From positions 1 to 57,700 of the forward strand of contig WAOT01000035.1 in assembly GCA_015521115.1 (NCBI GenBank): DNA of 57,700 nt, read 5' to 3'. Source of the DNA: Desulfurococcales archaeon (lineage in GTDB: Archaea; Thermoproteota; Thermoprotei_A; Sulfolobales; Acidilobaceae). Of the stretch, positions 1 through 57,700 are shown one piece after another; positions within the stretch are counted from its first letter, which is position 1, and each line of letters starts with the position of its first letter. The notes beneath the pieces were generated by a model that saw only the letters and a list, made by a program, of their open reading frames with translations, had not been told where the DNA came from and did no database searches. Both the position numbers and the translations under genes were made by a program.

Positions 1-65
1 GGATGAGGGGCGGGGCCCGGTAGGCCCCTGAGGCCTGCAAAGCCTCGGAGGCCACTGTGGCCTGG

Positions 66-88
66 GGGTGCAACCCCCGGTTGCACCC
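66..88. repeat. Perfect 10-bp inverted repeat, copy 1 of three related sites
   Basis: GGGTGCAACC and its exact reverse complement flank a CCC spacer. The repeat begins two bases after the stop codon of the minus-strand winged-helix gene. It could be a transcribed hairpin ending that message or a protein-binding operator. No T-run follows on the minus strand, so a simple intrinsic terminator is less likely. Related but imperfect sites occur at 1115-1135 and 2611-2630. Confidence 0.7.
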
Positions 89-90
89 TT

Positions 91-348
91 CTACTCCTCG
101 GTGCACTCCTCTAGTGCTCTCTTGACGCCTTCCCTTGTGAGGCCGTATGTCTTCCCTTTCCCTCCCGCCTTGTATATGAGGCCTTGGTGTTGGATCTCTT
201 TGAGGGCTTTCGCTGTTAGCCCTCTCAGTGTTGGGTGTAGTCTCCTCATGATTGCCTCCCTCGGGACTCTGCACTTCGTCGTGGGGCCGCATAGCAGGTA
301 GAGGGCGCATAGGGTTTCTCTCAGGGTTTGGGGGTCGAGTTTCGCCAT
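91..348 (-). CDS. Small winged-helix DNA-binding protein
   Basis: This encodes an 85-aa protein. The sequence reads as three helices followed by a basic wing: a region around REAIMRRLHPTLRGL, then a recognition-helix-like KALKEIQHQGLIYK, then KGKTYGLTREGVKRAL. That pattern fits winged-helix regulators of archaeal viruses and plasmids. I chose the ATG at 348 because GGGGAGAG lies just upstream; an in-frame ATG at 360 is possible. The palindromic TATA box at 380-391 lies at the right distance to drive it. The gene is divergent from the AbrB-like gene at 486. The DNA target is unknown; autoregulation through the inverted repeat at 66-88 is only an inference. Confidence 0.55.
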   Translation of the reverse strand: MAKLDPQTLRETLCALYLLCGPTTKCRVPREAIMRRLHPTLRGLTAKALKEIQHQGLIYKAGGKGKTYGLTREGVKRALEECTEE

Positions 349-379
349 GTCTCTCCCCATGTTTTTGAGTGTTTCTAGA

Positions 380-391
380 CCTTTATAAAGG
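380..391. promoter_or_regulatory. Palindromic TATA box between divergent regulators
   Basis: CCTTTATAAAGG is a perfect 12-bp palindrome resembling a strong crenarchaeal TATA box. It lies about 25-30 bp upstream of the expected minus-strand transcript start for the winged-helix gene. A second AT-rich element, AAATATATAG at about 429-438, is better placed for the plus-strand gene starting at 486. Confidence 0.5.
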
Positions 392-485
392 TTCTGGCAG
401 AATCATAGGGTTTGGTTGGTCTGACAGAAAAATATATAGTTTTCCTCCAAGCCTTATCACCGTGGTAGCGGGCGGGTGCTGTGTT

Positions 486-959
486 ATGGGTAATGAGGGA
501 AGGGTCACCCTGGTTCTCCCTGTTAGGCCTAGTAGGGTTAGGAAGAGGCTGAAGAGCGGGGTCAAAGAGTACGTGACCTACCGCATAACCATACCCCAGG
601 AGGCCGCCCAGGCGCTGGGGCTTGAGGGGGAGGCGGCCCTGATCGTAACCCTGGAGAGGCCCAGGTGGTACCACCTCTTCAACTGGGGTGACCCCGAGAT
701 AGCCGGAGAACTGTGGGAGAGGCTGACAGAGACCCAGAGGAGGAAGGTCTGCCTGAAAGGCCTAGCCCCGAGGGAGCTATGCGGGGGCAGGCAGCCCATA
801 ACAATACTAGCAGACCCCGACAGGCTCCGCGAGCTGGGCCTAGACCCCGAGAAGCCCCTAACACTCGAGGACGTGGTCGAGAGGGTAAGGGAGAGGGTTC
901 GGGAGGAGCTCAGGAGGGAGCTAGGGGCTAAGCCCACCGAGGCGCCCCCCAAGGCCTAG
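486..959 (+). CDS. AbrB/SpoVT-like swapped-hairpin regulator with long C-terminal tail
   Basis: This encodes a 157-aa protein. The N-terminal part (about residues 1-55) has the AbrB-type pattern VKEYVTYRITIPQEAAQALGL, typical of swapped-hairpin DNA-binding proteins and antitoxins. The C-terminal 100 residues are charged; the last 35 or so are a probable Arg/Glu-rich helix (VVERVRERVREELRRELG). I start at the ATG at 486 behind GGCGGGTG; the reading frame extends upstream to 369, but that part crosses the promoter and is unlikely to be translated. No toxin partner is evident beside it. A second AbrB-like gene lies at 1958-2176, so the segment carries two such regulators, as archaeal mobile elements often do. 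Confidence 0.6.
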   Translation: MGNEGRVTLVLPVRPSRVRKRLKSGVKEYVTYRITIPQEAAQALGLEGEAALIVTLERPRWYHLFNWGDPEIAGELWERLTETQRRKVCLKGLAPRELCGGRQPITILADPDRLRELGLDPEKPLTLEDVVERVRERVREELRRELGAKPTEAPPKA

Positions 960-1114
960 AGTAGGGTGGGTGGCGAGAGGGGTTGGTGCTCGACTAGCTA
1001 GGGAGAAGGTGCAGAGGGAGCAAAGGCGCGATCCCCCGCTTGCGTCTCTCCAATAAGTTTCTCCCATACCCTGCTATTGTAACACGATATTGTTGCATTG
1101 TTGTGCGTCCCCGA

Positions 1115-1135
1115 GGGTGCAACCGGGGGGTTGAC
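1115..1135. repeat. Imperfect inverted repeat, copy 2
   Basis: GGGTGCAACC, identical to the left arm of the repeat at 66-88, is followed by a GGGG spacer and a partial right arm GGTTGAC. It lies in the 200-bp gap upstream of the small-ORF cassette, a position suited to an operator. Confidence 0.55.
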
Positions 1136-1161
1136 AAAAGCATGTAACCCCGCCCGAAACA

Positions 1162-1419
1162 TTGTGTAGAGCGGTGCCACGCTTTGCCCAGGAGGAGGAA
1201 GCTCAGGGAGGTGGAGCTCCAGATATGGCTCCAGAGGCTCCCACAGTGGAAGAGGAGGGCCACCAGACAACCCTAGCAGCACTATACCACTTCCTCACCA
1301 GGCTGACACGCAAGGGAGTAGTAGAGAGCTACAAGGTATTCATGAGCAACAAGAGGGCGTGGAGGCTCAAGAAGGAGTGTAAGCTCCTCATAACTCGGGC
1401 TCTGAGGGCTCAAACATGA
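1162..1419 (+). CDS. Small possible winged-helix protein (N-terminus uncertain)
   Basis: The C-terminal 45 residues (LAALYHFLTRLTRKGVVESYKV...RAWRLKKEC) resemble a helix-turn-helix plus wing. The N-terminal 40 residues are low-complexity Glu/Ala/Gly-rich. In another plus frame, 1190-1270 encodes a basic, more protein-like stretch (RRKLREVELQIWLQRLPQW) ending in a stop, so the true N-terminus may come from that frame through a frameshift. The annotated start is TTG. The stop overlaps the next ATG as ATGA, which supports translation of the C-terminal half. The function is not recognised. Confidence 0.35.
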   Translation: MCRAVPRFAQEEEAQGGGAPDMAPEAPTVEEEGHQTTLAALYHFLTRLTRKGVVESYKVFMSNKRAWRLKKECKLLITRALRAQT

Positions 1420-1607
1420 CATGCCCTAGCATCAAGTTCCTAGCTTCAATACTGGGAATGAGCGAGCGCAAGGCCAAGCAGCTGCTAGACAAGACCTGCC
1501 CCCTTGCTCCAGACGGCCACGATAGCCCTACCCTCCCCCGGAGCTCCGGGCAGCGGCGGAGGCATTATGCTCCTGCCAAGCCATGGGCCTCGCGAAGGAT
1601 CTCCTAG
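1416..1607 (+). CDS. Small hypothetical protein with HTH-like N-terminus
   Basis: This 63-aa ORF begins in an ATGA overlap with the preceding ORF. The first 30 residues (FLASILGMSERKAKQLLDKTC) could form a helix-turn-helix. The rest is rich in Pro, Ser and Arg with no clear fold. It overlaps the next ORF by 25 bases in another frame, so the 3' half may not be a meaningful protein sequence. No family is recognised. Confidence 0.3.
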   Translation: MTCPSIKFLASILGMSERKAKQLLDKTCPLAPDGHDSPTLPRSSGQRRRHYAPAKPWASRRIS

Positions 1608-1765
1608 AGAAGGCGGCAGACCTCCTCCAAGCCATAGCCCGAGGAGGAGGGAAAGGGAAGAGAACTAAGAAGAAGACCAGACCCAGGAAGAAGGCTAAAA
1701 CAAAGCACAAAGCCTCCCAGAGGTCAGGCAAGAGGAGGAAGAAGGCGGGGGCAAAGAAGAGGTGA
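1583..1765 (+). CDS. Very basic Lys/Arg-rich small protein
   Basis: This 60-aa protein has a short amphipathic helix (residues 1-20, GLAKDLLEKAADLLQAIA) followed by a tail in which 22 of the last 37 residues are Lys or Arg. Such tails bind nucleic acid without sequence specificity and are seen in small archaeal viral DNA-packaging proteins and nucleoid proteins. It lies seven bases before the membrane-protein ORF in an apparent overlapping operon. The role is inferred from composition alone; no family assignment is possible. Confidence 0.45.
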   Translation: MGLAKDLLEKAADLLQAIARGGGKGKRTKKKTRPRKKAKTKHKASQRSGKRRKKAGAKKR

Positions 1766-1771
1766 TAGACA

Positions 1772-1975
1772 GTGGAGCCCTGGCAGGCCTGGGCGATCCT
1801 AGCGGTGCTCACAGCAATGTACGCCAAGGCCCGCATCCTAGTCCACGATGCGGCGAGAGCCTACGGAGCATACCGGGCAAATGACGAGGAGGAATACTAC
1901 CACTACACGGCCGCCGCCATGGTGGACGCGTTCTTCATACTCCTCCTACTCATCCTCCTACTCAAGATTATCTAG
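1772..1975 (+). CDS. Small two-TM membrane protein
   Basis: This 67-aa protein starts at GTG seven bases after the preceding stop. It has an N-terminal hydrophobic segment (WQAWAILAVLTAMYA), a charged middle (YRANDEEEYYHY), and a strongly hydrophobic C-terminus (AFFILLLLILLLKII). Small membrane proteins next to a basic protein are common in archaeal spindle-shaped virus and plasmid modules. The last 18 bases overlap the convergent AbrB-like gene. No family is recognised. Confidence 0.45.
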   Translation: MEPWQAWAILAVLTAMYAKARILVHDAARAYGAYRANDEEEYYHYTAAAMVDAFFILLLLILLLKII

Positions 1976-2176
1976 AGCCTTAGCCTTTCCTACCCTTATC
2001 TCCCCCTTCTCGGTGTCTAACACCACTTCTAGCCTGTCCCCCTTACTCCAGCCAAGGGCCTCCACATAGTCCTTTGGGAGGGTTATCACGTAGATGAACG
2101 TGGTTCCCTTCTTGGCCGGCTGAGTCCTCAGCTTCACCTCCCTCCGGAGCTCCACCCTAGACCACCCCGAGGACAA
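1958..2176 (-). CDS. AbrB/SpoVT-type DNA-binding protein
   Basis: This small protein of up to 72 aa is almost entirely an AbrB swapped-hairpin domain: KGTTFIYVITLPKDYVEALGWSKGDRLEVVLDTEKGEIRV. TLPKDYVEALGW-KGD-LEV is the family's usual core. The frame starts at TTG 2176; GTG at 2155, inside the frame, is an alternative start. It converges on and overlaps the membrane-protein ORF. It lies 27 bases from the box C/D RNA, which is on the opposite strand. It is probably a transcription regulator or an antitoxin-type protein; no toxin gene adjoins it. Confidence 0.7.
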   Translation of the reverse strand: MSSGWSRVELRREVKLRTQPAKKGTTFIYVITLPKDYVEALGWSKGDRLEVVLDTEKGEIRVGKAKALDNLE

Positions 2177-2203
2177 GTCTAATAGACCAGACTAGTAGAC
2201 CAT

Positions 2204-2273
2204 GGGCGGCGGGGATGATGAACACCGCACGAGCTGACACCTGATGAGTGCCTGACGCGCTGACCCGCCGCCC
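2204..2273 (+). ncRNA. Box C/D guide sRNA
   Basis: All parts of an archaeal C/D sRNA are visible. The terminal stem is ten consecutive pairs (GGGCGGCGGG at 2204-2213 with CCCGCCGCCC at 2264-2273). Box C is ATGATGA (2215-2221), box D' CTGA (2234-2237), box C' CTGATGA (2241-2247, first base off consensus) and box D CTGA (2260-2263). Both guides are 12 nt: ACACCGCACGAG and GTGCCTGACGCG. By the D+5 rule, each would direct 2'-O-methylation of the target U opposite A2229 or A2255. The targets are not identified here. The RNA would assemble with L7Ae, Nop5 and fibrillarin. Its position inside a putative mobile segment is unusual. Confidence 0.85.
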
Positions 2274-2726
2274 CAATCCTACCAATAAGAAAACCAAACA
2301 TAATAAACACATACACCAGCCACTGCCAGCCCCCTCCGCCCCGGAGCTCCTAGAGACTCCAGGAGCTCCACAGGGCGAAGCCCCCGTTAGGAGCTCCAGT
2401 TTAGCCATCTTTAGCCGTTCTAAGTAAGTACAAGAAAGCGTTGATGTAATTGTTAGTTGTGCCGAGTTAAAGTGTTCTTGTATGATGTTTTAACTAGTTT
2501 TACCTGAAAGAGCTCCAGGCTGCATGGGTCTGGGGTTGCCTCAGCGTGGAGCCCTAGGGTAGGCTGGCCAGGTATATGTGTGTATGGTGTCCCTGGTGGG
2601 TGTCGACGGATTCAACCGGGAGGTTGCACTCTCCCAGCCACTATACTCTAATATTATTCATTATTTTTAATATATAAATATATGGGAAATCGATTCATAC
2701 CATAATCAGAGTAAAGAATGAAGGAG
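2274..2726. other. Gene-free region with GGAGCTCC repeats and an AT-rich block
   Basis: I see no convincing gene here. Three exact GGAGCTCC palindromes lie within 55 bp at 2343-2350, 2362-2369 and 2390-2397. Further copies occur at 1213, 1540 (inside the 14-bp palindrome CCCGGAGCTCCGGG) and 2146. A third copy of the GGTTGCA-type inverted repeat lies at 2611-2630. The stretch from about 2640 to 2700 is very AT-rich (ATTATTTTTAATATATAAAT), suitable for a promoter, a DNA-unwinding element or a recombination boundary. Confidence 0.5.
2611..2630. repeat. Imperfect inverted repeat, copy 3
   Basis: TTCAACC, spacer GGGA, then GGTTGCACT. The right arm matches the right arm of copy 1 at 66-88; the left arm is degraded. 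Copy 2 at 1115-1135 instead keeps the left arm intact, so the three sites look like variants of one binding motif, TGCAACC-N3/4-GGTTGCA. Confidence 0.5.
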
Positions 2727-2918
2727 TTATGCTAGATGAAGATAGGCTAGATCACCTTTTATTTCAGCGATTGCGTATCCCTCTTGGGGTTTTGCTTTTG
2801 CAGGCACCCTATACCTTGTTCCGTACTGGGTTTTCCAAGCCTCTCTAGACCCCTCTCCGACTCTATACACAACTAGACCCGGCCTCACCTCTAGGATCTC
2901 ATAGTCGTTCTTTGGCAT
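2727..2918 (-). CDS. Small hypothetical protein
   Basis: This 63-aa protein is probably a compact beta-rich fold: alternating hydrophobic strands (YEILEVRPGLVVYRVGEG, GYAIAEIKGDLAYLHL) flank a basic middle. The ATG is preceded by CCGGAG. It is the last ORF before the tRNA-Gly gene and is followed by the AT-rich block. Its composition is coherent and no better overlapping ORF exists. No family is recognised. Confidence 0.45.
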   Translation of the reverse strand: MPKNDYEILEVRPGLVVYRVGEGSREAWKTQYGTRYRVPAKAKPQEGYAIAEIKGDLAYLHLA

Positions 2919-3060
2919 CTCCGGGCCGAAGGCTACATAGTAGCCGTCATTATGACTTCTGTTAGGCTCATCTTTCTCTCCTGTTCTTCTACAGGGGTGT
3001 GGATGGATTTTTGTGTAGCAGCCACTTTCGGGTTCCTCCGGGTATTACTTTTATATGGTG

Positions 3061-3139
3061 TGGTGCGGCCGCCGGGATTTGAACCCGGGATCGCCGGCTT
3101 GGAAGGCCGGCGTCCTAGTCCAGGCTAGACGACGGCCGC
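3061..3139 (-). tRNA. tRNA-Gly (anticodon UCC), CCA encoded
   Basis: The acceptor stem is GCGGCCG with CGGCCGC, followed by discriminator A (complement of 3064) and an encoded CCA (complement of 3061-3063). The T arm is CCGGG-TTCAAAT-CCCGG. The anticodon stem CCGGC/GCCGG encloses the loop CTTCCAA, giving anticodon UCC. No intron is present. A TATA box (GTTTATAAT on the plus strand, about 3171-3179) lies about 35 bp upstream on the minus strand. The 3' end faces the accessory segment at 1-3060, the usual geometry for an integrase attachment site. Confidence 0.95.
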
Positions 3140-3281
3140 CTCCAGTGAGGATATGGATACCTGTTCTCGGGTTTATAATGGTTTTCAACCTAGGATGTGG
3201 GGGACTGTTGCCTGGGTGAAGGGGAAAAAGGCCCGTTACCGGCCAACCATTTACTTGCTCACTTGCCTCTTTTCACAGGGT

Positions 3282-3710
3282 TTAGGTCATACTTGCTGTT
3301 CCCCTGACAGTACCTGCGCTGGTGTCGACTATGAAGTCGTAAGTGTCTTTTGCACCACACTGAGCGTTGTTAAATGTTACTACAACTTTCACCTTCTCCT
3401 TACCCGGTATGGTTGTGGGGTCTATGTTTGTAGCTGAGACTAGGGAGTCGGTGTCGTCCTTTATCCTGACATTATCGATTGTAACCGTCTTACTAGAGGG
3501 GTTGTCAATATTGAACTCCAGCGTGCAGGTTCCGTTCTTGATGTAGACGAATGCGCTATCGCTTTCAATAACGGGCTTCTTCATTCCTCCGACAGCGCCC
3601 ATCATGTAGCCTATTACGATGATCGCGATTGCTATCCCTGCTACTGCGAGGATTAGGCTCACAATTGGGGTGCCGATCTCTCCTTTCCTAGCCCTAACTC
3701 TCGACCTCAT
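3282..3710 (-). CDS. Type IV pilin-like secreted protein
   Basis: This encodes a 142-aa protein. It starts with a basic, class III signal peptide (RSRVRARKGEIG) followed directly by a long hydrophobic helix (TPIVSLILAVAGIAIAIIVIGYMMG), the hallmark of archaeal pilins and archaellins processed by a PibD/FlaK-type peptidase. The remainder is a beta-strand-rich domain (residues about 55-142) with two cysteines (in GTCTLEF and NAQCGAK) that could form a disulfide. The ATG follows an AGGT ribosome site. It lies 106 bp after the secretion ATPase gene on the same strand, with its own TATA-like element (TTTTATTTAT, about 3755-3765, minus strand), consistent with higher expression of a structural subunit. 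Confidence 0.75.
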   Translation of the reverse strand: MRSRVRARKGEIGTPIVSLILAVAGIAIAIIVIGYMMGAVGGMKKPVIESDSAFVYIKNGTCTLEFNIDNPSSKTVTIDNVRIKDDTDSLVSATNIDPTTIPGKEKVKVVVTFNNAQCGAKDTYDFIVDTSAGTVRGTASMT

Positions 3711-3816
3711 ACCTGTTCACCGGGGGACTAAAGGTGGGACGTCCAAGTTAGGATAAATAAAACATGTCCACCCTAAATAGTTTATAGTGTGTTACCTGTG
3801 ATCAAGTGTCTTAACG

Positions 3817-5694
3817 TCATTTGATTTCTTCTTCACCACTAAGCCCGATCGGCTTTATGTCGAGGATCCTTATCTTCGGCTCACTGGGCGGCACTTCCTC
3901 ATAAGTCTTGGGAGCTTCGACCTCCTGTACAGCCTCCTTCCCAGACTCCAGGCGCTTTTCGACCTCCTCGATGTAAGCGTATGCTTTCTCAGGATCCTCC
4001 TGGAAGAGCCAGAACACTCTAGTTACCTCAGCGTAGTCTAGGAGCGGTGTGCCCTCGTACCTCTCTATGTGCTCCCGTAGTCTCTGTAGGAGTCTTACCC
4101 GCCTGTTATATTCCTCGACGAGCTCGGTTTCACTCCATCCCTTTAAATCCATTATCCTCTTAGCGGTCGTAGTCCATGTTATGTCCGTTACCTGCTCGTG
4201 AGTGTCTGTCGCTAGGTCGTACTTGAATATGGGCGTGATCTCGTCCTTGTCCTTGAGGGGGTCATAGTTGTAGTCGTATATTGCGGTCACCCTCCTGATG
4301 GGCACAGCTACAGTCCTACCGTCTCTTTCGATCTTCTTGAGGAACCTGCCAGTTGTGACAATGACTTTGAGGGCGGTCATAAGGCTCTTCTCCACGTTTA
4401 TTGGGGGGCTCGTGAGCCTAGCAATCATGGCCTGCGGGCTCTCTGCGTGGAAAGTCGTTATACCGCCGTGTCCAGTCGCTATGGCCTGGGCCCACACCTT
4501 ACCTTCCTCGCCCCTCACCTCGCCGACGATCAAGTAGTCAGCGCTCTCTCTTAGTGCGTGCTTGACTAGGTCAAACATGTCTATTGAGCCCCTACCCTCC
4601 AGTGTTAGGCTCTCCCTTGTCTTATGCTGTATCCAGTAGGGGTGGCTGAGCCTAAGCTCCGGCGTGTCCTCGATAGTCACTATAGTGGCGTCTCTGGGTA
4701 TGAAGTTGGCTATCGCGTTCATAACACTCGTCTTACCAGATCCCATGGGGCCTACGATCATTATACCCTGCTTAGCCTCCACTGCTAGCCAGAGCCACGC
4801 TGCCATCTCAGGGGTGAGGGCCTTCTTCTGCATGATCCTCGTTATACTCCAAGCCTTCTCCGGGAACTTCCTGACCACGATGACAGGTCCTCTAGTGGTC
4901 GTCTCCCTGCTATAAGCGACTGTTAGCCTATGCCCCTCGGGCAGCTGGAGGCTCGCTAGGGGCATGTACAGGCTAACACTACTCCCCGTCTTAGCGACAA
5001 ACTTCTCAATATACCTGTTTATGTCGTCATCACTATCGAATACTATGTTCACCTCGAGAGGCCCCAGCTCTCTATGGAGGGCTTTAACGGGAACCCCCAC
5101 CGCAGGAACCTGGAAGTCTTCGATATCTGGGTCTCTCATGAGGGGCTCAAGCACTCCATAGCCGAATAACTCCCTCCTAATTAGGTACTCCACCTCGGGG
5201 CTGACATTGAGCTTTTTTAAGAGCTTGTTGAGCTCCTCCTCATCCTCTAAAGCTTTAGCTATCTCCTCAGACTCTGTGAGGAAGAAGAGCTGTGTCAACG
5301 CCTTCTCGAGTTCTGCCAGTGTTTCCTGGGTTAGTTCGGGGTCTCTTATAATATATCTTTTATCACTAGTTATAATTATTTCGCTGTGGGGAGCGCCCGG
5401 CACCTTATATGGCCCTCTAATGATCTCGGCATCACCTATTTCGAAGGGCTTAGCTGTTATAATGCTAAGGCTAGGGAGCTTGAAAGCTTCAGGCCTCTCC
5501 TTCTTACCTCCAAGGAGCTTGAACTTCCTCTTCTTCTCCTCTTTTGGGGCCTCCTCTGGTTTCTCCTCCTTTACACTCAGCCTAACGCTAACCCTAACCT
5601 CTGCTGGCGCCTCGATTTTAACAATCCTAATACGCTCCCTAACCTCTTCTTCCTCTTTCTTCCTCTTCCCTAAAAGTCTCTTTAACCCCTTCAA
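3817..5694 (-). CDS. Type II/IV secretion-type ATPase (pilus assembly, TadA/GspE/VirB11 family)
   Basis: This encodes 625 aa. An N-terminal charged, disordered region (residues 1-80, Lys/Glu runs) precedes an N-terminal domain and a RecA-like ATPase core. Visible motifs are Walker A GPMGSGKTS (about 312-320), the Asp-box-like TIEDTPEL (about 345), Walker B LIVGEVRGEE (about 388), and the His-box-like ATGHGG. The family powers assembly of archaeal type IV pili, archaella and sugar-binding pili. The start is TTG with GGTG upstream; a TATA-like CTTTAAG lies near 5773-5782. The next gene is a pilin-like protein. The usual TadC-type membrane platform protein is not adjacent, so it must be encoded elsewhere. 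Confidence 0.88.
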   Translation of the reverse strand: MKGLKRLLGKRKKEEEEVRERIRIVKIEAPAEVRVSVRLSVKEEKPEEAPKEEKKRKFKLLGGKKERPEAFKLPSLSIITAKPFEIGDAEIIRGPYKVPGAPHSEIIITSDKRYIIRDPELTQETLAELEKALTQLFFLTESEEIAKALEDEEELNKLLKKLNVSPEVEYLIRRELFGYGVLEPLMRDPDIEDFQVPAVGVPVKALHRELGPLEVNIVFDSDDDINRYIEKFVAKTGSSVSLYMPLASLQLPEGHRLTVAYSRETTTRGPVIVVRKFPEKAWSITRIMQKKALTPEMAAWLWLAVEAKQGIMIVGPMGSGKTSVMNAIANFIPRDATIVTIEDTPELRLSHPYWIQHKTRESLTLEGRGSIDMFDLVKHALRESADYLIVGEVRGEEGKVWAQAIATGHGGITTFHAESPQAMIARLTSPPINVEKSLMTALKVIVTTGRFLKKIERDGRTVAVPIRRVTAIYDYNYDPLKDKDEITPIFKYDLATDTHEQVTDITWTTTAKRIMDLKGWSETELVEEYNRRVRLLQRLREHIERYEGTPLLDYAEVTRVFWLFQEDPEKAYAYIEEVEKRLESGKEAVQEVEAPKTYEEVPPSEPKIRILDIKPIGLSGEEEIK

Positions 5695-5929
5695 CTCTAT
5701 GCACCGCTATACGGAGATACAGGGCTTGAGCGCTCATCCTACACTCAACTGTAATGTACATTATGGGAAAACAGCTCTTAAAGGCTTATTAGCACCTCCT
5801 TCAATGACGGGTAATTAGTTTTAATATATGGATATAGACATTTGTCGAGGCCTCATGATTGAATCCGCATCAATGTATATTATCGTTTACAAACTAGGTA
5901 TAGACAAGGGAAAAGCCCACTAAAGTGGG

Positions 5930-8900
5930 ATGGCGAAGTGTCGGGTTAGAAGGGTGTCCGTCATGGAGGCCCGGGAGGTGGAACTATCATACAGGAAGGC
6001 ACTTCTAGCCGTAATAATGGCCCTCCTAGTAGTTGGCCCAATGCTCGTCTATCCCGCCAAAGCCTTATCCCAGCCAGTACAAGAGGAGAACTCCATCCTT
6101 GAACTAAATGCTAAAGTTACACGCTCAGTAGCCAGAAACCTCACAACAGAGCACCCCTACTTATTAACGTTAGCTAAAATGGCTAGAGCCGCAGAGTCCC
6201 TCGAGAACGGGGATAACAAACAGGTCAAAGCTGAGGACGTGACCTACAACCTAAGCAAGGTTAGAATACCTGCAGTAGTTCTCAGCTCCCTGGACGACCA
6301 GGACGCAGTCATAGAGTACGCTTACAGGTATATCCTCCTAAAGAACACGTTCAATTTCAACGACCTCAACATGTACTATAGAATCACATGGGACGACAAC
6401 TCACCTGTAATGTATAACCCAGCTAGTCCCACGGACTCAGTATTTGGCGGGTACTTCACACACAGAGTGCACTTCCACATCGATCTCAGCCAGCCCATCG
6501 TTGACGCGTCACCCGGGGCCGGGAACACGCAGGAGCTCGTAGAACTATTCCAGCAGTACACCCACTATAATGTCTACTTCATGGAGTATCTAAGTAGCGG
6601 CTCGCTCATGAGCGTGAACTTTAAGAAGTTATCTGATAACTCAGAGATCGACGTGAAGGACTACAGCCTATACTACGGAGTAGTAGTCCAGATGTACTAT
6701 GACCCCCAGCTCTTACAGGCACTCAGGTCAATGCAGCCAGAAAATGGAACCTACATCTACTACTCCATAGCTAAAGTTAGCTTCACAGTAACACTACAGC
6801 CCAGCACAACACAGGTTCTAGCCGAGGGCAGCACCTGGCAGCTCTCCGAGCAGACCTACGACATATCACCTTACGTGGTTGCCGCACTAAACATGATAGC
6901 CCAGCAGATCCAGTCAAGCGATATGCCGGCCCCCGTTAAGAACGCCTTCCTCCAGAAACTAACCCAGTGGGCGCAGCAGTCTTACACGTTGAAGACGAAA
7001 CACAACATCGTTAACATCACGATCTCATGGGTGTTAACAGACCAGTACGACGTATACGAGAACAGCTCTTACGTGGGTGGCGGAAACGAGATAGTCCTAG
7101 CCGACAGTTTCACACCCTCATTCTCGGTCAACAGGACACAGGAGCTCATAGACCAGGCCCTCGGCAGGGCGAACGGAACCCTATCATCATATTACCCTGG
7201 AGGGATAAAGGCATTCCTCTACCAGGAGGAGGGCCAGCCGTACCCGATACTCCTCTACGACTCAGAGACTAACACCACTAGCCAGATGACAGCGGGAGTA
7301 CCAAGCGATAAGGTTAGAGTGGATGAGAGGGCACTCCTATTCACAACCTACCCGCTAGAAGCTAATACCCTAGCCGGTAAAACACCTATGACCAAGATCG
7401 ACATTGAAACGAAGACCGACACCACAAGCGACTACACAATATCGCCTAGCAGTCTGACAGCAGCATTCAGCTACACAGAAACCGCAACCGAGGGTAACAC
7501 TACCTACACAATACACCACACCTACACGCTCTACGTTGACATCTCAGCCACAGTGAAGGAGTTCGAGATCAGCGTGGAGGCCACACCCTATGACATCTAC
7601 ATTGACATAGGCGTAGAGCCCCACATCAAAGCTAATGAGACTGGAGGGCTACAGGAGATCAGCAAAGGCCACATCTACCCGGCACTAGCACCACTAGGGG
7701 GCACTGGGATATTTGACCTCATAAAGGGTGGAGCAGGGCAGGTCGGCATTAGCGAGATAGCAAACGCCCTCCAGGTGATCGACAGTATCGTGAACAACAC
7801 GTTCTTCCAGCTAGTCTTCCCGACATACTTTCCAACACCTCTAATACATGACAGCCTCAAGATCGTGGCTCCAGGAGAATATGTCGGAGTATACTACATG
7901 CCGGGCAAGTTCAAGATAGACGTGCCCAAGATCGGAAAGCCCCTATTCGCAATAATGTATGAGAAGGTGAGAGTTCAGCTAAAGAACACAAGAGGAAACC
8001 CCAACGCAGACGACCCGAGCGTAGGCCTCATGTACTACAGTAACGGTGAGATACAGAGGGACGGTAGAGACTACTTCAACATGTACAGCCTAGGCTTCGC
8101 AGTTGGAGAAGTAGACAACAAGGTCATAGGCCCCAGGTTCTACATGGCCCCATCAAGCATAGGAGAGACAAACCTCCCAGCACTATTCGAGTCAATACTA
8201 AACAGCGGCCTCTTCCAGTTCCTCCAGGGCGACAACTTCATAACAGACCTACTCGACGACATACTACCAGGAGAGATCTTCGAGGCTGCAAGAGAGATCA
8301 TAGGTCAGATGAGGGACAACGGCCTCTACCCACAGATAGGAGTGTACTTCGGCGGGTCAGGCAGCGTATGGCCTTACTTCCTAGTATCACCTAAGACCAC
8401 TTACAGGTTCGTAACCAGCAGGCCCGGGGACTACCTCCTAAGTGCTAACGCAGACTTCTACATGCTACACGTGAGGATCTTCAAGATACCAATCCTCGGA
8501 ATACCCATACCCATACCGATATTCGAGAGCCACCATGAGAGCGCCTCAACGACCCTGAAGGTCAGGCAGATTAAGGCCCTACCACTACTGATAAACTATG
8601 AGATCAAGCCTCCAGAGAACCTCAACCTGTTCACAGCCTTAAGAGCGGGAGACCCGTTCAGCAGCGACAGCTATGTCGGCATCTACAGCGTTCCCGTATG
8701 GGTAGACCTCGACGGATACACACCCATAGCGCCAGTCATACTGAGAGGACAGTACGGCTACGGCCCGCAGGCCACAAGCCTAACAATAGCAGCAGTGACC
8801 CCAAGCCGCACGGTAATCGCTGCTACAGACGTCTACTTCTTCGGAGTCCCGCTATCCTTCGTAAAGATACCGCTAAGCGAGCTCCAGAGGATCACGCCAG

Positions 8901-10159
8901 GCGAGGAGTCGGCCCTACTACTTGTACCGGCCTGGAAGCATGGTAAGACTGTCTCAACCGTACAGACGAGCGGCAGCCCGACAGTCCTTAGGATAGCGAG
9001 GGTCAAGAGCTTCCCACTATTCTTCTATGACGGTAAGCTCATAACATACACGGGAGTATACGACCCAGACAACAAGATCCACGAGTATGCAAGAATGGCT
9101 GAACAGAAGATAGACGAGATAGCCGGAATGATCCAGAGCAACCTCTCAATGGTGAACAACACGCTCAACAATGTCGTAGGGCAGATAGGCGAGATCCAGG
9201 GCCTGCTAGAGGCTATAAACAACGAGACACTAAGCCTAGACCAGATTCTACAGCAGATAAGCGCTGAGATCGTAGACCAGATAATGAACGCTATGGGAGG
9301 CCTCATAGAGCAGCTCGTACAACAGTTCATAGCCAACGCAGTGGCGGCCGTTGTAGGAGCGGTTGTACCCGACCCGACAGGCTTCATAAGCGGCTACATA
9401 CAGGATCTGATAAGCCAGCTCATAAACAACGCCCTCGGACAGCTCCTACCCGGTAATGGAGAGGGAGGAGAGATCAACATAACCGACCTAATAACCAGGT
9501 ACGGCCTACAAGTGGCAACATTCCTAGCTCTAAAAGCCGCTTACAACTTGATAGGCTATGAGGGCCTAATGAACATACTGAACGAGGCCAAGAGCATTGC
9601 CCTCAAAGGTATTGAGATGATAACCAGGATCAACGCGACCATAAACTACATCCTAAAGATCGTCAACAACACTGTAGAAATGACAAAGTACAAGCCCATG
9701 GTTCTATCAGCCCTATACACTTACAACCTCGCGGGCCAGCAGATACCGAATGAGGGCATACTAGCAGGCCTCGCTGGGGCGAGCGGGGAGAACATAATAC
9801 TCCCAATTGACGCCATCGAGGCAGACCTCGAGCGGGGAGGAATGCTCTACACAACACCATACAGTACACTAACATTCATACTCCAGATCATAACTGGAGC
9901 CGAGACCGGAGAGTACCCCAACATAGCAGTGAGCATCCCAGACGCACTGGCATACGTCGCGGCATGGGTGAACTTCGTTGCATCCCTGCTCGGAGACAAT
10001 GGACAGAGCCTGCAGCAGCTCTCCACAACACTCCTACAGTGGAGCGGTAACGTCGCTAAATACATAGGACTAGCAGAGCAGTGGGTCGAGATACCTGGCG
10101 TTGACACCCACACAATACTGCTACCAACAGTCACGCTAATACCGCCGTCCAAGATATAA
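5930..10159 (+). CDS. Giant secreted surface-layer-like glycoprotein
   Basis: This encodes up to 1409 aa. An N-terminal signal peptide (about residues 23-47, KALLAVIMALLVVGPMLVYPAKA) leads into a very long Asn/Thr/Tyr/Gln-rich extracellular region with many N-glycosylation sequons (NLT, NGT, NIT, NTT, NAT and others). A likely coiled-coil lies at about 1050-1130, followed by an Ala/Val-rich stretch near 1135-1155. No C-terminal membrane anchor is present. Size and architecture resemble SlaA-type S-layer proteins, which need a separate anchor; homology was not tested. An ATG at 5963 behind AGGGTG is an alternative start. AT-rich promoter sequence (TTTTAATATATGG near 5819) lies upstream. It is divergent from the pilus ATPase. 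Confidence 0.65.
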   Translation: MAKCRVRRVSVMEAREVELSYRKALLAVIMALLVVGPMLVYPAKALSQPVQEENSILELNAKVTRSVARNLTTEHPYLLTLAKMARAAESLENGDNKQVKAEDVTYNLSKVRIPAVVLSSLDDQDAVIEYAYRYILLKNTFNFNDLNMYYRITWDDNSPVMYNPASPTDSVFGGYFTHRVHFHIDLSQPIVDASPGAGNTQELVELFQQYTHYNVYFMEYLSSGSLMSVNFKKLSDNSEIDVKDYSLYYGVVVQMYYDPQLLQALRSMQPENGTYIYYSIAKVSFTVTLQPSTTQVLAEGSTWQLSEQTYDISPYVVAALNMIAQQIQSSDMPAPVKNAFLQKLTQWAQQSYTLKTKHNIVNITISWVLTDQYDVYENSSYVGGGNEIVLADSFTPSFSVNRTQELIDQALGRANGTLSSYYPGGIKAFLYQEEGQPYPILLYDSETNTTSQMTAGVPSDKVRVDERALLFTTYPLEANTLAGKTPMTKIDIETKTDTTSDYTISPSSLTAAFSYTETATEGNTTYTIHHTYTLYVDISATVKEFEISVEATPYDIYIDIGVEPHIKANETGGLQEISKGHIYPALAPLGGTGIFDLIKGGAGQVGISEIANALQVIDSIVNNTFFQLVFPTYFPTPLIHDSLKIVAPGEYVGVYYMPGKFKIDVPKIGKPLFAIMYEKVRVQLKNTRGNPNADDPSVGLMYYSNGEIQRDGRDYFNMYSLGFAVGEVDNKVIGPRFYMAPSSIGETNLPALFESILNSGLFQFLQGDNFITDLLDDILPGEIFEAAREIIGQMRDNGLYPQIGVYFGGSGSVWPYFLVSPKTTYRFVTSRPGDYLLSANADFYMLHVRIFKIPILGIPIPIPIFESHHESASTTLKVRQIKALPLLINYEIKPPENLNLFTALRAGDPFSSDSYVGIYSVPVWVDLDGYTPIAPVILRGQYGYGPQATSLTIAAVTPSRTVIAATDVYFFGVPLSFVKIPLSELQRITPGEESALLLVPAWKHGKTVSTVQTSGSPTVLRIARVKSFPLFFYDGKLITYTGVYDPDNKIHEYARMAEQKIDEIAGMIQSNLSMVNNTLNNVVGQIGEIQGLLEAINNETLSLDQILQQISAEIVDQIMNAMGGLIEQLVQQFIANAVAAVVGAVVPDPTGFISGYIQDLISQLINNALGQLLPGNGEGGEINITDLITRYGLQVATFLALKAAYNLIGYEGLMNILNEAKSIALKGIEMITRINATINYILKIVNNTVEMTKYKPMVLSALYTYNLAGQQIPNEGILAGLAGASGENIILPIDAIEADLERGGMLYTTPYSTLTFILQIITGAETGEYPNIAVSIPDALAYVAAWVNFVASLLGDNGQSLQQLSTTLLQWSGNVAKYIGLAEQWVEIPGVDTHTILLPTVTLIPPSKI

Positions 10160-10186
10160 ACATCTTTTTCCTTATATAAAAATAAT
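10160..10186 (+). terminator. T-rich transcription terminator after the surface protein
   Basis: CTTTTTCC directly follows the TAA of the giant surface-protein gene and is followed by AT-rich sequence. Archaeal RNA polymerase stops on such T-runs without a required hairpin. The 29-bp gap separates it from the convergent hydrolase gene. Confidence 0.5.
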
Positions 10187-10188
10187 TA

Positions 10189-10806
10189 TTAATCAACTGT
10201 TTTTTCCGAGGAGATCATCCTAACAATCTGTTTGAAGTCCTCAATGAAATCCTCTGGCCTATCGAGGTACATGGCATGCCCCGCACCCTTATACTCCCGA
10301 TACTCTCCCCCAAGCCTCTCAGCTAGGTCACGTAGAACCTTACGCGGCACGAAGTCCCTTTCACCCCTCAGTATAACCACGGGATAGCCGGGCCTCCTCA
10401 GCGGCCCCCAGAAGTCGTCGTCATAGCTTATGGCGGGGCTAGCAAGCAGCAGACCACTGACCGGGTACCTTGCCGCATAGTATAGGGCTACTCTACCCCC
10501 TAGACTTGCTCCTACTATGAGAGGAGCGTTTCCGCCGAGGAACCTTTCAACAACCCTTCGGGCGGCGGTGACGTTAAGGTCGATGCTTCTCGAGTGTTTA
10601 GTGCACTCAGTCCTCTTCCCATACGGCATGTCAGGCGCTGCATACGGGAGAAGTAGCTCCTCGGCTACATCTAATACTCCAACCTCTCTCCACGTTGCTC
10701 CCGTAAAGCTGTACCCGTGGAGGAAGAGCACACCTGGCCCCCTAGTTCCAGCCTCATAGATTACCCTGCATTCGACCCCACCCACTCCATAAAGGGATTC
10801 CTTCAC
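10189..10806 (-). CDS. Alpha/beta hydrolase
   Basis: This 205-aa protein is a compact alpha/beta hydrolase. LFLHGYSFTG supplies the oxyanion-hole His-Gly, GASLGG the nucleophile elbow (Ser, about residue 100), and RGERDFVP the acid Asp. KGAGHAMYLDRPE carries the catalytic His. Family members are esterases, lipases or acyl hydrolases; the substrate cannot be told from sequence. It is a single gene, convergent with the surface-protein gene. Confidence 0.85.
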   Translation of the reverse strand: MKESLYGVGGVECRVIYEAGTRGPGVLFLHGYSFTGATWREVGVLDVAEELLLPYAAPDMPYGKRTECTKHSRSIDLNVTAARRVVERFLGGNAPLIVGASLGGRVALYYAARYPVSGLLLASPAISYDDDFWGPLRRPGYPVVILRGERDFVPRKVLRDLAERLGGEYREYKGAGHAMYLDRPEDFIEDFKQIVRMISSEKTVD

Positions 10807-10914
10807 AGCTCACACCCCTCCAAGTGAAATACTTTCACGTTGAAACACGTTTAAACAGTAATAGGATACAACTCCTAGATCAGGCCCTAGGGCCGCGGTT
10901 TCAGGTGGCCGGAA

Positions 10915-11397
10915 ATGGATGAGAAGTTAAAGAAATTGTATGAGATCGCCTCTAAGGGCGTTGAAGAGGAGAAGAAATACGCAGAGAGACTCCGCTCTCT
11001 CGCTAATAGAATAAAGCATCCAGTGCTACAGGCCCTCTTCAAGGCAATCGCCCACGACAGTGAAAAACATAGCTTCATATTAGAGGCGATCAAGAAATAC
11101 CTTGAACAGGAGAGACCCCTACTAAGCAAGGAGGAGCTAGAGGAGATAAAGAAGGAGATCTCCGAGCACATCAGGGAAGAAGCAGAGGCCATAAGGGAGT
11201 TAAACGAGTTGAGGAGCGAGGTTGATCTACCGCAGCTCAAACTCCTAATTGAGGCAATGCTCAACGACGAGAGGATACACCACGAGCTCCTTGTAAGCAT
11301 ACAGCGAATAATAGCCGAGAAGGAGACCGTGGAGGAGGACGACTTCTGGGACTACATATGGAAGCACAGCCCATGGCACGGAACCCCAGGAGGCTAA
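10915..11397 (+). CDS. Ferritin-like/rubrerythrin-like helical protein
   Basis: This 160-aa protein is predicted almost wholly helical, with four long amphipathic helices. Carboxylate/His patterns typical of di-iron four-helix bundles are present: EEEKKYAERL (helix 1), HDSEKHSF (helix 2), EEAEAIREL (helix 3) and NDERIHHELL (helix 4). No rubredoxin CxxC domain is attached, so it is erythrin-like rather than a full rubrerythrin. A role in iron handling or peroxide detoxification is inferred. The C-terminus (FWDYIWKHSPWHGTPGG) is Trp-rich. It is a single gene with its own upstream region. Confidence 0.6.
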   Translation: MDEKLKKLYEIASKGVEEEKKYAERLRSLANRIKHPVLQALFKAIAHDSEKHSFILEAIKKYLEQERPLLSKEELEEIKKEISEHIREEAEAIRELNELRSEVDLPQLKLLIEAMLNDERIHHELLVSIQRIIAEKETVEEDDFWDYIWKHSPWHGTPGG

Positions 11398-11656
11398 CAT
11401 TATCTCCTATGGGGGCGGGAAACGTTCCATGATATTTTCCACAAGTTTTCCCGGTCTCCTTCCCTTATACTGTTTTAGTGAGATAGGAGCACCTGATCAC
11501 CGGTCGGCAGAGGCCTTGCCGATCATCCCGTTTCAGGTAACCCCACGGTCACCGCTCAGCCAGACTCCTCATCCGTGGAGAACGTCATTTCGGGCGAGGT
11601 TAAATAAGGGAGGCTTAAAATTCGGGTTAGGGGGTAGGCCTAAAAGGACTGTACCT
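11398..11656. other. Gene-free region with TATA-like boxes and hairpins; possible minus-strand RNA
   Basis: I see no ORF of quality. TATA-like sequences cluster at 11598-11661 (TTAAATAAG, CTTAAAATTC, CCTTTAAAG), and on the minus strand they would drive transcription leftward into the gap. That part can fold: ACCTGA/TCAGGT (11491-11496, 11533-11538) encloses TCGGCA/TGCCGA (11504-11509, 11517-11522), and CCACGG/CCGTGG lies nearby. No family is recognised; C/D-like boxes are present but off consensus. Confidence 0.3.
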
Positions 11657-11944
11657 TTAAAGTTCGAGGCCTCTTGGTTTTCTCTCCTTCCTAGATCTTA
11701 TCTTGATGATCCCGTAGTGTATGGCACATGATATACAGTAGCATTTTGTGACCGGGTATCGTGTTATTATTGCTCCCTTCTTTTCTAGTTCCTCTGCGAG
11801 TGCTCTGTCGACTGGGCTATACATTCTTGTTACGCAGACTGCTTTGTCGGCGGGAACTATTCTACCGCAGTTGTCGCATTGGATGTAGCCGGTTCTCCCC
11901 TTGGAGCCCTTGTGTCTTCCTCGGTTCTCCCTCTTCTTGGGCAT
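11657..11944 (-). CDS. rps26e: 30S ribosomal protein S26e
   Basis: This 95-aa protein has the S26e hallmarks: a basic N-terminus (PKKRENRGRHKGSKGR), the zinc-binding CDNCGR and CYCISC pairs, and the AVCVTRMYSPVDRALAEELEKKG core. It binds 16S rRNA in the small subunit near the mRNA exit region. Length matches the family. A TATA-like TTTAATAG on the minus strand (about 12003-12011) and a gap of 92 bp separate it from the ProRS gene upstream on the same strand. Confidence 0.96.
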   Translation of the reverse strand: MPKKRENRGRHKGSKGRTGYIQCDNCGRIVPADKAVCVTRMYSPVDRALAEELEKKGAIITRYPVTKCYCISCAIHYGIIKIRSRKERKPRGLEL

Positions 11945-12036
11945 CCCTATTCTACCTCTTACTCGCTTTCCTAAGGCCGATTATTAAGTCTAGAGTGTGA
12001 ACTATTAAAGCTTGGGTCGGTGTTGATCCGTTGGCT

Positions 12037-13497
12037 TTAGTATGACTTTGAGTATCTCATCCACGTGATAGCCTTTCTTCCGCAGACCGGACAGACCTCC
12101 CCCTCAGCCTTTTCGAAAGGCCATGGAGTACCCATGGCCTCAGCCCCTAGCTCCTCCTCGAGTTTGAGAGCACACTCCTCCCTCCCACACCAGGGAACCT
12201 CGACCACTCCCCTCCTATTCTCTACCCACTCTTTAGCCTCTTCTAGGTCTGCTGTCCTCTTTATCCTCTCCCGGAGGTATTTCCAGGCCCTTTCATATAG
12301 GTTCTGATAGATCTCGTCGAACAGCCTCCTGACCTCTACCACGACGTTTTCAGCCGGTATAGTCCTCTTCTCGAGAGTGTCTCTCCTGTGTATTGTGAGT
12401 ACTCCCTCCCTAGCCTCCTTTGCCCCTATCTCTATCCTAACGGGTACACCTCTCAGCTCCCAGTAGTAGAATTTAGCTCCCGGCCTCATCTCCTCCCTCT
12501 CATCTACCTTAACCCTAATACCTGCAGTCTCTAACGCCCTCCTCACCTGCTCGACAAGCTCTTTGACCAGCTTCATGTCCTCCTCGTCCTTAGCTGGTAT
12601 AGGTACTATAACCACCTGTATCGGAGCAACATTGGGTGGTAGGACGAGGCCCCTATCATCGCCGTGGAGGGATATCACGGTGGCAACTACCCTATCACTT
12701 ATACCATAGCTAGTCTGCCACGGGTGATCCAGGCTCTCATCAGCTAACTGTATGCGGAAGTCGAACGCCTTCGTGAAGTTCTGTCCAAGGTTGTGGACAG
12801 TCCCGATCTGGAGCTTCCTCCCATCCGGCATTACGGTGTCGAATGCTATCGTGTAGAGAGCACCAGCGAACTTGTCCCACTCGGGCCTCCTCGAGATCAC
12901 ATAGGGTATCGCAAGCCTATCAAAGAACTCCTTATAAGCCTCGACCGCCTCCAGAACCTGCCTCTCAGCGTCTTCAAAATTACTGTGAACAGTGTGGGCC
13001 TCCTTGAACGTGGTTACCTCCCTGAGCCGGATCATAGGTCTTGTAGCCTTCGTCTCATACCTGAATATGCTCACAACCTGGTAGTACTTCTTGGGAAGCT
13101 GTTTATAGCTCTTAATCCAGAAGGTCTCCATGTACGTTATGCTAGTCTCACTCGTTGGCCTAAGGGCTAGTTTAACGTCTAGAGGCCTCCTACCGCCGTG
13201 AGTTACCCAATAGACCTCTGCCTCGAAGCCCTTTACATGCTCGCTCTCCCTTCTCAGGAGGTCTTCGGGTATTAGAAGGGGGAAGAGGACTTCCTCATGG
13301 CCTAGGCGGTCGAGGATCTCCCTCATGAGGCCAATTATCTTCTTTCTTAACTGGAAGCCGTATGGCATCCACACTCCCATACCCTTAACAGGGTACCTCC
13401 CATAATCGTAAACTTCTGCCTCACCGATAACCCAGTCGAACCATCTTGGATAGTTTTCACTCCACTTTTTCCTTTGGGGTTCAGCCACTCCCACCAC
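12037..13497 (-). CDS. proS: Prolyl-tRNA synthetase, archaeal type
   Basis: This encodes up to 486 aa. It charges tRNA-Pro with proline. Class II motifs are visible: motif 2 ([13 protein letters not shown], about 160) and motif 3-like [14 protein letters not shown] (about 280). An anticodon-binding domain follows, then the archaeal/eukaryal-type C-terminal zinc domain ([16 protein letters not shown]) ending in a Tyr, as in this subfamily. No bacterial editing domain is present, as expected for the type. The frame begins with GTG at 13497, and GTG codons at 13494 and 13488 are also available; the one at 13488 sits best behind GGTGGTGG. Confidence 0.96.
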
Positions 13498-13580
13498 CCA
13501 TAACTGCCGCTAGTGGAGGTGGATGCTCCCCTACAATAAAGTTGAGGGTGTGGAGGTTTAGGAATAGGTTAGTGGCCCCG

Positions 13581-13937
13581 TTAGAGGACGAAGATTATCA
13601 CTAGGGCCACGATTAGCCCGTAGATCGCAATTCCCTCTCCCAGGGCCACGTAGAGCAGGGCCGTACCCGAGATCTCCCTGTTCTCGGCAACAGCACTGAC
13701 AGCGGCGGCGCCTGCAACACCTACAGCGTATCCACCGCCTATTCCCGCCAGGCCTACTGCGATGGCGCTCCCAATTGCCTTAGCGTAAATGTTGCTAGCG
13801 CCACCGCCCATTCCGCCCTGCTCCTGGGCACTAGCTAGGACTGAGGCGGTCGCTAGCGCGAAGGTCACTGCCAACACGGCTGCAATGATGGACAGAATCC
13901 TGAACCTCTTGTCCGCCCAGAGCACTCTCAGCATCAT
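13581..13937 (-). CDS. atpK: A/V-type ATP synthase proteolipid subunit K (c-ring)
   Basis: This 118-aa protein is one c-subunit hairpin. A signal-like hydrophobic N-terminus (about residues 12-37) precedes a linker (QEQGGMGGGA). Two transmembrane helices follow: a Gly/Ala-rich helix (AIGSAIAVGLAGIGGGYAVGVAGAAA) and a second one with the proton-binding Glu (VALGEGIAIYGLIVALVIIF). Subunits of this type form the rotor ring of the membrane H+ or Na+ channel. Other subunits are not adjacent, so this is an isolated atpK, as in several crenarchaea. It is divergent from dcd; CCTTTAATTG (minus strand, about 13979-13988) is its likely TATA. Confidence 0.93.
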   Translation of the reverse strand: MMLRVLWADKRFRILSIIAAVLAVTFALATASVLASAQEQGGMGGGASNIYAKAIGSAIAVGLAGIGGGYAVGVAGAAAVSAVAENREISGTALLYVALGEGIAIYGLIVALVIIFVL

Positions 13938-14017
13938 AGGCTACATCACCGCCCTAAACGTGGCGCCCCAGCCGACAATTAAAGGTTTTCCGCGGGATCC
14001 GCTAAGGTGACCGTCAA

Positions 14018-14032
14018 CCCCATATAATGGGG
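14018..14032 (+). promoter_or_regulatory. TATA element inside a 15-bp inverted repeat, upstream of dcd
   Basis: CCCCAT-ATA-ATGGGG is a perfect inverted repeat whose centre is the TATA-like CATATAAT. It lies about 31 bp before the dcd start codon, so it would set the start of a very short leader. A protein binding the repeat would block TBP. Confidence 0.5.
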
Positions 14033-14062
14033 TAACAGGCTACTCAGACCTACCCGGGGGAG

Positions 14063-14647
14063 GTGTCGCCAGAGTTGATCCTAAGCGACTACGAGATAAA
14101 GCTGCTCTTAAAGGCGGGAGTCCTCCACATTGAGCCACTAGACGAGGACATAATCAGAGAGAACGGCCTCGACCTCAGGCTGGGAAGGGAATACTGTGTT
14201 ATGAAGGAGACGTATACCGTGTTAGACCCAAGGGTCACGCCGGTTAAAGAGGAGTTCTACGAGTGTGGTGTGGCGGAGGACGGGATAATTATCCCCCCTA
14301 AGAGGCATGTGCTTCTACATACACTAGAATACATAAGGCTCCCACCCTTCGTGGCGGCACTTGTCAACCTGAGGAGTACTTGGGCGAGAACAGGGATCTA
14401 CATACCTGCTACCGTTGTTGACGCGGGCTTCGAGGGACAACTCACCATAGAGATAATCGGGAGCAGCTTCCCAGTCAAGCTATATCCGGGGGAGAGGTTC
14501 CTCCACCTTGTCCTAGTAAAGATGGGGCACCCATCTGAGAAGCCCTACTCGGGAACATATAAAGGTCAGAGAGGGGTGAGACTTCCCAAATTCTTCGGGG
14601 TGAACACGGGTGGGAATAGTGGTGGAGCTCCCTCAGAAAAGCTGTGA
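14063..14647 (+). CDS. dcd: dCTP deaminase
   Basis: This 194-aa protein converts dCTP to dUTP (or, if bifunctional, onward to dUMP) for thymidylate synthesis. The trimeric dUTPase-fold signature is clear: NLRSTWARTGIYIPATVVDAGFEGQLTIEIIG (about 100-133), with the deaminase Glu in FEGQLT. Further along, PGERFLHLVLVKM and YSGTYKGQRGV form the C-terminal lid region. The GTG start sits within GGGGGAGGTG. The last 38 bases overlap the aromatic lyase frame, suggesting co-transcription with it. Confidence 0.93.
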   Translation: MSPELILSDYEIKLLLKAGVLHIEPLDEDIIRENGLDLRLGREYCVMKETYTVLDPRVTPVKEEFYECGVAEDGIIIPPKRHVLLHTLEYIRLPPFVAALVNLRSTWARTGIYIPATVVDAGFEGQLTIEIIGSSFPVKLYPGERFLHLVLVKMGHPSEKPYSGTYKGQRGVRLPKFFGVNTGGNSGGAPSEKL

Positions 14648-16046
14648 CACCCTAGCCCGAGACGCTCTCGAGATCATCCGGTTCCCCGTAGAGGTAAGGC
14701 TAAGCAGTGACGTGATGCGGAGGCTCGAGGCCTCTAGGAGGAGATTACTGGAGGAGGCCAGGAAAAGGACGATATACGGCTACCACACAAGGTTTGGGGA
14801 GCTAGTCGGCGAGTCAGCGGGGAGAGGTGAGAAGTGGGAGGAGATAGTTGTAGAAGAACACAGCGTCACGACGGGGCCTGGAGTGGCACCGCCCGGACTG
14901 GTTAGGCTTTTCCTGCTATTACGCCTCAACCAGCTCCTCCAGATGCCTGCACCAGTGAGACCTGTAGTAGCCGATAGACTTGCTAGCGCCCTTAGACTAG
15001 ATATCCTACCACTCATTCTCCCTCACGGGAGCGTGGGAGCTAGTGGAGACTTAGCCCCCTCGGCCCAAGCTGTGAGATGCCTATTCTACGGCCGTGGGGA
15101 GGCTTATTATGGCGGTGCGAGGGTTCCGTGTAGTGAAGCGCTGGAAAAGGCTGGGCTCAAATACCCCTTACCACTGGAAAAGGCTGAGGCTCTAATGCTG
15201 ATCAATAACACAGCCTGGAGCACTGCCCTCTGCTTAGCGGCCCATTCAGTCCTCCGCAGGTTAATCGATGAGGCGGTCAACCTGCTTGCCAGGACAGTCT
15301 CTATTACAGGAGCGAACCGGGAACACTACCACCCCGGGGTTCTGAGGGCTAAGAGGTGCCCCATGGGAGAGAAAATAGCCCTCCACCTCGAAGGCTACGC
15401 ATCTCACGAGCCCAGGAACCTTCAGTCACCCTACAGTATACGATGCATACCCCAGGTCGTGGGGGCAACCCTCAGACTCGTTGAATTCGCCCGCCAGCTC
15501 CTCATAGAAGAGGCGTGCGCCTCAACAGAGAATCCAGTTGTAGTCGAGGACAGGGTCTTCCATGCGTGCAACTTCCACAGTATAAAGGTTGCATATGCCT
15601 GTCAGACAATGGCGACAGCGCTCGGCTACCTTTCAGCACTTCTAGAGCGTGTCGGCGCCCAACTGCTTAGAGGTAAGATTACAGGCCTTCCCGAGCACCT
15701 TGCGGGCCAGAATAGCAGCGTTGGCGCAATGATCCTCCACTACACCATGGCGGCACATAGTGCTAGGGTTAGGCAGTTATCCTCTCCGACACTCACCTAC
15801 ACGACACCCACAAGCGGTCTCCAGGAGGATGTGGTGCCAATGACACCAGAGGAGGGGGTCAAAGTTATCGAGCAACTAAGACATACCGCCCCCCTCCTAG
15901 CAGCGTTGAAGGTCATCTTAGACAGGGCAGACTCTGTTAGAGGAGGAGATGCGAGGCCGCTAGTAGGCGTCCAGGAACTCCTCAGGGCTGCTGAGGAGGA
16001 GATAGTGGAAGCCTCTGGGCTCGACCTACTTAATGGACTCCAATAG
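14610..16046 (+). CDS. Aromatic amino-acid ammonia-lyase family protein (HutH-like)
   Basis: This encodes up to 478 aa; starts GTG 14610, 14619 or 14622. It belongs to the lyase/aminomutase family that uses an autocatalytic MIO cofactor made from Ala-Ser-Gly (here GASGDLAPS, about residue 143). Other family residues are visible: YGYHTRFG (catalytic Tyr loop), EHSVTTGPG, LINNTAW (Asn), PYSIRCIPQVVG (Tyr/Arg), NFHS, and LQEDVVPM (Glu). The QDPYS motif of true histidine lyases is QSPYS here. HutU, HutI and HutF partners are absent, so histidine degradation is not assured; phenylalanine, tyrosine or histidine lyase or aminomutase activity are all possible. The 3' end overlaps the convergent gene by 21 bases. 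Confidence 0.8.
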   Translation: MGIVVELPQKSCDTLARDALEIIRFPVEVRLSSDVMRRLEASRRRLLEEARKRTIYGYHTRFGELVGESAGRGEKWEEIVVEEHSVTTGPGVAPPGLVRLFLLLRLNQLLQMPAPVRPVVADRLASALRLDILPLILPHGSVGASGDLAPSAQAVRCLFYGRGEAYYGGARVPCSEALEKAGLKYPLPLEKAEALMLINNTAWSTALCLAAHSVLRRLIDEAVNLLARTVSITGANREHYHPGVLRAKRCPMGEKIALHLEGYASHEPRNLQSPYSIRCIPQVVGATLRLVEFARQLLIEEACASTENPVVVEDRVFHACNFHSIKVAYACQTMATALGYLSALLERVGAQLLRGKITGLPEHLAGQNSSVGAMILHYTMAAHSARVRQLSSPTLTYTTPTSGLQEDVVPMTPEEGVKVIEQLRHTAPLLAALKVILDRADSVRGGDARPLVGVQELLRAAEEEIVEASGLDLLNGLQ

Positions 16047-16706
16047 TTTTACCACCAGCCCGCCAACCTCACCATGGAGAAACTTCCTGGGAACCCTCTT
16101 TCCAAGGTACTCGCGGGGTAGTGGGTCGGAGGCATACATTGCCTCACTAATGACGTCACCAAATAGGGCTGGCGGTAGAATTGCGATAGCACGCACCTGA
16201 CCCTTACTAATGTCCTCCAGGTTAGTGACCACTGTGAAGGCGGCCCTCCCCATCGAGGCCCTCGTCACCTTAAGCCTCTCAGTCCCCTTCAGAGGTTCGA
16301 TCCTTGTCACCTCAACCCCGACCACATCAACGGCAAACTCAGGGTAGTTCCTGCTCCCTAGCCTTAACCTGAGGGGGAGGCCGAGGAGTATGCTAAGTGC
16401 CCACCTGATCTCAGCTAAGGCAAACTGCCTTTTCACGTCGAGCTTCGGAACCACTTGCGGGATGAGTAGCCTCCTCAGACCGCCGGCCAGGGATACAATG
16501 TTATTCATACTCTCCGATTCTATTAGCATCTCGGGTGGGAGGAAACTGTAGCGGAGCCTCTTCACCTCCCTCCTTAGTGCCTCTAGCGTTTCAAGGGCTT
16601 TGGACTTGTTCAAGGGCCAAGGCATTCCCCACTGTCTAACCCTCCTGGACAAGACTTCAACAGCTAGCTCGGCCATCTTAAGCCTAAAGTCCTCAGCCGT
16701 GTTCAC
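16026..16706 (-). CDS. Protein with C-terminal tRNA-binding (EMAPII/MetRS-beta-like) OB domain
   Basis: This encodes 226 aa. Residues about 1-115 are helical and basic and match no family I recognise. Residues about 125-225 resemble the OB-fold tRNA-binding domain found in MetRS C-termini, Arc1p and p43: VVGVEVTRIEPLKGTERLKVTRASMG, TVVTNLEDISKGQVRAIAILPPALFGDVISEAMYAS. It could be a free-standing tRNA-binding or synthetase-associating protein. It converges on the lyase gene with a 21-bp overlap, and is divergent from the polynucleotide kinase, itself an RNA-processing enzyme. Confidence 0.65.
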   Translation of the reverse strand: MNTAEDFRLKMAELAVEVLSRRVRQWGMPWPLNKSKALETLEALRREVKRLRYSFLPPEMLIESESMNNIVSLAGGLRRLLIPQVVPKLDVKRQFALAEIRWALSILLGLPLRLRLGSRNYPEFAVDVVGVEVTRIEPLKGTERLKVTRASMGRAAFTVVTNLEDISKGQVRAIAILPPALFGDVISEAMYASDPLPREYLGKRVPRKFLHGEVGGLVVKLLESIK

Positions 16707-16769
16707 ATCTAGACACCGATGAGATTATCCTATCCAGTCCTAGAAAAGATAAGTGTGGTGGAGTAGGGC

Positions 16770-18017
16770 GTGGCGAGGTTAATCTTAGACCTGGCAGGCG
16801 GCGAGGGCATTAGGATAGTAGGGCCTGCTACCCTGAAGGTTGAATCAGGTCTAGCCCTACTCCTAGGAGCCGAGCTAGGCCCGGGGGCCCGAATAGAAGT
16901 CCCTAGGGATAGGAGCTACTATGTTATGGCGGTTGAACCGTCAACAATATTACTATCTCTAGGCGAGGATGGGAGGCTCGAGCACGCCTCACCAGGAGAA
17001 GAGCCCCTCAAGGAATGGGTGGGGCATGTCGACGAGGCCCTGGATAGCTGCGGGATACCTTGTAAAGCAGTTGTCATCGGGCCAGTCGACGCTGGAAAGA
17101 CAAGCGTCTCAGCACTCATCTCAAACAGGGCCCTACTCCGCGGGCTAAAGCCACAAATTATTGACGGAGACATAGGCCAGGCAGATATTGGGCCGCCAGG
17201 TTTTGTGAGCAGTAGCATCCCCCAATGGTATGTGCTCTGGCTCAGGAGCTTGGAACCGGATAAGATGGTGTTCGTAGGCCACGTTGAGCCACAGTATGTC
17301 GAAGCAAGGATCCTCTACGGCCTGATGAGATTACTACTCTGGGGGGAAAGGCGAGGCGCGCATGTAACAGTTATTGATACCGATGGCTGGGTTGAGGGAT
17401 GGCATGCTATGGAGTATAAGCTCAATATCCTAAGAGCGGTCAACGTTGATCTAGTAGTAACAGTGGGTGACAAGCAACTATACAAGTTCCTATCAAGGAG
17501 GTGGCCAGCCACCCACATATACCTCCCAAAACCGGCGAGGCTCTTGGCAAGGGATACTGCAGATAGGAGGAGGCTAAGGAAGGAGAACTATAGGAGGTTC
17601 CTCCACCAGGGTGTTGAGAGGGATATCGACCTAAACGAAACCCCCATTGTAAACGCGTGCATAGAGCCTAGCACGTTGGGGACGGGATCTATTCTCGTAC
17701 TCAAATACCCCGGAGGGGTCTGCGCATACTTTGACAGTGAGTCACCCCCAGACCCCCAGCAGGGAAGGGCGATCGCACAGAAAGAGGGTGTCAAGGAGGC
17801 GCTCATAATCTACAAGGGAGGAATGAGAGGTGTCCTAGTAGGCCTCGCAGACCAGGAAGGCTGGGATCACCCAGGGATAGTTACCGACGTCAACCTCAGC
17901 CTTGGTAGGCTCCGGGTCAAGACACCCTACAGGGGGGAGATAAGATACATAGTTGCCGGGAGGCTGAGGTTGACTGAAGAGTATGAGGATCTCGGCCAGA
18001 GGAGGATCTGGATCTAG
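16770..18017 (+). CDS. Polynucleotide 5'-kinase, Clp1/GRC3 family
   Basis: This encodes 415 aa. An N-terminal beta domain (residues 1-85) precedes the kinase core with P-loop GPVDAGKTS (about 104-112), then IIDGDIGQADIGPPG (the lid/metal region typical of Clp1/Grc3) and VIDTDGW. A C-terminal beta domain follows (about 330-415). Archaeal members phosphorylate 5'-OH ends of RNA or DNA, which fits RNA repair or tRNA-intron processing. The start is GTG. It is transcribed alone and ends just before the convergent Nudix gene. Confidence 0.88.
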   Translation: MARLILDLAGGEGIRIVGPATLKVESGLALLLGAELGPGARIEVPRDRSYYVMAVEPSTILLSLGEDGRLEHASPGEEPLKEWVGHVDEALDSCGIPCKAVVIGPVDAGKTSVSALISNRALLRGLKPQIIDGDIGQADIGPPGFVSSSIPQWYVLWLRSLEPDKMVFVGHVEPQYVEARILYGLMRLLLWGERRGAHVTVIDTDGWVEGWHAMEYKLNILRAVNVDLVVTVGDKQLYKFLSRRWPATHIYLPKPARLLARDTADRRRLRKENYRRFLHQGVERDIDLNETPIVNACIEPSTLGTGSILVLKYPGGVCAYFDSESPPDPQQGRAIAQKEGVKEALIIYKGGMRGVLVGLADQEGWDHPGIVTDVNLSLGRLRVKTPYRGEIRYIVAGRLRLTEEYEDLGQRRIWI

Positions 18018-18022
18018 CCATG

Positions 18023-18499
18023 CTACTCCCCACGGAGGACATACTTGTTGACTTTCAACACCTTACTCGGCGAAACCAGACCCTCCCTAATCTTCCTGAG
18101 AAGACCCCTAGTGGAGACGGTCAGCTCTAACTCCTCCGCCTCCTCCAAGGAGAAGAACCCGGCGTCGAGGGCGTCGCTAAGAGCCCGGGGCTCTCCACCG
18201 CTAACATCAAGGAGGACTGTGACCAGGACATAATGGTACTTTACCCTTCCCTCATCGTCATACATTATGAAGTCGTCAACGTTAACAACACCCAGGGGCT
18301 CTCCTCGAAGCCCAGTCTCCTCCTCCAGCTCCCTCGCCGCCGTCTCGAGTACGCCCTCGCCGAGCTCGACATGCCCTCCAGGTATACTCCACCTCCCCGC
18401 ACTAGGCGGGTATTTCCTCTTAACGAGGAGGATCTTACCGTCTCTAAACACAAGACAACCAACACCAATCCTCGGCTCCTTGGGATAAGGCCCCGGCAA
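18023..18499 (-). CDS. Nudix hydrolase
   Basis: This 158-aa protein carries a complete Nudix box, GHVELGEGVLETAARELEEETGL (about 43-65), with the catalytic REXXEE intact, and the N-terminal strands VGCLVFRDGKILLVKR. The family hydrolyses nucleoside diphosphates linked to another group (NDP-sugars, oxidised nucleotides, ADP-ribose). The sequence most resembles small ADP-ribose or 8-oxo-dGTP-type members, but the substrate is not determined. The start ATG lies behind no strong ribosome site and may be leaderless. Confidence 0.93.
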   Translation of the reverse strand: MPGPYPKEPRIGVGCLVFRDGKILLVKRKYPPSAGRWSIPGGHVELGEGVLETAARELEEETGLRGEPLGVVNVDDFIMYDDEGRVKYHYVLVTVLLDVSGGEPRALSDALDAGFFSLEEAEELELTVSTRGLLRKIREGLVSPSKVLKVNKYVLRGE

Positions 18500-18629
18500 T
18501 TACATCACCAGTTCTCATTGCTGGGAGTCCCTTCTATTCTTTCTTATAGAAAATATATGTCTCTCCATTCCCGATTATAGTCTTGAAGGAGACCTCCCCT
18601 AAAACTACTCCGTGCTCGGGGGTGGTGTG

Positions 18630-19031
18630 GTGTCCGAAAAGGAGTGTGTTAAAGTCGAGGAGATCATGTCAACTCCTCCAATAAGTGTAGGAATAAATGC
18701 AACCGTCCTCGAAGTTGCAAGGCTTATGAAGGTTTATGGGATTGGAAGCGTGATTATCGTAGATGAAAACGATAGGCCTATAGCTATCTTCACGGAGAAA
18801 GAGCTCGTATGGTCAATAGCCACGTTCGGCTGCGAAGCCCTCGATAAGAAGGCATATGATCACTCGGTAAGGACGGTGCCAGTGGTCAGGAAGGACTCAT
18901 GCATAGAGGAGGCAGTAAAGGAGATGGACGCCCACGGTCTCCGGCATGCTGCTGTTGTGGACGAGTATGGAAGACTCGTGGGAGTTGTAAGTATGAGAGA
19001 TATAGCCAAGGCGATTGCCTGCCCCAGATAA
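18630..19031 (+). CDS. Two-CBS-domain protein
   Basis: This encodes about 133 aa made entirely of a CBS pair (Bateman module): VEEIMSTPPISVGINATVLEVARLM...VIIVDENDRPIAIFTEKEL and VRTVPVVRKDSCIEEAVKEMDAHGLRHAAVVDEYGRLVGVVSMRDIAKA. Stand-alone CBS proteins bind adenine nucleotides and act as energy sensors on partners that cannot be read from here. GTG codons at 18627 and 18630 sit behind GGGGGTGGT; a GTG at 18612 extends the frame by six codons. The upstream region has the TATA-like AAAATATATG near 18549. Confidence 0.88.
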   Translation: MSEKECVKVEEIMSTPPISVGINATVLEVARLMKVYGIGSVIIVDENDRPIAIFTEKELVWSIATFGCEALDKKAYDHSVRTVPVVRKDSCIEEAVKEMDAHGLRHAAVVDEYGRLVGVVSMRDIAKAIACPR

Positions 19032-19143
19032 ACCCTGCCCTGGAGAGCCTAAGTTATGTCTAGGCGTGTGATTAACCAGACTAAGCCAGCGAGAATCTAA
19101 ATAAAACCGGGGACATAAGACCCAACTATCAGGTGCAAACCTA

Positions 19144-20622
19144 TTGGATAGTCTGAGAAGCCTAATTCGAGAGTATGCTTCATCGGCCGATATAGAATAT
19201 GGCCCTCCGCCATCCAGGCTGAAAAGAGAGACTCTCAGGTATGGGAAGCTGACAGTCACAGGAGCTCTGAGTGTAGTATCCAAGAAGGCTAAGGCTAGAG
19301 ACCCGAAGGCCACATTTATTCTAGACGAGAGCCCGGAACGCGATATGCTTTTGGACAGAGCTTCAGAACTACTCTCAGAAGTCGAACCACTTAAACTCTA
19401 CGCTATTGAGCGGTGCATAGGAGCGGGCAGAAGGGTCTTCAGGCTGCTAGCTCTCGTTGAGAGAACCTATCCCCACCTAGCGCTGATGGCTTACAGAAAC
19501 TTCTTCCCATGCGAGTATGACGGCGAACCCGACTTCATAACATTAGATGTACCTGGAACGAGCGGTAAGCTGATACTCGTAGAGAAGAAAACAGGGGCTA
19601 CACTAATACTAGGCTCAGACTACTATGGAGAGCTCAAAATGAGCTTCCTCCGCCAGACTATGAACTATTCAAGAGACGAGAGCTGCGAGCCAGGCCTCCA
19701 TGCGGGGAGCAAGCTCTACAAAGTGAAGAAGGATGGCCTCCTCAAAGAGGTGGGAGTACTCATATTCGGCCTAAGCGGGACTGGGAAGACAACCCTCACA
19801 GTAGAGACTCACGGGCTTAAACCCCCGGAAGGGGCTATACTGAGGCAGGACGATATAGTCATACTCACCAGGTCGGGAGAAGCCGTTGGAACCGAGTTCA
19901 ACCTGTACCCCAAAACAGACAGCATCCCCGAACTACCACTCCTCAAACCCTCAGTGGAGCACCCTGACGCAATACTTGAAAACGTCGTGGTAAGAGAGGA
20001 CGGACAACCAGACTTCTCAGACCTCAGCATAACACCAAACGCTAGAGCCCTCGCCATAAGGGATGCAATACCGATCGCTGATGGTAGATACGACCTCGAC
20101 CATGTAGACCTCATGGTCTTCCTAACGAGGAGGCCAGAGATGCCGCCACTCGTCCGGCTTACAAGCCCGGAGCAGGCTGCAGCCTACTTCGCACTCGGAG
20201 AGAGCTATAGGACAAGTGCTGAAGCAGGCAGGCCCGAGCCGGTAAGAGTACCGGGCTTCGACCCGTTCATGCTGGAACCACGCTGGAGGACGGTCGTCCT
20301 AATAATGGATATAGTGAGGAGGAAAGAGATAGAGGTAGTCGTTATGAACACGGGGTACGTGGGAGACGCCAAAGTCCCGCCAGAGGCTAGTAAGAATCTA
20401 CTCCTAGCAACTGTTAAAGGAGAGGTAGATTGGAGGTTCGATGACGAGCTGGGGGTTGAGGTCGCAGTAAAAGCCCCTGGAGTAGACCTTGAAGTCTACA
20501 ACCCACGAAGGATATACGGCCCATCAGCATATAGTGAAGCTGTGAGAAGGCTCAGGGAGGAGAGGAGGAGGTTCATAGTTGAGACGATACCTCAGCTAAG
20601 GTTTTTAGCGGATTATGTCTAA
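19144..20622 (+). CDS. pckA: Phosphoenolpyruvate carboxykinase (ATP-type fold)
   Basis: This encodes 492 aa. It interconverts oxaloacetate and PEP, the entry step to gluconeogenesis. Visible motifs are the P-loop GLSGTGKTT (about 210-218), the kinase-2-like ILRQDDIVIL, and the downstream block ILENVVV...DFSDLSITPNARALAIRDAIP. Spacing differs from bacterial PckA (the usual DDEHGW block is replaced by QDDIVIL), consistent with the crenarchaeal branch. The start is TTG with AGGTG upstream. TAAATAAAA near 19097 is the likely TATA. The 3' end overlaps PriX by four bases, convergent. Confidence 0.88.
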   Translation: MDSLRSLIREYASSADIEYGPPPSRLKRETLRYGKLTVTGALSVVSKKAKARDPKATFILDESPERDMLLDRASELLSEVEPLKLYAIERCIGAGRRVFRLLALVERTYPHLALMAYRNFFPCEYDGEPDFITLDVPGTSGKLILVEKKTGATLILGSDYYGELKMSFLRQTMNYSRDESCEPGLHAGSKLYKVKKDGLLKEVGVLIFGLSGTGKTTLTVETHGLKPPEGAILRQDDIVILTRSGEAVGTEFNLYPKTDSIPELPLLKPSVEHPDAILENVVVREDGQPDFSDLSITPNARALAIRDAIPIADGRYDLDHVDLMVFLTRRPEMPPLVRLTSPEQAAAYFALGESYRTSAEAGRPEPVRVPGFDPFMLEPRWRTVVLIMDIVRRKEIEVVVMNTGYVGDAKVPPEASKNLLLATVKGEVDWRFDDELGVEVAVKAPGVDLEVYNPRRIYGPSAYSEAVRRLREERRRFIVETIPQLRFLADYV

Positions 20623-21095
20623 CTCCTCAAACCTAGGACTTCAGATATGATCTTGTAGAGTTCGGGATCCTCTTTCCTCACCCTCTCGAGACTCCAGGGC
20701 CTCCATCCACCCTCCTTCACGTGTCTGAGGACGTTCCGTATCCAGGAGTCATAGATCTTAGAGCAGTTCCCATGGCGCTCACAGGACACTCGTATGAACT
20801 CCTTTATCACAGCATGTGCCTCCTCAACGTCTAACCCTTTCACGTTCAGCAGGTACCTGCTAACCACGTAGAGGATGAGCCTACTCCTACCATCTGGCAC
20901 GCCGTTCTTAATGATCTCCTCTATCCATGCATACCGCTCCAGTGACCTCCTCCTGGTAGGGGGCTCCTCGCAGAGACTCCTATCACGGCACATAGTCGAC
21001 ATGAACTCCTCAAGGACGATTGCACACTCCTCGAGCCCCCGGGAGCAGGCTTCAATGACCTTGGGCCATAACCTCCTCTTCCCAGCCTCTTCCAC
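20619..21095 (-). CDS. priX: DNA primase accessory subunit PriX
   Basis: This 158-aa protein matches my knowledge of PriX, the third subunit of the Sulfolobus-type primase. It resembles the C-terminal domain of the large subunit but lacks its Fe-S cysteine set. Typical parts are WIEEIIKNGVPDGRSRLILYVVSRYLLNVKGL (about 57-88), EEAHAVIKEFIRVSCERHGNCSKIYDSWIRNVL, and WSLERVRKEDPELYKII. PriX aids primer initiation by PriS/PriL; those genes are not in this window. It is transcribed toward pckA and is divergent from tRNA-Gln. Confidence 0.8.
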   Translation of the reverse strand: MEEAGKRRLWPKVIEACSRGLEECAIVLEEFMSTMCRDRSLCEEPPTRRRSLERYAWIEEIIKNGVPDGRSRLILYVVSRYLLNVKGLDVEEAHAVIKEFIRVSCERHGNCSKIYDSWIRNVLRHVKEGGWRPWSLERVRKEDPELYKIISEVLGLRS

Positions 21096-21130
21096 CCCAA
21101 AACCCCAAGGGGCAGTGGACTGTGGGGAAA

Positions 21131-21140
21131 GGCTATAAAG
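21131..21140 (+). promoter_or_regulatory. TATA box of tRNA-Gln
   Basis: GGCTATAAAG lies 32-41 bp before the mature 5' end of the tRNA, the usual distance for an archaeal tRNA promoter with a short leader. Confidence 0.6.
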
Positions 21141-21171
21141 GGGTGCACGTTTAGAGTAAATGATCGGCGGT

Positions 21172-21247
21172 AGCCGGGTCGTCTAGCGGCCCAGGATGCG
21201 GGGCTCTGGCCCCCGTGACCGGGGTTCGAATCCCCGCCCGGCTACCA
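21172..21247 (+). tRNA. tRNA-Gln (anticodon CUG), CCA encoded
   Basis: Acceptor strands AGCCGGG and CCCGGCT pair fully. The anticodon stem CGGGG/CCCCG encloses the loop CTCTGGC, giving anticodon CUG. The T arm is CGGGG-TTCGAAT-CCCCG. The discriminator is A at 21244 and CCA is encoded at 21245-21247. No intron interrupts the anticodon loop. Confidence 0.95.
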
Positions 21248-21324
21248 CTTAACCTTATACTCAAACGTCGTCCTCGCCCACGGTGTTCTATTATGAGGAG
21301 GATGTGCTGTTGCAGGATAGGTTG

Positions 21325-21353
21325 AAAAAGGGTTTAGGCCTGATTTAACCCTT
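21325..21353 (-). terminator. Hairpin plus T-run after the oxidoreductase operon
   Basis: On the minus strand, AAGGGTT and AACCCTT form a 7-bp stem around a 12-nt loop, followed by TTTT. It lies 13 bp after the porB stop codon. This looks like a bacterial-style intrinsic terminator; in archaea the T-run alone may suffice. Confidence 0.5.
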
Positions 21354-21365
21354 TGATTAGTGGTT

Positions 21366-22310
21366 CTAGAGGCTGCGGTATATTGCTTCTCCCTTTCCTC
21401 CTTCAGCGGTGAATGTCTTTTCTAGAGCGTCTATTAGGTGCCAGAGGTTCTCTATGTATTCCTCTATCTTCTTGACCTCGTCGGGCTTGTTGAGGAGGTG
21501 CTTGTATCTGCCCTGGAGTTTTAGGTATTCTATTACGGGCTTCCTCTTCTTCGGGTCTTTATACTTCTTTGCTATGGGGCTTAGCCTGAAGACCCCGTTT
21601 ATATACTCGTATAGTGGGAATAGGCCTGTCTGTACCGCTAGCTGTGCCACTTTAGCGGTGAGTCCTGGGTCGAATCTCCAGCCTATGGGGCATGGGGCTA
21701 GTAGGTGTATATAGCGGAATCCTCTGATTTTAGCGGCTCTCTGGAGCTTTTCGATGAAGTCTGTGGGGTATCCCACGCTTGCTGTGGCGACGTATTTCAC
21801 TCCGTGGCTTATTAGGATGTAGGGGATGTTCTTCTTGTGCTCTTTCTTACCTGTCCAGGTTGTGGTCGTCCATGCACCATATGGTGTGAGACTGCTCCTC
21901 TGTATGCCCGTGTTCATGTACGCCTCATTGTCTACGCAGATGTAGATTATGTCCTCATCCCTCTCGGCTGCACCGCTTAGGGCCTGGAAGCCTATATCGC
22001 CTGTCCCCCCGTCTCCGGCCCAGACCACGACGTGCACGTCCTTACCTTGCGCTTCGAACGCCGCCTTCAACCCGCTTGCAGCGCTTGCCGCTGCCGCGAA
22101 GACTATGTTTAGTATTGGGAAGTTTATTCCGCTCCTCGGGGCTATCCCCTGTATTACGCTGCTACAACCTGCGGGTATCACTAGAACTACGTTGTCTCCA
22201 AGGGCCATCTTAATGTATCTGAGGCCCATCGTCTCGGGGCAGCCGGGGCACGCGGCGTTCCCCGGCATGATATAGTACCTGTCTGGGAGCTTCCTTATGT
22301 TCACGACCAC
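21366..22310 (-). CDS. porB: 2-oxoacid:ferredoxin oxidoreductase beta subunit
   Basis: This 314-aa subunit binds thiamine diphosphate: VWAGDGGTGDIGFQALSGAAERDEDIIYICVDNEAYMNTG (about 95-135) is the TPP motif GDG-to-N. Cysteines GNAACPGCP (N-terminus), GCSS and PCPIGW are the usual Fe-S ligands. The complex splits pyruvate (or branched-chain 2-oxoacids) to acyl-CoA and reduced ferredoxin. The start overlaps the alpha subunit by 10 bases. Pyruvate is the likeliest substrate, but paralogues for 2-oxoisovalerate look alike. Confidence 0.92.
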   Translation of the reverse strand: MVVNIRKLPDRYYIMPGNAACPGCPETMGLRYIKMALGDNVVLVIPAGCSSVIQGIAPRSGINFPILNIVFAAAASAASGLKAAFEAQGKDVHVVVWAGDGGTGDIGFQALSGAAERDEDIIYICVDNEAYMNTGIQRSSLTPYGAWTTTTWTGKKEHKKNIPYILISHGVKYVATASVGYPTDFIEKLQRAAKIRGFRYIHLLAPCPIGWRFDPGLTAKVAQLAVQTGLFPLYEYINGVFRLSPIAKKYKDPKKRKPVIEYLKLQGRYKHLLNKPDEVKKIEEYIENLWHLIDALEKTFTAEGGKGEAIYRSL

Positions 22311-23521
22311 CTCTTAGCCACCTCCTTGACCCTCTCGGGCCTCCCACGATACCTTCTAGGGAGGAGCCAGAACCTGGGCTCGTATACCCTGCCCTCCTCC
22401 TCTACGCGGGAGGAGAACATCCTCATAGCCTCTGCGAAGTCCCTCGCCTTCATGTCCACTCCGGCGAGCCCTGCTATGACACCCATAAGGCTAATGTTAC
22501 TGCCATATAGGGTGTGTGCGACATCCGCGAATATCGGGCCGGTCGCGCCCATGCTGACCGCCCTGTCAAAGACTATTACTCCCTTCTTCCCTTCCACTGC
22601 CATCGCTATTTTCTCAGTGGGCCACGGCCTGATGAAGCGTAGCCTTAGGACTCCATAGTTGTAGCCCTCCTCTCTGAGCATGTCTGCAGCCTTCTTAGCA
22701 TCGCCGCTCCAGCTGCCCGTTGTTATTGCAATGTAGTCTGCGTCCTCGCACTTATAGCACTCTACTAGGCCCCCGTATCTTCTCCCAGTGAGCTTGGCCC
22801 ACTCCCTGTCGACCTCCTCAATCACCTTCTTAGCGGCCTCCATAGCCTCGCTCATGCTGTACCTCATGAGGAAGTGTATATCGTCAGGTGCGATGTTACC
22901 CATTACGAGGTTCGTCTCAGGGCTTATGACGTAGGGCTGCCTCCTCGGAGGGAGGAACTCGTCGACGACCTCCTGCTCCGGCACATCAACCGGGGCCCTG
23001 GTATGGCTTAATATGAAGCCGTCGAGCCCGACGACCATTGGTAGGTAGACCCGTGGGTCTTCGCTTATCCTGAAGGCCTGGATAGTCAGGTCTAGGACTT
23101 CCTGGTTCTCCTGCGCCATGCTTACTATCCATCCCGTGTCCCTCAGCGTCATAATGTCCTGGTGGTCTACATGTATGTTCCATGGCGGGCCTATGGCCCT
23201 CGTAACGACAGCCATGACGAGGGGGACCCTAGCACCCGCAGCCCACCAAGTGACCTCATACATGTACAGGAGGCCGTGGCTGGCGGTAGCAGTGAACGCC
23301 CTAGCACCCCCGCTTGCAGCGCCGAAGACTGCTGCCAGGGCGCTGTGTTCGCTCTCAACACGTATCACTCTAGCGTTCATCTCCCCCTTTTCAACCATTT
23401 CAGAGATCTTCTCAACGATCGTGGTCTGCGGGGTTATCGGGTATGCTGCCACGACCTGCACGCGGGCAAGCCTGACCGCATGGGCCACCGCATAGTTACC
23501 GGTAAGACCCATAATAGGCAC
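22301..23521 (-). CDS. porA: 2-oxoacid:ferredoxin oxidoreductase alpha subunit
   Basis: This encodes 406 aa. The N-terminal pyrimidine-binding domain reads LTGNYAVAHAVRLARVQVVAAYPITPQT, with the family's YPITP motif and the TPP-activating Glu in VESEHSAL. ATASHGLLYMYEVTWWAAGARVPLVM follows, then a C-terminal transketolase-like domain. Gene order on this strand is gamma, delta, alpha, beta. The start is GTG behind GGGGTGATG; an ATG three codons later is possible. Six bases separate it from the delta stop. Confidence 0.93.
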   Translation of the reverse strand: MPIMGLTGNYAVAHAVRLARVQVVAAYPITPQTTIVEKISEMVEKGEMNARVIRVESEHSALAAVFGAASGGARAFTATASHGLLYMYEVTWWAAGARVPLVMAVVTRAIGPPWNIHVDHQDIMTLRDTGWIVSMAQENQEVLDLTIQAFRISEDPRVYLPMVVGLDGFILSHTRAPVDVPEQEVVDEFLPPRRQPYVISPETNLVMGNIAPDDIHFLMRYSMSEAMEAAKKVIEEVDREWAKLTGRRYGGLVECYKCEDADYIAITTGSWSGDAKKAADMLREEGYNYGVLRLRFIRPWPTEKIAMAVEGKKGVIVFDRAVSMGATGPIFADVAHTLYGSNISLMGVIAGLAGVDMKARDFAEAMRMFSSRVEEEGRVYEPRFWLLPRRYRGRPERVKEVAKRWS

Positions 23522-23527
23522 TCTACA

Positions 23528-23833
23528 TCACCCCTCCGGAACCATCTCTATCGCATCAAACGGGCAGACGTTAGCGCAAACACCGCACCCCTTACAATAC
23601 TCGTAGTCTATCCTAACCTTGCCGTCGTCCCTCATGAAGATAGTGTTCTCCGGGCAGTAGAGCCAGCATATTTTACAGCCCGTACACTTGTCTAAGATGA
23701 CGACGGGCCTCATCGTCCTCCAAGTCCCTGTCTTCCCCACACTCCCCAGCGCAGGCCTGCTCAGGGGGGCGAGGAAGAGGGTCTGGGGCTCCTCTAATAA
23801 TACTTTAGTAGCCCGTTCCTCCAACACGTACAC
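23528..23833 (-). CDS. porD: 2-oxoacid:ferredoxin oxidoreductase delta subunit (2[4Fe-4S])
   Basis: This 101-aa ferredoxin-like subunit has two 4Fe-4S motifs: CTGCKICWLYCP and CKGCGVCANVCP. It passes electrons from the TPP site to external ferredoxin. The N-terminal 45 residues (to about RPVVI) are a longer leader than in minimal ferredoxins, as usual for PorD. The start is GTG, 19 bp after the gamma stop. Confidence 0.94.
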   Translation of the reverse strand: MYVLEERATKVLLEEPQTLFLAPLSRPALGSVGKTGTWRTMRPVVILDKCTGCKICWLYCPENTIFMRDDGKVRIDYEYCKGCGVCANVCPFDAIEMVPEG

Positions 23834-23852
23834 CCCGAACTCGAACTCACCA

Positions 23853-24434
23853 CTAGGAGCAAGGCTTTGTCTCCTCGAAAGCCCTCCTTGCTGCCTCTGA
23901 GTTTAATTCTCCCAGTTTGCCCTTAAAGTTGTTAGTAATAGCCCATATGATGCTCTCAAGCCCCACAACGCCGGTCGCTTTACTCAGTGCCCCTAGCATG
24001 GTTGTATTAACAACAGGCCATCCACTAACAACTAAACCCAGATCCAATGCTATCTTAGTCGCGTCAACACAGTAGACTTTAAAGTCACCATCAATGGGAG
24101 GTTTGCCCTTGCTGTTGACTACAACCACACCTCCAGGCTTCAAGCCGGAGAGCACGTCTGTGAGCTCGAATAGCCTACTATCCAGGACAACGATGATGTC
24201 AGGGTTCTCGATCTGGCTATGGATCTGTATCGGCTTATCACTGATGCGGGCGAAAGCGACTACAGGCGCACCCCTCCTCTCGGCCCCGAAGTGGGGGAAC
24301 GCCTGCCCATACTTTCCCTCGTGAATTGCAGCGTCAACGAGGAGATTGGCCGCGGTGACGGCCCCCTGACCTCCACGGCCGTGGAAGCGGATCTCAACAA
24401 GCAAGACTCCCAGCCCCATAGCCCTATTGGCCAT
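23853..24434 (-). CDS. porG: 2-oxoacid:ferredoxin oxidoreductase gamma subunit
   Basis: This encodes up to 193 aa. The hallmark is VEIRFHGRGGQGAVTAANLLVDAAI near the start, followed by FPHFGAERRGAPVVAFARISD. It is the CoA-interacting gamma subunit and the first gene of the operon. The true start may be TTG or GTG just before VEIRFHG, because the leading ten residues (ANRAMGLGVL) are atypical. TATA-like CATATATCATTTAATC lies on the minus strand at about 24450-24470. Confidence 0.93.
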   Translation of the reverse strand: MANRAMGLGVLLVEIRFHGRGGQGAVTAANLLVDAAIHEGKYGQAFPHFGAERRGAPVVAFARISDKPIQIHSQIENPDIIVVLDSRLFELTDVLSGLKPGGVVVVNSKGKPPIDGDFKVYCVDATKIALDLGLVVSGWPVVNTTMLGALSKATGVVGLESIIWAITNNFKGKLGELNSEAARRAFEETKPCS

Positions 24435-24472
24435 GGGGTTAGGAGGGTGTTTCTAGATTAAATGATATATGG

Positions 24473-25387
24473 TTATATGGGGATCCTCCAGGGCTCGACT
24501 CCCTCTAGTATCGTTTTGAGAGGGGCCCTCCAAAGCACGTTATAGTAGATATTCTCCTTCTCACCCTTAACGCTGTCCACGAGCACGTACCCAAGCTCTC
24601 CTATGAGCCTAGAGTATACCCTCCTAGTCGCTTCCCTCCAGAGCCTGGGAAGCTCCGGGTTTACCTCTCTGAGCTCACTGACCGCTTTGGGTATTGGTAG
24701 TAGCGTGACGTCACTGGTAGGGTCTAGAACGGGCTCCCCAGGCCTTGGAGGGGCTCCCCTAACCTCTAGTACGGTTTGGGCCCCCATTCTCTGGAGCCTC
24801 TCAAGCGCTAGGTTATCGCCGACCACGCTGCCCTCTATTCTAGCTCTGACCCTCCCCGAATCCAGGTGCCACTCACCCTTAACCCTGTCACTCCCGAGGC
24901 CCCTGTTTATCTCATCCCGGATCTCGCCATAGTAGTTTATGAGGTAAACTCGGGCTATGACACCCAACTTAAACAGGTTAAACCTGCTATTAAGGCTCTG
25001 TAGGGGGTCGAATGTCCACTTTGCAAGTGTGAGATCATATCTCTCTATGACCCTCCTCCTCTGCTCAAGCTTGAGAGCATAACCTACACCACGGTACTTA
25101 ACATCCCTCCTCACACCAGTAGCGTGGCTATAGAAGTACTCCCCGTCCACAGGCCAGCCATAGGATACCCCGGCCATCTTTCCCCCTATAAAGGCTCCTA
25201 GGACAAGGCCTCCATTATCGGCGAGCGCCCTCAATAAGTGCGCTGGGGCGGCCTCCCTATAATCTCTCATATTCCAAGCACTAGCCTGAACCTCTACCGC
25301 CTCCTGGAACTCCCAAGGCTCACTCAGCTCTCGGATCTCGAAGTCACCCTTCAAGCCCTGCTCCCTCCCCGGCCCCTCATAGTTCAA
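24473..25387 (-). CDS. GNAT-fold acetyltransferase-like protein
   Basis: This encodes 304 aa. The N-terminal half is a GNAT domain: FEIRELSEPWEFQEAVEVQASAWNM, GGLVLGAFIGGKMAGVSYGWP, and an acetyl-CoA loop KYRGVGYALKLEQRRRV. The C-terminal 150 residues fit the extended predicted-GNAT family (COG3375-like). The substrate is unknown. It ends 38 bp before the por promoter and is oriented the same way, but a separate TATA makes an operon unlikely. Confidence 0.75.
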   Translation of the reverse strand: MNYEGPGREQGLKGDFEIRELSEPWEFQEAVEVQASAWNMRDYREAAPAHLLRALADNGGLVLGAFIGGKMAGVSYGWPVDGEYFYSHATGVRRDVKYRGVGYALKLEQRRRVIERYDLTLAKWTFDPLQSLNSRFNLFKLGVIARVYLINYYGEIRDEINRGLGSDRVKGEWHLDSGRVRARIEGSVVGDNLALERLQRMGAQTVLEVRGAPPRPGEPVLDPTSDVTLLPIPKAVSELREVNPELPRLWREATRRVYSRLIGELGYVLVDSVKGEKENIYYNVLWRAPLKTILEGVEPWRIPI

Positions 25388-25462
25388 TGAAGTTTACAGA
25401 GCTATAACAGCCTCCTCCATGGACTGTTGGGCTAGGATCTTAACGCTCTTAATACTCGGGGG

Positions 25463-25482
25463 CCTACACATTTCCGTGTAGG
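25463..25482 (+). promoter_or_regulatory. Perfect 7-bp hairpin in the leader of the UPF0147 gene
   Basis: CCTACAC, a 6-nt loop ATTTCC, then GTGTAGG, ending 12 bases before the GTG start at 25495 and abutting the GGGGAGGGG ribosome site. It could modulate access to that site or bind a regulator; no known riboswitch matches. Confidence 0.45.
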
Positions 25483-25494
25483 TTAAGGGGAGGG

Positions 25495-25788
25495 GTGATA
25501 GGAGTGGCGTTCAAACCCCCAACGGTTCCGGCGGATAATGAGGCCAAGATCCGGATGGCCATGGCCATACTCGCGAGTATCGTTAACGATACGGGGGTGC
25601 CCAGGAATATTAGGAGGGCAGCGGCTAACGCTCTCACCTACCTTAGAGATACGAAGCTGTCGCCCGGTGTAAGGGCAGCCAACGCTGTGAGTGCTCTAGA
25701 CGAGGTGAGCCAGGATCCGAACATGCCCTTCCATGCGAGGACTAAGATATGGCAGGCTATAAGCATTCTCGAGACTGTAAAGGACTAG
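25495..25788 (+). CDS. UPF0147 family protein
   Basis: This 97-aa, all-helical conserved archaeal protein is recognisable by [36 protein letters not shown] and [38 protein letters not shown]. Function is unknown in the family. The start is GTG 25495 or GTG 25504. The ribosome site lies directly after the hairpin at 25463-25482. It overlaps nothing, and FAU-1 follows after 83 bp on the same strand. Confidence 0.9.
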
Positions 25789-25871
25789 ATCTGTTCTCGC
25801 CCAACCCTGGTTGTATCCCCTCATTCTTCCCAGTCACGTAAACACCTAATTCTACAGGCAGCATCCCCCTA

Positions 25872-27341
25872 GTGGTAACGGTGTCCCCAGTGCTGACCAT
25901 ACCGACGATAAGGGTTAGGGGAATATTTGCCACCGCCCTAACAGTGCTCCTGAGAAGGCAGGGGTATATCATTGTAGACACGAGTAGAGTCCTCCAAGAG
26001 AGGCTCGGCCTCCCATACCTCCCATCTCCGGCTACTGTAACTGTGAAGAGCACTGAGGAGAGGCCTGATAACCTACTAATATTCTCGTACCCGAGAGAGC
26101 ACGGAGTTGAAGTTGCCAGCAGGCTGCTGAAGACTCTAAAATATGCTACCTTCAGGGAGAGTAAGTACGGCAACAACACCCTAGTGCATGCAGTAGTCGA
26201 GGCGAGACAGGGGGGTGGGTGTAGGGTAGTTCTGCCCGACGGGAGAGAGGCCAGCGTGAGAGCCCCAAGCCCGTGTGCAGGGATGGCCAGCGGTGAGAGG
26301 ACAATAAAGCTCCTGACAGTCATACACGACCCTCCCAAGGGGCGGACAGGAAACCCGATTGTAAGTGGAGAGTTGAGAATTGTAGGGCTATACTCGATCG
26401 TCAGCTATCCGGGGGAGGGCGTGAGCTATAGTGAGCATATCCGAGACACAGACAAGATGACAGACCTCCTCCTCGCAGCCAGCGACATTATAGACATATC
26501 GAAATACCACGTGCATTTCAGGAGCAACTCCAGGAACGCTGAGATAGGGATAGTTAAGGATGAGATAAGTAAACTCCTAGACGAGCTCAAAAGCCTGCTT
26601 GAGACTCCTCCCCCAGAAGAACCCGGTGTTGCCCGCTGGGGAGAGTATCTAGCCCTCATAGGAGTACCCAGGCCGGCAAAGGACATGTTGGATGAACTCA
26701 GGAGCGAGGCCTACCCCACAATAAGATTCCACCATACACTCAAAAGCTTCGGTAGGGAGGAGAGCCGTCACGTCGACTGTGCTGAGAGTGCCGCCCAAGT
26801 CTATGGAGCCCCACAACCACGGAGTGGCACCATCATAATGGGGTTCCTCGTAGACAAGCACCCAAAGAAAACCGTGGTTATCGACCACTTGCAACCCTCC
26901 GGCAGGAGCTTAAGACTCGGCCCCTTCATGGTTGAAAGTGTACACGTGGAGGAGGAACGGGTTAAGCTTATACTAACGAGAACCTTCAAGACCCGAGGAG
27001 TCCTAGACGCGCTAGGCGTGGAGAAGGAGCCGGGAGACATTGGGAGAACATACATAGACACCGACAAGTGGTACGTAGTGCATGAATACTTCAAACCAGA
27101 CGGGAGACTACTGGGCGTCTATGTAAACATTAACACTCCCTCAGAGATAGGACTCGGGAGAGTAAAATACCTAGACCTACACATAGATGTTGTGAAGAGA
27201 CCAGGACACCAGCCAGAGATCGTGGACTCAGATAAGCTTGACAGAGTATATGAGGAGGGCCTCATAACCGAGGATCTATACAGGAGGGCCAGAGACGAGG
27301 CCGAGAAGGCGGCGCGCAGGCTTGCCAGCGAGTACCCCTAG
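25872..27341 (+). CDS. FAU-1-like RNA-binding/ribonuclease, DUF402 family
   Basis: This encodes 489 aa. The N-terminal part is S1-like and RNase E/G-related (residues about 1-140), the middle contains HTLKSFGREE and CAESAAQVYG, and the C-terminal region is a DUF402 domain (WYVVHEYFKPDGRLLGVYVNINTP...YLDLHIDVV). This is the arrangement of archaeal FAU-1, an AU-rich RNA-binding protein with RNase activity on rRNA precursors. GTG start. It is upstream of NMD3 in the same direction, so both may act in RNA or ribosome metabolism. Confidence 0.82.
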   Translation: MVTVSPVLTIPTIRVRGIFATALTVLLRRQGYIIVDTSRVLQERLGLPYLPSPATVTVKSTEERPDNLLIFSYPREHGVEVASRLLKTLKYATFRESKYGNNTLVHAVVEARQGGGCRVVLPDGREASVRAPSPCAGMASGERTIKLLTVIHDPPKGRTGNPIVSGELRIVGLYSIVSYPGEGVSYSEHIRDTDKMTDLLLAASDIIDISKYHVHFRSNSRNAEIGIVKDEISKLLDELKSLLETPPPEEPGVARWGEYLALIGVPRPAKDMLDELRSEAYPTIRFHHTLKSFGREESRHVDCAESAAQVYGAPQPRSGTIIMGFLVDKHPKKTVVIDHLQPSGRSLRLGPFMVESVHVEEERVKLILTRTFKTRGVLDALGVEKEPGDIGRTYIDTDKWYVVHEYFKPDGRLLGVYVNINTPSEIGLGRVKYLDLHIDVVKRPGHQPEIVDSDKLDRVYEEGLITEDLYRRARDEAEKAARRLASEYP

Positions 27342-27438
27342 CTGAGGCGTCTGTAGAGAAACACCCTCGCATAAGCCCTCTCACCAGCTACCTAGTATCC
27401 CTGCGGGGCGTTCCAGGAGCGGTCATGGTGGTTAAGGT

Positions 27439-28179
27439 ATGAGGATTTGCCCAAGATGTGGGAGATCGACTAATGTAGTGATCAGGGGGTTATGCCCCCA
27501 GTGCTATGCTGAAACCTACGGGATAGTGAGGATCCCGTCTGAGATCGAGATCGAGGTGTGCCGCTACTGCGGTAGTATTAGACTGGGTAGGAAATGGGCT
27601 CCCTCTGGGAGCTTTGAGGAGTCCATACAACTCATAGCCTCACATCTACTCCAAAACGCCAGGAAGGATCCCAACTTTACAGGATATAGGATAGAGGAGT
27701 TAAGATATGAGACCCTCCCAAATTGGAGGACGAAAATAGAGCTTATAATTACAGCATACCACGGGGACGTGAGGGTCAGGGTTGTATACCCCCTAGTAAT
27801 AAGGCTGAAACCGAGCGTCTGTCCGGTCTGTAAGACTAGAGTGAGCGGAGAATACGACACACTCCTCCAAGTTCGACCTCGAGGATCCAAGACCAAGGGC
27901 GAGGAGCTCGAGGACGTGATCCTCCAAGAGGCTCTACGGTCGGGTCTCGGGGGCCAGCTAGTGGACATTATAAGGGTGGGAGACGGCGTAGACGTCTACT
28001 TTACAAATGCGGGAGCTGCTAGGAAACTCGCGAGGAGACTCATAAACATGTACGGTGGAAGCCTCTCCCAACCTGTTTACGAGTACGTCACCATTACCAG
28101 CACAGGTAAGAGGAGGGCCCGTAAAACTATGGTTCTCAGGATAGGAGGGGATAGGCCGCAAGGCACCCGGCGGTCATAG
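27439..28179 (+). CDS. NMD3-like ribosome biogenesis protein
   Basis: This 246-aa protein has the NMD3 zinc-ribbon pattern: CPRCGRST...GLCPQCY (residues 4-24), CRYCGS, and CPVCKTR. In eukaryotes NMD3 exports the 60S subunit; the archaeal form is a likely 50S assembly or anti-association factor. ATG start behind GGTTAAGGT. The stop is followed almost at once by the hairpin at 28182-28200. Confidence 0.85.
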   Translation: MRICPRCGRSTNVVIRGLCPQCYAETYGIVRIPSEIEIEVCRYCGSIRLGRKWAPSGSFEESIQLIASHLLQNARKDPNFTGYRIEELRYETLPNWRTKIELIITAYHGDVRVRVVYPLVIRLKPSVCPVCKTRVSGEYDTLLQVRPRGSKTKGEELEDVILQEALRSGLGGQLVDIIRVGDGVDVYFTNAGAARKLARRLINMYGGSLSQPVYEYVTITSTGKRRARKTMVLRIGGDRPQGTRRS

Positions 28180-28181
28180 CA

Positions 28182-28200
28182 TCCCACGTGACTCGTGGGA
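28182..28200 (+). terminator. Stem-loop just after the NMD3-like gene
   Basis: TCCCACG and CGTGGGA form a 7-bp stem with a 5-nt loop, two bases after the NMD3-like stop codon. There is no T-run, so it may stabilise the message end rather than terminate it. Confidence 0.35.
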
Positions 28201-28265
28201 CTCCCGCGGGCACCAGGATAACGATACTGTCATTTCAGGGAAAATAAGTGCTAATAGAATTGGCC

Positions 28266-28345
28266 TGTGCCCCGCCCCTGACACCCGAGCTCATAAGACC
28301 CGAGGGCTCTCGGGACTCGCTCGGGCTCTAATAGCGGGGCGTGCT
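28266..28345 (-). ncRNA. H/ACA-type pseudouridylation guide RNA
   Basis: Read on the minus strand, the fold is a lower stem GCCCCGC/GCGGGGC (28340-28334 with 28275-28269), an internal pocket (TATTAGAG on the 5' side, TGTCAGGG on the 3' side), and an upper stem CCCGAGC/GCTCGGG. Above it is a kink-turn-like loop with GA on one strand and GA on the other, then a capping stem CCCGAG/CTCGGG with loop AGCC. ACA follows the lower stem directly, 15 nt below the upper stem, as archaeal H/ACA RNAs require. TATAAT boxes at 28386-28391 and 28397-28402 (minus) could promote it. The implied target is CCCUGAC(A)-UN-(C)UCUAAUA. Confidence 0.78.
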
Positions 28346-28414
28346 TGAGCCCTGGCCATTACAGTTCTAGGGATACCCCGACCCTATTATATCTGCATTA
28401 TATCTCGGTTTAGG

Positions 28415-30241
28415 TCATCTTAACCCTCTGACCTTGAGTATGAATGCTTCGATATCGGCAGATTCCCTTGCTTTAATAGTGATGTCTGCGCCCATGTGCC
28501 CCGCCTTCTCCTCCACTCTGAGGTAGACGGGGGCTTCCACCTCCTCTAGTAGAGCGGTGAAGCGTAGGGCGTGTCCTGGATGGACTCTGTCGTCGTGTAG
28601 TCCGGTGTATATCAGGGTGGGAGGATAGTTTGCGGGTTTTACGTTGTGGATTGGTGAGTAGCTCTTCAGATACTCCCTGTATTTGGGGTCTTCTGGGTCT
28701 CCATATTCGTCGATCCATAGGCTACCGATGTAGAGTTTGTGGAAGCGTAGCATGTCTAGTACTGGGTATCCTATGATGGCTGCATCTAATAGGTCTGGCT
28801 GTTGTACTAGAACCGCTCCTATTAGGAGTCCCCCATTACTGGCACCCCATCCAGCAGTCCACGGGATTCTCCTCTTAACGTGTTTCACTACAGCCTTGTA
28901 ATCCTCGAAGACGTTCATCTTGTTTAGACCCTTCCCGGCCAGGTGCCAGGACTCACCATATTCTCGCCCGCCGCGGAGGTTTGCCATGACATAGGTGAAG
29001 CCCTCTTCCAGTAGGGGTTTGAGGTGTCCGATATATCGTGGGTCAAGGCTTACACCGAAGCCTCCATAACCATAGACTATTGCACCCACATCCCCCTGGC
29101 CGGACTTGGAGACCTCGAAATAATGTATCCTGGTTCCGTCGTAGCTTGTAGCGAAACGCTCTGCCGCTTCAAGGCTGAGGACTTCACCCGCAGCATACAA
29201 CGGCTTGAGCGTGGGTAGCTCGTATAGGCCTAATGGTGAGGAGAAGGACTCCATCATAATTAACGCCCTACTCCCCCACCTCTTTGGGAAGATCATGCTC
29301 GAAGGCTTCTCGGGCGTGAATGTTTCGAGAAGAGCGCCCTCAATATTGTAGGCCTCTAGTCTTGCCTTAGCGTCAACCAGCTTCACTAGAAATAAGATAC
29401 CACCCACAACCACACCGTACTCGAACGGATAGCGCGGGTGCGCCCGCACTATTGTTCTAACTGGCCCCTTTGAGACAGGGATCTCGACAACCCTCCCGGT
29501 ACCATTATCATCGTCGTATACAATTGCATACGCCCTCCCACGATGATATCCAACGGGTTTAATAGGGGAGCCAGGGTCTAGCAGCTGCCTCCACGTGTGC
29601 GGGTTTAGGATATCTCCTCCGTAGAGTGAAGAGGAGCTCCACCCTCTGGAGACTGTAATAAGGATCTTACCCTCATCGTAGACCGGGAGCAGGCTAATGA
29701 AGTGCCCGCTAGGGACGTTAGAGCCCCACACGACCTCCTCTTTACCTGTACGTGTGTCTCGTAGTATGACTCTCATACTAGGCTTTGAACTAGTCCTTTG
29801 CATGCTAACATAGTAGTAATCCTCACCTCCACGCCATACTACATCGTAGAAGTACCCCTCAACCCTGTCGACTAGTTGTCCCCTGCTATCCACGATCTCG
29901 AGAACCTTTAGGTCGCTACCTCCCGTATAGGCTATGCCAATTGAGGAGCAGTCGGGAGAGGGGAAGACACCAGTAATTACTACATTACTCCTTTCATACA
30001 CCACTCTATTTCCTGGGATCTCTATAACATGGTAGCCTCTAGAGTCCCTTACGACAGCATACACCCTGTCCCAGCACGGGTTGTAATTGTATACTTGCGG
30101 TATCCCCATCCCATTTATAATGTCTGCAAGGATCTCTTCTGGTATGTTGCCTAGGTAGCCGCGTAGCCTCTCATTATGTCTCCTTATGAAGGAGAGAGTT
30201 CTCTCGTCTTTGAGATCTTCTAGGAAGAGATATGCGTCCAC
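28415..30241 (-). CDS. Prolyl oligopeptidase family serine peptidase (S9)
   Basis: This encodes 608 aa. An N-terminal beta-propeller of about 350 residues gates a C-terminal alpha/beta hydrolase. Catalytic features are GWGASNGG (Ser), HDDRVHP (Asp) and KAGHMG (His); YGYGGFGVSLDPRY and ANLRGGREYGESWH are S9A hallmarks. It probably cleaves short peptides in the cytoplasm, as no signal peptide is present. The GTG start is far from other genes. The guide RNA lies 70 bp beyond its stop, in the same direction. Confidence 0.92.
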   Translation of the reverse strand: MDAYLFLEDLKDERTLSFIRRHNERLRGYLGNIPEEILADIINGMGIPQVYNYNPCWDRVYAVVRDSRGYHVIEIPGNRVVYERSNVVITGVFPSPDCSSIGIAYTGGSDLKVLEIVDSRGQLVDRVEGYFYDVVWRGGEDYYYVSMQRTSSKPSMRVILRDTRTGKEEVVWGSNVPSGHFISLLPVYDEGKILITVSRGWSSSSLYGGDILNPHTWRQLLDPGSPIKPVGYHRGRAYAIVYDDDNGTGRVVEIPVSKGPVRTIVRAHPRYPFEYGVVVGGILFLVKLVDAKARLEAYNIEGALLETFTPEKPSSMIFPKRWGSRALIMMESFSSPLGLYELPTLKPLYAAGEVLSLEAAERFATSYDGTRIHYFEVSKSGQGDVGAIVYGYGGFGVSLDPRYIGHLKPLLEEGFTYVMANLRGGREYGESWHLAGKGLNKMNVFEDYKAVVKHVKRRIPWTAGWGASNGGLLIGAVLVQQPDLLDAAIIGYPVLDMLRFHKLYIGSLWIDEYGDPEDPKYREYLKSYSPIHNVKPANYPPTLIYTGLHDDRVHPGHALRFTALLEEVEAPVYLRVEEKAGHMGADITIKARESADIEAFILKVRGLR

Positions 30242-30284
30242 TGGCTACACCCTTGATCTCATAGTGGGGATATCATTGTAGCAG

Positions 30285-30923
30285 TTATTCTCTCTTAGGG
30301 CATAATAGTAGGGCGAGCTTGGCTACCAGCTTTATGGTGTTATAGTTTGCGTTGGGCAACATGCCTTTCTTTCTCATCCTGCTAATTTCTCTCCCAAGCT
30401 CCTCAACTTCTAGCCCTAGCGCTTCTGCTGCCTCCCTGATCGTATCACTATGCGCGACTGCTTCGACTATCTTTCTCTCCCTTTCTGTGATCTCGTTAGA
30501 GCATACTTTTCCTATGATCTCAGCCGTCTCATATACTAGGCTCAAAATGGCCTCCCTCACCGCCATCCGGAGATCCTCATACCCTGCTACAAGGATATCT
30601 GGGAGTAGGACTAGCTCAACACCTAGCTCCTCAGCCACAGCTCTTGCCTTGTCGTCAGCACCCCGTGCTATAACCATGGGCTTTAAACCGCCAGCTAGAA
30701 TGGCGTTGGTGTATGCCTGTCGTATTGCTGACACGTCAGCGCTCCCGGCCTTTACCTCCACAGCGTATACGGTGTCGCCCTTCTTGGCTACCACGTCTAT
30801 GTCTGAGACCTCTAAGCCTCCAACAATTAGGGGCCTCCTCACATCGACGATCTCGAAACCCATATCCTCTAAAAGAGCGATTGCAGCGGCTTCGCTAGCC
30901 CTCCAAAGCCTCTTCCCCCTCAA
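30285..30923 (-). CDS. RecB-type PD-(D/E)XK nuclease-like protein with C-terminal HTH
   Basis: This encodes 212 aa. The N-terminal domain has the endonuclease-fold pattern E-D-E-V-K: ASEAAAIALLEDMGFEI, EVSDIDVVAKKGDTVYAVEVKAG. C-terminally, ITERERKIVEAVAHSDTIREAAEALGLEVEELGREISRMRKKG is a helix-turn-helix. It starts at TTG three bases after the preceding gene on the minus strand, implying co-translation. It could be a DNA-repair or restriction-type nuclease; substrate unknown. Confidence 0.72.
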   Translation of the reverse strand: MRGKRLWRASEAAAIALLEDMGFEIVDVRRPLIVGGLEVSDIDVVAKKGDTVYAVEVKAGSADVSAIRQAYTNAILAGGLKPMVIARGADDKARAVAEELGVELVLLPDILVAGYEDLRMAVREAILSLVYETAEIIGKVCSNEITERERKIVEAVAHSDTIREAAEALGLEVEELGREISRMRKKGMLPNANYNTIKLVAKLALLLCPKRE

Positions 30924-30925
30924 CT

Positions 30926-31390
30926 CTACCCCTCCTCTCCGACCTCTCCCCTCAAGAGGAGGTCTACTCCTATCGGGGCGAGCCTAATCGTCCTCCCTCC
31001 CAGTACTGCTATGGGGGCCCTTCTCGCCAGATCCTTGACAACTATCCTCCTCTCGACACCGCCGAGTGATACGACAGGGTCTGCAGCCGCAGCAACACGG
31101 AGACCGCCCCGGATCTCGACACTAGCTAGTCTACCCGCTTTTATAGCGCTGTACTCCTCAGGCCACTCCATCTCAACGCTCAATGGGGTGAGAGCCCTGG
31201 GGACGGCTTCCCTATTGTAGCTTATATTGGATACTAGTAGGAGGTATAGTTTCTCCACCCTTCCACGAGCCCCCTGAAGCCACATGCTCACCGGGCCTGC
31301 GAGAACGTAGTCTACACCTACAGCCTCCAACCTCCCCGCTATGAGATCTAACCCCCAGAGCGCGTCAACTATACCGGAAACTTTAGGCAT
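30926..31390 (-). CDS. Degenerate nucleotidyltransferase-fold protein
   Basis: This 154-aa protein resembles AbiEii/MNT-type nucleotidyltransferases in outline: VDYVLAGPVSMWLQGARGRVEKLYLLL aligns with the G-G/S...D-x-D-hh strand of that fold, but the two metal-binding acidic residues are missing. It is probably catalytically inactive, acting as a partner or binding protein. Its stop lies two bases before the start of the nuclease gene, so the two form a tight pair. The assignment rests on pattern only. Confidence 0.4.
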   Translation of the reverse strand: MPKVSGIVDALWGLDLIAGRLEAVGVDYVLAGPVSMWLQGARGRVEKLYLLLVSNISYNREAVPRALTPLSVEMEWPEEYSAIKAGRLASVEIRGGLRVAAAADPVVSLGGVERRIVVKDLARRAPIAVLGGRTIRLAPIGVDLLLRGEVGEEG

Positions 31391-31493
31391 GTCCCCTACA
31401 CACTCCTTTGCAGTCCACCACTATGACCCTTTGACAAGCCAAGGCCTATAACATGCCCCGCTCCCACCCACTGCATACTTGGAGGTGTGCAAA

Positions 31494-32192
31494 TTGGATG
31501 TTCCTGGCAGGCTTGGGAGAGCACTCGAGGAATGTGGCCGCCTCCTCCAGGTTGCCCTCGACTTTACGAACCCATGGGACGCCCTACGGGTAGCCCTACA
31601 GGCGCGAGCGGGTAGGGGGGTGATCCTGGAGGCGGGTACCCCCCTCATAAAATCCTACGGAATGGGCTCAGTCCGCCTCCTAAGAGTTCTACAGGGAGAG
31701 GATGGCGTAGTGGTCGCAGACACGAAGACGATGGACACAGGCAGGCTAGAACTCTCTCTAGCTGCAGAGGCGGGCGCGGACGTCGCCACGGTACTAGCTG
31801 TGGCTCCAAGGGAAACCATACGTGAGATGGTGGAGGAGGGAGAGACCCGGGGAGTAGCGGTTATGGGTGACTTGATAGGTCACCCCGACCCCGTCAGGGG
31901 AGCTGAGGAACTATACTCCCTCGGGGTTCACGTAGCCCTATTCCATATAGGGATTGACGTCCAGAGGAGCCTCGGCCTTTCAGCCGCTAACAGGGCGGAG
32001 CTAGTCGCTAAGCTCGCAGAATCCTTCCCTGGGCCGATAGCAGTTGCCGGAGGGATCAAACCGGAGGAGGTCGGGAGGCTAGTGGAAGCGGGAGCTAGGA
32101 TCATAATCATAGGGGGAGCTATAACCAGAAGCCCTGACCCAGCGAGTGCAGCGATGGAGGCCTATAGAGGGTTAAACGCTAGGTGCCTCTAA
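31494..32192 (+). CDS. hps: 3-Hexulose-6-phosphate synthase
   Basis: This encodes about 232 aa of a single (beta/alpha)8 barrel of the orotidine-decarboxylase superfamily. VALDFTN, EAGTPLIKSYGMGSVRLLR, VVADTKTMDTGRLELSLAAEAGADV and VAGGIKPEEVGRLVEAGARIIIIGGAI are the HPS signatures. In archaea it makes ribulose-5-phosphate from fructose-6-phosphate in reverse, releasing formaldehyde, replacing the missing pentose phosphate pathway. TTG at 31494 behind GGAGGTG is the best start (an in-frame TTG at 31479 precedes it). The isomerase partner PHI is not in the window. The 3' end overlaps the longest frame of the next gene. Confidence 0.85.
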   Translation: MDVPGRLGRALEECGRLLQVALDFTNPWDALRVALQARAGRGVILEAGTPLIKSYGMGSVRLLRVLQGEDGVVVADTKTMDTGRLELSLAAEAGADVATVLAVAPRETIREMVEEGETRGVAVMGDLIGHPDPVRGAEELYSLGVHVALFHIGIDVQRSLGLSAANRAELVAKLAESFPGPIAVAGGIKPEEVGRLVEAGARIIIIGGAITRSPDPASAAMEAYRGLNARCL

Positions 32193-32227
32193 ACCCCGTC
32201 GGGAGCAGGCGGTGGAGGCGGGGGATA

Positions 32228-32926
32228 GTGCCACTCGACTACAAAATGCTGAGTACAAGAGAGGTGGGGGCCCTAGCACGGTCAGGCGCCCTCCCAGTGT
32301 TACCCGTTGGAAGCCTGGAGCAACACTGCAATGCCCCGCTCGGGGCAGACGGTATTATAGCGGAGAGACTGGCATGGATTTCCTGTAGTATCCTAGAAGG
32401 GAAGGGTGGCCCCCAATGCTTAATCCTCCCCACCCTATGGTACAGTTATAGCCCCGAGTGGACAGCATACGAGGGCACGATCAGCCTTAGCCTAGAGGTT
32501 TTCACATCTTCAATCTACAATGTAGCTCAGTCACTTAGAAAAGCTGGATTCAAAAAATTGACTGTCATCAACGGTCATGGAGGAAACACTACACCATTGG
32601 AGGCTATATCCAGGGAGATCTCGGCAAAGCTTGGATTAGATGTTATAATAGTTGACTACTGGAGATCTGCAGGGATTAAAATGGGCCATTGCGACACGAT
32701 TGAAGAGGCACTCCTGTCCGAAATCCTCGGTAAAAACGTAATGTGCGGGTGTGATGAATACCATGAACCCATCACCCGTGCGAGGCTGTTGAGGGTTCCC
32801 CAAAGTCCTGAGAAGCTATTAGGCCTAAAGGGAGATCAAATGAGGCCCACACTAAAGTCGGTGGCCGAGTCCATAGCAGACGCTATACTAGAAGCACTCA
32901 ACTATCATCGGGGGTTAAGCCTTTGA
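32228..32926 (+). CDS. Creatininase-family amidohydrolase, ArfB-like
   Basis: This encodes about 232 aa. The metal-binding set of the family is present: LPVGSLEQHCNAPLGADG (Glu, His, Asp near the N-terminus), YSPEWTAYEGTISL, and VINGHGGNT, with a later Glu in TIEEALLSE. ArfB deformylates the first intermediate of archaeal riboflavin and F420 synthesis, and the QHCNAPLG variant matches archaeal ArfB better than creatininase; substrate is inferred. I start at GTG 32228 behind GGAGGCGGGGG; the frame is open to GTG 32183. It follows HPS and overlaps NucS, suggesting one transcript. Confidence 0.6.
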   Translation: MPLDYKMLSTREVGALARSGALPVLPVGSLEQHCNAPLGADGIIAERLAWISCSILEGKGGPQCLILPTLWYSYSPEWTAYEGTISLSLEVFTSSIYNVAQSLRKAGFKKLTVINGHGGNTTPLEAISREISAKLGLDVIIVDYWRSAGIKMGHCDTIEEALLSEILGKNVMCGCDEYHEPITRARLLRVPQSPEKLLGLKGDQMRPTLKSVAESIADAILEALNYHRGLSL

Positions 32927-33696
32927 CAGGATGGATCTGTTCAACCCCGGAAAATCTAAGGGAGGCAATATCACTGCTTAAAGACGCTATAAACAGGAAG
33001 CTATTCACAGCATTCTTTGGAAGATGCTGGGTCGAGTATGAGGGGCGTGGTGCCAGTAAGAGCACCCCCGGTGATAGGCTAGTGATCGTTAAACCCTCTG
33101 GGAGTATACTTGTGCATAGCTCTAAAGGTTTCAAACCTGAGAACTGGCAACCTGATGGGAGCGTGTTCCACATAGACCTGATCAACAGTATCCTAAGGTT
33201 GAAGGCTGTTAGAAAGAAGCCGAGAGAGATATTGACGGTGTGGTGCGATAAGATATACACTATTAGCTGTGGCATGTCCTCAGGTGAAGGTGCATTCATA
33301 ATGTATATGAGTGAGGCGGAGATCCGTGACACCCTCGCAAGACACCCCGAGATAGTAGGCGAGGGACTAGTCCCAATCGAGAAGGAGAAACCCGTGGAAA
33401 CGGGCTTCATCGACCTCTACTTCAAAGGGCCTAAGGGAGAAACTGTTGTAGTGGAGATAAAGAGGGTGAGGGCTGGGGAAGACGCTGTAAAGCAACTAGC
33501 ACAATACCTGGAAGCCCTGCGTAAGCGGGGCGTCAATGCGGAGGGAGTTCTAGCTGCGCCAGGCTTCACTGAGGCAGCAGTGAGGGAGGCGGCACTCCGC
33601 AGGATAAGGCTCCTCTACCTTGACATGAGGAAGCTCCTACGTCTTAGGGAGGAGGAGAGGAGGAGACAGCTAAGCCTCGAGGACTTCCTATCCTAG
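32923..33696 (+). CDS. nucS: Mismatch-specific endonuclease NucS/EndoMS
   Basis: This encodes 257 aa. The N-terminal DNA-binding half (AINRKLFTAFFGRCWVEYEGRGASK) precedes a C-terminal PD-(D/E)XK nuclease domain: GFIDLYFKGPKGETVVVEIKR carries the catalytic Asp, Glu and Lys. The C-terminus RRQLSLEDFLS resembles a PCNA-interacting tail. NucS cuts both strands at mismatches and is the mismatch-repair enzyme of lineages lacking MutS/MutL. The TTG start overlaps the upstream stop. The 3' end overlaps the convergent gene by four bases. Confidence 0.93.
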   Translation: MTGWICSTPENLREAISLLKDAINRKLFTAFFGRCWVEYEGRGASKSTPGDRLVIVKPSGSILVHSSKGFKPENWQPDGSVFHIDLINSILRLKAVRKKPREILTVWCDKIYTISCGMSSGEGAFIMYMSEAEIRDTLARHPEIVGEGLVPIEKEKPVETGFIDLYFKGPKGETVVVEIKRVRAGEDAVKQLAQYLEALRKRGVNAEGVLAAPGFTEAAVREAALRRIRLLYLDMRKLLRLREEERRRQLSLEDFLS

Positions 33697-34403
33697 AGCC
33701 CGCTCCTCCTCCTGAACAGTTTATCCCTCCACCTCAGCTCTCGCAATACCTCCTCCACAGGCACTCCTGGAGGCACTTCAACCTCCAGGTATAGACCGGT
33801 ATGGCCCTTCTCCCTCCTCCTCGTAAGGACTTTGACCCTCTCCATAACGGTCTCGATACTAACCCCGAGTATCCTGGCCACCAGGCCTTCAATTCCCTGG
33901 ATCTCGACCTCCATATGTCCCCTCTCCGTGGGTATGATGAGGACAAGCTCCTTGTTAACGCCGGGAACCCTCTTCCCAGAGAGCACCCCCTTCAGGTCGA
34001 GCTCCCCACCCCACTTGTAAAATTCCCTCTCCCGAGGCCTAAGAGGGGCCAGTGGAGTGCTTACTACCATCTCCTCTTCCGGGTCTAGGATGAAATACAC
34101 CTTTGGGACATATAGGGGTGTGGCCTGTACTATGACCCTCTTAAAGGGGCGTAGGCCTCTCTTCTCTAGGGCCAACTCTATAAGGCTGGGCTGGACAGGG
34201 TTGACGACTACTACGTCTATATCGCTGTCCTCTCTAACATCACCCCTAGCTACACTTCCATGTACAATGATCTCAGCCTGTAGGGGTTGGAGGGCTCTCA
34301 TGACCATGGCAGCTTTTCTCCTCTTCTCCCTGAGGAGCCTCCAATGCTCCTCAGAGTACTCTACCTCTACCCCCTGTAGACCGTATGGGTTAGAGGCCGG
34401 CAT
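33693..34403 (-). CDS. Nucleotidyltransferase-domain protein
   Basis: This 236-aa protein has an intact minimal nucleotidyltransferase core: EIIVHGSVARGDVREDSDIDVVVV (about 44-67), with the GS and DxD signatures. The C-terminal 90 residues contain an HTH-like segment (IEGLVARILGVSIETVMERVKVL) and no DUF86 partner gene. It may transfer a nucleotide to protein or RNA. It overlaps the lipoate-ligase-like gene by 14 bases, in an operon of small enzymes on the minus strand. Confidence 0.75.
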   Translation of the reverse strand: MPASNPYGLQGVEVEYSEEHWRLLREKRRKAAMVMRALQPLQAEIIVHGSVARGDVREDSDIDVVVVNPVQPSLIELALEKRGLRPFKRVIVQATPLYVPKVYFILDPEEEMVVSTPLAPLRPREREFYKWGGELDLKGVLSGKRVPGVNKELVLIIPTERGHMEVEIQGIEGLVARILGVSIETVMERVKVLTRRREKGHTGLYLEVEVPPGVPVEEVLRELRWRDKLFRRRSGL

Positions 34404-35250
34404 CCCTGCCCAGCCTCTCGAAAGCGTCCAACAAGAAGTCCTTTAGCTCAACATACTCGACCCCAACACTCTCAACCAGCGTCGCCCAACCGTGGAGGAA
34501 CTCGAAAGCGAGCGTCTTAGCAGGCGGAGCGTCCTGGAGTTGGGATATTAGGAGGAGCGCCTGAGCAGGTGGGTATATGAAGGCGTTAGTGTAGAGGCGG
34601 GATTCTAGGATGAAAGGTGGCTCGAGTTTAACTTCGAACACTAGTTTAGCTCCTTTTGATGTTATTCTCTCAAACCTGTGGGTCGCACCTTGGATGCCTC
34701 TCCAGTTCCACTCTTCACTGCGATATCTCTCCCTCGCCTCCATTTTGATCATGTCGGGGTCTAGTTCTGCCTCACCAACTATCTCAAGCCCCTTGATCAA
34801 GTTGTCGATAGCATCGATAGACCCTGCAGCCTCTATGAAGGGCCTTTGACCTAATTTCCCGACCGCTACTATCACGGCATCCTGGCCGCATTCCACTCTG
34901 AGTAGCGGGTTAACCTTGCAATTACTCCTAGCAAAGTATGTTTGCACTGTGCTATGAATGGTCTGGAGACTTGGAGGAGCCCCTCCTATTCTTGGCCCGA
35001 GTAGGGCAGTGTAGTGAACGTCACCTCCGGTCGGGAACGGCAACCCTCCGGTAGGTCTCCGGAGGAAGTGTTCAGTAGGGCTCTCATCGAGTACACCGAC
35101 CATCCTAGTGCTTAGCCCCTTTCTCCTCATTATTATCCATCTTGTTTCCCTCTCAGTAGCTACTGTTATAGTTTCGATGGCGGGATATATGTCCGCGTCT
35201 TCAAGACCTCCTAGATCAATGAAGATAGCCTTTTCCCCATTGATCCTCAT
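34390..35250 (-). CDS. Lipoate/biotin ligase-fold-like protein
   Basis: This 286-aa protein is only tentatively assigned. FLRRPTGGLPFPTGGDVHYTALLG resembles the RRxxGGGAVYHD motif of lipoate/octanoyl transferases, and KLGQRPFIEAAGSI the Lys-containing loop that follows, but spacing is unusual. No lipoyl-domain protein lies nearby. It sits 15 bp after the hypothetical protein and overlaps the nucleotidyltransferase gene. Confidence 0.4.
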   Translation of the reverse strand: MRINGEKAIFIDLGGLEDADIYPAIETITVATERETRWIIMRRKGLSTRMVGVLDESPTEHFLRRPTGGLPFPTGGDVHYTALLGPRIGGAPPSLQTIHSTVQTYFARSNCKVNPLLRVECGQDAVIVAVGKLGQRPFIEAAGSIDAIDNLIKGLEIVGEAELDPDMIKMEARERYRSEEWNWRGIQGATHRFERITSKGAKLVFEVKLEPPFILESRLYTNAFIYPPAQALLLISQLQDAPPAKTLAFEFLHGWATLVESVGVEYVELKDFLLDAFERLGRDAGL

Positions 35251-35265
35251 TCCTGTGAACCCCTC

Positions 35266-35838
35266 TTATCCGAGTGCTATCCTGTCCATAACGTGTATGG
35301 GTGGTACTTCTTTCAGGCTCTTACCTGTGGCTGTTACGAGAATAGCGTGTTCGTCGGGGAGGTAGGCCACGTCTATCTTAGGATCCTTTGACTTCCTCAG
35401 TATTGGCGGGGGAGTGTCCTCCTCAAGGTAGTATAGTGCCTCCACGATCACCCCGCGGGGGGACCAGCCCACCCTTATTCGGTCAGCCTCGAGATCGCTC
35501 CCCTCTAATGCTACCATCTCAAGCTCAATGCTCCCCGTCTCTGGGTCGAGCTCTAGGTGCTCAAGCTCGAACCTGCCCCTGGCTTTAAGCATGTTAAGAA
35601 CCCTGTCTACCACGCCCTTCTTAGCCTCCACACCGTAGAATACGAGCTCCTCGAATAGGGCATCCGGCATGTGCTCCCTCCTCACCCTCAAGTCGAGAGC
35701 CCACTCTACAAGGTCTCCACTATAGCTCCCAAGCACGTCCAGGAGGCTCCTCAATAGCTCCTCAACACTTACGTGCAGCCTCTCCGCAAGCCTACTTGCA
35801 AGCTCCATTGTCTCCTCAGGAATCTCAATTGTGGCCAT
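35266..35838 (-). CDS. Hypothetical protein with possible RHH-like N-terminus
   Basis: This encodes 190 aa from the ATG at 35838; the frame runs on to 35988 but without a ribosome site. The first 40 residues (MATIEIPEETMELASRLAERLHVSVEELLRSLLD) look like a strand-helix-helix of MetJ/Arc type. The rest is acidic (LELDPETGSIELEMVALEG) and beta-rich. No family is recognised. It begins the minus-strand pair with the ligase-like gene, which lies 15 bp downstream. Confidence 0.55.
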   Translation of the reverse strand: MATIEIPEETMELASRLAERLHVSVEELLRSLLDVLGSYSGDLVEWALDLRVRREHMPDALFEELVFYGVEAKKGVVDRVLNMLKARGRFELEHLELDPETGSIELEMVALEGSDLEADRIRVGWSPRGVIVEALYYLEEDTPPPILRKSKDPKIDVAYLPDEHAILVTATGKSLKEVPPIHVMDRIALG

Positions 35839-35899
35839 CCTGCACCAGCCTCCGATAGAGAGGATGGTGGGGTGGGGAGGGAGTGATAAGTTTGAGACC

Positions 35900-36427
35900 C
35901 TACATCCTCCCCTTAAGCTGTGCCTTGCAGTGTAGGGGGATGAACTGGAGGAAGTACCACTGTTCAGGGCTCCCCTCAGGCCCCGCACCGTAGCGGCCTA
36001 CCTCCTCAACAGCCTCCTCCAGGGATAGGCCCTCGAATACCTCAAGGTAGGCCGCAATTAGTGTGCCAGTCCTGCCTATACCGCCATAGCAGTGGACTAC
36101 GACTTTCCCCCTCGACTTTATCTCCCTATCGATCTCGAGGAGGGCCTTACAGGCTTCAATGGGGTCTGGTGCCCCAAAGTCCGGAGTGGGGAGACGGTAG
36201 ACCCTGATCCCGACCTCATTAAAGGCCTCGATGAACTCCCTCTCACCTCCAGGCCAGTATTCGTAGAACTCGTCCTCCTCTACTAGGGAGACAAGTAAGG
36301 TTACCCCATGAGAGGCTAGCATCCTCTCCTCTCCATGCCTCGGGAGGCGGCAGCCGCCAAGACGTGGTCTCACCCAGTAGGGGCACCTGCTCCCCGCCAA
36401 TACATCTCCACCACTATACCGTTTCAT
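35900..36427 (-). CDS. Dual-specificity/tyrosine protein phosphatase
   Basis: This 175-aa protein has the PTP loop HCYGGIGRTGT (about 112-122), with the Cys nucleophile and Arg, and a general acid Asp in PTPDFGAPDP. The N-terminal part (MLASHGVTLLVSLVEEDEFYEY) matches archaeal DSP-like phosphatases. It probably removes phosphate from tyrosine or serine/threonine residues. It is part of a minus-strand run, 18 bp after the nitroreductase gene. Confidence 0.9.
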   Translation of the reverse strand: MKRYSGGDVLAGSRCPYWVRPRLGGCRLPRHGEERMLASHGVTLLVSLVEEDEFYEYWPGGEREFIEAFNEVGIRVYRLPTPDFGAPDPIEACKALLEIDREIKSRGKVVVHCYGGIGRTGTLIAAYLEVFEGLSLEEAVEEVGRYGAGPEGSPEQWYFLQFIPLHCKAQLKGRM

Positions 36428-36445
36428 GGAAGGTTGAGTAGGGCT

Positions 36446-37159
36446 CTAGACGTTGTATCCCGCCTCTCTAAGGCACTCCCTTACCTTTTTCTCAACGCCC
36501 CCAACGTATCCTTCGACTGATAAGACCCTCCTAAAGAATCTCTCAGCCCTTTCACCGTATAGTTTCAGGACGGCCTCAGCCCTCTCGTCTAACGATGGTG
36601 TCTTGTCGTCGACACTATACACTTTCTCCTGTCTAGCCCTGGGGGCTGGGAGCTCTGCAGGACGCCCAATAGTAATTCCAACAAGTGGGATAAGCTCCCT
36701 AGGGAGCCCTATCGCATCCCTAACACCGCACGGATTTGAGTATACCGCTATATAGGTTACGCCATAACCCAGGCTCTCCGCAGCCAGACCGGCCCATCCA
36801 GCCATTATACCGAGACCTATTATACCTTCGACGAGGTGGGCTAAACCCTTACTTGCAACCTGGACTCCCAGTCTTGAGGCTGCCCTTAGTATCTTATCGT
36901 AGTCTAAGCTGAACACGAGGAAGACTGCACTCTCCCTGACATGATCCTGTCCTCCAACGGCCTCCGCGGCTCTAGCTTTCTTGAGGGGGTCTACTACCGC
37001 TGTGACATGGACTGGCATGAGGTTCCAAGCTGTTGGCGCCCTTCTGGCAGCCTCCAGTATGATCTTGATGTGCTCTTGCGGCATAGGCTCCCCAGTATAC
37101 TTCCTCACACTAGCATGCCTAGATATGGTATCAATACAGCAAGACCCCATCTTATACAC
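36446..37159 (-). CDS. Nitroreductase-family flavoprotein
   Basis: This 237-aa protein has the FMN-binding layout: CIDTISRHASVRKYTGEPMPQEHIKIILEAARRAPTAWNLMPVHV near the N-terminus and GYGVTYIAVYSNPCGVRDAIGLPRELIPLVGITIGRPAE later. Members reduce quinones, nitroaromatics or flavins using NAD(P)H. The C-terminus is extended by about 40 residues. A physiological electron acceptor cannot be assigned. Confidence 0.88.
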   Translation of the reverse strand: MYKMGSCCIDTISRHASVRKYTGEPMPQEHIKIILEAARRAPTAWNLMPVHVTAVVDPLKKARAAEAVGGQDHVRESAVFLVFSLDYDKILRAASRLGVQVASKGLAHLVEGIIGLGIMAGWAGLAAESLGYGVTYIAVYSNPCGVRDAIGLPRELIPLVGITIGRPAELPAPRARQEKVYSVDDKTPSLDERAEAVLKLYGERAERFFRRVLSVEGYVGGVEKKVRECLREAGYNV

Positions 37160-37210
37160 CGGGGCAGGAACAAACGCTACTAACCTATTAAAGTGCTCAT
37201 ACAGAGGCTC

Positions 37211-37750
37211 CTAGTCTACACGGAAAATTACGTCCTTGCTTGTAGAGCCTACAATGCGTGCACCTTGCCGGATAAGGACGTCCTTGTATGGTAGGGTCTT
37301 AAGGAGGGACACTATCACAGGCCCTCGAGATACTCGGAGGAGTTCTGTCAAAGCTCTCTCCATGTCGTCCACGAGGTCGAGGACTGTGAAGCTGTAAACG
37401 ATATCAAAAGTCTTATCCTGGAAAGGGAGGTGGAGGACGTTGCCCATAACCTGGAGCCCTCTCCCATTAAGGAAGACCCTCCTCCTAGATGATGCCCTCC
37501 AGACCATTTCCCAGCTATAGTCGAGGCACACGTACAAGTCCAAATTGGAGGTCAGCCCCTGCACACCTAGGAATTCAATTAAGAGACCGGTACCACACCC
37601 GGCATCTAGCACCTTACCCCTGGGAGGGAACTTCCTCAGGGCGACAAAGTACTTCTCAAACTGCTCAGCCCTGTATAGGGAGTCGTATCCCTCAGCCGTA
37701 GCTTCGTACCTCTCCCTAATAATGTGGCCTTTCTTTTCTCCTCCCTCCAC
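37211..37750 (-). CDS. Class I SAM-dependent methyltransferase
   Basis: This 179-aa protein carries motif I, VLDAGCGTGLLIEFLG (about 45-60), the acidic loop VCLDYSWEM, and motif IV-like DIVYSFTVLDLVDD. It is a small Rossmann-fold methyltransferase with no added domain, so substrate is open (small molecule, rRNA or protein). It starts the minus-strand run of small enzymes; the next gene follows after 51 bp. Confidence 0.85.
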   Translation of the reverse strand: MEGGEKKGHIIRERYEATAEGYDSLYRAEQFEKYFVALRKFPPRGKVLDAGCGTGLLIEFLGVQGLTSNLDLYVCLDYSWEMVWRASSRRRVFLNGRGLQVMGNVLHLPFQDKTFDIVYSFTVLDLVDDMERALTELLRVSRGPVIVSLLKTLPYKDVLIRQGARIVGSTSKDVIFRVD

Positions 37751-37911
37751 AGTCTACACCGTTTTGCGACTGTTTAGGGCGGGCTCAATATTTTGGCTGC
37801 ACTCGCTACTTTGCGCGTTCTAATGGGGAAGGCCTCGTCGGGCTCAAATAGGATCAACCTTTATCTCCCCCCACAATATCCTTGTGTACTGTGGAGACGT
37901 GGAGGTGGGAT

Positions 37912-38604
37912 ATGATGGCGAAGCTCACATACCTAGGCCACAGTGCGTTCCTCCTCGAGCTTGACGGTAAGAGGATAGTGATAGACCCCTTCATAACAGG
38001 TAACCCTAAGGCACCCGTTAAAGTTGACGACCTGAAAGACATAGACCTCGTAGTCCTAACACACGGCCACGGCGACCACCTAGGGGACGCGATCCAGATC
38101 CTCAAGAACAACCCTAAGGCTAAAGTTGTAGCCATCTTCGAGCTAGCTAACTACGTGGCCGAGCAGATAGGAGACCCCGGCAGGGCGATTGGAGGGAACA
38201 TGGGAGGGCCGATGCTAGTCGACGGCCTCAAGATAGCCCTAGTCCCAGCGACCCACAGCAGTCCGTATGGGGCCCCGACGGGCGTAGTCATTATGGGTGA
38301 AGAGGGCAGAGTCTATCATGCAGGTGACACTGGTATAACAATGGATATGAAGCTCGTCGGCGAAATATACAAGCCTCACATAGCACTCCTACCGATCGGA
38401 GGCCACTTCACAATGGATCCCGTTGAGGCGGCCAAGGCCGTGGAGCTGATACAGCCCAAGGTAGCGATACCAATGCACTGGGGCACATTCCCAGTACTCT
38501 ATGGGAAACCCGAGGAGTTCAAGGAGCTAGTAGAAAAGAAGTGCCTCCCGACCGAGGTCGTAATTCTGCAGCCTGGAGAGACATACGAGTTCTCCTTTAA
38601 GTAG
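37912..38604 (+). CDS. UPF0173-type metal-dependent hydrolase (metallo-beta-lactamase fold)
   Basis: This encodes about 230 aa. LTYLGHSAFLLELDGKRIVIDPF, THGHGDHLGDA (metal ligands), ATHSS, VYHAGDTG and IPMHWGTF are the metallo-beta-lactamase ligands and UPF0173 hallmarks. The start is ATG 37912 or 37915 behind GGAGGTGGGA; the frame opens at 37882 but lacks a site. Substrate unknown. It is a single gene. Confidence 0.92.
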   Translation: MMAKLTYLGHSAFLLELDGKRIVIDPFITGNPKAPVKVDDLKDIDLVVLTHGHGDHLGDAIQILKNNPKAKVVAIFELANYVAEQIGDPGRAIGGNMGGPMLVDGLKIALVPATHSSPYGAPTGVVIMGEEGRVYHAGDTGITMDMKLVGEIYKPHIALLPIGGHFTMDPVEAAKAVELIQPKVAIPMHWGTFPVLYGKPEEFKELVEKKCLPTEVVILQPGETYEFSFK

Positions 38605-38626
38605 CCCAAAGGCTGCCCCTTAAACC

Positions 38627-39946
38627 CTAACTTTTTCCAAGCACTTCTTCATATAACCTTGTTATCCTACACTCGCCACACAGTAGCAGCTCTTCAATTT
38701 TGATACCTGTCCTCCTGGAGATCTCTGAGTAGAAGGCTATAGGTGCGTTTAGCGGTCTACCACATTTAATGCATCTAGCGTGAGGCTGTTTGATCTCTAG
38801 CCTCCTATGGGTCTTGCTCTCCACTACAGTTTTAACACGTAGTGCTCCCTGAGGGCAGTACCTCTCGCAAAGTGTGCAGCCAACGCAGCGCTCCTCGTAG
38901 ACAGTGAGAACCGTCTCGACCCCACGGTTTTCAAAAATTATTGCTCCTGTAGGGCATACCTCACTGCAGACGCCGCAGAAAGTGCATCTTCCCTCGACAA
39001 GTTCGATGATCCCCTGAGAGGGCCACGCGGAAGGGTCTTGCAAGGCTCTCTGCTTTATGCTGGGGGGTGTCTCAGGGGGTTCGAGGGCTACGCTTAGGAG
39101 CCCTACTCTTTCAAGTCTTAAAATGTTGGGACTGTGCTGGCGGGTTACGACGATAGGGATAACACCTTCCTTTATTATACTTAAAAGTAGCCTTTCCGAG
39201 ATCATGTCTAAGCAGGGGACGAGCTCTACAATAGTGGGTACTTCAGGCGAGTACCCATGGAGTAGGCCTGCCTCGGAGCGTTCAGCAATGATTACCTGTA
39301 CGGGTCTAGCCGCCTTAACTAGTGATATCAGTCTATCCGGAGGGTGACCGGGTAGTGAGAGTAGACCTAACGGACATGACTTGAAGCAGAAGCTACACTC
39401 TATGCAGGCCTCTACTCTAAGCCTTGGAGGCTTACCTACTAGGGCACTAGTAGGGCAGGATTCTACACATAGGGAGCAGTATCTTGCCCGCTCGCAACTC
39501 TCAGGGTCGAGAAGTATGGGCCCATTTACGGGTATGGCTATGGCGGAGAGCAATCTCCTAAAAAGTGCTTTCCTAGAGGTTCTCTTTGAGGGATCTAAAC
39601 GTGTGGGTGACTCGTAAGGCCTACCACGCACCAGCTGGTAATGCAACTCTTCTAAATACATGCCTGCTCTGTCATGTAACGATTCGAGTATGAGGGGATC
39701 TACGACTTCAATCATGAAAGGGGAGACGCCATACTCCCTTAGGTACGAGTCTATCCTAGCCACTAGCCCATATGCACCCCTCAATACAAGCACAGTCGGC
39801 TCATCATTAGTTGCAAGCCTTAGAGCGCCCCTTACGGCCTCAGCCCGTTCAGCCTTTCGATATGGTAGAGAAATCCTGGGGGTGGGGAGGCCATCCTCCA
39901 CAATGATCACGGCTACCCCTCCCCACGTTAACCTTCCGCTTTCCAT
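38627..39946 (-). CDS. Four-cluster polyferredoxin with central MvhD-like domain and C-terminal zinc motif
   Basis: This encodes 439 aa. Four 4Fe-4S sets are visible: C-x5-C-x2-C-x3-CP (about 155), CIECSFCFKSCP (about 180), CTFCGVCSEVCP (about 320), and CVGCTLCERYCP (about 350). Between them lies a region (VELVPCLDMISERLLLSIIKEGVIPIVV) like the delta subunit of F420-nonreducing hydrogenase. The C-terminal CIKC...LCGEC may bind zinc. The ATG shares a base with the tatA stop (TAATG). It is likely an electron-transfer protein of the molybdoenzyme system. Confidence 0.72.
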   Translation of the reverse strand: MESGRLTWGGVAVIIVEDGLPTPRISLPYRKAERAEAVRGALRLATNDEPTVLVLRGAYGLVARIDSYLREYGVSPFMIEVVDPLILESLHDRAGMYLEELHYQLVRGRPYESPTRLDPSKRTSRKALFRRLLSAIAIPVNGPILLDPESCERARYCSLCVESCPTSALVGKPPRLRVEACIECSFCFKSCPLGLLSLPGHPPDRLISLVKAARPVQVIIAERSEAGLLHGYSPEVPTIVELVPCLDMISERLLLSIIKEGVIPIVVTRQHSPNILRLERVGLLSVALEPPETPPSIKQRALQDPSAWPSQGIIELVEGRCTFCGVCSEVCPTGAIIFENRGVETVLTVYEERCVGCTLCERYCPQGALRVKTVVESKTHRRLEIKQPHARCIKCGRPLNAPIAFYSEISRRTGIKIEELLLCGECRITRLYEEVLGKS

Positions 39947-40104
39947 TAATTCTCCTCTTCCCCGCCACTAACACCCTTCTTAAACTCCCTAATCGACATG
40001 CCTATAGCACGCGCCAGTTCGGGGAGCTTCTTAGGCCCTAGGAGCAGGAGTACGACTACGAGTATCAGGATGAGCGGCTCCGCCCCCTGTAGGAATGAGC
40101 CCAT
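39946..40104 (-). CDS. tatA: Twin-arginine translocase TatA
   Basis: This 52-aa protein has the TatA/E form: a short N-terminal transmembrane helix (PLILILVVVLLLLGPKKLPELARAIG, with the hinge LGPKKLPEL) followed by a charged amphipathic tail. TatA forms the pore for folded proteins with a twin-Arg signal. ATG 40104 has GGAGGTG six bases upstream; ATG 40119 is in frame but would contain that site. The stop overlaps the polyferredoxin ATG. TATA boxes upstream (40141-40157) give the pair its own promoter. The gene supports export of the molybdoenzyme at 42555-45116. TatC is not adjacent. Confidence 0.9.
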   Translation of the reverse strand: MGSFLQGAEPLILILVVVLLLLGPKKLPELARAIGMSIREFKKGVSGGEEEN

Positions 40105-40140
40105 CCCCCACACCTCCATGTTTGTTGGGTCTGGATGATT

Positions 40141-40157
40141 CTAATATATCTATATAT
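40141..40157 (-). promoter_or_regulatory. AT-rich promoter of tatA-polyferredoxin
   Basis: On the minus strand this reads as CATATATAGATATATTAG, with overlapping TATATA elements about 40 bp before the tatA ATG. It gives tatA and the polyferredoxin expression independent of the upstream mobA-like gene. Confidence 0.5.
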
Positions 40158-40160
40158 GAC

Positions 40161-40943
40161 CTAATATGTAATATGGGCATGCCCCACACTATATTTTCCG
40201 CGAATCATCCTGAGTAGCTTCCTCCTCTCCCTCCACAGGCCATGTCTCCAGAAGGCCCTAGCCTCTAACAAGATCATCTTAGAAGGGTCTCTCCTACCCA
40301 CAAGCCCCCAGAGGAAGTATGGGTCACGCATTAAAGTAGTATGAGTAATCACCGGTCTCCCAGGCAGGCTAGGTTTTCCGGGAACGTTTATGTTAGCGAC
40401 CTCTAACGGATTATCTACTATGAGTGGCCATGGTACGAGTGTTGAGGCAGGGTTCCTGTATAAGTCGAAAAGTCTCGCCCTCACATTCAGGCGGCACGAG
40501 CTCAACCCTATTCTGAGCGCCCTACTCTGAACATATCCTAACGAGTGAATTGTCCTACCGTCTCCGAGCAGGGTCACGCTATGTCCCCAGTTTATCGAGA
40601 GGAGTTTTCTGAGTGTTGGTGGCCTGATATTTGGGACGTCAACGTTTACATAAAGGATCTTCTCGGCACCTGTTACTCTCCAGACGCTTAGGATCCCGAG
40701 GAGAGGGCCTTTACATGGTAGGCGGGTTTCCTCGTCGAACACCACCATATCGCCAACCGCCCTGGCTAAACTCGTAACAGCCGGGGGAACCCTCCTTGAT
40801 AAGCTCACCGCTACAGTGCTAGCAACCTCTCTCAGCCTATTAGCAATAACCTTGAGTGCCGGGCCCTCCGGGGTTGGAGCTAGGGCTTTCGGGCTCCCAT
40901 AGCGCTTACTCATCCCACCCGCAAGTACAACTCCCACTATCAT
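40161..40943 (-). CDS. MobA-like molybdenum cofactor guanylyltransferase
   Basis: This encodes about 260 aa. GVVLAGGMSKRYGSPKAL is the glycine-rich GTP-binding loop of MobA-type nucleotidyltransferases, and DMVVFDEETRLPCKGPLLGILSVW and ILYVNVDVPNIRP match the family core, including the metal-binding Asp. MobA attaches GMP to molybdopterin to make the bis-MGD used by DMSO-reductase enzymes. The ATG at 40943 sits behind GGGGGGAGG. The C-terminal 100 residues are extended beyond the core. It lies between the NrfD-like and tatA genes, in the same orientation. Confidence 0.75.
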   Translation of the reverse strand: MIVGVVLAGGMSKRYGSPKALAPTPEGPALKVIANRLREVASTVAVSLSRRVPPAVTSLARAVGDMVVFDEETRLPCKGPLLGILSVWRVTGAEKILYVNVDVPNIRPPTLRKLLSINWGHSVTLLGDGRTIHSLGYVQSRALRIGLSSCRLNVRARLFDLYRNPASTLVPWPLIVDNPLEVANINVPGKPSLPGRPVITHTTLMRDPYFLWGLVGRRDPSKMILLEARAFWRHGLWRERRKLLRMIRGKYSVGHAHITY

Positions 40944-41012
40944 AACAGGGTATCCTCCCCCCATAGGATATGAAAGACGCTCTAGAGATTATGGGGTTAG
41001 GTGAAAAACCGG

Positions 41013-41963
41013 TTATAGGAGTGGGGCTGGGATAATCCCAGCCGACAGTATGGCGTACCTTAAGAGGAGGCTGCCGATGAGTACGAGCCATCCTGCTACT
41101 GCACTGACCAATACGATCTTGGCGGACTCCTCGTGGCGGCGGAGAGTGTATCCGAACATTATCATCATTGGAATGATTATGCCTACCAGGATTACGCCTA
41201 CCCAGAAGATCGGGGCTAGGTCACCAGCAACTAGGAGACTCGCACTCTCCCTCTGAGCAGGTGTCCCACCTAGTGCTATGTCTATCATGGCGAAGAGAAG
41301 GATGAGCTCGAAGCCCAGTGTGTAGGTGTCCAGCCTTTGCAGCTCAAGCCTGATCTTGACCGCAGCCTCTAGGAACTCCCTGCTCTTAACCTTGAATAGT
41401 ATGGGGGCTACTATAGCACAATACGCACACAACCCGCAGCTCAGGGCGCTCGCGAGGAAGAGAACCGGCATGAGCGGCTGGTTCCAGAACTCGACTCCCC
41501 GGGCTGCAGCTAGCAGGAATCCCGTATAGAGAGCTGTTGAGACTCCTAGCACGCTCGCCAAAATACCTGTAGGGCCGATTAGGCGCCGGAGGAAGCCCAT
41601 CATTCTAAAGACTGGGATTCGGAGCCAGGAGAGGAAGCCTGCAGCATAGACGCCAGCAACTATTGTGTAAGCGCTAATTATGTATGTGCCTATTGTCATC
41701 CAGCTCGTGAGGTTAAGCCGTGGGCTGGTGAAGAGGGCTAGAACGTTCTGCGGCCTCCCAAGGTCTAGGAGTAGCAGGGCCAGGCCAGCAACCATTGCTA
41801 TGAAGGCTAGCAGGCCACCAGCAGCTCCTAACACCTTATTCCCGTCCCGACGGTAGTAGTAGTATGAGATGGGGACTACTAGGCCGGCAGTCCCCCCAAG
41901 GAAGAGGTAGCCCGCAATAAGCCAGCCCCAGAATTCCTGCCTAACCATAAGCATCTGCTCCAC
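41013..41963 (-). CDS. NrfD/PsrC-type quinone-reactive membrane subunit
   Basis: This 316-aa protein has about nine hydrophobic segments and starts EFWGWLIAGYLFLGGTAGLVVPISYYY, the usual NrfD opening. LGRPQNVLALFTSPRLNLTSWMTIG is also typical. It anchors the enzyme and exchanges electrons with membrane quinols or quinones. It follows the Fe-S subunit by 15 bp, forming the A-B-C order of Psr/Phs/Ttr-type oxidoreductases. Confidence 0.92.
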   Translation of the reverse strand: MEQMLMVRQEFWGWLIAGYLFLGGTAGLVVPISYYYYRRDGNKVLGAAGGLLAFIAMVAGLALLLLDLGRPQNVLALFTSPRLNLTSWMTIGTYIISAYTIVAGVYAAGFLSWLRIPVFRMMGFLRRLIGPTGILASVLGVSTALYTGFLLAAARGVEFWNQPLMPVLFLASALSCGLCAYCAIVAPILFKVKSREFLEAAVKIRLELQRLDTYTLGFELILLFAMIDIALGGTPAQRESASLLVAGDLAPIFWVGVILVGIIIPMMIMFGYTLRRHEESAKIVLVSAVAGWLVLIGSLLLRYAILSAGIIPAPLL

Positions 41964-41978
41964 GGTTCACCACCTCCC

Positions 41979-42548
41979 CTAAGCAGGGGGTATAACAAAG
42001 ACTTTCGGCTTGGTACCCAGCTGGGCACCTATGGGTATGGCCCTTGCTGCCTTGCGTGAGGCTTCGCTGTTGGGGTCATCAAGGTCTCCCCAGATTATGC
42101 TCCCAGTAGGGCATGCTGTCTCACAGGCCGGTCTTAGACCCTTCCTTACCCTGTGGACGCACATGGTACACTTATCTGGGCCTCCGAGAGCCTCGTTAAC
42201 GTATCTTGCATTGTAGGGGCATGCCTCTACACAGTACTTACACCCTATACATAGGGCATAGTCTATCAACACTATGCCATCTTCGGTCTTGAACGTAGCC
42301 CCTGTGGGGCATACGTGTGTGCATGGTGCATCCTCACAGTGCATGCATGTATGGTGCAAGGGGATCCTGGCAATGGCGGGGAATAGGCCCTTCTCGACTA
42401 TGATAATATCTCTTCTTCCACCGAGTGGGACTTCCGCATCGGGAGAGATAGTTTTCAGCTGTGGCGTGTTCTCCTCGCTGCAGGCGGCGACACACGCACC
42501 GCACCCTATGCAGCTCCTCAGGTCTATTACGAAACCGTATCTAACCAT
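41979..42548 (-). CDS. 4Fe-4S electron-transfer subunit (PsrB/NrfC type)
   Basis: This 189-aa subunit carries four cysteine sets, CIGCGACVAACSEEN, CMHCEDAPCTHVCP, CIGCKYCVEACP, and CTMCVHRVRKGLRPACETACP, the standard four-cluster pattern. It links the molybdopterin subunit to the NrfD membrane subunit. It has no Tat signal, so it would travel attached to the catalytic subunit. It starts six bases after the catalytic stop. Confidence 0.94.
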   Translation of the reverse strand: MVRYGFVIDLRSCIGCGACVAACSEENTPQLKTISPDAEVPLGGRRDIIIVEKGLFPAIARIPLHHTCMHCEDAPCTHVCPTGATFKTEDGIVLIDYALCIGCKYCVEACPYNARYVNEALGGPDKCTMCVHRVRKGLRPACETACPTGSIIWGDLDDPNSEASRKAARAIPIGAQLGTKPKVFVIPPA

Positions 42549-42554
42549 CCCCTA

Positions 42555-45116
42555 TCACCCCCCAATCCTGACGACCCGGACAATAACGTCTTGGTCTGCA
42601 CTACTGGCCGAGGGGTCTTCATAGTTGAGTAGCACGGGTTTGATGACGCTATCCCCTCCGAGAGGGCCAAACGCGTAGCTGCTCATGAACTTGCTCAGCT
42701 GTCCCGTCCCGTGTGGGACGAAGATCACGTCTGGCATGACCGCCTCTGTAACGTGAACGTTAGCCTTAAGCTTGAACTTTGGCATGTGGACTATACGGTT
42801 AGGATCGAAGGCCCTAACGGACTCTATGATTATGACGTCCCCCTCCCCTATACCGAGTCTACGCGCCCTTGCGGGGTGTATCCATACCTTATCGGCATGG
42901 TGCTTCTCAAGGAACTTGCGTAGCCATACATTGTTGACTGTCTTGGAGTGCCTGTTCATGCTGAACACGCTTGTTACTAGGACGAACTCGTCCTCTCCGA
43001 GCATGGTATAGGTGTAGGAGTCCCTCCACTTGGGGAGCGGGTCGTAGCCGTTCTCTGATAGTTCTGTTGGGAGTATCTCGATCCTACCGCTGGGTGTTTT
43101 CAGCTTAGTGAGGTCTTTGGGCTTGAATGGCTGTGTTATTACCTTCTCCTTTTGAAGCTGTTCTAGTGTGACGCTGGTTCCAAGCTTCTTATTGTACTCT
43201 TCGAGCATCTTTTGGATGGCTTCTTCGCCGCTGATAAGGAAGTACTCGGGGAAGTACTCAGACTCGAGGGTCTCCCTAGGTATGCCGAGCTTCTCGCCAA
43301 TGCGGTAAGCGAGCTCACGGGTTATCCACTTCTCACTCTTAGGTTCAGGGTAGATCGGCGGGATACGGTCTGCCCAGTGTATCCTATAAGTGAGGTCGAA
43401 GCTCTTACTGAAACCTATCGTAGGTGACCCCTCAAGGAATGTGGTCTCCGGTAGTACATAGTCGCTAAGGGCTGCCATCTCGTCAGGATATATGTTAACG
43501 TTTACAACAATGCCATTATTATCCTCTACTACATGTCTTATGGCTGCCTCAACGAGATCGTAGTCGGGGAAGGCCTGTAGTCCCTGTCCCCAGACTATAA
43601 CAACCTTCACCGGGTAAGGGTGATCGTTCAGGATATTGTACCACACCTTCTGATATACGCCCTCTTTCGCGTGCTTACTGTAAACGGGGAATTTCTCCCT
43701 CTCATCGACGGTCTTACCCTTATATTCGTCGGGGATGGGGTAGATCTCTGAGAAGCTCTTCTTGGCCTTTTTACTTATCGCCTTGGAGATGAACTTTGCA
43801 TTCCTCATGAAGAGCCATCCGCCAGCCCGCTCCACGTTTCCGGTTATTGCCATTATTATCCCTATGACCTTGTACGACTCGACGCCCTGCGACCGATTGG
43901 GGCCTGTGCCGCCACTCCTCTTCCAGTGTGGTATGCTCGCTGGCTTCACATTGGCTAGCTTCCAGGCGACCTCGCGTATCTTATCAGCTGGGACACCGCT
44001 GACCTGCTCAGCCCATTCTGGCGTGTAATCCTTGACCCTCTCCTTTATCAGCTTGAACGCGGTTGCGACTTGTTGCCCTCCTATTTCTCCCTCCCACTCT
44101 AGGGCCGGGCTTTTGGCTGACTGTAGGGGAACTACGCCTCCAATAGCCTCATCGTATACTAGTAGGTTACCGTTGCTGTCCTTGATGTAGGTCATTTTCT
44201 CCTTGTCAACGAGTATGGGGCCGTTCGTGTATCGGATTGTGAACTCCTCATCATACATGTCATTGTATATTATGGTGTGGAGTATTGCAAGTAGAACGGC
44301 TAGATCCGTGCCAGGCTTAATAGGTATCCACTCAGTGGCCTTGTTGGCCGTCTCAGAGAGTCTCGGCTCAAAAACTATGAGCTCGGCTCCTCTCCTCTTC
44401 GCCTCCGCGAACATCCAAGGGAACGGGTTCTTACTCTTCCCCGCTCCCTGGTCGAACCCGAAGCTTACTATGAGCTTACTGTTGGCCATGTCAGCGTTCG
44501 GTATCCCACCGTACATGGGTTTCAATGTTACATCCCATGTGCTGTGACACGTTGTATGATGCTTCACTACGTTAGGAGTCCCTATGAGGCTTGCTAGCGC
44601 CTTCCCCCTTCCGTGGCCAATGAATACGATGCTCTGGGGCCCCCACGTCTTAACGGCCTCAACGATCTTCTCAGCTATTGCGTCGAGGGCTTCATCCCAT
44701 GAGACCTCAGTCCATCCCGGATCCTTCACTCCGAGAACCTCGCCGTTGGGCCCCCTCTCAAACCCCCTGTCGGGGTTTGTCCTTTTGAGCGGCTTCCGCA
44801 GCCTATCGGGATCATAAAGGATGAGGTGGCTCGTCTTCCCCTTCACACAGGGTGTCCCGTGGGAGACCCAGTCCTTAGGGTCACCTTCTATCTTGTAGAG
44901 GACTCCTTCACTGTTGACGTAACCTTTGAGTACACAGCCCCCACCACATATGCGGCACACAAAGTATCTGACCTGATCCTTCGGCTTACCCGCCTGCTCT
45001 AGAACCTGCTTCTCCTTTAGCAGGAACGTCTTAACACTAGCGCCACTAACAGCTGTTGCAGTAGCGGCCGCAAGGGTGGCCTTTATGAACTCTCTACGTG
45101 TAAGCCGGAGAGGCAA
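42555..45116 (-). CDS. Tat-exported molybdopterin oxidoreductase catalytic subunit
   Basis: This encodes 853 aa from TTG 45116, directly before LPLRLTRREFIKATLAAATATAVSGA, a twin-Arg signal. A 4Fe-4S set follows: CRICGGGC...TPCVKGK. The molybdenum-ligand region reads HHTTCHSTWDV, implying Cys as ligand, as in polysulfide, thiosulfate, tetrathionate and arsenate reductases. C-terminal PEKSEKWIT and PHGTG blocks bind the two MGDs. Which oxyanion or sulfur compound it reduces cannot be decided here. The frame extends to 45206, but the longer form would bury the Tat motif. Confidence 0.88.
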   Translation of the reverse strand: MPLRLTRREFIKATLAAATATAVSGASVKTFLLKEKQVLEQAGKPKDQVRYFVCRICGGGCVLKGYVNSEGVLYKIEGDPKDWVSHGTPCVKGKTSHLILYDPDRLRKPLKRTNPDRGFERGPNGEVLGVKDPGWTEVSWDEALDAIAEKIVEAVKTWGPQSIVFIGHGRGKALASLIGTPNVVKHHTTCHSTWDVTLKPMYGGIPNADMANSKLIVSFGFDQGAGKSKNPFPWMFAEAKRRGAELIVFEPRLSETANKATEWIPIKPGTDLAVLLAILHTIIYNDMYDEEFTIRYTNGPILVDKEKMTYIKDSNGNLLVYDEAIGGVVPLQSAKSPALEWEGEIGGQQVATAFKLIKERVKDYTPEWAEQVSGVPADKIREVAWKLANVKPASIPHWKRSGGTGPNRSQGVESYKVIGIIMAITGNVERAGGWLFMRNAKFISKAISKKAKKSFSEIYPIPDEYKGKTVDEREKFPVYSKHAKEGVYQKVWYNILNDHPYPVKVVIVWGQGLQAFPDYDLVEAAIRHVVEDNNGIVVNVNIYPDEMAALSDYVLPETTFLEGSPTIGFSKSFDLTYRIHWADRIPPIYPEPKSEKWITRELAYRIGEKLGIPRETLESEYFPEYFLISGEEAIQKMLEEYNKKLGTSVTLEQLQKEKVITQPFKPKDLTKLKTPSGRIEILPTELSENGYDPLPKWRDSYTYTMLGEDEFVLVTSVFSMNRHSKTVNNVWLRKFLEKHHADKVWIHPARARRLGIGEGDVIIIESVRAFDPNRIVHMPKFKLKANVHVTEAVMPDVIFVPHGTGQLSKFMSSYAFGPLGGDSVIKPVLLNYEDPSASSADQDVIVRVVRIGG

Positions 45117-45149
45117 TCCTTGGCCACCCCCATCTGTAGAGAGGGAAAT

Positions 45150-45194
45150 TCCGATATATAGATTTATGAGGACATGTATACATATATCATAACA
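45150..45194. promoter_or_regulatory. Divergent promoter region of molybdoenzyme and TorD genes
   Basis: The stretch GATATATAGATTTATGAG plus TACATATATCATAAC contains TATA-like elements usable on both strands, within the 136 bp between the molybdoenzyme start (45116, minus) and the chaperone start (45253, plus). Shared regulation of enzyme and chaperone is plausible. Confidence 0.45.
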
Positions 45195-45252
45195 CTTCCA
45201 ACCCAATTAGGGGGAGATTACTTGTTAGATAACGCATGAGCGGTGAGTAGGT

Positions 45253-45804
45253 ATGTTAAAGGGCTGCCTACTACTCCTCTCCAACGCCTCATTGAGAGGA
45301 GCGGAGCTCATAGACGGAAGACCTAGGGGGTCAAAAGGGGGAGAGGCGGTATGCGCCTTACCTAAGTGCTCAAACCCGCCCAGAGTGGAAGTGGTAGAGG
45401 GATGGGATCTGGAGAGAGTCAGACTGTTTATAGCCAAGCCCGGTGGCCCGGCTTGTCCCCCATATCAATCCCACTATGAGAGCCCCCACGGCTTCCTCGG
45501 CGACGAACACATCCTCACGAGCCTAAGGAGTATTCTAGATATACTCGGAGTTGAGCTGGATAAAGACCGTGAAGGGTTTGAGGATGCAGCTCCAGCGATT
45601 TTAGAAGCTATCTCATTAAGCGCGTTACTCGCAGCATCAGGGGATAGGAGGGGGATAAACGCTCTTAGAATGTTAAGGGACAGCCACATATCATGGCTCC
45701 CTAAAATGGCGGTTTGCATTAGAACACGCTCGGATCATCCTACAGCACAGAGTCTAGCAATGCTACTGGAGTGGGTTGCGGATTGTGTGAAAAATATTGT
45801 ATAG
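45253..45804 (+). CDS. TorD/NarJ-type molybdoenzyme chaperone
   Basis: This 183-aa, mainly helical protein contains PPYQSHYES (about 75), close to the YEPYE-like motif of TorD family members, and a His-Asp-WLP motif (about 148). Such chaperones bind the Tat signal and hold the apo-enzyme until cofactor is loaded. Divergent position next to the molybdoenzyme supports the call. The first 55 residues are less typical (Cys-containing ALPKCSNPP). It ends eight bases before the qNOR gene (convergent). Confidence 0.75.
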   Translation: MLKGCLLLLSNASLRGAELIDGRPRGSKGGEAVCALPKCSNPPRVEVVEGWDLERVRLFIAKPGGPACPPYQSHYESPHGFLGDEHILTSLRSILDILGVELDKDREGFEDAAPAILEAISLSALLAASGDRRGINALRMLRDSHISWLPKMAVCIRTRSDHPTAQSLAMLLEWVADCVKNIV

Positions 45805-45812
45805 GGTTGGGG

Positions 45813-47960
45813 CTATTTGGTTCCACTCTTTAGGAAGCCTACTACAACATAGTAGATGATGTAGAGCAGTGCTAGTCCGGCTATAACATCTCCTATAAGC
45901 CTTGCCCAGATGGCCTTAACTATGAAGTCCTGCGTCCATATGCCGGCTAGTTGCCCGTCTGGTGTAACGAGGCTCTTAATATACCAGTATCCGAGCTGTG
46001 CCCCTTTGCTGAACTGGGCGTACATTAGTACTGCGAGGCTTAGGAGTACCTGGAGGTAGAAGCCTCCAGCTGCTGCTACTATAGCTTTCCTTATACTTGG
46101 AAGCTTGTTGAGTGGTAGCGCGCCGCTTAGTGTGAATGCTATCACCCACATTAGAATTGATGGGACTCCATATGCGAGTGGCATTGCTAGGTGGGCGTGA
46201 ACCATTGTCGCCTGGCTCCCGTGTAGGTAGTAGTTTACGACAGGCATGTTTATGAGCCCTGCTCCAAATGCCACGACACCGATCGCGCCGCCTAGTGCTG
46301 CTACTAGTGTGAATGTGAGTATTGTCTTCTGTATCTCATTCTTTATCTCTCCCTTCCTCCAGAGGACTATTGCATACGCTATCACGAACCCTATAGGTAG
46401 CACCTCTAGAGTGCTGAGTGCCGCTCCAAGGTACATCCAGAAGGTCGGCTGGCCTCCCCAATAGTAGTGGTGTGCTGTCCCTATCATGCCCGTCCCTATC
46501 TCAAGGGTCGCGTCGAGTCCTGCCACAGCTACGGCTAGCCTTGGTGGTACTAGGCCAACTACTACTAGGAGTATTAGGAGTATCGGTATTACTATAGCGG
46601 GCCAGAAGCCCTCTACGAAGGCGTGGATTGTTATCCACCTGAAGTACTCGTCCATTGTGAAGTGGGAGAAGGGCCTCACGACGGGTAGCGCACCTATAAA
46701 TGCGCCGAATGCTGTGCCTCCCAGGCCTATCGCTAGGATCTTGAGGAGGCTGTTGAAGGGGTACTGGTTCTGCCCGGCTATCTTGTACGTTGCTATTGCG
46801 AGGTAGCCTACGAGGCCAGCAATTAGCAGGAGCCATAGGGTGCCTGCGCTGACCACAGGCCTGCCCTGGCTCCCTACAATGAACCACCATGGGTCTGGGA
46901 TCTTGCCTAGGTAGCTGGCCCACAGTCCTAGCAGTGCGAGTACAGCGACAAGGCCTCCCGCTAGGAGGATGGTCATCGCCTGCCCCTTGCTGATCTTGAG
47001 GCCGAAGTAGGGGAGTGCGAAGAGGGCGAAGCTCACCCATGTGACTGCTATCCAAAGTATTGCTAGGTTGTAGTGTAGGCCTCTGGCGACATTGAAGGGC
47101 AGGATATGCGTGAGATCAACCCCTCCGTACAGGCTTGGCTCGGCGTAGAGGTGCATCATATAGCCTCCGAGGAGGCCCTGCACGAAGAGGCCCAGGGCGG
47201 CGAGAGCCATGCCTAGGAGAGCCACCTTCTGGGCAGGGCTTGGCGGTGGGAGCTCAACGGTAATCCTCTCATCACGCCAGTAGTCTAGGAACTTTATGAT
47301 TATGTATCCCGCTATCGGCATTATCACGAGCAGGAGGAGGAATATGGTCACCCATGTGGCTTTCACAGCGTCGAAGGACTGCTCCACTAGGCCTGGAGTG
47401 TAGGGGAACCCGTTGGTATACCCCTCAATCGCTATAAGACCAGACCATATGAAGTATGCCGTAACCTTGCTGACGTCGTCCTTGCTAAGTAGCTTGTCGA
47501 GGGCAAGTCTGTCATTCGTGTAGTTGTCAGTCCATAGGTTCCAGAGGAATTCCTCGTACTTAGTGTATGCGTATGCAACCGACTTGTTAACTACGAACAG
47601 TTTACCGTCAGGGCTGATTTCTACTATGTTATCCTTAGAGACCCCCATGCTATCGGCTTCATCTTTTATGAATTTCAATCCGTAAGCTGTATAGTCGATG
47701 CCGAAATAGCCTCCAAACCCCAGCAGGCTACCGTAGTCTTGTATTCCGTATCGCTGGACTATCCTCTTACCCTCAATTATATCCTCCTTGGTGAAGAGTA
47801 CCGTGCCGTCGTCAGTCTGCACCTTATCGGGAAGCGGGGGGAGGTGCTGGAAGGTATAGGCGGCAGCGGCGAAATATATGACGTAGACGAGTATGGCGGT
47901 AGCGAGCACTAGGAGCGTCCACCCGTTCCTGCCATTTGAAGCCACAGACGAACACCCCAC
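45813..47960 (-). CDS. norZ: Quinol-dependent nitric oxide reductase (qNOR)
   Basis: This encodes 715 aa, single-chain, of the haem-copper oxidase superfamily, which reduces 2 NO to N2O using quinol. An N-terminal extracytoplasmic fused cytochrome-c-like domain without haem (residues about 40-200) leads into about 14 transmembrane helices. Catalytic His are seen in GLHYNLAIL, IHAFVEGF (His-x3-Glu of the FeB site), GTAHHYYWGG and MVHAHLAMP. Length and the fusion mark qNOR rather than cNOR. It is divergent from a Cys-containing regulator; GTTAACC repeats overlap its expected transcript start. It ends next to TorD. Confidence 0.95.
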   Translation of the reverse strand: MGCSSVASNGRNGWTLLVLATAILVYVIYFAAAAYTFQHLPPLPDKVQTDDGTVLFTKEDIIEGKRIVQRYGIQDYGSLLGFGGYFGIDYTAYGLKFIKDEADSMGVSKDNIVEISPDGKLFVVNKSVAYAYTKYEEFLWNLWTDNYTNDRLALDKLLSKDDVSKVTAYFIWSGLIAIEGYTNGFPYTPGLVEQSFDAVKATWVTIFLLLLVIMPIAGYIIIKFLDYWRDERITVELPPPSPAQKVALLGMALAALGLFVQGLLGGYMMHLYAEPSLYGGVDLTHILPFNVARGLHYNLAILWIAVTWVSFALFALPYFGLKISKGQAMTILLAGGLVAVLALLGLWASYLGKIPDPWWFIVGSQGRPVVSAGTLWLLLIAGLVGYLAIATYKIAGQNQYPFNSLLKILAIGLGGTAFGAFIGALPVVRPFSHFTMDEYFRWITIHAFVEGFWPAIVIPILLILLVVVGLVPPRLAVAVAGLDATLEIGTGMIGTAHHYYWGGQPTFWMYLGAALSTLEVLPIGFVIAYAIVLWRKGEIKNEIQKTILTFTLVAALGGAIGVVAFGAGLINMPVVNYYLHGSQATMVHAHLAMPLAYGVPSILMWVIAFTLSGALPLNKLPSIRKAIVAAAGGFYLQVLLSLAVLMYAQFSKGAQLGYWYIKSLVTPDGQLAGIWTQDFIVKAIWARLIGDVIAGLALLYIIYYVVVGFLKSGTK

Positions 47961-48022
47961 CGTCTGCCTCCACTTTTCTGAGGATAGGATACTATGGTGG
48001 AGATGCTCCTAGAAGGGCTTCT

Positions 48023-48066
48023 GTTAACCAGGTTAACCTTCCACGGTTAAACTATCATATATATCT
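48023..48066. promoter_or_regulatory. qNOR operator: GTTAACC/GGTTAACC/GGTTAAAC repeats by a TATA box
   Basis: GTTAACC (48023-48029), GGTTAACC (48031-48038) and GGTTAAAC (48045-48052) stand in a 30-bp block. On the minus strand the TATA-like ATATATATG lies at about 48055-48064, so the repeats span the predicted qNOR transcript start. A further GTTAAC lies near 48090. The arrangement suits a repressor. The regulator gene at 48151 starts in the opposite direction about 90 bp away. Confidence 0.6.
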
Positions 48067-48150
48067 CCTCCTATATTAGTGGGGAGCGCGTTAACTACAC
48101 TTGCCCGGCTAGAGATCGTGGCGGGGATAGACCGGTAGGGGGAAGGTTTT

Positions 48151-48642
48151 GTGAGGCTCCTAGAGGTCGTAATGAAACAGTGTAAGCGGCTAAGGGAACT
48201 AGGCCCAGACGAATACCTTGGGACTAGTATCAAGAGGTGCCCCCTGAGGATCGAGCATGTGGTTGTAAAGGGGCACCGGGTTGAGAGGCTGACAATGCCC
48301 TGCAGCAAGTGCGTATTAGCTAAACTCTACCGGTCAACATACCTCATCGGAACCCCCACATTAACTAGTGAAGGGGAGATAAGGTTCATTGTAGTAGAAA
48401 ACCGCGCTGTCCGGAAAATATTCCAAGAACACAAGGAAGATCTTGTGTCGGTCAAGCAAGTTGATCCCCGACAGGTCTACCTCACTCCCAGGCAGAGGCA
48501 AGTACTAGCACTACTAGCCAGTGGCGAGGCATCAAACATATCGCAAGTAAGCAGGCACCTGAATATTTCAAAGCCTGCAGCCCTTAAACTGGTAAGAAAC
48601 GCCCTCCGCAAGCTAGCACGCAAATACATGCATATAGAATAG
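48151..48642 (+). CDS. HTH regulator with N-terminal cysteines, candidate NO-response regulator
   Basis: This 163-aa protein has a C-terminal helix-turn-helix: LTPRQRQVLALLASGEASNISQVSRHLNISKPAALKLVRNALRKLA (about 109-157), of the sigma-4/LuxR/Bat kind. The N-terminal half contains C11, C30, C51 and C54 (PCSKC), enough to hold a metal or Fe-S centre, the sort of group NO attacks. It is divergent from qNOR and shares its repeat-rich promoter. GTG start behind GGGGGAAGG. Role is inferred from position. Confidence 0.6.
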   Translation: MRLLEVVMKQCKRLRELGPDEYLGTSIKRCPLRIEHVVVKGHRVERLTMPCSKCVLAKLYRSTYLIGTPTLTSEGEIRFIVVENRAVRKIFQEHKEDLVSVKQVDPRQVYLTPRQRQVLALLASGEASNISQVSRHLNISKPAALKLVRNALRKLARKYMHIE

Positions 48643-48714
48643 AGTAGTCCGATCCCCCGGGTTAAGATAACATAAGACCCTTAAGATCCCCAGGGCCCTA
48701 ATAAGGAGGTAGAT

Positions 48715-49245
48715 GTGACTAGTAGAATCGTCTACACCATTGGCCATTCAAACAGGAGCCTCGAGGAGTTCTTAGACATTATTAAGAAGTATAGAATAGA
48801 GGTAGTAGTCGACGTAAGGAGGTGGCCCAAGAGCAGGAAGTACCCTCGCTTCAACCGCCAGACCCTTGAGGAAGAGCTTGAGCGGCACGGCATCACATAC
48901 GTTTGGATGGGGGACACTCTGGGAGGGTATAGGAGGCCGTCCCAAGAAGATCTCAAGCCCAAATGCTTTAAGAGCCCCGGATTCCAGGCATATGCCAGAT
49001 ACCTTACAACAAGCCCTCAAGCTAGAAAGGCGTTAGAGGATCTCGCCTCTATAGTGGAATCCCGTTTAGTAGCAGTAATGTGTGCTGAACGCTTCCCTTG
49101 GAGATGCCATAGGAAGCTAATTAGTGACTGGTTAACGGTTAGGGGGTTCACGGTACTTCACATAATAGACACCGGCCACCTCGTGGAGCACAGGCTAACA
49201 AGGTGTGCAAGAGTCGTCAATGGTGAGCTAACCTACATCTTCTAG
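48715..49245 (+). CDS. DUF488 family protein
   Basis: This 176-aa protein has the DUF488 pattern: VYTIGHSNRSLEEFLDIIKKYRIEVVVDVRRWPKSRKYPRFN, GITYVWMGDTLGG, and VAVMCAERFPWRCHRKLISDWL. The Cys/His set (MCAE...RCHR) is conserved in the family; function is not known. GTG start behind GGAGG. It is downstream of the HTH regulator on the same strand, 72 bp away. Confidence 0.92.
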   Translation: MTSRIVYTIGHSNRSLEEFLDIIKKYRIEVVVDVRRWPKSRKYPRFNRQTLEEELERHGITYVWMGDTLGGYRRPSQEDLKPKCFKSPGFQAYARYLTTSPQARKALEDLASIVESRLVAVMCAERFPWRCHRKLISDWLTVRGFTVLHIIDTGHLVEHRLTRCARVVNGELTYIF

Positions 49246-49288
49246 AGCTTCCACGAACCCATTTTTGGGATAATATAATTTAAACCTC

Positions 49289-50152
49289 ATGGAGTGCACC
49301 ACATATACCGACACTAGTAGGGTGATGAATGGATTGGCGATTGATATTCTAGGATACAGGATACCCTACACCAGCATAACTATAGCCAACCTCATTTACG
49401 CAGCCGTAGTACTAGTGGTCGGCTACATAATCATAAGGATGGCATTGAAGGTGTTAAGAAGAAGCCTCGAGAGGCTCGGGCTCCCCCCGCTGGTTGCAGG
49501 CATCTTGACACGGCTCACAGCAGTGTTCCTATATCTAGCCCTGTTGCTGAGCGCTGTTAGAGCCCTCGGTATTAGCACTGGTGCCGTTACTCTCAGCCTA
49601 GGAGCGGCTGTAGGCCTAATACTGGGCTTCGGCCTCCAGGATACTATGAATAACCTCGCAGCAGGCCTATGGATCACGGTTGTCAGAGCATTCAAGAAAG
49701 GGGACTTCGTGAAGGTCGCCGGATATATGGGGACTATTGAGGACGTGGGAGTCCTAAGCACTAAACTCCGTCTGCCCGGGGGAGAGGTTGCCCTCATACC
49801 AAATAGGAACGTCTGGGGCAGCCCTATAGTAAACTACTCTGCGGCTGATGTGAGGAGGTTTAACTTCACTGTAGGGGTAGCTTATGGGACGGATCTGGAT
49901 AGGGCTGTAAGAGTAGCGTTAGAAGCTGTTAAGAGTGTCCCTGAAGTCCTTGACGACCCAGCCCCTCAGATAATCATACAGGAGCTTGCAGACAGTAGCA
50001 TAAACCTTGAGGTTAGGGGCTGGGCAAAGAAGGAGGATCTCCTAACCGCTAAGACTAAGACGATAAAGGCGGTATATGATGCCTTCAACAGGGAGGGCAT
50101 CGAGATCCCATTCCCACAGCTGGACGTTCATCTAAGGGGGAAGGAAGAGTAA
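49289..50152 (+). CDS. mscS: MscS-family mechanosensitive channel
   Basis: This encodes up to 287 aa with three transmembrane segments (residues about 28-55, 65-95 and 95-120). TM3 (GAVTLSLGAAVGLILGFGLQDTMNNLAAGLWI) is the gly/ala-rich pore helix, followed by GDFVKVAGYMGTIEDVGVLSTKLRLPGGEVALIPN, the MscS beta domain. It releases solutes during osmotic downshock. ATG 49325 behind AGGGTG is a second possible start; the TATA-like ATAATATAA near 49270 would favour it. Confidence 0.92.
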   Translation: MECTTYTDTSRVMNGLAIDILGYRIPYTSITIANLIYAAVVLVVGYIIIRMALKVLRRSLERLGLPPLVAGILTRLTAVFLYLALLLSAVRALGISTGAVTLSLGAAVGLILGFGLQDTMNNLAAGLWITVVRAFKKGDFVKVAGYMGTIEDVGVLSTKLRLPGGEVALIPNRNVWGSPIVNYSAADVRRFNFTVGVAYGTDLDRAVRVALEAVKSVPEVLDDPAPQIIIQELADSSINLEVRGWAKKEDLLTAKTKTIKAVYDAFNREGIEIPFPQLDVHLRGKEE

Positions 50153-50183
50153 TAGAGGAAAGACGTAAGGAGAACCTCTTTTC
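50142..50183 (+). terminator. Possible terminator after mscS
   Basis: AGAGG and CCTCT flank a short loop and are followed by TTTT; GGGGAA upstream can also pair with TTCCCC. It lies in the 44-bp gap between mscS and convergent HMG-CoA reductase. Confidence 0.3.
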
Positions 50184-50196
50184 CCCTAGGACTGTT

Positions 50197-51447
50197 TTAG
50201 GGCTTAGCGGAGGTTCCGCCACCTCTCCCATACTGTATGTGCGCTCTCCCGAGCTCTCTAGCCGCCTGAGCAGCTAGGAGGTTTAACTCACCCGCTAGTA
50301 CTGTCGCCGCTATTATCTCCGCCAGTTTTCTAGCGTTAACCCCGGGAGGGTCTCCCCCTCCAGCTACGCCCATGATCTCGAGCGCCTCCCTCTGCGTGGG
50401 CAGTCTTGTTCCTCCCCCGACAGTGCCTACTTCGAGGCTTGGTAGGGTGACGCTTATGTAAAGATCCTCTCCTCTAAGCTCTGTCCATGTAAGTGTTAGG
50501 CTCGACTCCACCACCTGGGCAACGTCCTGGCCCGTTGCTATGAATACTGCGGCTATGATGTTCGCGGCGTGGGCGTTAAAGCTTGGGCTTCCTGCAGCGG
50601 CGCTTCCTAGGAGGTTCTTGGCCGTGTTCAGGTAGTGTATGTCACGGGGCTCGGCCTTTAGTATGCGGAGGGCTATATCCCTCTTCACGAGGGCTTCTGC
50701 TATCACATGCTTGCCCCTGCCCAGGATCTTGTTGATCTCGGCAGGCTTCTTGTCAGTACACATGTTTCCGCTGACTGTCACACACTTGGCCGTGCCCGGG
50801 TAGTTTTTCTCTATGTAGTCGCATACCTTCTCGCTAGCTATTGTTGCCATGTTCATACCCATGGCGTCGCCCGTGTGGTACTGGAGGCGGAGCCAGAGTA
50901 GGTTGCCTGCGTTGTAGGGGAACATTGTGAGGAGTTTACCGTGTCGTGTTGTGGACTCCGCCTCCCTTTTGAGCGCGTCGAAGTTATCCTCAACCCACCT
51001 CCTCAGCCTTAAGGCCTCCTCCACGCTGGGCGTCCAGAATAGTGGTGCCCTGGCCATGTAGTCGCTGACGATCCTCGCCCTAGCACCCCCGCTCATTGTT
51101 ATTGCTTTAACCCCCCGGTTAACGCTCGCCACCAGTGCCCCCTCTGTTGTCGCGAGGGGGACGTAGTATTCGCCCTTGGCGTATTCCCCCTCTACCCTTA
51201 GGGGCCCGACTATGCCTACAGGGATCTGTACAGCGCCTATCGGGTTCTCAATGTTCCTGCCATATAGTTCTACGAAGTCGAGGACTGTGCTGGCTATGCT
51301 GGAAAGCTTGACCCCCAGCTTCCTCTCCAAGTACACTCTCCTTACGAGTGCTGCAAGGTTGGCGTTTCCTAAGGCCTTCTCTAGGCGGGAGAGGCTTAGC
51401 TCTCCCCTCTCGATCTTCTCTAGTACCTCATCTATGCCCTTGCTCAC
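50197..51447 (-). CDS. hmgA: 3-Hydroxy-3-methylglutaryl-CoA reductase (class I)
   Basis: This encodes 416 aa. Class I motifs are present: [19 protein letters not shown] with the Glu in [23 protein letters not shown], and [12 protein letters not shown] near the NADPH site. It reduces HMG-CoA to mevalonate, the committed step for archaeal isoprenoid lipids. It is the last gene of a four-gene minus-strand operon; its GTG overlaps the DUF35 stop by four bases. Confidence 0.96.
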
Positions 51448-51875
51448 CCTTGCCCACCGGGTGTGGCCTGGAGCACTGGGCGGAACTTTATGGCATAACC
51501 TATAACCCCGTTTCCTCCCTGCTCCTCAACCTTCCTAACAACCGCCTCAACCTCCTTCACGTTGGGGAGCTCTTCTGGTAGCACATCGGTCAGCTCCGCT
51601 ATAACCTTAGCACTGCCCAGGTCTACGAGGCCCAGTATTATTGGGGTGCTTAGCCTATTGTCTCCGGGCACGCTGAACACGTGGGTGTAACTCAATAGCT
51701 TCCCCCTCCTCGGTAATGGTACGATCTCGAGATCTCGTGAGCCGCAGTAGGGGCACGCCTCTCTTGGGGGGTAGTGGATCCTCCCACACACCTTACACTT
51801 AGCCCCTACCAGCCTATACCTGGGGATCCTATTCCTCCACCACCTCGGGAGGCTCCCAGCTCCCACTCCATTCAT
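51444..51875 (-). CDS. Zn-ribbon OB-fold protein, DUF35 family
   Basis: This 143-aa protein begins with a zinc ribbon, [20 protein letters not shown] (about 25-44), and then an OB-fold. DUF35 proteins bridge thiolase and HMG-CoA synthase, channelling acetoacetyl-CoA; the neighbouring genes fit this exactly. ATG start 20 bp after the thiolase stop. Confidence 0.92.
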
Positions 51876-51895
51876 GCGATCTCACCTCCACAATC

Positions 51896-53032
51896 CTAGA
51901 GTGCCTCTAAAAGGGCTGCTCTCGCCTCGCTCCCAGCGGCGTTGATGCTCAGCGCTAGAGCCCTCTTCTCGCCTCCCCTCCTCACACCGCTCCATGTACC
52001 TGCCAGGATATTCGCTAGCTCCACTATCTTGTATACGTCTGTTGCCCCGATTGGGTGTCCTCTGGCCTTTAGCCCTCCGCTCGGGTTTGCTAGGGGGCCT
52101 TCACCGTCCTTGGAGAAGTAGCCCTCCGCTACCAGCTCAGCGCTCTTCCCCTTCTCAGCGAGGCCCATGGCCTCGAGCTCTAGTAGGGCGTATATTGTGA
52201 AGCTATCATGGATCTCCATTACATCGACGCCATCCGTTCCACCAATCCTCTGTATAACGGTTCTAACACTCTCGAGGTCGAGGGGGTCATCCCTCAGCTG
52301 AGGGCCTGGCATGCCTATTGCGCTCTCGACTGCTACGACTCTGGCGAGCGGGTTCTTGGGGTGCTCGTCCTCCCTCTCAAGGACTACTGCGGCGGCACCA
52401 TCTCCCAGGGGATAGGCGTCTAGAAGCGTTATAGGGTCTGCGAGGGGCATCCCGCTCACGACCTTCTCCGGTGTTATGGCGAAGCGTAGCATTGCATGCG
52501 GGTTCTCCTTCGCGTGGGCATGCATTAGTGCGGGCCAGTATGCGGTAGTAGCCCTCTCAACATTGTACCTGTCAAGGTATAGGCGGAAGAGGAGTGCGGC
52601 TACTCCTGCATGACCAATCTTGTAGTAGGCCTCAGCCTCCGCGTCATGGAGTAGCTGGAGCATCGAGTAAGTGGGCCCGCTCGGGTGGTTTGTGAGCTTG
52701 TCCACACCCACCACAAGGACGCGGCTCGCCTTCTCCGATTGTAGGAGGCTGTAGGCCACGTCTAGGGCGGCTAAACCGCTCGTCTCACCGCTCTCCACGC
52801 CTATAGCCCTCGCTCCACCGAGTCCCAGGCTTGAAGTGATGTAGGACGCTAGTGATAGCTGGGGCTCCTGTAGGTATGAGAGGCTGCTTGCGACTACCAC
52901 GAAGTCTACGCCGTCGACACCAGCCTCGTCGAGGGCCTTCCATGCAGCCTCAGCGGCCAGGGCTCTAACACTCTTCTCATAGTGCCTTCCGATCCTTACC
53001 GCACCTGTCCCCGTGACTATAACCCCCTTCAC
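51896..53032 (-). CDS. Acetyl-CoA C-acetyltransferase (thiolase)
   Basis: This 378-aa protein is of the archaeal thiolase type: YSLLQSEKASRVLVVGVDKL, VMEIHDSFTIYALLELEAMGL and NPSGGLKARGHPIGATDVYKI. The catalytic His lies in HPIGAT. It makes acetoacetyl-CoA for the next enzyme and sits seven bases after the HMG-CoA synthase stop. The nucleophile Cys of bacterial thiolases is not obvious at the usual place, as in this subfamily (GVESGETSG). Confidence 0.9.
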   Translation of the reverse strand: MKGVIVTGTGAVRIGRHYEKSVRALAAEAAWKALDEAGVDGVDFVVVASSLSYLQEPQLSLASYITSSLGLGGARAIGVESGETSGLAALDVAYSLLQSEKASRVLVVGVDKLTNHPSGPTYSMLQLLHDAEAEAYYKIGHAGVAALLFRLYLDRYNVERATTAYWPALMHAHAKENPHAMLRFAITPEKVVSGMPLADPITLLDAYPLGDGAAAVVLEREDEHPKNPLARVVAVESAIGMPGPQLRDDPLDLESVRTVIQRIGGTDGVDVMEIHDSFTIYALLELEAMGLAEKGKSAELVAEGYFSKDGEGPLANPSGGLKARGHPIGATDVYKIVELANILAGTWSGVRRGGEKRALALSINAAGSEARAALLEAL

Positions 53033-53038
53033 GGCGCT

Positions 53039-54103
53039 TCACCTCGGGAGCATGACGAGGATCTTCCTGTTCTTGGCGTAGACCGCATAGTCTACAGGCT
53101 TCCTCCGGGCTATGTAGTCGTCGACGGTAGGCGCCTTGTCCCTCCTCTCAACGATCTCCTCGGTAACCCTTATGGCGTAGGCGTCGCTGCCAGCGCCGCT
53201 ACCGAATGGGGCGAGTAGTATGAGATCCCCGGGCTCAGCCCTGTCTAGAACCCTTGCAAGCCCTAGGAGGGCGCTGGCGTTGTAGGTGTTCCCGATGTAT
53301 GGTGTGACAAGGGCCGGCTCGATCTGCTCATATGTGAAACCAAGCCTCTTCCCAACCCTCACAGGGAACTTGCCGTTCGGCTGGTGGAATATCGCGTACT
53401 TGAAGTCGGACGGCTTATAGCCCGTCTCCTCTAGCAAGCCTTTCACTGCATTAATGATATGGTGGAAGTAGGCAGGCTCACCTGTGAAGCCTTCCCCATG
53501 CTTGGGGTAGGGGCGTAGGGCCCTCCTCCAGAAGTCGGGCGTGTCCGTTATGTACGAGTAGGAGGCCTCGAACACTGCTGCAGCCCCCTCCCTAGGGCCG
53601 ATAATGAATGCGGCTGCCCCGCTGGAGGCTGTGAACTCTAGTACGTCACCCGGCTCTGCCTGAGCGGTGTCGCTGCCTATGGCGAGTGCATACTCAACCA
53701 TCCCACTCGACACCAGCCCTATACTCGCCCTAACACCCTCACTCCCGGCCCTGCAGGCGAACTCCAGGTCGCTAGCCATAGTCACAGGCGTTATCCCCAA
53801 TACTTCCGCGACAATTGTCGCCGAGGGCTTGACGGCGTAGACCTTACTCTCGCTGCCAAAGAACACAGCCCCGATCTTGGAGGGCTCAACCCCTGCCCGG
53901 GCTAGGGCGTTGAGGCCCGCCTCAATGGCCATAGTAGTGCTGTCCTCGTCAGGGCCGTCCACACTCTTCTCCTTAACGTTCAAACCCTTGAACTGGTGGG
54001 GAGGCCACCCCCATACCCTTCCGATCTCCTCCATGGGCAGCCTCCAACGGGGGATGTAAGCGCCCCAGCCGTGGATACCAACTCTCTCCTCGGGTCTTGT
54101 CAA
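53039..54103 (-). CDS. Hydroxymethylglutaryl-CoA synthase
   Basis: This 354-aa protein reads GIHGWGAYIPRWRLPMEEIGRVWG at the N-terminus and has the active Cys in MASDLEFACRAGSEGVRA (about 110), plus HQPNGKFPVRVGKRLGF near the end. It condenses acetyl-CoA and acetoacetyl-CoA to HMG-CoA. It is the first gene of the operon; CTTTTTATGG (minus, about 54153-54162) is a likely TATA box. Confidence 0.95.
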   Translation of the reverse strand: MTRPEERVGIHGWGAYIPRWRLPMEEIGRVWGWPPHQFKGLNVKEKSVDGPDEDSTTMAIEAGLNALARAGVEPSKIGAVFFGSESKVYAVKPSATIVAEVLGITPVTMASDLEFACRAGSEGVRASIGLVSSGMVEYALAIGSDTAQAEPGDVLEFTASSGAAAFIIGPREGAAAVFEASYSYITDTPDFWRRALRPYPKHGEGFTGEPAYFHHIINAVKGLLEETGYKPSDFKYAIFHQPNGKFPVRVGKRLGFTYEQIEPALVTPYIGNTYNASALLGLARVLDRAEPGDLILLAPFGSGAGSDAYAIRVTEEIVERRDKAPTVDDYIARRKPVDYAVYAKNRKILVMLPR

Positions 54104-54301
54104 ACCTCAACACCCTCATAGGTGCTGCTTAAGCGTAATGTGCTGTTCCCCATAAAAAGCTATACGCCACAAGTCGATCCATACTATCGACAAACGTCTA
54201 ACAACGCCGTGGAGGGTGACCGGAGAGTGGATTAGTGGGTAAACGACAAGAGCATGAAAGGCCCACAACATAGCATTAATGAACTTTAAATAAGGAACCT
54301 A

Positions 54302-55171
54302 TTAGGTTCTACCTCCCTCCCCCACAACCTTCTCCACTCCCTCGAGGATCTCGGGGACTACTCTAACCTCCTTAATACTCCCCTTCGCCCTGCTAATGTA
54401 GTAACCGTTTATTGGCGGCACATCCTTGTAGTCTCTCCCATGGGCGAACTTAACATAGTAGTAGTGGAGGTTGAATACCCTGTTATGAGTCGGATCAATG
54501 GGAACCCAGCCTGTCCCCGGCCAATACGCCTCGACCCATGCATGTGTCTCCCCAGGTGTGTCCGTGAGTGCCCCGCTAACGTACCTGGCAGGCACACCTA
54601 GGGCCCTGAGGAGGCCTATGAGGAGGTGTGCTTTATCCTGGCATACTCCACGGCCTATTTCCACGACCTCGTGTGCCTTAGTGTTAACACTAGTGTATCC
54701 CCTCTCATACACGATCTCCCGGTACACCCAGTCCGTTAGCTTGAAGAGCACATCCCTAAGGCTCCTCGTGGATCCAACGATCGAGCGGGCGAGGTCTTCT
54801 AGCTTAGAGGGGTCAATTAGAGGGCTTGGAAGAAGGAATAGGGCGGCTATGGGATCATCCTCAACACCCTCTAGTGGCAACCTCAGATCCTCTTGTGGGA
54901 TTAGCTTGTACTCCCCTCTAAGCCTAACGAGAGACACTGCACGGAAAGATACCCTATTATGTACCTGCTTTATGGTTACCCTGGCGGCGGGGTTACCATA
55001 TCTATCACGGTAGTAGATGACACGTCCAGGTGGGTCGCTCTCCAACCGGTATTCTAAGGGCTCCTGCCAGGTCTCTTCGCGTGGGAACACTTTAAGCTCG
55101 TTATCGTTGACCAGCACCCTGTCACTATACTCGTATATGGCTGTGTACGTTATCCTCACAGTTACAGCCAT
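54302..55171 (-). CDS. Transglutaminase-like protein
   Basis: This encodes about 289 aa. The Cys-His-Asp set is intact: GRGVCQDKAHLLIGLLRALGVPARYVSG, ETHAWVEAYWPGTGWVPIDPTHN. An N-terminal beta domain (about residues 1-115) precedes it, as in the bacterial-type transglutaminase-like family. It could act as protease or amide-forming enzyme. ATG 55171 is the best start; the frame opens at 55216. It lies beside Alpha-E and ATP-grasp genes, a conserved association. Confidence 0.85.
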   Translation of the reverse strand: MAVTVRITYTAIYEYSDRVLVNDNELKVFPREETWQEPLEYRLESDPPGRVIYYRDRYGNPAARVTIKQVHNRVSFRAVSLVRLRGEYKLIPQEDLRLPLEGVEDDPIAALFLLPSPLIDPSKLEDLARSIVGSTRSLRDVLFKLTDWVYREIVYERGYTSVNTKAHEVVEIGRGVCQDKAHLLIGLLRALGVPARYVSGALTDTPGETHAWVEAYWPGTGWVPIDPTHNRVFNLHYYYVKFAHGRDYKDVPPINGYYISRAKGSIKEVRVVPEILEGVEKVVGEGGRT

Positions 55172-55408
55172 ATTATCACGCACCAGACATTGAGGGCCTC
55201 TAGTACTTGGCTTCACTCCACCGTACTCTAATTGTCTGTGTGCAATTGGGCTTTATAGGAGTATAGCATGTAATACAGTATTTATGTAATAATATATGTT
55301 TTTAGCCTAGAAATAAAACTTAGTATAATGAGGATTATATGGTAGTATATACCTGGATACAAGTCCCCCCGACAACAACGTACCACATGAATCGAGAGCG
55401 TGATCGAA

Positions 55409-56062
55409 ATGGATAGAGGTATATTTGGGATAGCCGTTGTAGCGGTGCTAGTAGCGGCTTTAGGCGTTGGTGCACTCGCCTATAACGGGAACATAGGAAG
55501 CCCCGGAGCTGACGGGACATATAGCCATGATTATAGGCAAGGCGGCAGAATGTGGGGTATGATGAACAACGGAGGCCATGGCCCCTATAACGGTGGAGAA
55601 GGACACGACGATGACATGCCCCACATGATGTGTGGAGATCACGACGAGGAATACGACTATGACAATGACTACGGCAACTATAGTGGGATGACATGGGGAG
55701 GCGGCCCTATGATGGGTGGCATGATGATGGGTATGATGAACGGGGAGTACTGTTACGGTAACATGCCCAACATGCCCTGGCTCAATACTACTGAGGTTAA
55801 CGGCACAATAGTCTATGTTGACCCTAACCTATACATAGTCGCTCTACAGACCGACGACGGCAACCTCACGCTAAAGCTACTCCGCATGTATGTTGACCTG
55901 GAGAATGGCTACATGGTCTACGGCCCCTGGCTAACAAACACGTTACAGGTCGGAGACCAGGTAACAGTGGTTGTGCCCGCGTACGCTAACATGCCTGTTA
56001 TACCCATCCTCGGTATAACAGTGGGAGGAGACACCTACATGGTGCCCCCTCTCGCAGGCTAA
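55409..56062 (+). CDS. Secreted His/Asp/Met-rich, metal-binding-like protein
   Basis: This encodes about 217 aa. An N-terminal membrane/signal helix (GIFGIAVVAVLVAALGVGALAYN) precedes two biased stretches: His/Asp/Glu/Tyr-rich (GGHGPYNGGEGHDDDMPHMMCGDHDEEYDYD) and Met/Gly-rich (PMMGGMMMGMMNG). The C-terminal 90 residues form a small beta domain (VNGTIVYVDPNLYIVALQTDDGNLTLKLL). Met and His clusters suit copper binding, so metal storage or sensing is possible; no family is recognised. ATG 55409 follows a GTG at 55400 in frame. It lies between the transglutaminase and Alpha-E genes. Confidence 0.6.
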   Translation: MDRGIFGIAVVAVLVAALGVGALAYNGNIGSPGADGTYSHDYRQGGRMWGMMNNGGHGPYNGGEGHDDDMPHMMCGDHDEEYDYDNDYGNYSGMTWGGGPMMGGMMMGMMNGEYCYGNMPNMPWLNTTEVNGTIVYVDPNLYIVALQTDDGNLTLKLLRMYVDLENGYMVYGPWLTNTLQVGDQVTVVVPAYANMPVIPILGITVGGDTYMVPPLAG

Positions 56063-56095
56063 CCCCACTTTTCCTCATTAATTTTATTTTATAGT
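56063..56095 (+). terminator. T-rich terminator after the His/Met-rich gene
   Basis: CTTTTCCTC followed by ATTTTATTTTATAG directly follows the stop codon, typical of archaeal T-run termination. Confidence 0.4.
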
Positions 56096-56207
56096 AGGCT
56101 CCGGATTCCCCTGGGAAACCTATTGGTGAGCGTTGGAAGATAAAACCCTGCCCTCACCCTCGAGATCGCCCTAGAGGCAGTAGTTAGTGTTAGGGGATGG
56201 GTGAAGG

Positions 56208-56684
56208 TTGGGGGAGATACTTGTCCCTAGTATGCTCTACAGACTGTACTGGACTGGGAGGTATATTGAGAGGATAGACCTCCTGGTCAGGAGCCTTCTA
56301 GCGGCTGTCGGCAGGGGGGTGGATGAATCCAGGCTGCAGGCCCTCGCATCTAACTTAGGTGTCGAGTACCGGGGAGCAGTGGATTTCCTATGCAGCCTCC
56401 TCTACGATGAGTCCAACCCCTCCAGCATTCTCCACGCAGCAAAGATGATAAGGATGAACATGCATGGCCTCGGAGCAACTAGAGCTCTAAGGGAGGCTAA
56501 CCTCCTCGTGATAGAAGCCGAGGATAGGATAGACTGCAATAATTTCGAAGAAGTGAGGAGGCACCTAGAGAACCTCCTATACGCTGTTAACAAGCTGGGC
56601 AAGGTTATAGAGGAGGACATGGTGACACCCCCAACCCCTCCAGAGGATGTCCTAAGGGAGCAGCTCCTCCACCAACAGCAGTAA
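56208..56684 (+). CDS. Alpha-E domain protein (half-length)
   Basis: This 158-aa helical protein begins with LYRLYWTGRYIERIDLLVRSLLAA and later has IRMNMHGLGATRALREANLLVIEAEDR, resembling the Alpha-E (DUF403) domain. Usual members are about 300 aa, so this is a short version. Alpha-E proteins occur with permuted ATP-grasp enzymes and transglutaminases. The start is TTG 56208 or ATG 56232. The next gene begins 16 bases after its stop. Confidence 0.7.
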   Translation: MGEILVPSMLYRLYWTGRYIERIDLLVRSLLAAVGRGVDESRLQALASNLGVEYRGAVDFLCSLLYDESNPSSILHAAKMIRMNMHGLGATRALREANLLVIEAEDRIDCNNFEEVRRHLENLLYAVNKLGKVIEEDMVTPPTPPEDVLREQLLHQQQ

Positions 56685-56699
56685 TGGGGGTATAATCAG

Positions 56700-57700
56700 T
56701 TGACGGGGGGGATCCTGAGCTGGAGGAGTATCCACATTAATTATCCTGACAGGTACAATGAGGTTATAGACGAGGATCTCAAGCCCAGACCAGAGTATGA
56801 GGCGTTCTTTGAAAACCTCATAAACATGGGGACACAGAAGTTCTCAGAAGAGGTGAGGAACGCCTCAATTATAGCGTTCCTAGAGGGTTTCACGTTCAAC
56901 ATAGAACCGGGCCAGTACAGGCCGATCCCCATGGACTTCATACCCCGAATAGTGAGGAGGAAAGCGTTTAACCACATAGCAGTGGGACTTAAACAGAGAG
57001 CCATAGCGTTGAACAAGCTCCTCCAGGACATCTACAGCGGTGAGAAAACAATAGTACCGGACGAGGTGATATATGGCTCCAAGTACTTCTACCCCGACCT
57101 GGTAGGCCTGATGCCTAGACACGGCATTTTCATCCACGTCTATGGAGCAGACCTCCTCTTCGACGGGACGGAGTTCAAGATAATAGAAGATAACCTCAGA
57201 GTCCCGAGCGGAGTAGCCTACCAGCTGAAAATCCGGGAGCTCGGGGGGAGATTCCTCCCACAGCTCAGGGAAGGCTACAGGATCGCAGACTATAGGCCAT
57301 GGGAGCACCTCAAGAAGGCGATGAGAGACGCATCATGGGCTAGAGACCCATTCATGGTTCTCCTAAGCGACGGCCCATACGATAGCGCCTACTTCGAGCA
57401 CAGGTACCTCGCAAACCTCCTCGGCATCCCCTTAGTGGAGGGGAGCGACCTGAGGGTGGATGAGAGGGGCTACGTCGTCCTAAGGCTCCCAGGTGAGGGC
57501 GAGGTTCAGGTAGACGTGATCTATAGGAGGATAGAGGATCTAGACATATTCGTCCCGGGCCTATCCAAAGCGTATGCCGACGGTAAAGTAGCGCTCGTAA
57601 ACGCTTGGGGCACCGGAGTGGCTGACGATAAACTGGTGTACCACTACATACCGCAGGTCATTAGAGAGTATCTAGGAGAGGATCCAATTATCCCCCAGCC
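56700..57700 (+). CDS. Circularly permuted ATP-grasp protein (partial, runs off the window)
   Basis: The frame is open from TTG 56700 to the right edge (at least 333 codons). Recognisable parts are LKQRAIALNKLLQDIYSGEKTIVPDEVI, IIEDNLRVPSGVAYQLKIRE and NAWGTGVADDKLVYHYIPQVIREYLGED, the pattern of COG2308-type permuted ATP-grasp enzymes. These join a carboxylate to an amine using ATP. It directly follows the Alpha-E gene, as in the known pairing. GGGGG upstream could be the ribosome site. Confidence 0.85.
   Translation, partial: MTGGILSWRSIHINYPDRYNEVIDEDLKPRPEYEAFFENLINMGTQKFSEEVRNASIIAFLEGFTFNIEPGQYRPIPMDFIPRIVRRKAFNHIAVGLKQRAIALNKLLQDIYSGEKTIVPDEVIYGSKYFYPDLVGLMPRHGIFIHVYGADLLFDGTEFKIIEDNLRVPSGVAYQLKIRELGGRFLPQLREGYRIADYRPWEHLKKAMRDASWARDPFMVLLSDGPYDSAYFEHRYLANLLGIPLVEGSDLRVDERGYVVLRLPGEGEVQVDVIYRRIEDLDIFVPGLSKAYADGKVALVNAWGTGVADDKLVYHYIPQVIREYLGEDPIIPQ

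Follow-up and report, generated by a model that had tools for sequence, protein, structure and literature searches.

A box C/D sRNA gene on a probable integrated element at tRNA-Gly(UCC) and its family on archaeal conjugative elements

The 70-nt gene at 2204-2273 (+ strand) of the window (the whole 57.7-kb stretch of DNA that was analysed) was confirmed, on sequence evidence, to encode a real archaeal box C/D sRNA. At a probability of about two in three, this sRNA is the cargo of a ~3.3-kb element integrated at the 3' end of tRNA-Gly(UCC) and belongs to a mobile C/D family of integrated elements and free conjugative plasmids, the RNP of which would act on host translation RNAs, with guide targets switched under selection. 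C/D sRNAs are of a known kind, and their mobility on conjugative elements with hypervariable guides would be the new part: according to a 2021 review, mobile features of these archaeal genes "remain to be discovered", and such a family was not found in the open literature searched, although older subscription papers on Sulfolobus plasmids may mention it in passing.

Box C/D sRNA at 2204-2273

The sRNA displayed the 5'-to-3' structure GGGCGGCGGG–G–AUGAUGA–ACACCGCACGAG–CUGA–CACC–UGAUGA–GUGCCUGACGCG–CUGA–CCCGCCGCCC, with all parts on the + strand: 5' arm of the terminal stem (2204-2213), box C (2215-2221), 12-nt D' guide or guide 1 (2222-2233), box D' (2234-2237), box C' (2242-2247), 12-nt D guide or guide 2 (2248-2259), box D (2260-2263), and 3' arm of the terminal stem (2264-2273), the two arms pairing over 10 bp. 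The terminal stem (k-turn) directly adjoined boxes C and D, and an internal C'/D' pair and two ~12-nt guides were present. Boxes, guides, and stem were read in the sequence, and the stem was further supported by covariation across 18 family members and by the fold centroid.

The leave-own-out covariance model R2, which was made from other family members only with the window copy excluded, recovered the sRNA at 82.4 bits (E 8e-14) as its sole match in 57.7 kb. Terminal-stem pairs were kept in 136 of 144 cases across the 18 members, whereas re-dealing the 3' arms among members left 99.8 pairs on average and never more than 115, and the stem sequence itself varied freely; the fold z of the sRNA was -3.07. 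Under permissive settings, two Rfam families matched below their gathering scores: snoPyro_CD (RF00095; 39 bits, E 1.5e-6 in 701 bases; gathering score 45) and sR3 (28.9 bits, same span and strand). Strong full-length homologues occurred in several other genera, among them two near-full-length ones (87-88% identity, blastn) in two genera, and the D' guide ACACCGCACGAG was identical in copy L119 of genome G039. The complete guide RNA described in the initial annotation was thereby borne out in every part. The GCAC/GUGC complementarity between the two guides, which had also been pointed out there, was present but was given no weight, since it covered only 4 nt and was not common to the family.

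Element at tRNA-Gly(UCC) and its conjugative kinship

The sRNA was located between an AbrB/MazE-fold DNA-binding protein gene, which was divergent from it (1958-2176, - strand; PF04014, 33.2 bits, above cut-off), and the integration target tRNA-Gly(UCC) (3061-3139, - strand; ARAGORN and Rfam). The window began at base 1 of contig C35. In the same assembly, the 3' half of the tRNA recurred over 50 bp at the end of contig C19 (20740-20789), with 49 bp identical to the right att repeat of the window (3061-3110, - strand); the 31 bp after this copy were similar to the left end of an element in G037. This G037 element, from the same genus, was complete (~3.7 kb), was integrated in tRNA-Gly(CCC), and ended on its far side in part of a second tRNA copy. 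The window element and the G037 element were colinear over 50-118, 831-978, 1033-1370, and 2958-3142 of the window (76-88% identity), including the right end at 2958-3060 (88% conserved); the sRNA was not found in the G037 element. From the left-end match on C19 and the colinear G037 element, an element of ~3.3 kb most likely spans the two contigs, with its left end on C19 and its right part at window 1-3110, the C19-C35 join being inferred; this join would place direct repeats of the tRNA 3' end (49/50 bp) at both element ends. No integrase was seen in window 1-3060 or in the complete G037 relative, and the element is probably non-autonomous.

G035, of the same genus, kept the gene order tRNA-Gly(UCC)–pilin–ATPase (L153/L002) but had a different gene directly at the tRNA 3' end; neither element nor sRNA was present at this locus, which represented an empty site. 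The same sRNA in relatives lacking the surrounding ORFs, which the initial annotation had named as a refuting outcome, was sought at the same tRNA locus and not found, and the idea withstood this check. A guide RNA carried as the property of a mobile element was well supported by att repeats, a colinear element, an empty site, a patchy multicopy distribution, and plasmid members (see below).

Two further features were observed around these loci: (i) tRNA-Gly(UCC) of G035 (L153 10003-10119/L002 7950-8066) contained a ~30-nt insert near the anticodon, probably an intron, that was absent from the window copy, and (ii) on C19 (L174), the region next to the left att (7338-10643, on its outer side) resembled a defence island, its ORFs reading as a putative restriction enzyme, an EndoIII/MutY-like glycosylase, and a DNA cytosine methyltransferase, with identities taken from ORF sequences only.

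The neighbouring ORFs had initially been taken as viral-like, which did not hold: no strong viral-family match was obtained in PHROGs for the ORFs near the sRNA, and these ORFs matched genes of integrated conjugative elements, so they were renamed conjugative-element-like. A viral origin was rejected: IMG/VR and phage records contained no family members and gave no match beyond chance. The matching genes were (i) a small gene at 91-360 (- strand), common to elements L110 and L111 (~50% identity), without a Pfam match above cut-off, the product of which looked like a winged-helix protein; (ii) an AbrB-like gene at 486-959 (+ strand), common to elements L110, L111, and L175, with a weak Pfam match below cut-off; and (iii) a small winged-helix-like gene at 1162-1419 (+ strand), common to elements L111 and L175. 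A homology of 2727-2918 to the G037 gene at 9738-10097 was dismissed because the likeness was only superficial.

L111 carried a TraG/VirD4-like protein and an archaeal integrase (both above Pfam cut-offs), with a tRNA 3' end after the integrase. L111 and L108 had homologous VirB4-like ATPases, and L108 also contained a TrbC/VirB2-like pilin, which scored slightly below cut-off, and a secretion ATPase. In L108, L111, and L113, members of the sRNA family were placed between such transfer genes. The window element is of the conjugative kind, related to archaeal conjugative elements. At L175 7698-7991, the G037 element retained a fragment similar to the beginning of the L108/L113 VirB4-like gene, which suggests that the small elements are remnants of conjugative elements.

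An imperfect palindrome TGCAACC...GGTTGCA was repeated between element genes in the window (61-90, 1110-1133, and 2605-2627), and similar copies occurred in conjugative element L108 (4371, 8444, 10218, and 14106); it is perhaps a regulator or replication site.

Distribution of the sRNA family and guide turnover

The covariance model R1 detected members in 24 of the 48 family genomes (E <= 0.5), with 13 matches between E 1e-16 and 1e-7, and in 42 of the 214 order genomes (E <= 0.01). The distribution was patchy, often with several copies per genome (seven in G031 and six in G029), and many Pyrodictiaceae-like copies either had a tRNA gene close by (Gly, Asn, Glu, Val, Ser, or Ile) or came from short contigs; the labels Pyrodictiaceae-like and Sulfolobales represent our reading of the organism type. 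Two shapes were recognized: a canonical 70-nt form and a second form with a GC-rich hairpin between D' and C', the latter in L108, L111, L113, L118, L123, and L124. A copy at L125 8795-8840 (G041), near tRNA-Ile, tRNA-Gln, and tRNA-Ala genes, was a decaying remnant, with both guides preserved but box C, box D, and the stem gone.

The search with cmsearch was also applied to 11 complete conjugative plasmids, and nine of them carried a member (E 3e-8 to 0.03): pB12E5 (two), pNOB8, pSOG1, pSOG2, pARN4, pKEF9, pHVE14, pYN01, and pAH1; no reliable member was found on pARN3 or pING1. One Sulfolobales member aligned to pNOB8 with all 77 of its 77 bases matched, and it was 98.7% identical to pB12E5. 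The plasmid sRNAs carried no RNA annotation in plasmid tables, an absence of little weight since PLSDB lists no RNA genes. A TTTAAAT-type TATA box was present ~25-40 nt upstream of the plasmid sRNAs, and a DUF1286 gene was directly upstream of the sRNA in several plasmids, namely pYN01, pB12E5, and pARN4 (L214, L205, and L208).

The pNOB8 and pYN01 sRNAs agreed fully (100%) in stem, boxes, and D'-C' linker, while their two guides were only 42% and 33% identical; the guides are the fast-changing part of an otherwise fixed RNA, with scaffold and promoter constant. This fast turnover on a constant scaffold suggests that guide targets have been switched under selection. The sRNA family displays C/D gene mobility on laboratory-tractable elements (pNOB8, pKEF9, pHVE14, and pYN01) and offers a testable source of new guides for hosts; on entering a cell, plasmids appear to supply it with RNA-modification guides of their own, and the family suggests that plasmids alter host RNA modification.

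Compared to the Sulfolobus conjugative plasmids (pNOB8, pKEF9, pHVE14, pARN4, pSOG1/2, pYN01, pAH1, and pB12E5), which carried the same sRNA family with strong promoters, the window element was small and tRNA-integrated and had no transfer genes in its window part. Compared to archaeal box C/D sRNAs in general (RF00095, sR families; PMC7994747), the window family shared the boxes with their order and spacing, the pair of ~12-nt guides, and the terminal stem, but it differed in residing on mobile elements, in its long covarying GC stem, in hypervariable guides on a fixed scaffold, in the D'-C' hairpin of some members, and in the aim of several members at anticodon nucleotide 36 (see below).

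Candidate targets and alternative explanations

Guides were scored against 16S and 23S rRNA of relatives and against tRNAs of the window host, with shuffled guides as control; relatives' rRNA was used because no 16S or 23S rRNA gene was found in the window assembly. The dual-guide test on 16S and 23S required both guides of one sRNA to fall within 100 nt. For the window copy, the best 16S site of the D' guide was CUCGUGCYGUGA at position 1028 of the L039 16S (7 bp, one mismatch, 3 bp), and the best partner site of the D guide was UAAGUCAGGCAA at position 1050, 22 nt from the D' site, with 8 contiguous bp. In the G039 16S, the same two sites were the best match of each window guide, and the G039 copy is the one that shares the identical D' guide. 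This neighbouring pair of sites is the best candidate target of the window sRNA, unproven as it stands. Of the target classes that the initial annotation had proposed to check, relatives' 16S gave a suggestive dual-guide match (p 0.056), host tRNAs gave no match, and element RNA gave no excess over shuffled guides.

Several candidates were rejected: (i) the integration-site tRNA-Gly, which had no match to either window guide; (ii) targets inside elements, where match numbers were as in shuffled guides; (iii) a 10-nt stretch of 16S (L042, AUCGUGCGGUGA) that matched the D' guide, which needed a U absent from most relatives and from G039, the carrier of the identical guide; and (iv) a 16S target CGCGUCGGGCAA, which was false and vanished once minus-strand rRNA genes were correctly oriented.

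The dual-guide test was also applied to the family: 10 of 39 members reached p<0.05 on 16S (two expected) and one of 39 on 23S, with per-member p-values and recurrent sites not independent because family members share ancestry. The recurrent 16S sites were GGUGUCAGCCGC (h18 region) and CUCGUGCYGUGA paired with UAAGUCAGGCAACGAGCG.

In the tRNA test, which covered every register and in which the intron-less tRNAs of the window host stood in for those of other hosts, six guides paired strongly in one register, with D+1 opposite nucleotide 32 and D+5 at nucleotide 36 (6 observed vs 0.15 expected; <=1 in 20 shuffled sets), and all other registers were weak. The six guides aimed at Ala(UGC), Ala(CGC), Ser(GCU), Gly(UCC) (twice; these two guides possibly related to each other), and one Ser tRNA; the D guide GTCGGGTGCAAY, which matched the tRNA-Ala(UGC) anticodon loop, occurred in L108 (4526), L113 (879), and L111. 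The other guide of the L194 RNA also matched the tRNA-Gly D-arm, and the D guide of pKEF9 fitted the Thr(CGU) loop CUCGUAA by eye in the window host's tRNA. From these pairings, nucleotide 36 of particular tRNA anticodons is a likely site for a subset of the family. Known C/D sRNAs for tRNA wobble position 34 (sR50 and others; PMC7994747) likewise have a guide complementary to the anticodon loop, but the register in the window family lay two nucleotides further, with D+5 at nucleotide 36 in all six matching guides. Nucleotide 36 was not encountered as a modified position in one archaeal tRNA survey (PMC7668247).

In archaeal C/D RNPs, L7Ae binds the k-turns, followed by Nop5 and fibrillarin, and the nucleotide paired at D+5 is 2'-O-methylated (PMC4644070). 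In the mechanism that we propose, the element would transcribe the sRNA; host L7Ae, Nop5, and fibrillarin would assemble on it; and the RNP would 2'-O-methylate, or at least bind, RNAs of the host translation apparatus, placing, in a subset of the family, a methyl on nucleotide 36 of particular tRNA anticodons. The selective aim would be, for instance, to shield host tRNA or rRNA from nucleases (RNA-cutting defence, toxins) or to adjust host translation during plasmid establishment. A bolder version, which we put forward tentatively and rate as doubtful, is that conjugative plasmids carry hypervariable, reprogrammable C/D guides that borrow the host fibrillarin RNP to set 2'-O-methyls at functional points of the host translation machinery, including nucleotide 36 of chosen anticodons and sites in the 16S core; this would counter RNA-cutting immunity or tune host translation, with guides swapped between plasmids like cartridges.

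The AbrB-like gene adjoined the sRNA in four loci (window, L122, L123, and L124) and lay between two sRNAs in L108, an arrangement that would suit an sRNA expressed and L7Ae-bound without methylation, acting as a structured regulatory RNA (L7Ae/Nop5 decoy or control of the divergent AbrB-like gene); the conservation of the scaffold but not of the guides, and the imperfect pairing of the window guides with every known target tried, point the same way. We consider such a role unlikely, because guide length stayed near 12 nt, the anticodon-loop register and the 16S enrichment would be unexpected for a decoy, and no AbrB neighbour was named next to the plasmid copies.

The recurrent 16S sites among members (h18-like GGUGUCAGCCGC; CUCGUGC... 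and GCAACGAGC) would also be expected of an ordinary host rRNA guide that was flanked by chance integration, its mobility being incidental; hyperthermophilic archaea have dozens of C/D genes (PMC4644070), and the window sRNA was a single copy in its own genome. This explanation is nevertheless quite improbable: the tRNA site of the same-genus relative lacked the sRNA, copies in relatives were patchy and often beside tRNA genes or within conjugative genes, nine of 11 free plasmids had a member, and guides changed where the scaffold did not; the plasmid copies largely refute it as an explanation of the family.

An interference-like role resembling TIGR-Tas, in which the guides would target the nucleic acids of their own element or of competitors, is very improbable, for despite a few 12-nt matches between a guide of one element and the sequence of another and the Nop-domain kinship between TIGR and C/D RNPs (PMC12045711), the inter-element match count was about that of shuffled guides, the sRNAs were single genes rather than arrays, and no Tas-like gene was noticed next to the sRNA (ORFs 91-3710, Pfam matches). 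TIGR-Tas and the window sRNA resembled each other in dual-guide RNAs, C/D-like boxes, and residence on mobile DNA (PMC12045711), but the window sRNA was single, had no array or Tas protein in view, and possessed canonical C/D boxes and a terminal stem.

The mobile C/D family as favoured here presented two further observations on guide structure. A constant 7-nt D' seed RCACGAG (target CUCGUGY) followed by 5 variable nt was shared by the window, L117, L119, L109, L112, L183, L189, L195, and pNOB8; the split between seed and variable part mirrored that between anticodon loop and stem, and the seed also fitted 16S. No tRNA with loop CUCGUGY was found for this seed, and CACGAG-type D' guides were rejected as tRNA-Thr(CGU) guides, as the window host's loop has CUCGU then AA, which breaks pairing at 37-38. 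The D' guide of L118 matched the 5' side of the tRNA-Ala(UGC) anticodon stem-loop, and at L118 1-3143 the sRNA adjoined a ribbon-helix-helix gene together with PIN/VapC-type-like and HSP90-like ATPase-like genes, so that a guide aimed at tRNA may here sit in a defence or toxin setting.

Follow-up and report, generated by a model that had tools for sequence, protein, structure and literature searches.

An archaeal cassette of a one-unit Alpha-E, an ATP-grasp and a transglutaminase, with a recurrent glutamine-rich C-terminal tail

Introduction

A bacterial operon family containing the Alpha-E protein was described by Iyer et al. (2009); as that work is relayed in two later papers, amide chemistry was proposed for it, with an external product or substrate (PMC5666114, PMC6376114). 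The occurrence of the system in archaea has already been described as sparse (PMC5666114). A COG2308 ATP-grasp turns over ATP on its own, releasing phosphate, and pull-downs with the Yersinia operon proteins gave no specific complexes with Anbu (PMC6376114). In a Burkholderia ntrC mutant, the ATP-grasp, Alpha-E, and transglutaminase are down 6- to 9-fold (PMC5491218).

The archaeal cassette described here contains the same three families as the bacterial operon (with or without Anbu), again in tight linkage, with an ATP-grasp (AG) related to the solved structure 3n6x and a transglutaminase (TG) related to 3isr. In bacteria, Alpha-E (AE) has two units and the gene order is AG-AE-TG, whereas, in archaea, AE has one unit and the order is TG-AE-AG or AG-TG-AE. 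Since the 2009 proposal, no substrate is known to have been established for these widespread genes. By analogy, the cassette may also be likened to tagging by Pup, PafA, and Dop, since both would combine a C-terminal glutamine with an ATP-dependent amide-forming enzyme. However, PafA and Dop are glutamine-synthetase-like and not ATP-grasp enzymes, and AE folds into a bundle, unlike the small disordered tag Pup. Both the family and the amide chemistry proposed for it were already known; the single-unit AE and the distribution of tails reported below are apparently new, no prior report of either having been found in the open-license literature searched.

The archaeal locus

The window (the whole stretch of 57,700 nucleotides that was analyzed) is one entire contig (G000:C35). 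The locus is an archaeal Alpha-E/circularly permuted ATP-grasp/transglutaminase cassette with a one-unit Alpha-E, and its four genes all lie where the first-pass annotation had placed them:

54302..55216, minus strand: TG, divergent transglutaminase(-like) protein, 304 aa (Pfam, alignment, solved relative)
55400..56062, plus strand: HM, Met/His-rich protein, predicted to be anchored or secreted (AF2, OB-fold matches, composition, unlinked relatives)
56208..56684, plus strand: AE, single-unit Alpha-E, 158 aa, C-terminal ...REQLLHQQQ (Pfam, AF2, hhalign against bacterial halves)
56640..56681, plus strand: Gln-rich C-terminal tail of AE, with the HQQQ end in mixed codons (CAC CAA CAG CAG)
56700..57700, plus strand: AG, circularly permuted ATP-grasp, first 333 of 469 aa (Pfam, contig join, 3n6x)
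L005:11664-12221 on contig C52, minus strand: remainder of AG

In TG, Pfam finds Transglut_core (9.3e-24) and Bact_transglu_N (6.4e-13). The triad Cys192-His225-Asp241 is invariant in an alignment with six archaeal relatives, and the nearest solved relative is 3isr (E 2e-26). The part of AG present in the window matches CP_ATPgrasp_2 (Pfam scan, E 1.6e-72). The contig end at 57700 falls within AG, and contig C52 of the same genome carries on with an exact 151-bp overlap, which restores an intact protein of 469 aa. The extension to the right suggested in the first-pass annotation thus gives a full-length ATP-grasp, aligned end to end (residues 20-468) with 3n6x, a solved protein of the COG2308 type. 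On C52, the genes downstream from AG are mre11-rad50-nurA-herA (names from reading the proteins and from gene order), so the right side is without further genes of the system.

An assembly or contamination artifact was considered and rejected. The HMGS gene beside TG is 84-85% identical to those of two genomes of the same genus, AG is unbroken across the join, and the GC and GC3 of the cluster fit the window; what does not fit is that Mre11, Rad50, and NurA (L005:4575-11537) are just 30-34% identical to those of the same-genus genome G002 (HerA is 60% identical). Base composition gives no sign of a recent transfer of the cluster.

A one-unit Alpha-E

AE scores 40.1 bits with the Pfam Alpha-E profile (cut-off 20.8), and the columns of the GRYxER motif are invariant or almost so in the AE alignment. 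With hhalign, the two halves of bacterial Alpha-E match each other (99.6%, E 1.4e-23). The short archaeal AE matches each of them, with 98.5% (E 1.6e-14) for the N half and 98.3% (E 1.3e-13) for the C half. These matches make the bacterial protein a tandem repeat, of which the Thermoproteota form has one unit. The first-pass annotation had called the Alpha-E half-length; the measurement is right (158 aa), but the protein is no oddity, since the linked Alpha-E in Thermoproteota is 129-181 aa in every copy examined. A truncated Alpha-E is ruled out on the same ground. The one-unit form is claimed for the Thermoproteota examined and not for all archaea, as an archaeal MAG contig outside that phylum (L122) has a full-length, bacterial-type Alpha-E.

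The AF2 model of AE is a helical bundle (pLDDT 90.6). Foldseek returned no significant fold match for it (best E 0.25), and assorted helical bundles align with VIA Z up to 12.3, a level that common helix arrangements also reach. If the first residues are set aside, confidence in the model is lowest at the C-terminal tail (pLDDT 74-76 vs. 90+).

Linkage in relatives

Two sets were surveyed, 229 genomes of the class and 400 genomes of Nitrososphaeria. Alpha-E matches occur in 17 of the 229: the window's own genome, 15 Sulfolobaceae (family f11, in the same order as the window's genome, the family name being inferred from relatives), and a spurious one in G186 (below the cut-off, in an ORF that reads as mevalonate kinase-like). 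All 15 Sulfolobaceae genomes with Alpha-E have AG-TG-AE closely packed. In Nitrososphaeria, AG matches are rare (6/400, one of the six weak) and five clusters are found, with TG-AE-AG in four Nitrosopumilaceae and AG-TG-AE in G590, from another family. A search with phmmer for Anbu (Paracoccus Anbu against the window, C52, and the archaeal loci) found none at E<=1. The archaeal version of the Alpha-E/COG2308 ATP-grasp/transglutaminase system, as anticipated from the window, is borne out by three linked families and by a complete AG aligned to 3n6x. Of the four genes that were to be looked for together in archaea, AG, TG, and AE are indeed linked in these 20 clusters; HM is absent from every one (0/15 in Sulfolobaceae, 0/5 in Nitrososphaeria).

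In the tree, the window's AG falls with those of Nitrosopumilaceae (support 100/98), and a long branch parts the Thermoproteota AG from bacteria; the position of G590 is unsure. The same-genus genomes G001-G004 have no match to AG, AE, or HM. In G002 and G004, a radical-SAM gene lies upstream of HMGS, and two TldD/PmbA-like genes, recognized by eye, come after it. These absences and the different neighbors of HMGS mark the cluster as inserted or rearranged in this species.

The Met/His-rich neighbor

HM has no match in Pfam or NCBIfam. Its AF2 model begins with a hydrophobic helix, continues in a disordered linker rich in Met, His, and Gly, and ends in a C-terminal OB-fold domain (pLDDT ~97); residues 27-127 contain 16 Met, 5 His, and 24 Gly. 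CusF and SilF, the periplasmic Cu/Ag chaperones, are among the top Foldseek matches and share with HM an OB fold, Met/His-rich composition, and secretion. CusF (2vb2) aligns with VIA Z 8.0 and an rmsd of 1.9 over 63 residues, but other OB folds do at least as well (PriB, Z 9.3, rmsd 2.1 over 70), and there is no sequence match between HM and the solved CusF. A putative metal-related role is plausible.

HM-like genes, with the C-terminal domain as the common part, occur in 24 of the 229 class genomes (23 besides the window's). Only the window's own genome has both HM and Alpha-E; the other 23 are without AE or AG. A winged-helix gene (HTH_45) and a membrane-protein gene are nearby in 16-17 of the 20 HM loci inspected (L065-L084), where the former is of ~92 aa, the latter of ~190 aa, and a second secreted protein of ~180 aa is at times present. 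This neighborhood is possibly a cluster for metal or redox homeostasis in the class. In the genome of the window, the winged-helix and membrane-protein partners sit on contig C56 (L193:11324-12175).

In the first-pass annotation, HM was seen as a substrate or product-handling partner of the system, perhaps a modified metal-binding peptide, and its place here, with TG on one side and AE on the other, together with its Met/His/Gly-rich sequence, speaks for such a role. The geometry holds, but a 145-bp gap with a T-rich stretch follows the 3' end of HM, against 18 bp between AE and AG. By the test given in the first-pass annotation itself, the link of HM to the system fails, as none of the HM relatives found elsewhere lies near AE, TG, or AG. 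In addition, the prediction for HM is anchoring or export, whereas no signal segment is seen by eye in AE and AG, and HM has its own gene neighborhood elsewhere, two members of which are on C56 here. With the linkage survey ruling HM out as a system partner, that reading has become very improbable; HM is probably an independent neighbor.

Glutamine-rich tails

The AE of the window ends in ...LHQQQ, those of Nitrosopumilaceae in ...RHQQQ(QQ), and that of G590 in ...VQQE. In Sulfolobaceae, the tails of AE are Q/E-rich with a core Q(E/Q)E. Although the AE of the window and of Nitrosopumilus are only ~42% identical, both have the HQQQ end, in different codons. A rule for such tails (at least 2 Q in the last 6 residues or at least 3 in the last 10) was framed after the data had been seen. 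Under this strict rule, 11/20 archaeal AE pass, with 0/20 for TG and 0/20 for AG; in Sulfolobaceae, 9/15 AE fail.

In bacterial operons with complete AE and TG, the tail is on exactly one of the two in 43/50 (30 on TG, 13 on AE), on both in 1, and on neither in 6. These counts come from a re-scan with bacterial profiles; the first scan gave 42/49, for which the Fisher p of 7e-7, calculated without correction for relatedness, overstates the evidence for exclusion because well-supported branches of the tree force at least 4-5 changes of tail bearer. The exclusivity is built on few independent changes. Among controls under the same rule, 7/343 neighbor genes (2%) and 2/80 AG pass. The presence of Anbu gives no clear rule for which protein bears the tail.

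A small follow-up set of 12 plasmid loci across genera, picked by the author and mostly from Proteobacteria, contains 9 complete operons: the tail is on TG in 4 (one marginal), near-terminal on AE in 1, on AG in 1, and absent in 3. TG tails are clear in Aeromonas, Sinorhizobium, and Rhizobium and marginal in Caballeronia; AE tails are clear in Acidithiobacillus and Azospirillum and near-terminal in Halomonas. In Tsukamurella, the Gln-rich end is on AG, and not on AE or TG (L212:2185-4011; DQQQQQAREEVRDARP). No tail is found in Paenibacillus, Paracoccus, Agrobacterium, or the AG-AE fusion of Sphingomonas. One of 55 neighbor genes passes the rule. The follow-up set agrees in part with the tail pattern; since Paenibacillus, Paracoccus, and some other operons are without it, the tail is not indispensable. 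In Sphingomonas, AG and AE are fused into one protein (L219:2432-4915).

Possible roles of the tail

Enzymes of the transglutaminase superfamily attack the side-chain amides of glutamine via a cysteine, and ATP-grasp enzymes are ATP-dependent carboxylate-amine ligases that form amides. The tail may then be an internal substrate for TG and AG. AE and TG would form a complex presenting a flexible C-terminal Gln tail (on AE here, on TG in many bacteria). TG would deamidate or transamidate the glutamines of the tail, and AG would make an amide bond at either the Glu so produced or the C-terminal carboxylate. The cassette could in this way act as a carrier, loading and unloading an amine or an amino acid on its own tail, possibly in relation to nitrogen limitation, as in Burkholderia. 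Such a self-contained carrier mechanism is suggested by the sequences and is held tentatively, somewhat short of an even chance. The broader proposal, that in bacteria and archaea alike the cassette has its own covalent substrate, a C-terminal Gln tail on AE or TG which TG deamidates or transamidates and AG ligates again, in a self-loading amide carrier or tagging device of which the archaeal one-unit AE is a minimal form, is unlikely as a whole.

The degree of belief in an internal substrate is set by another reading, which accounts almost equally well for the same sequences and which we regard as possible with the balance somewhat against it: the cassette would make or modify an external peptide, protein, or small molecule, and the Gln tail would be a docking or assembly element joining AE, TG, and AG. 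The bearer switches between AE and TG, as a tether could, the tail is, the first residues aside, less confident than the rest of a confident AE model, and the turnover of ATP by a COG2308 ATP-grasp alone (PMC6376114) agrees with such a scheme. Yet one would more often expect a docking motif to conserve a pattern of sequence, whereas the tails share mainly their Gln content, and glutamine is the very residue class on which transglutaminases act. The variable length and sequence of the tails, and their loss from several operons, would also suit C-terminal ends of low complexity without function. This is improbable, given tails in 88% of complete operons vs. 2% of neighbor genes, mixed CAA/CAG codons that do not point to simple slippage, an HQQQ retained between the 42%-identical proteins, and the scarcity of tails on two proteins of one operon. 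A recurrent Gln tail on one of the cassette's own proteins is a concrete substrate candidate, testable by mass spectrometry; the archaeal version, compact with its one-unit Alpha-E and lack of Anbu, is tractable for reconstitution.

Other observations

The L122 contig, labeled Methanomethylophilaceae, has an AG of bacterial type together with a two-unit Alpha-E of 325 aa and falls inside bacteria in the tree; mis-binning or transfer may be the cause. In some Nitrosopumilaceae, Pfam identifies close to the cluster a gamma-glutamyltranspeptidase, an N-formylglutamate amidohydrolase, and a fusion of a D-Ala-D-Ala-ligase-like ATP-grasp with an M20 peptidase (L192:3-2206, 12967-15138, 15654-17057; L097:15341-17506), the fusion in two loci and the others in one.
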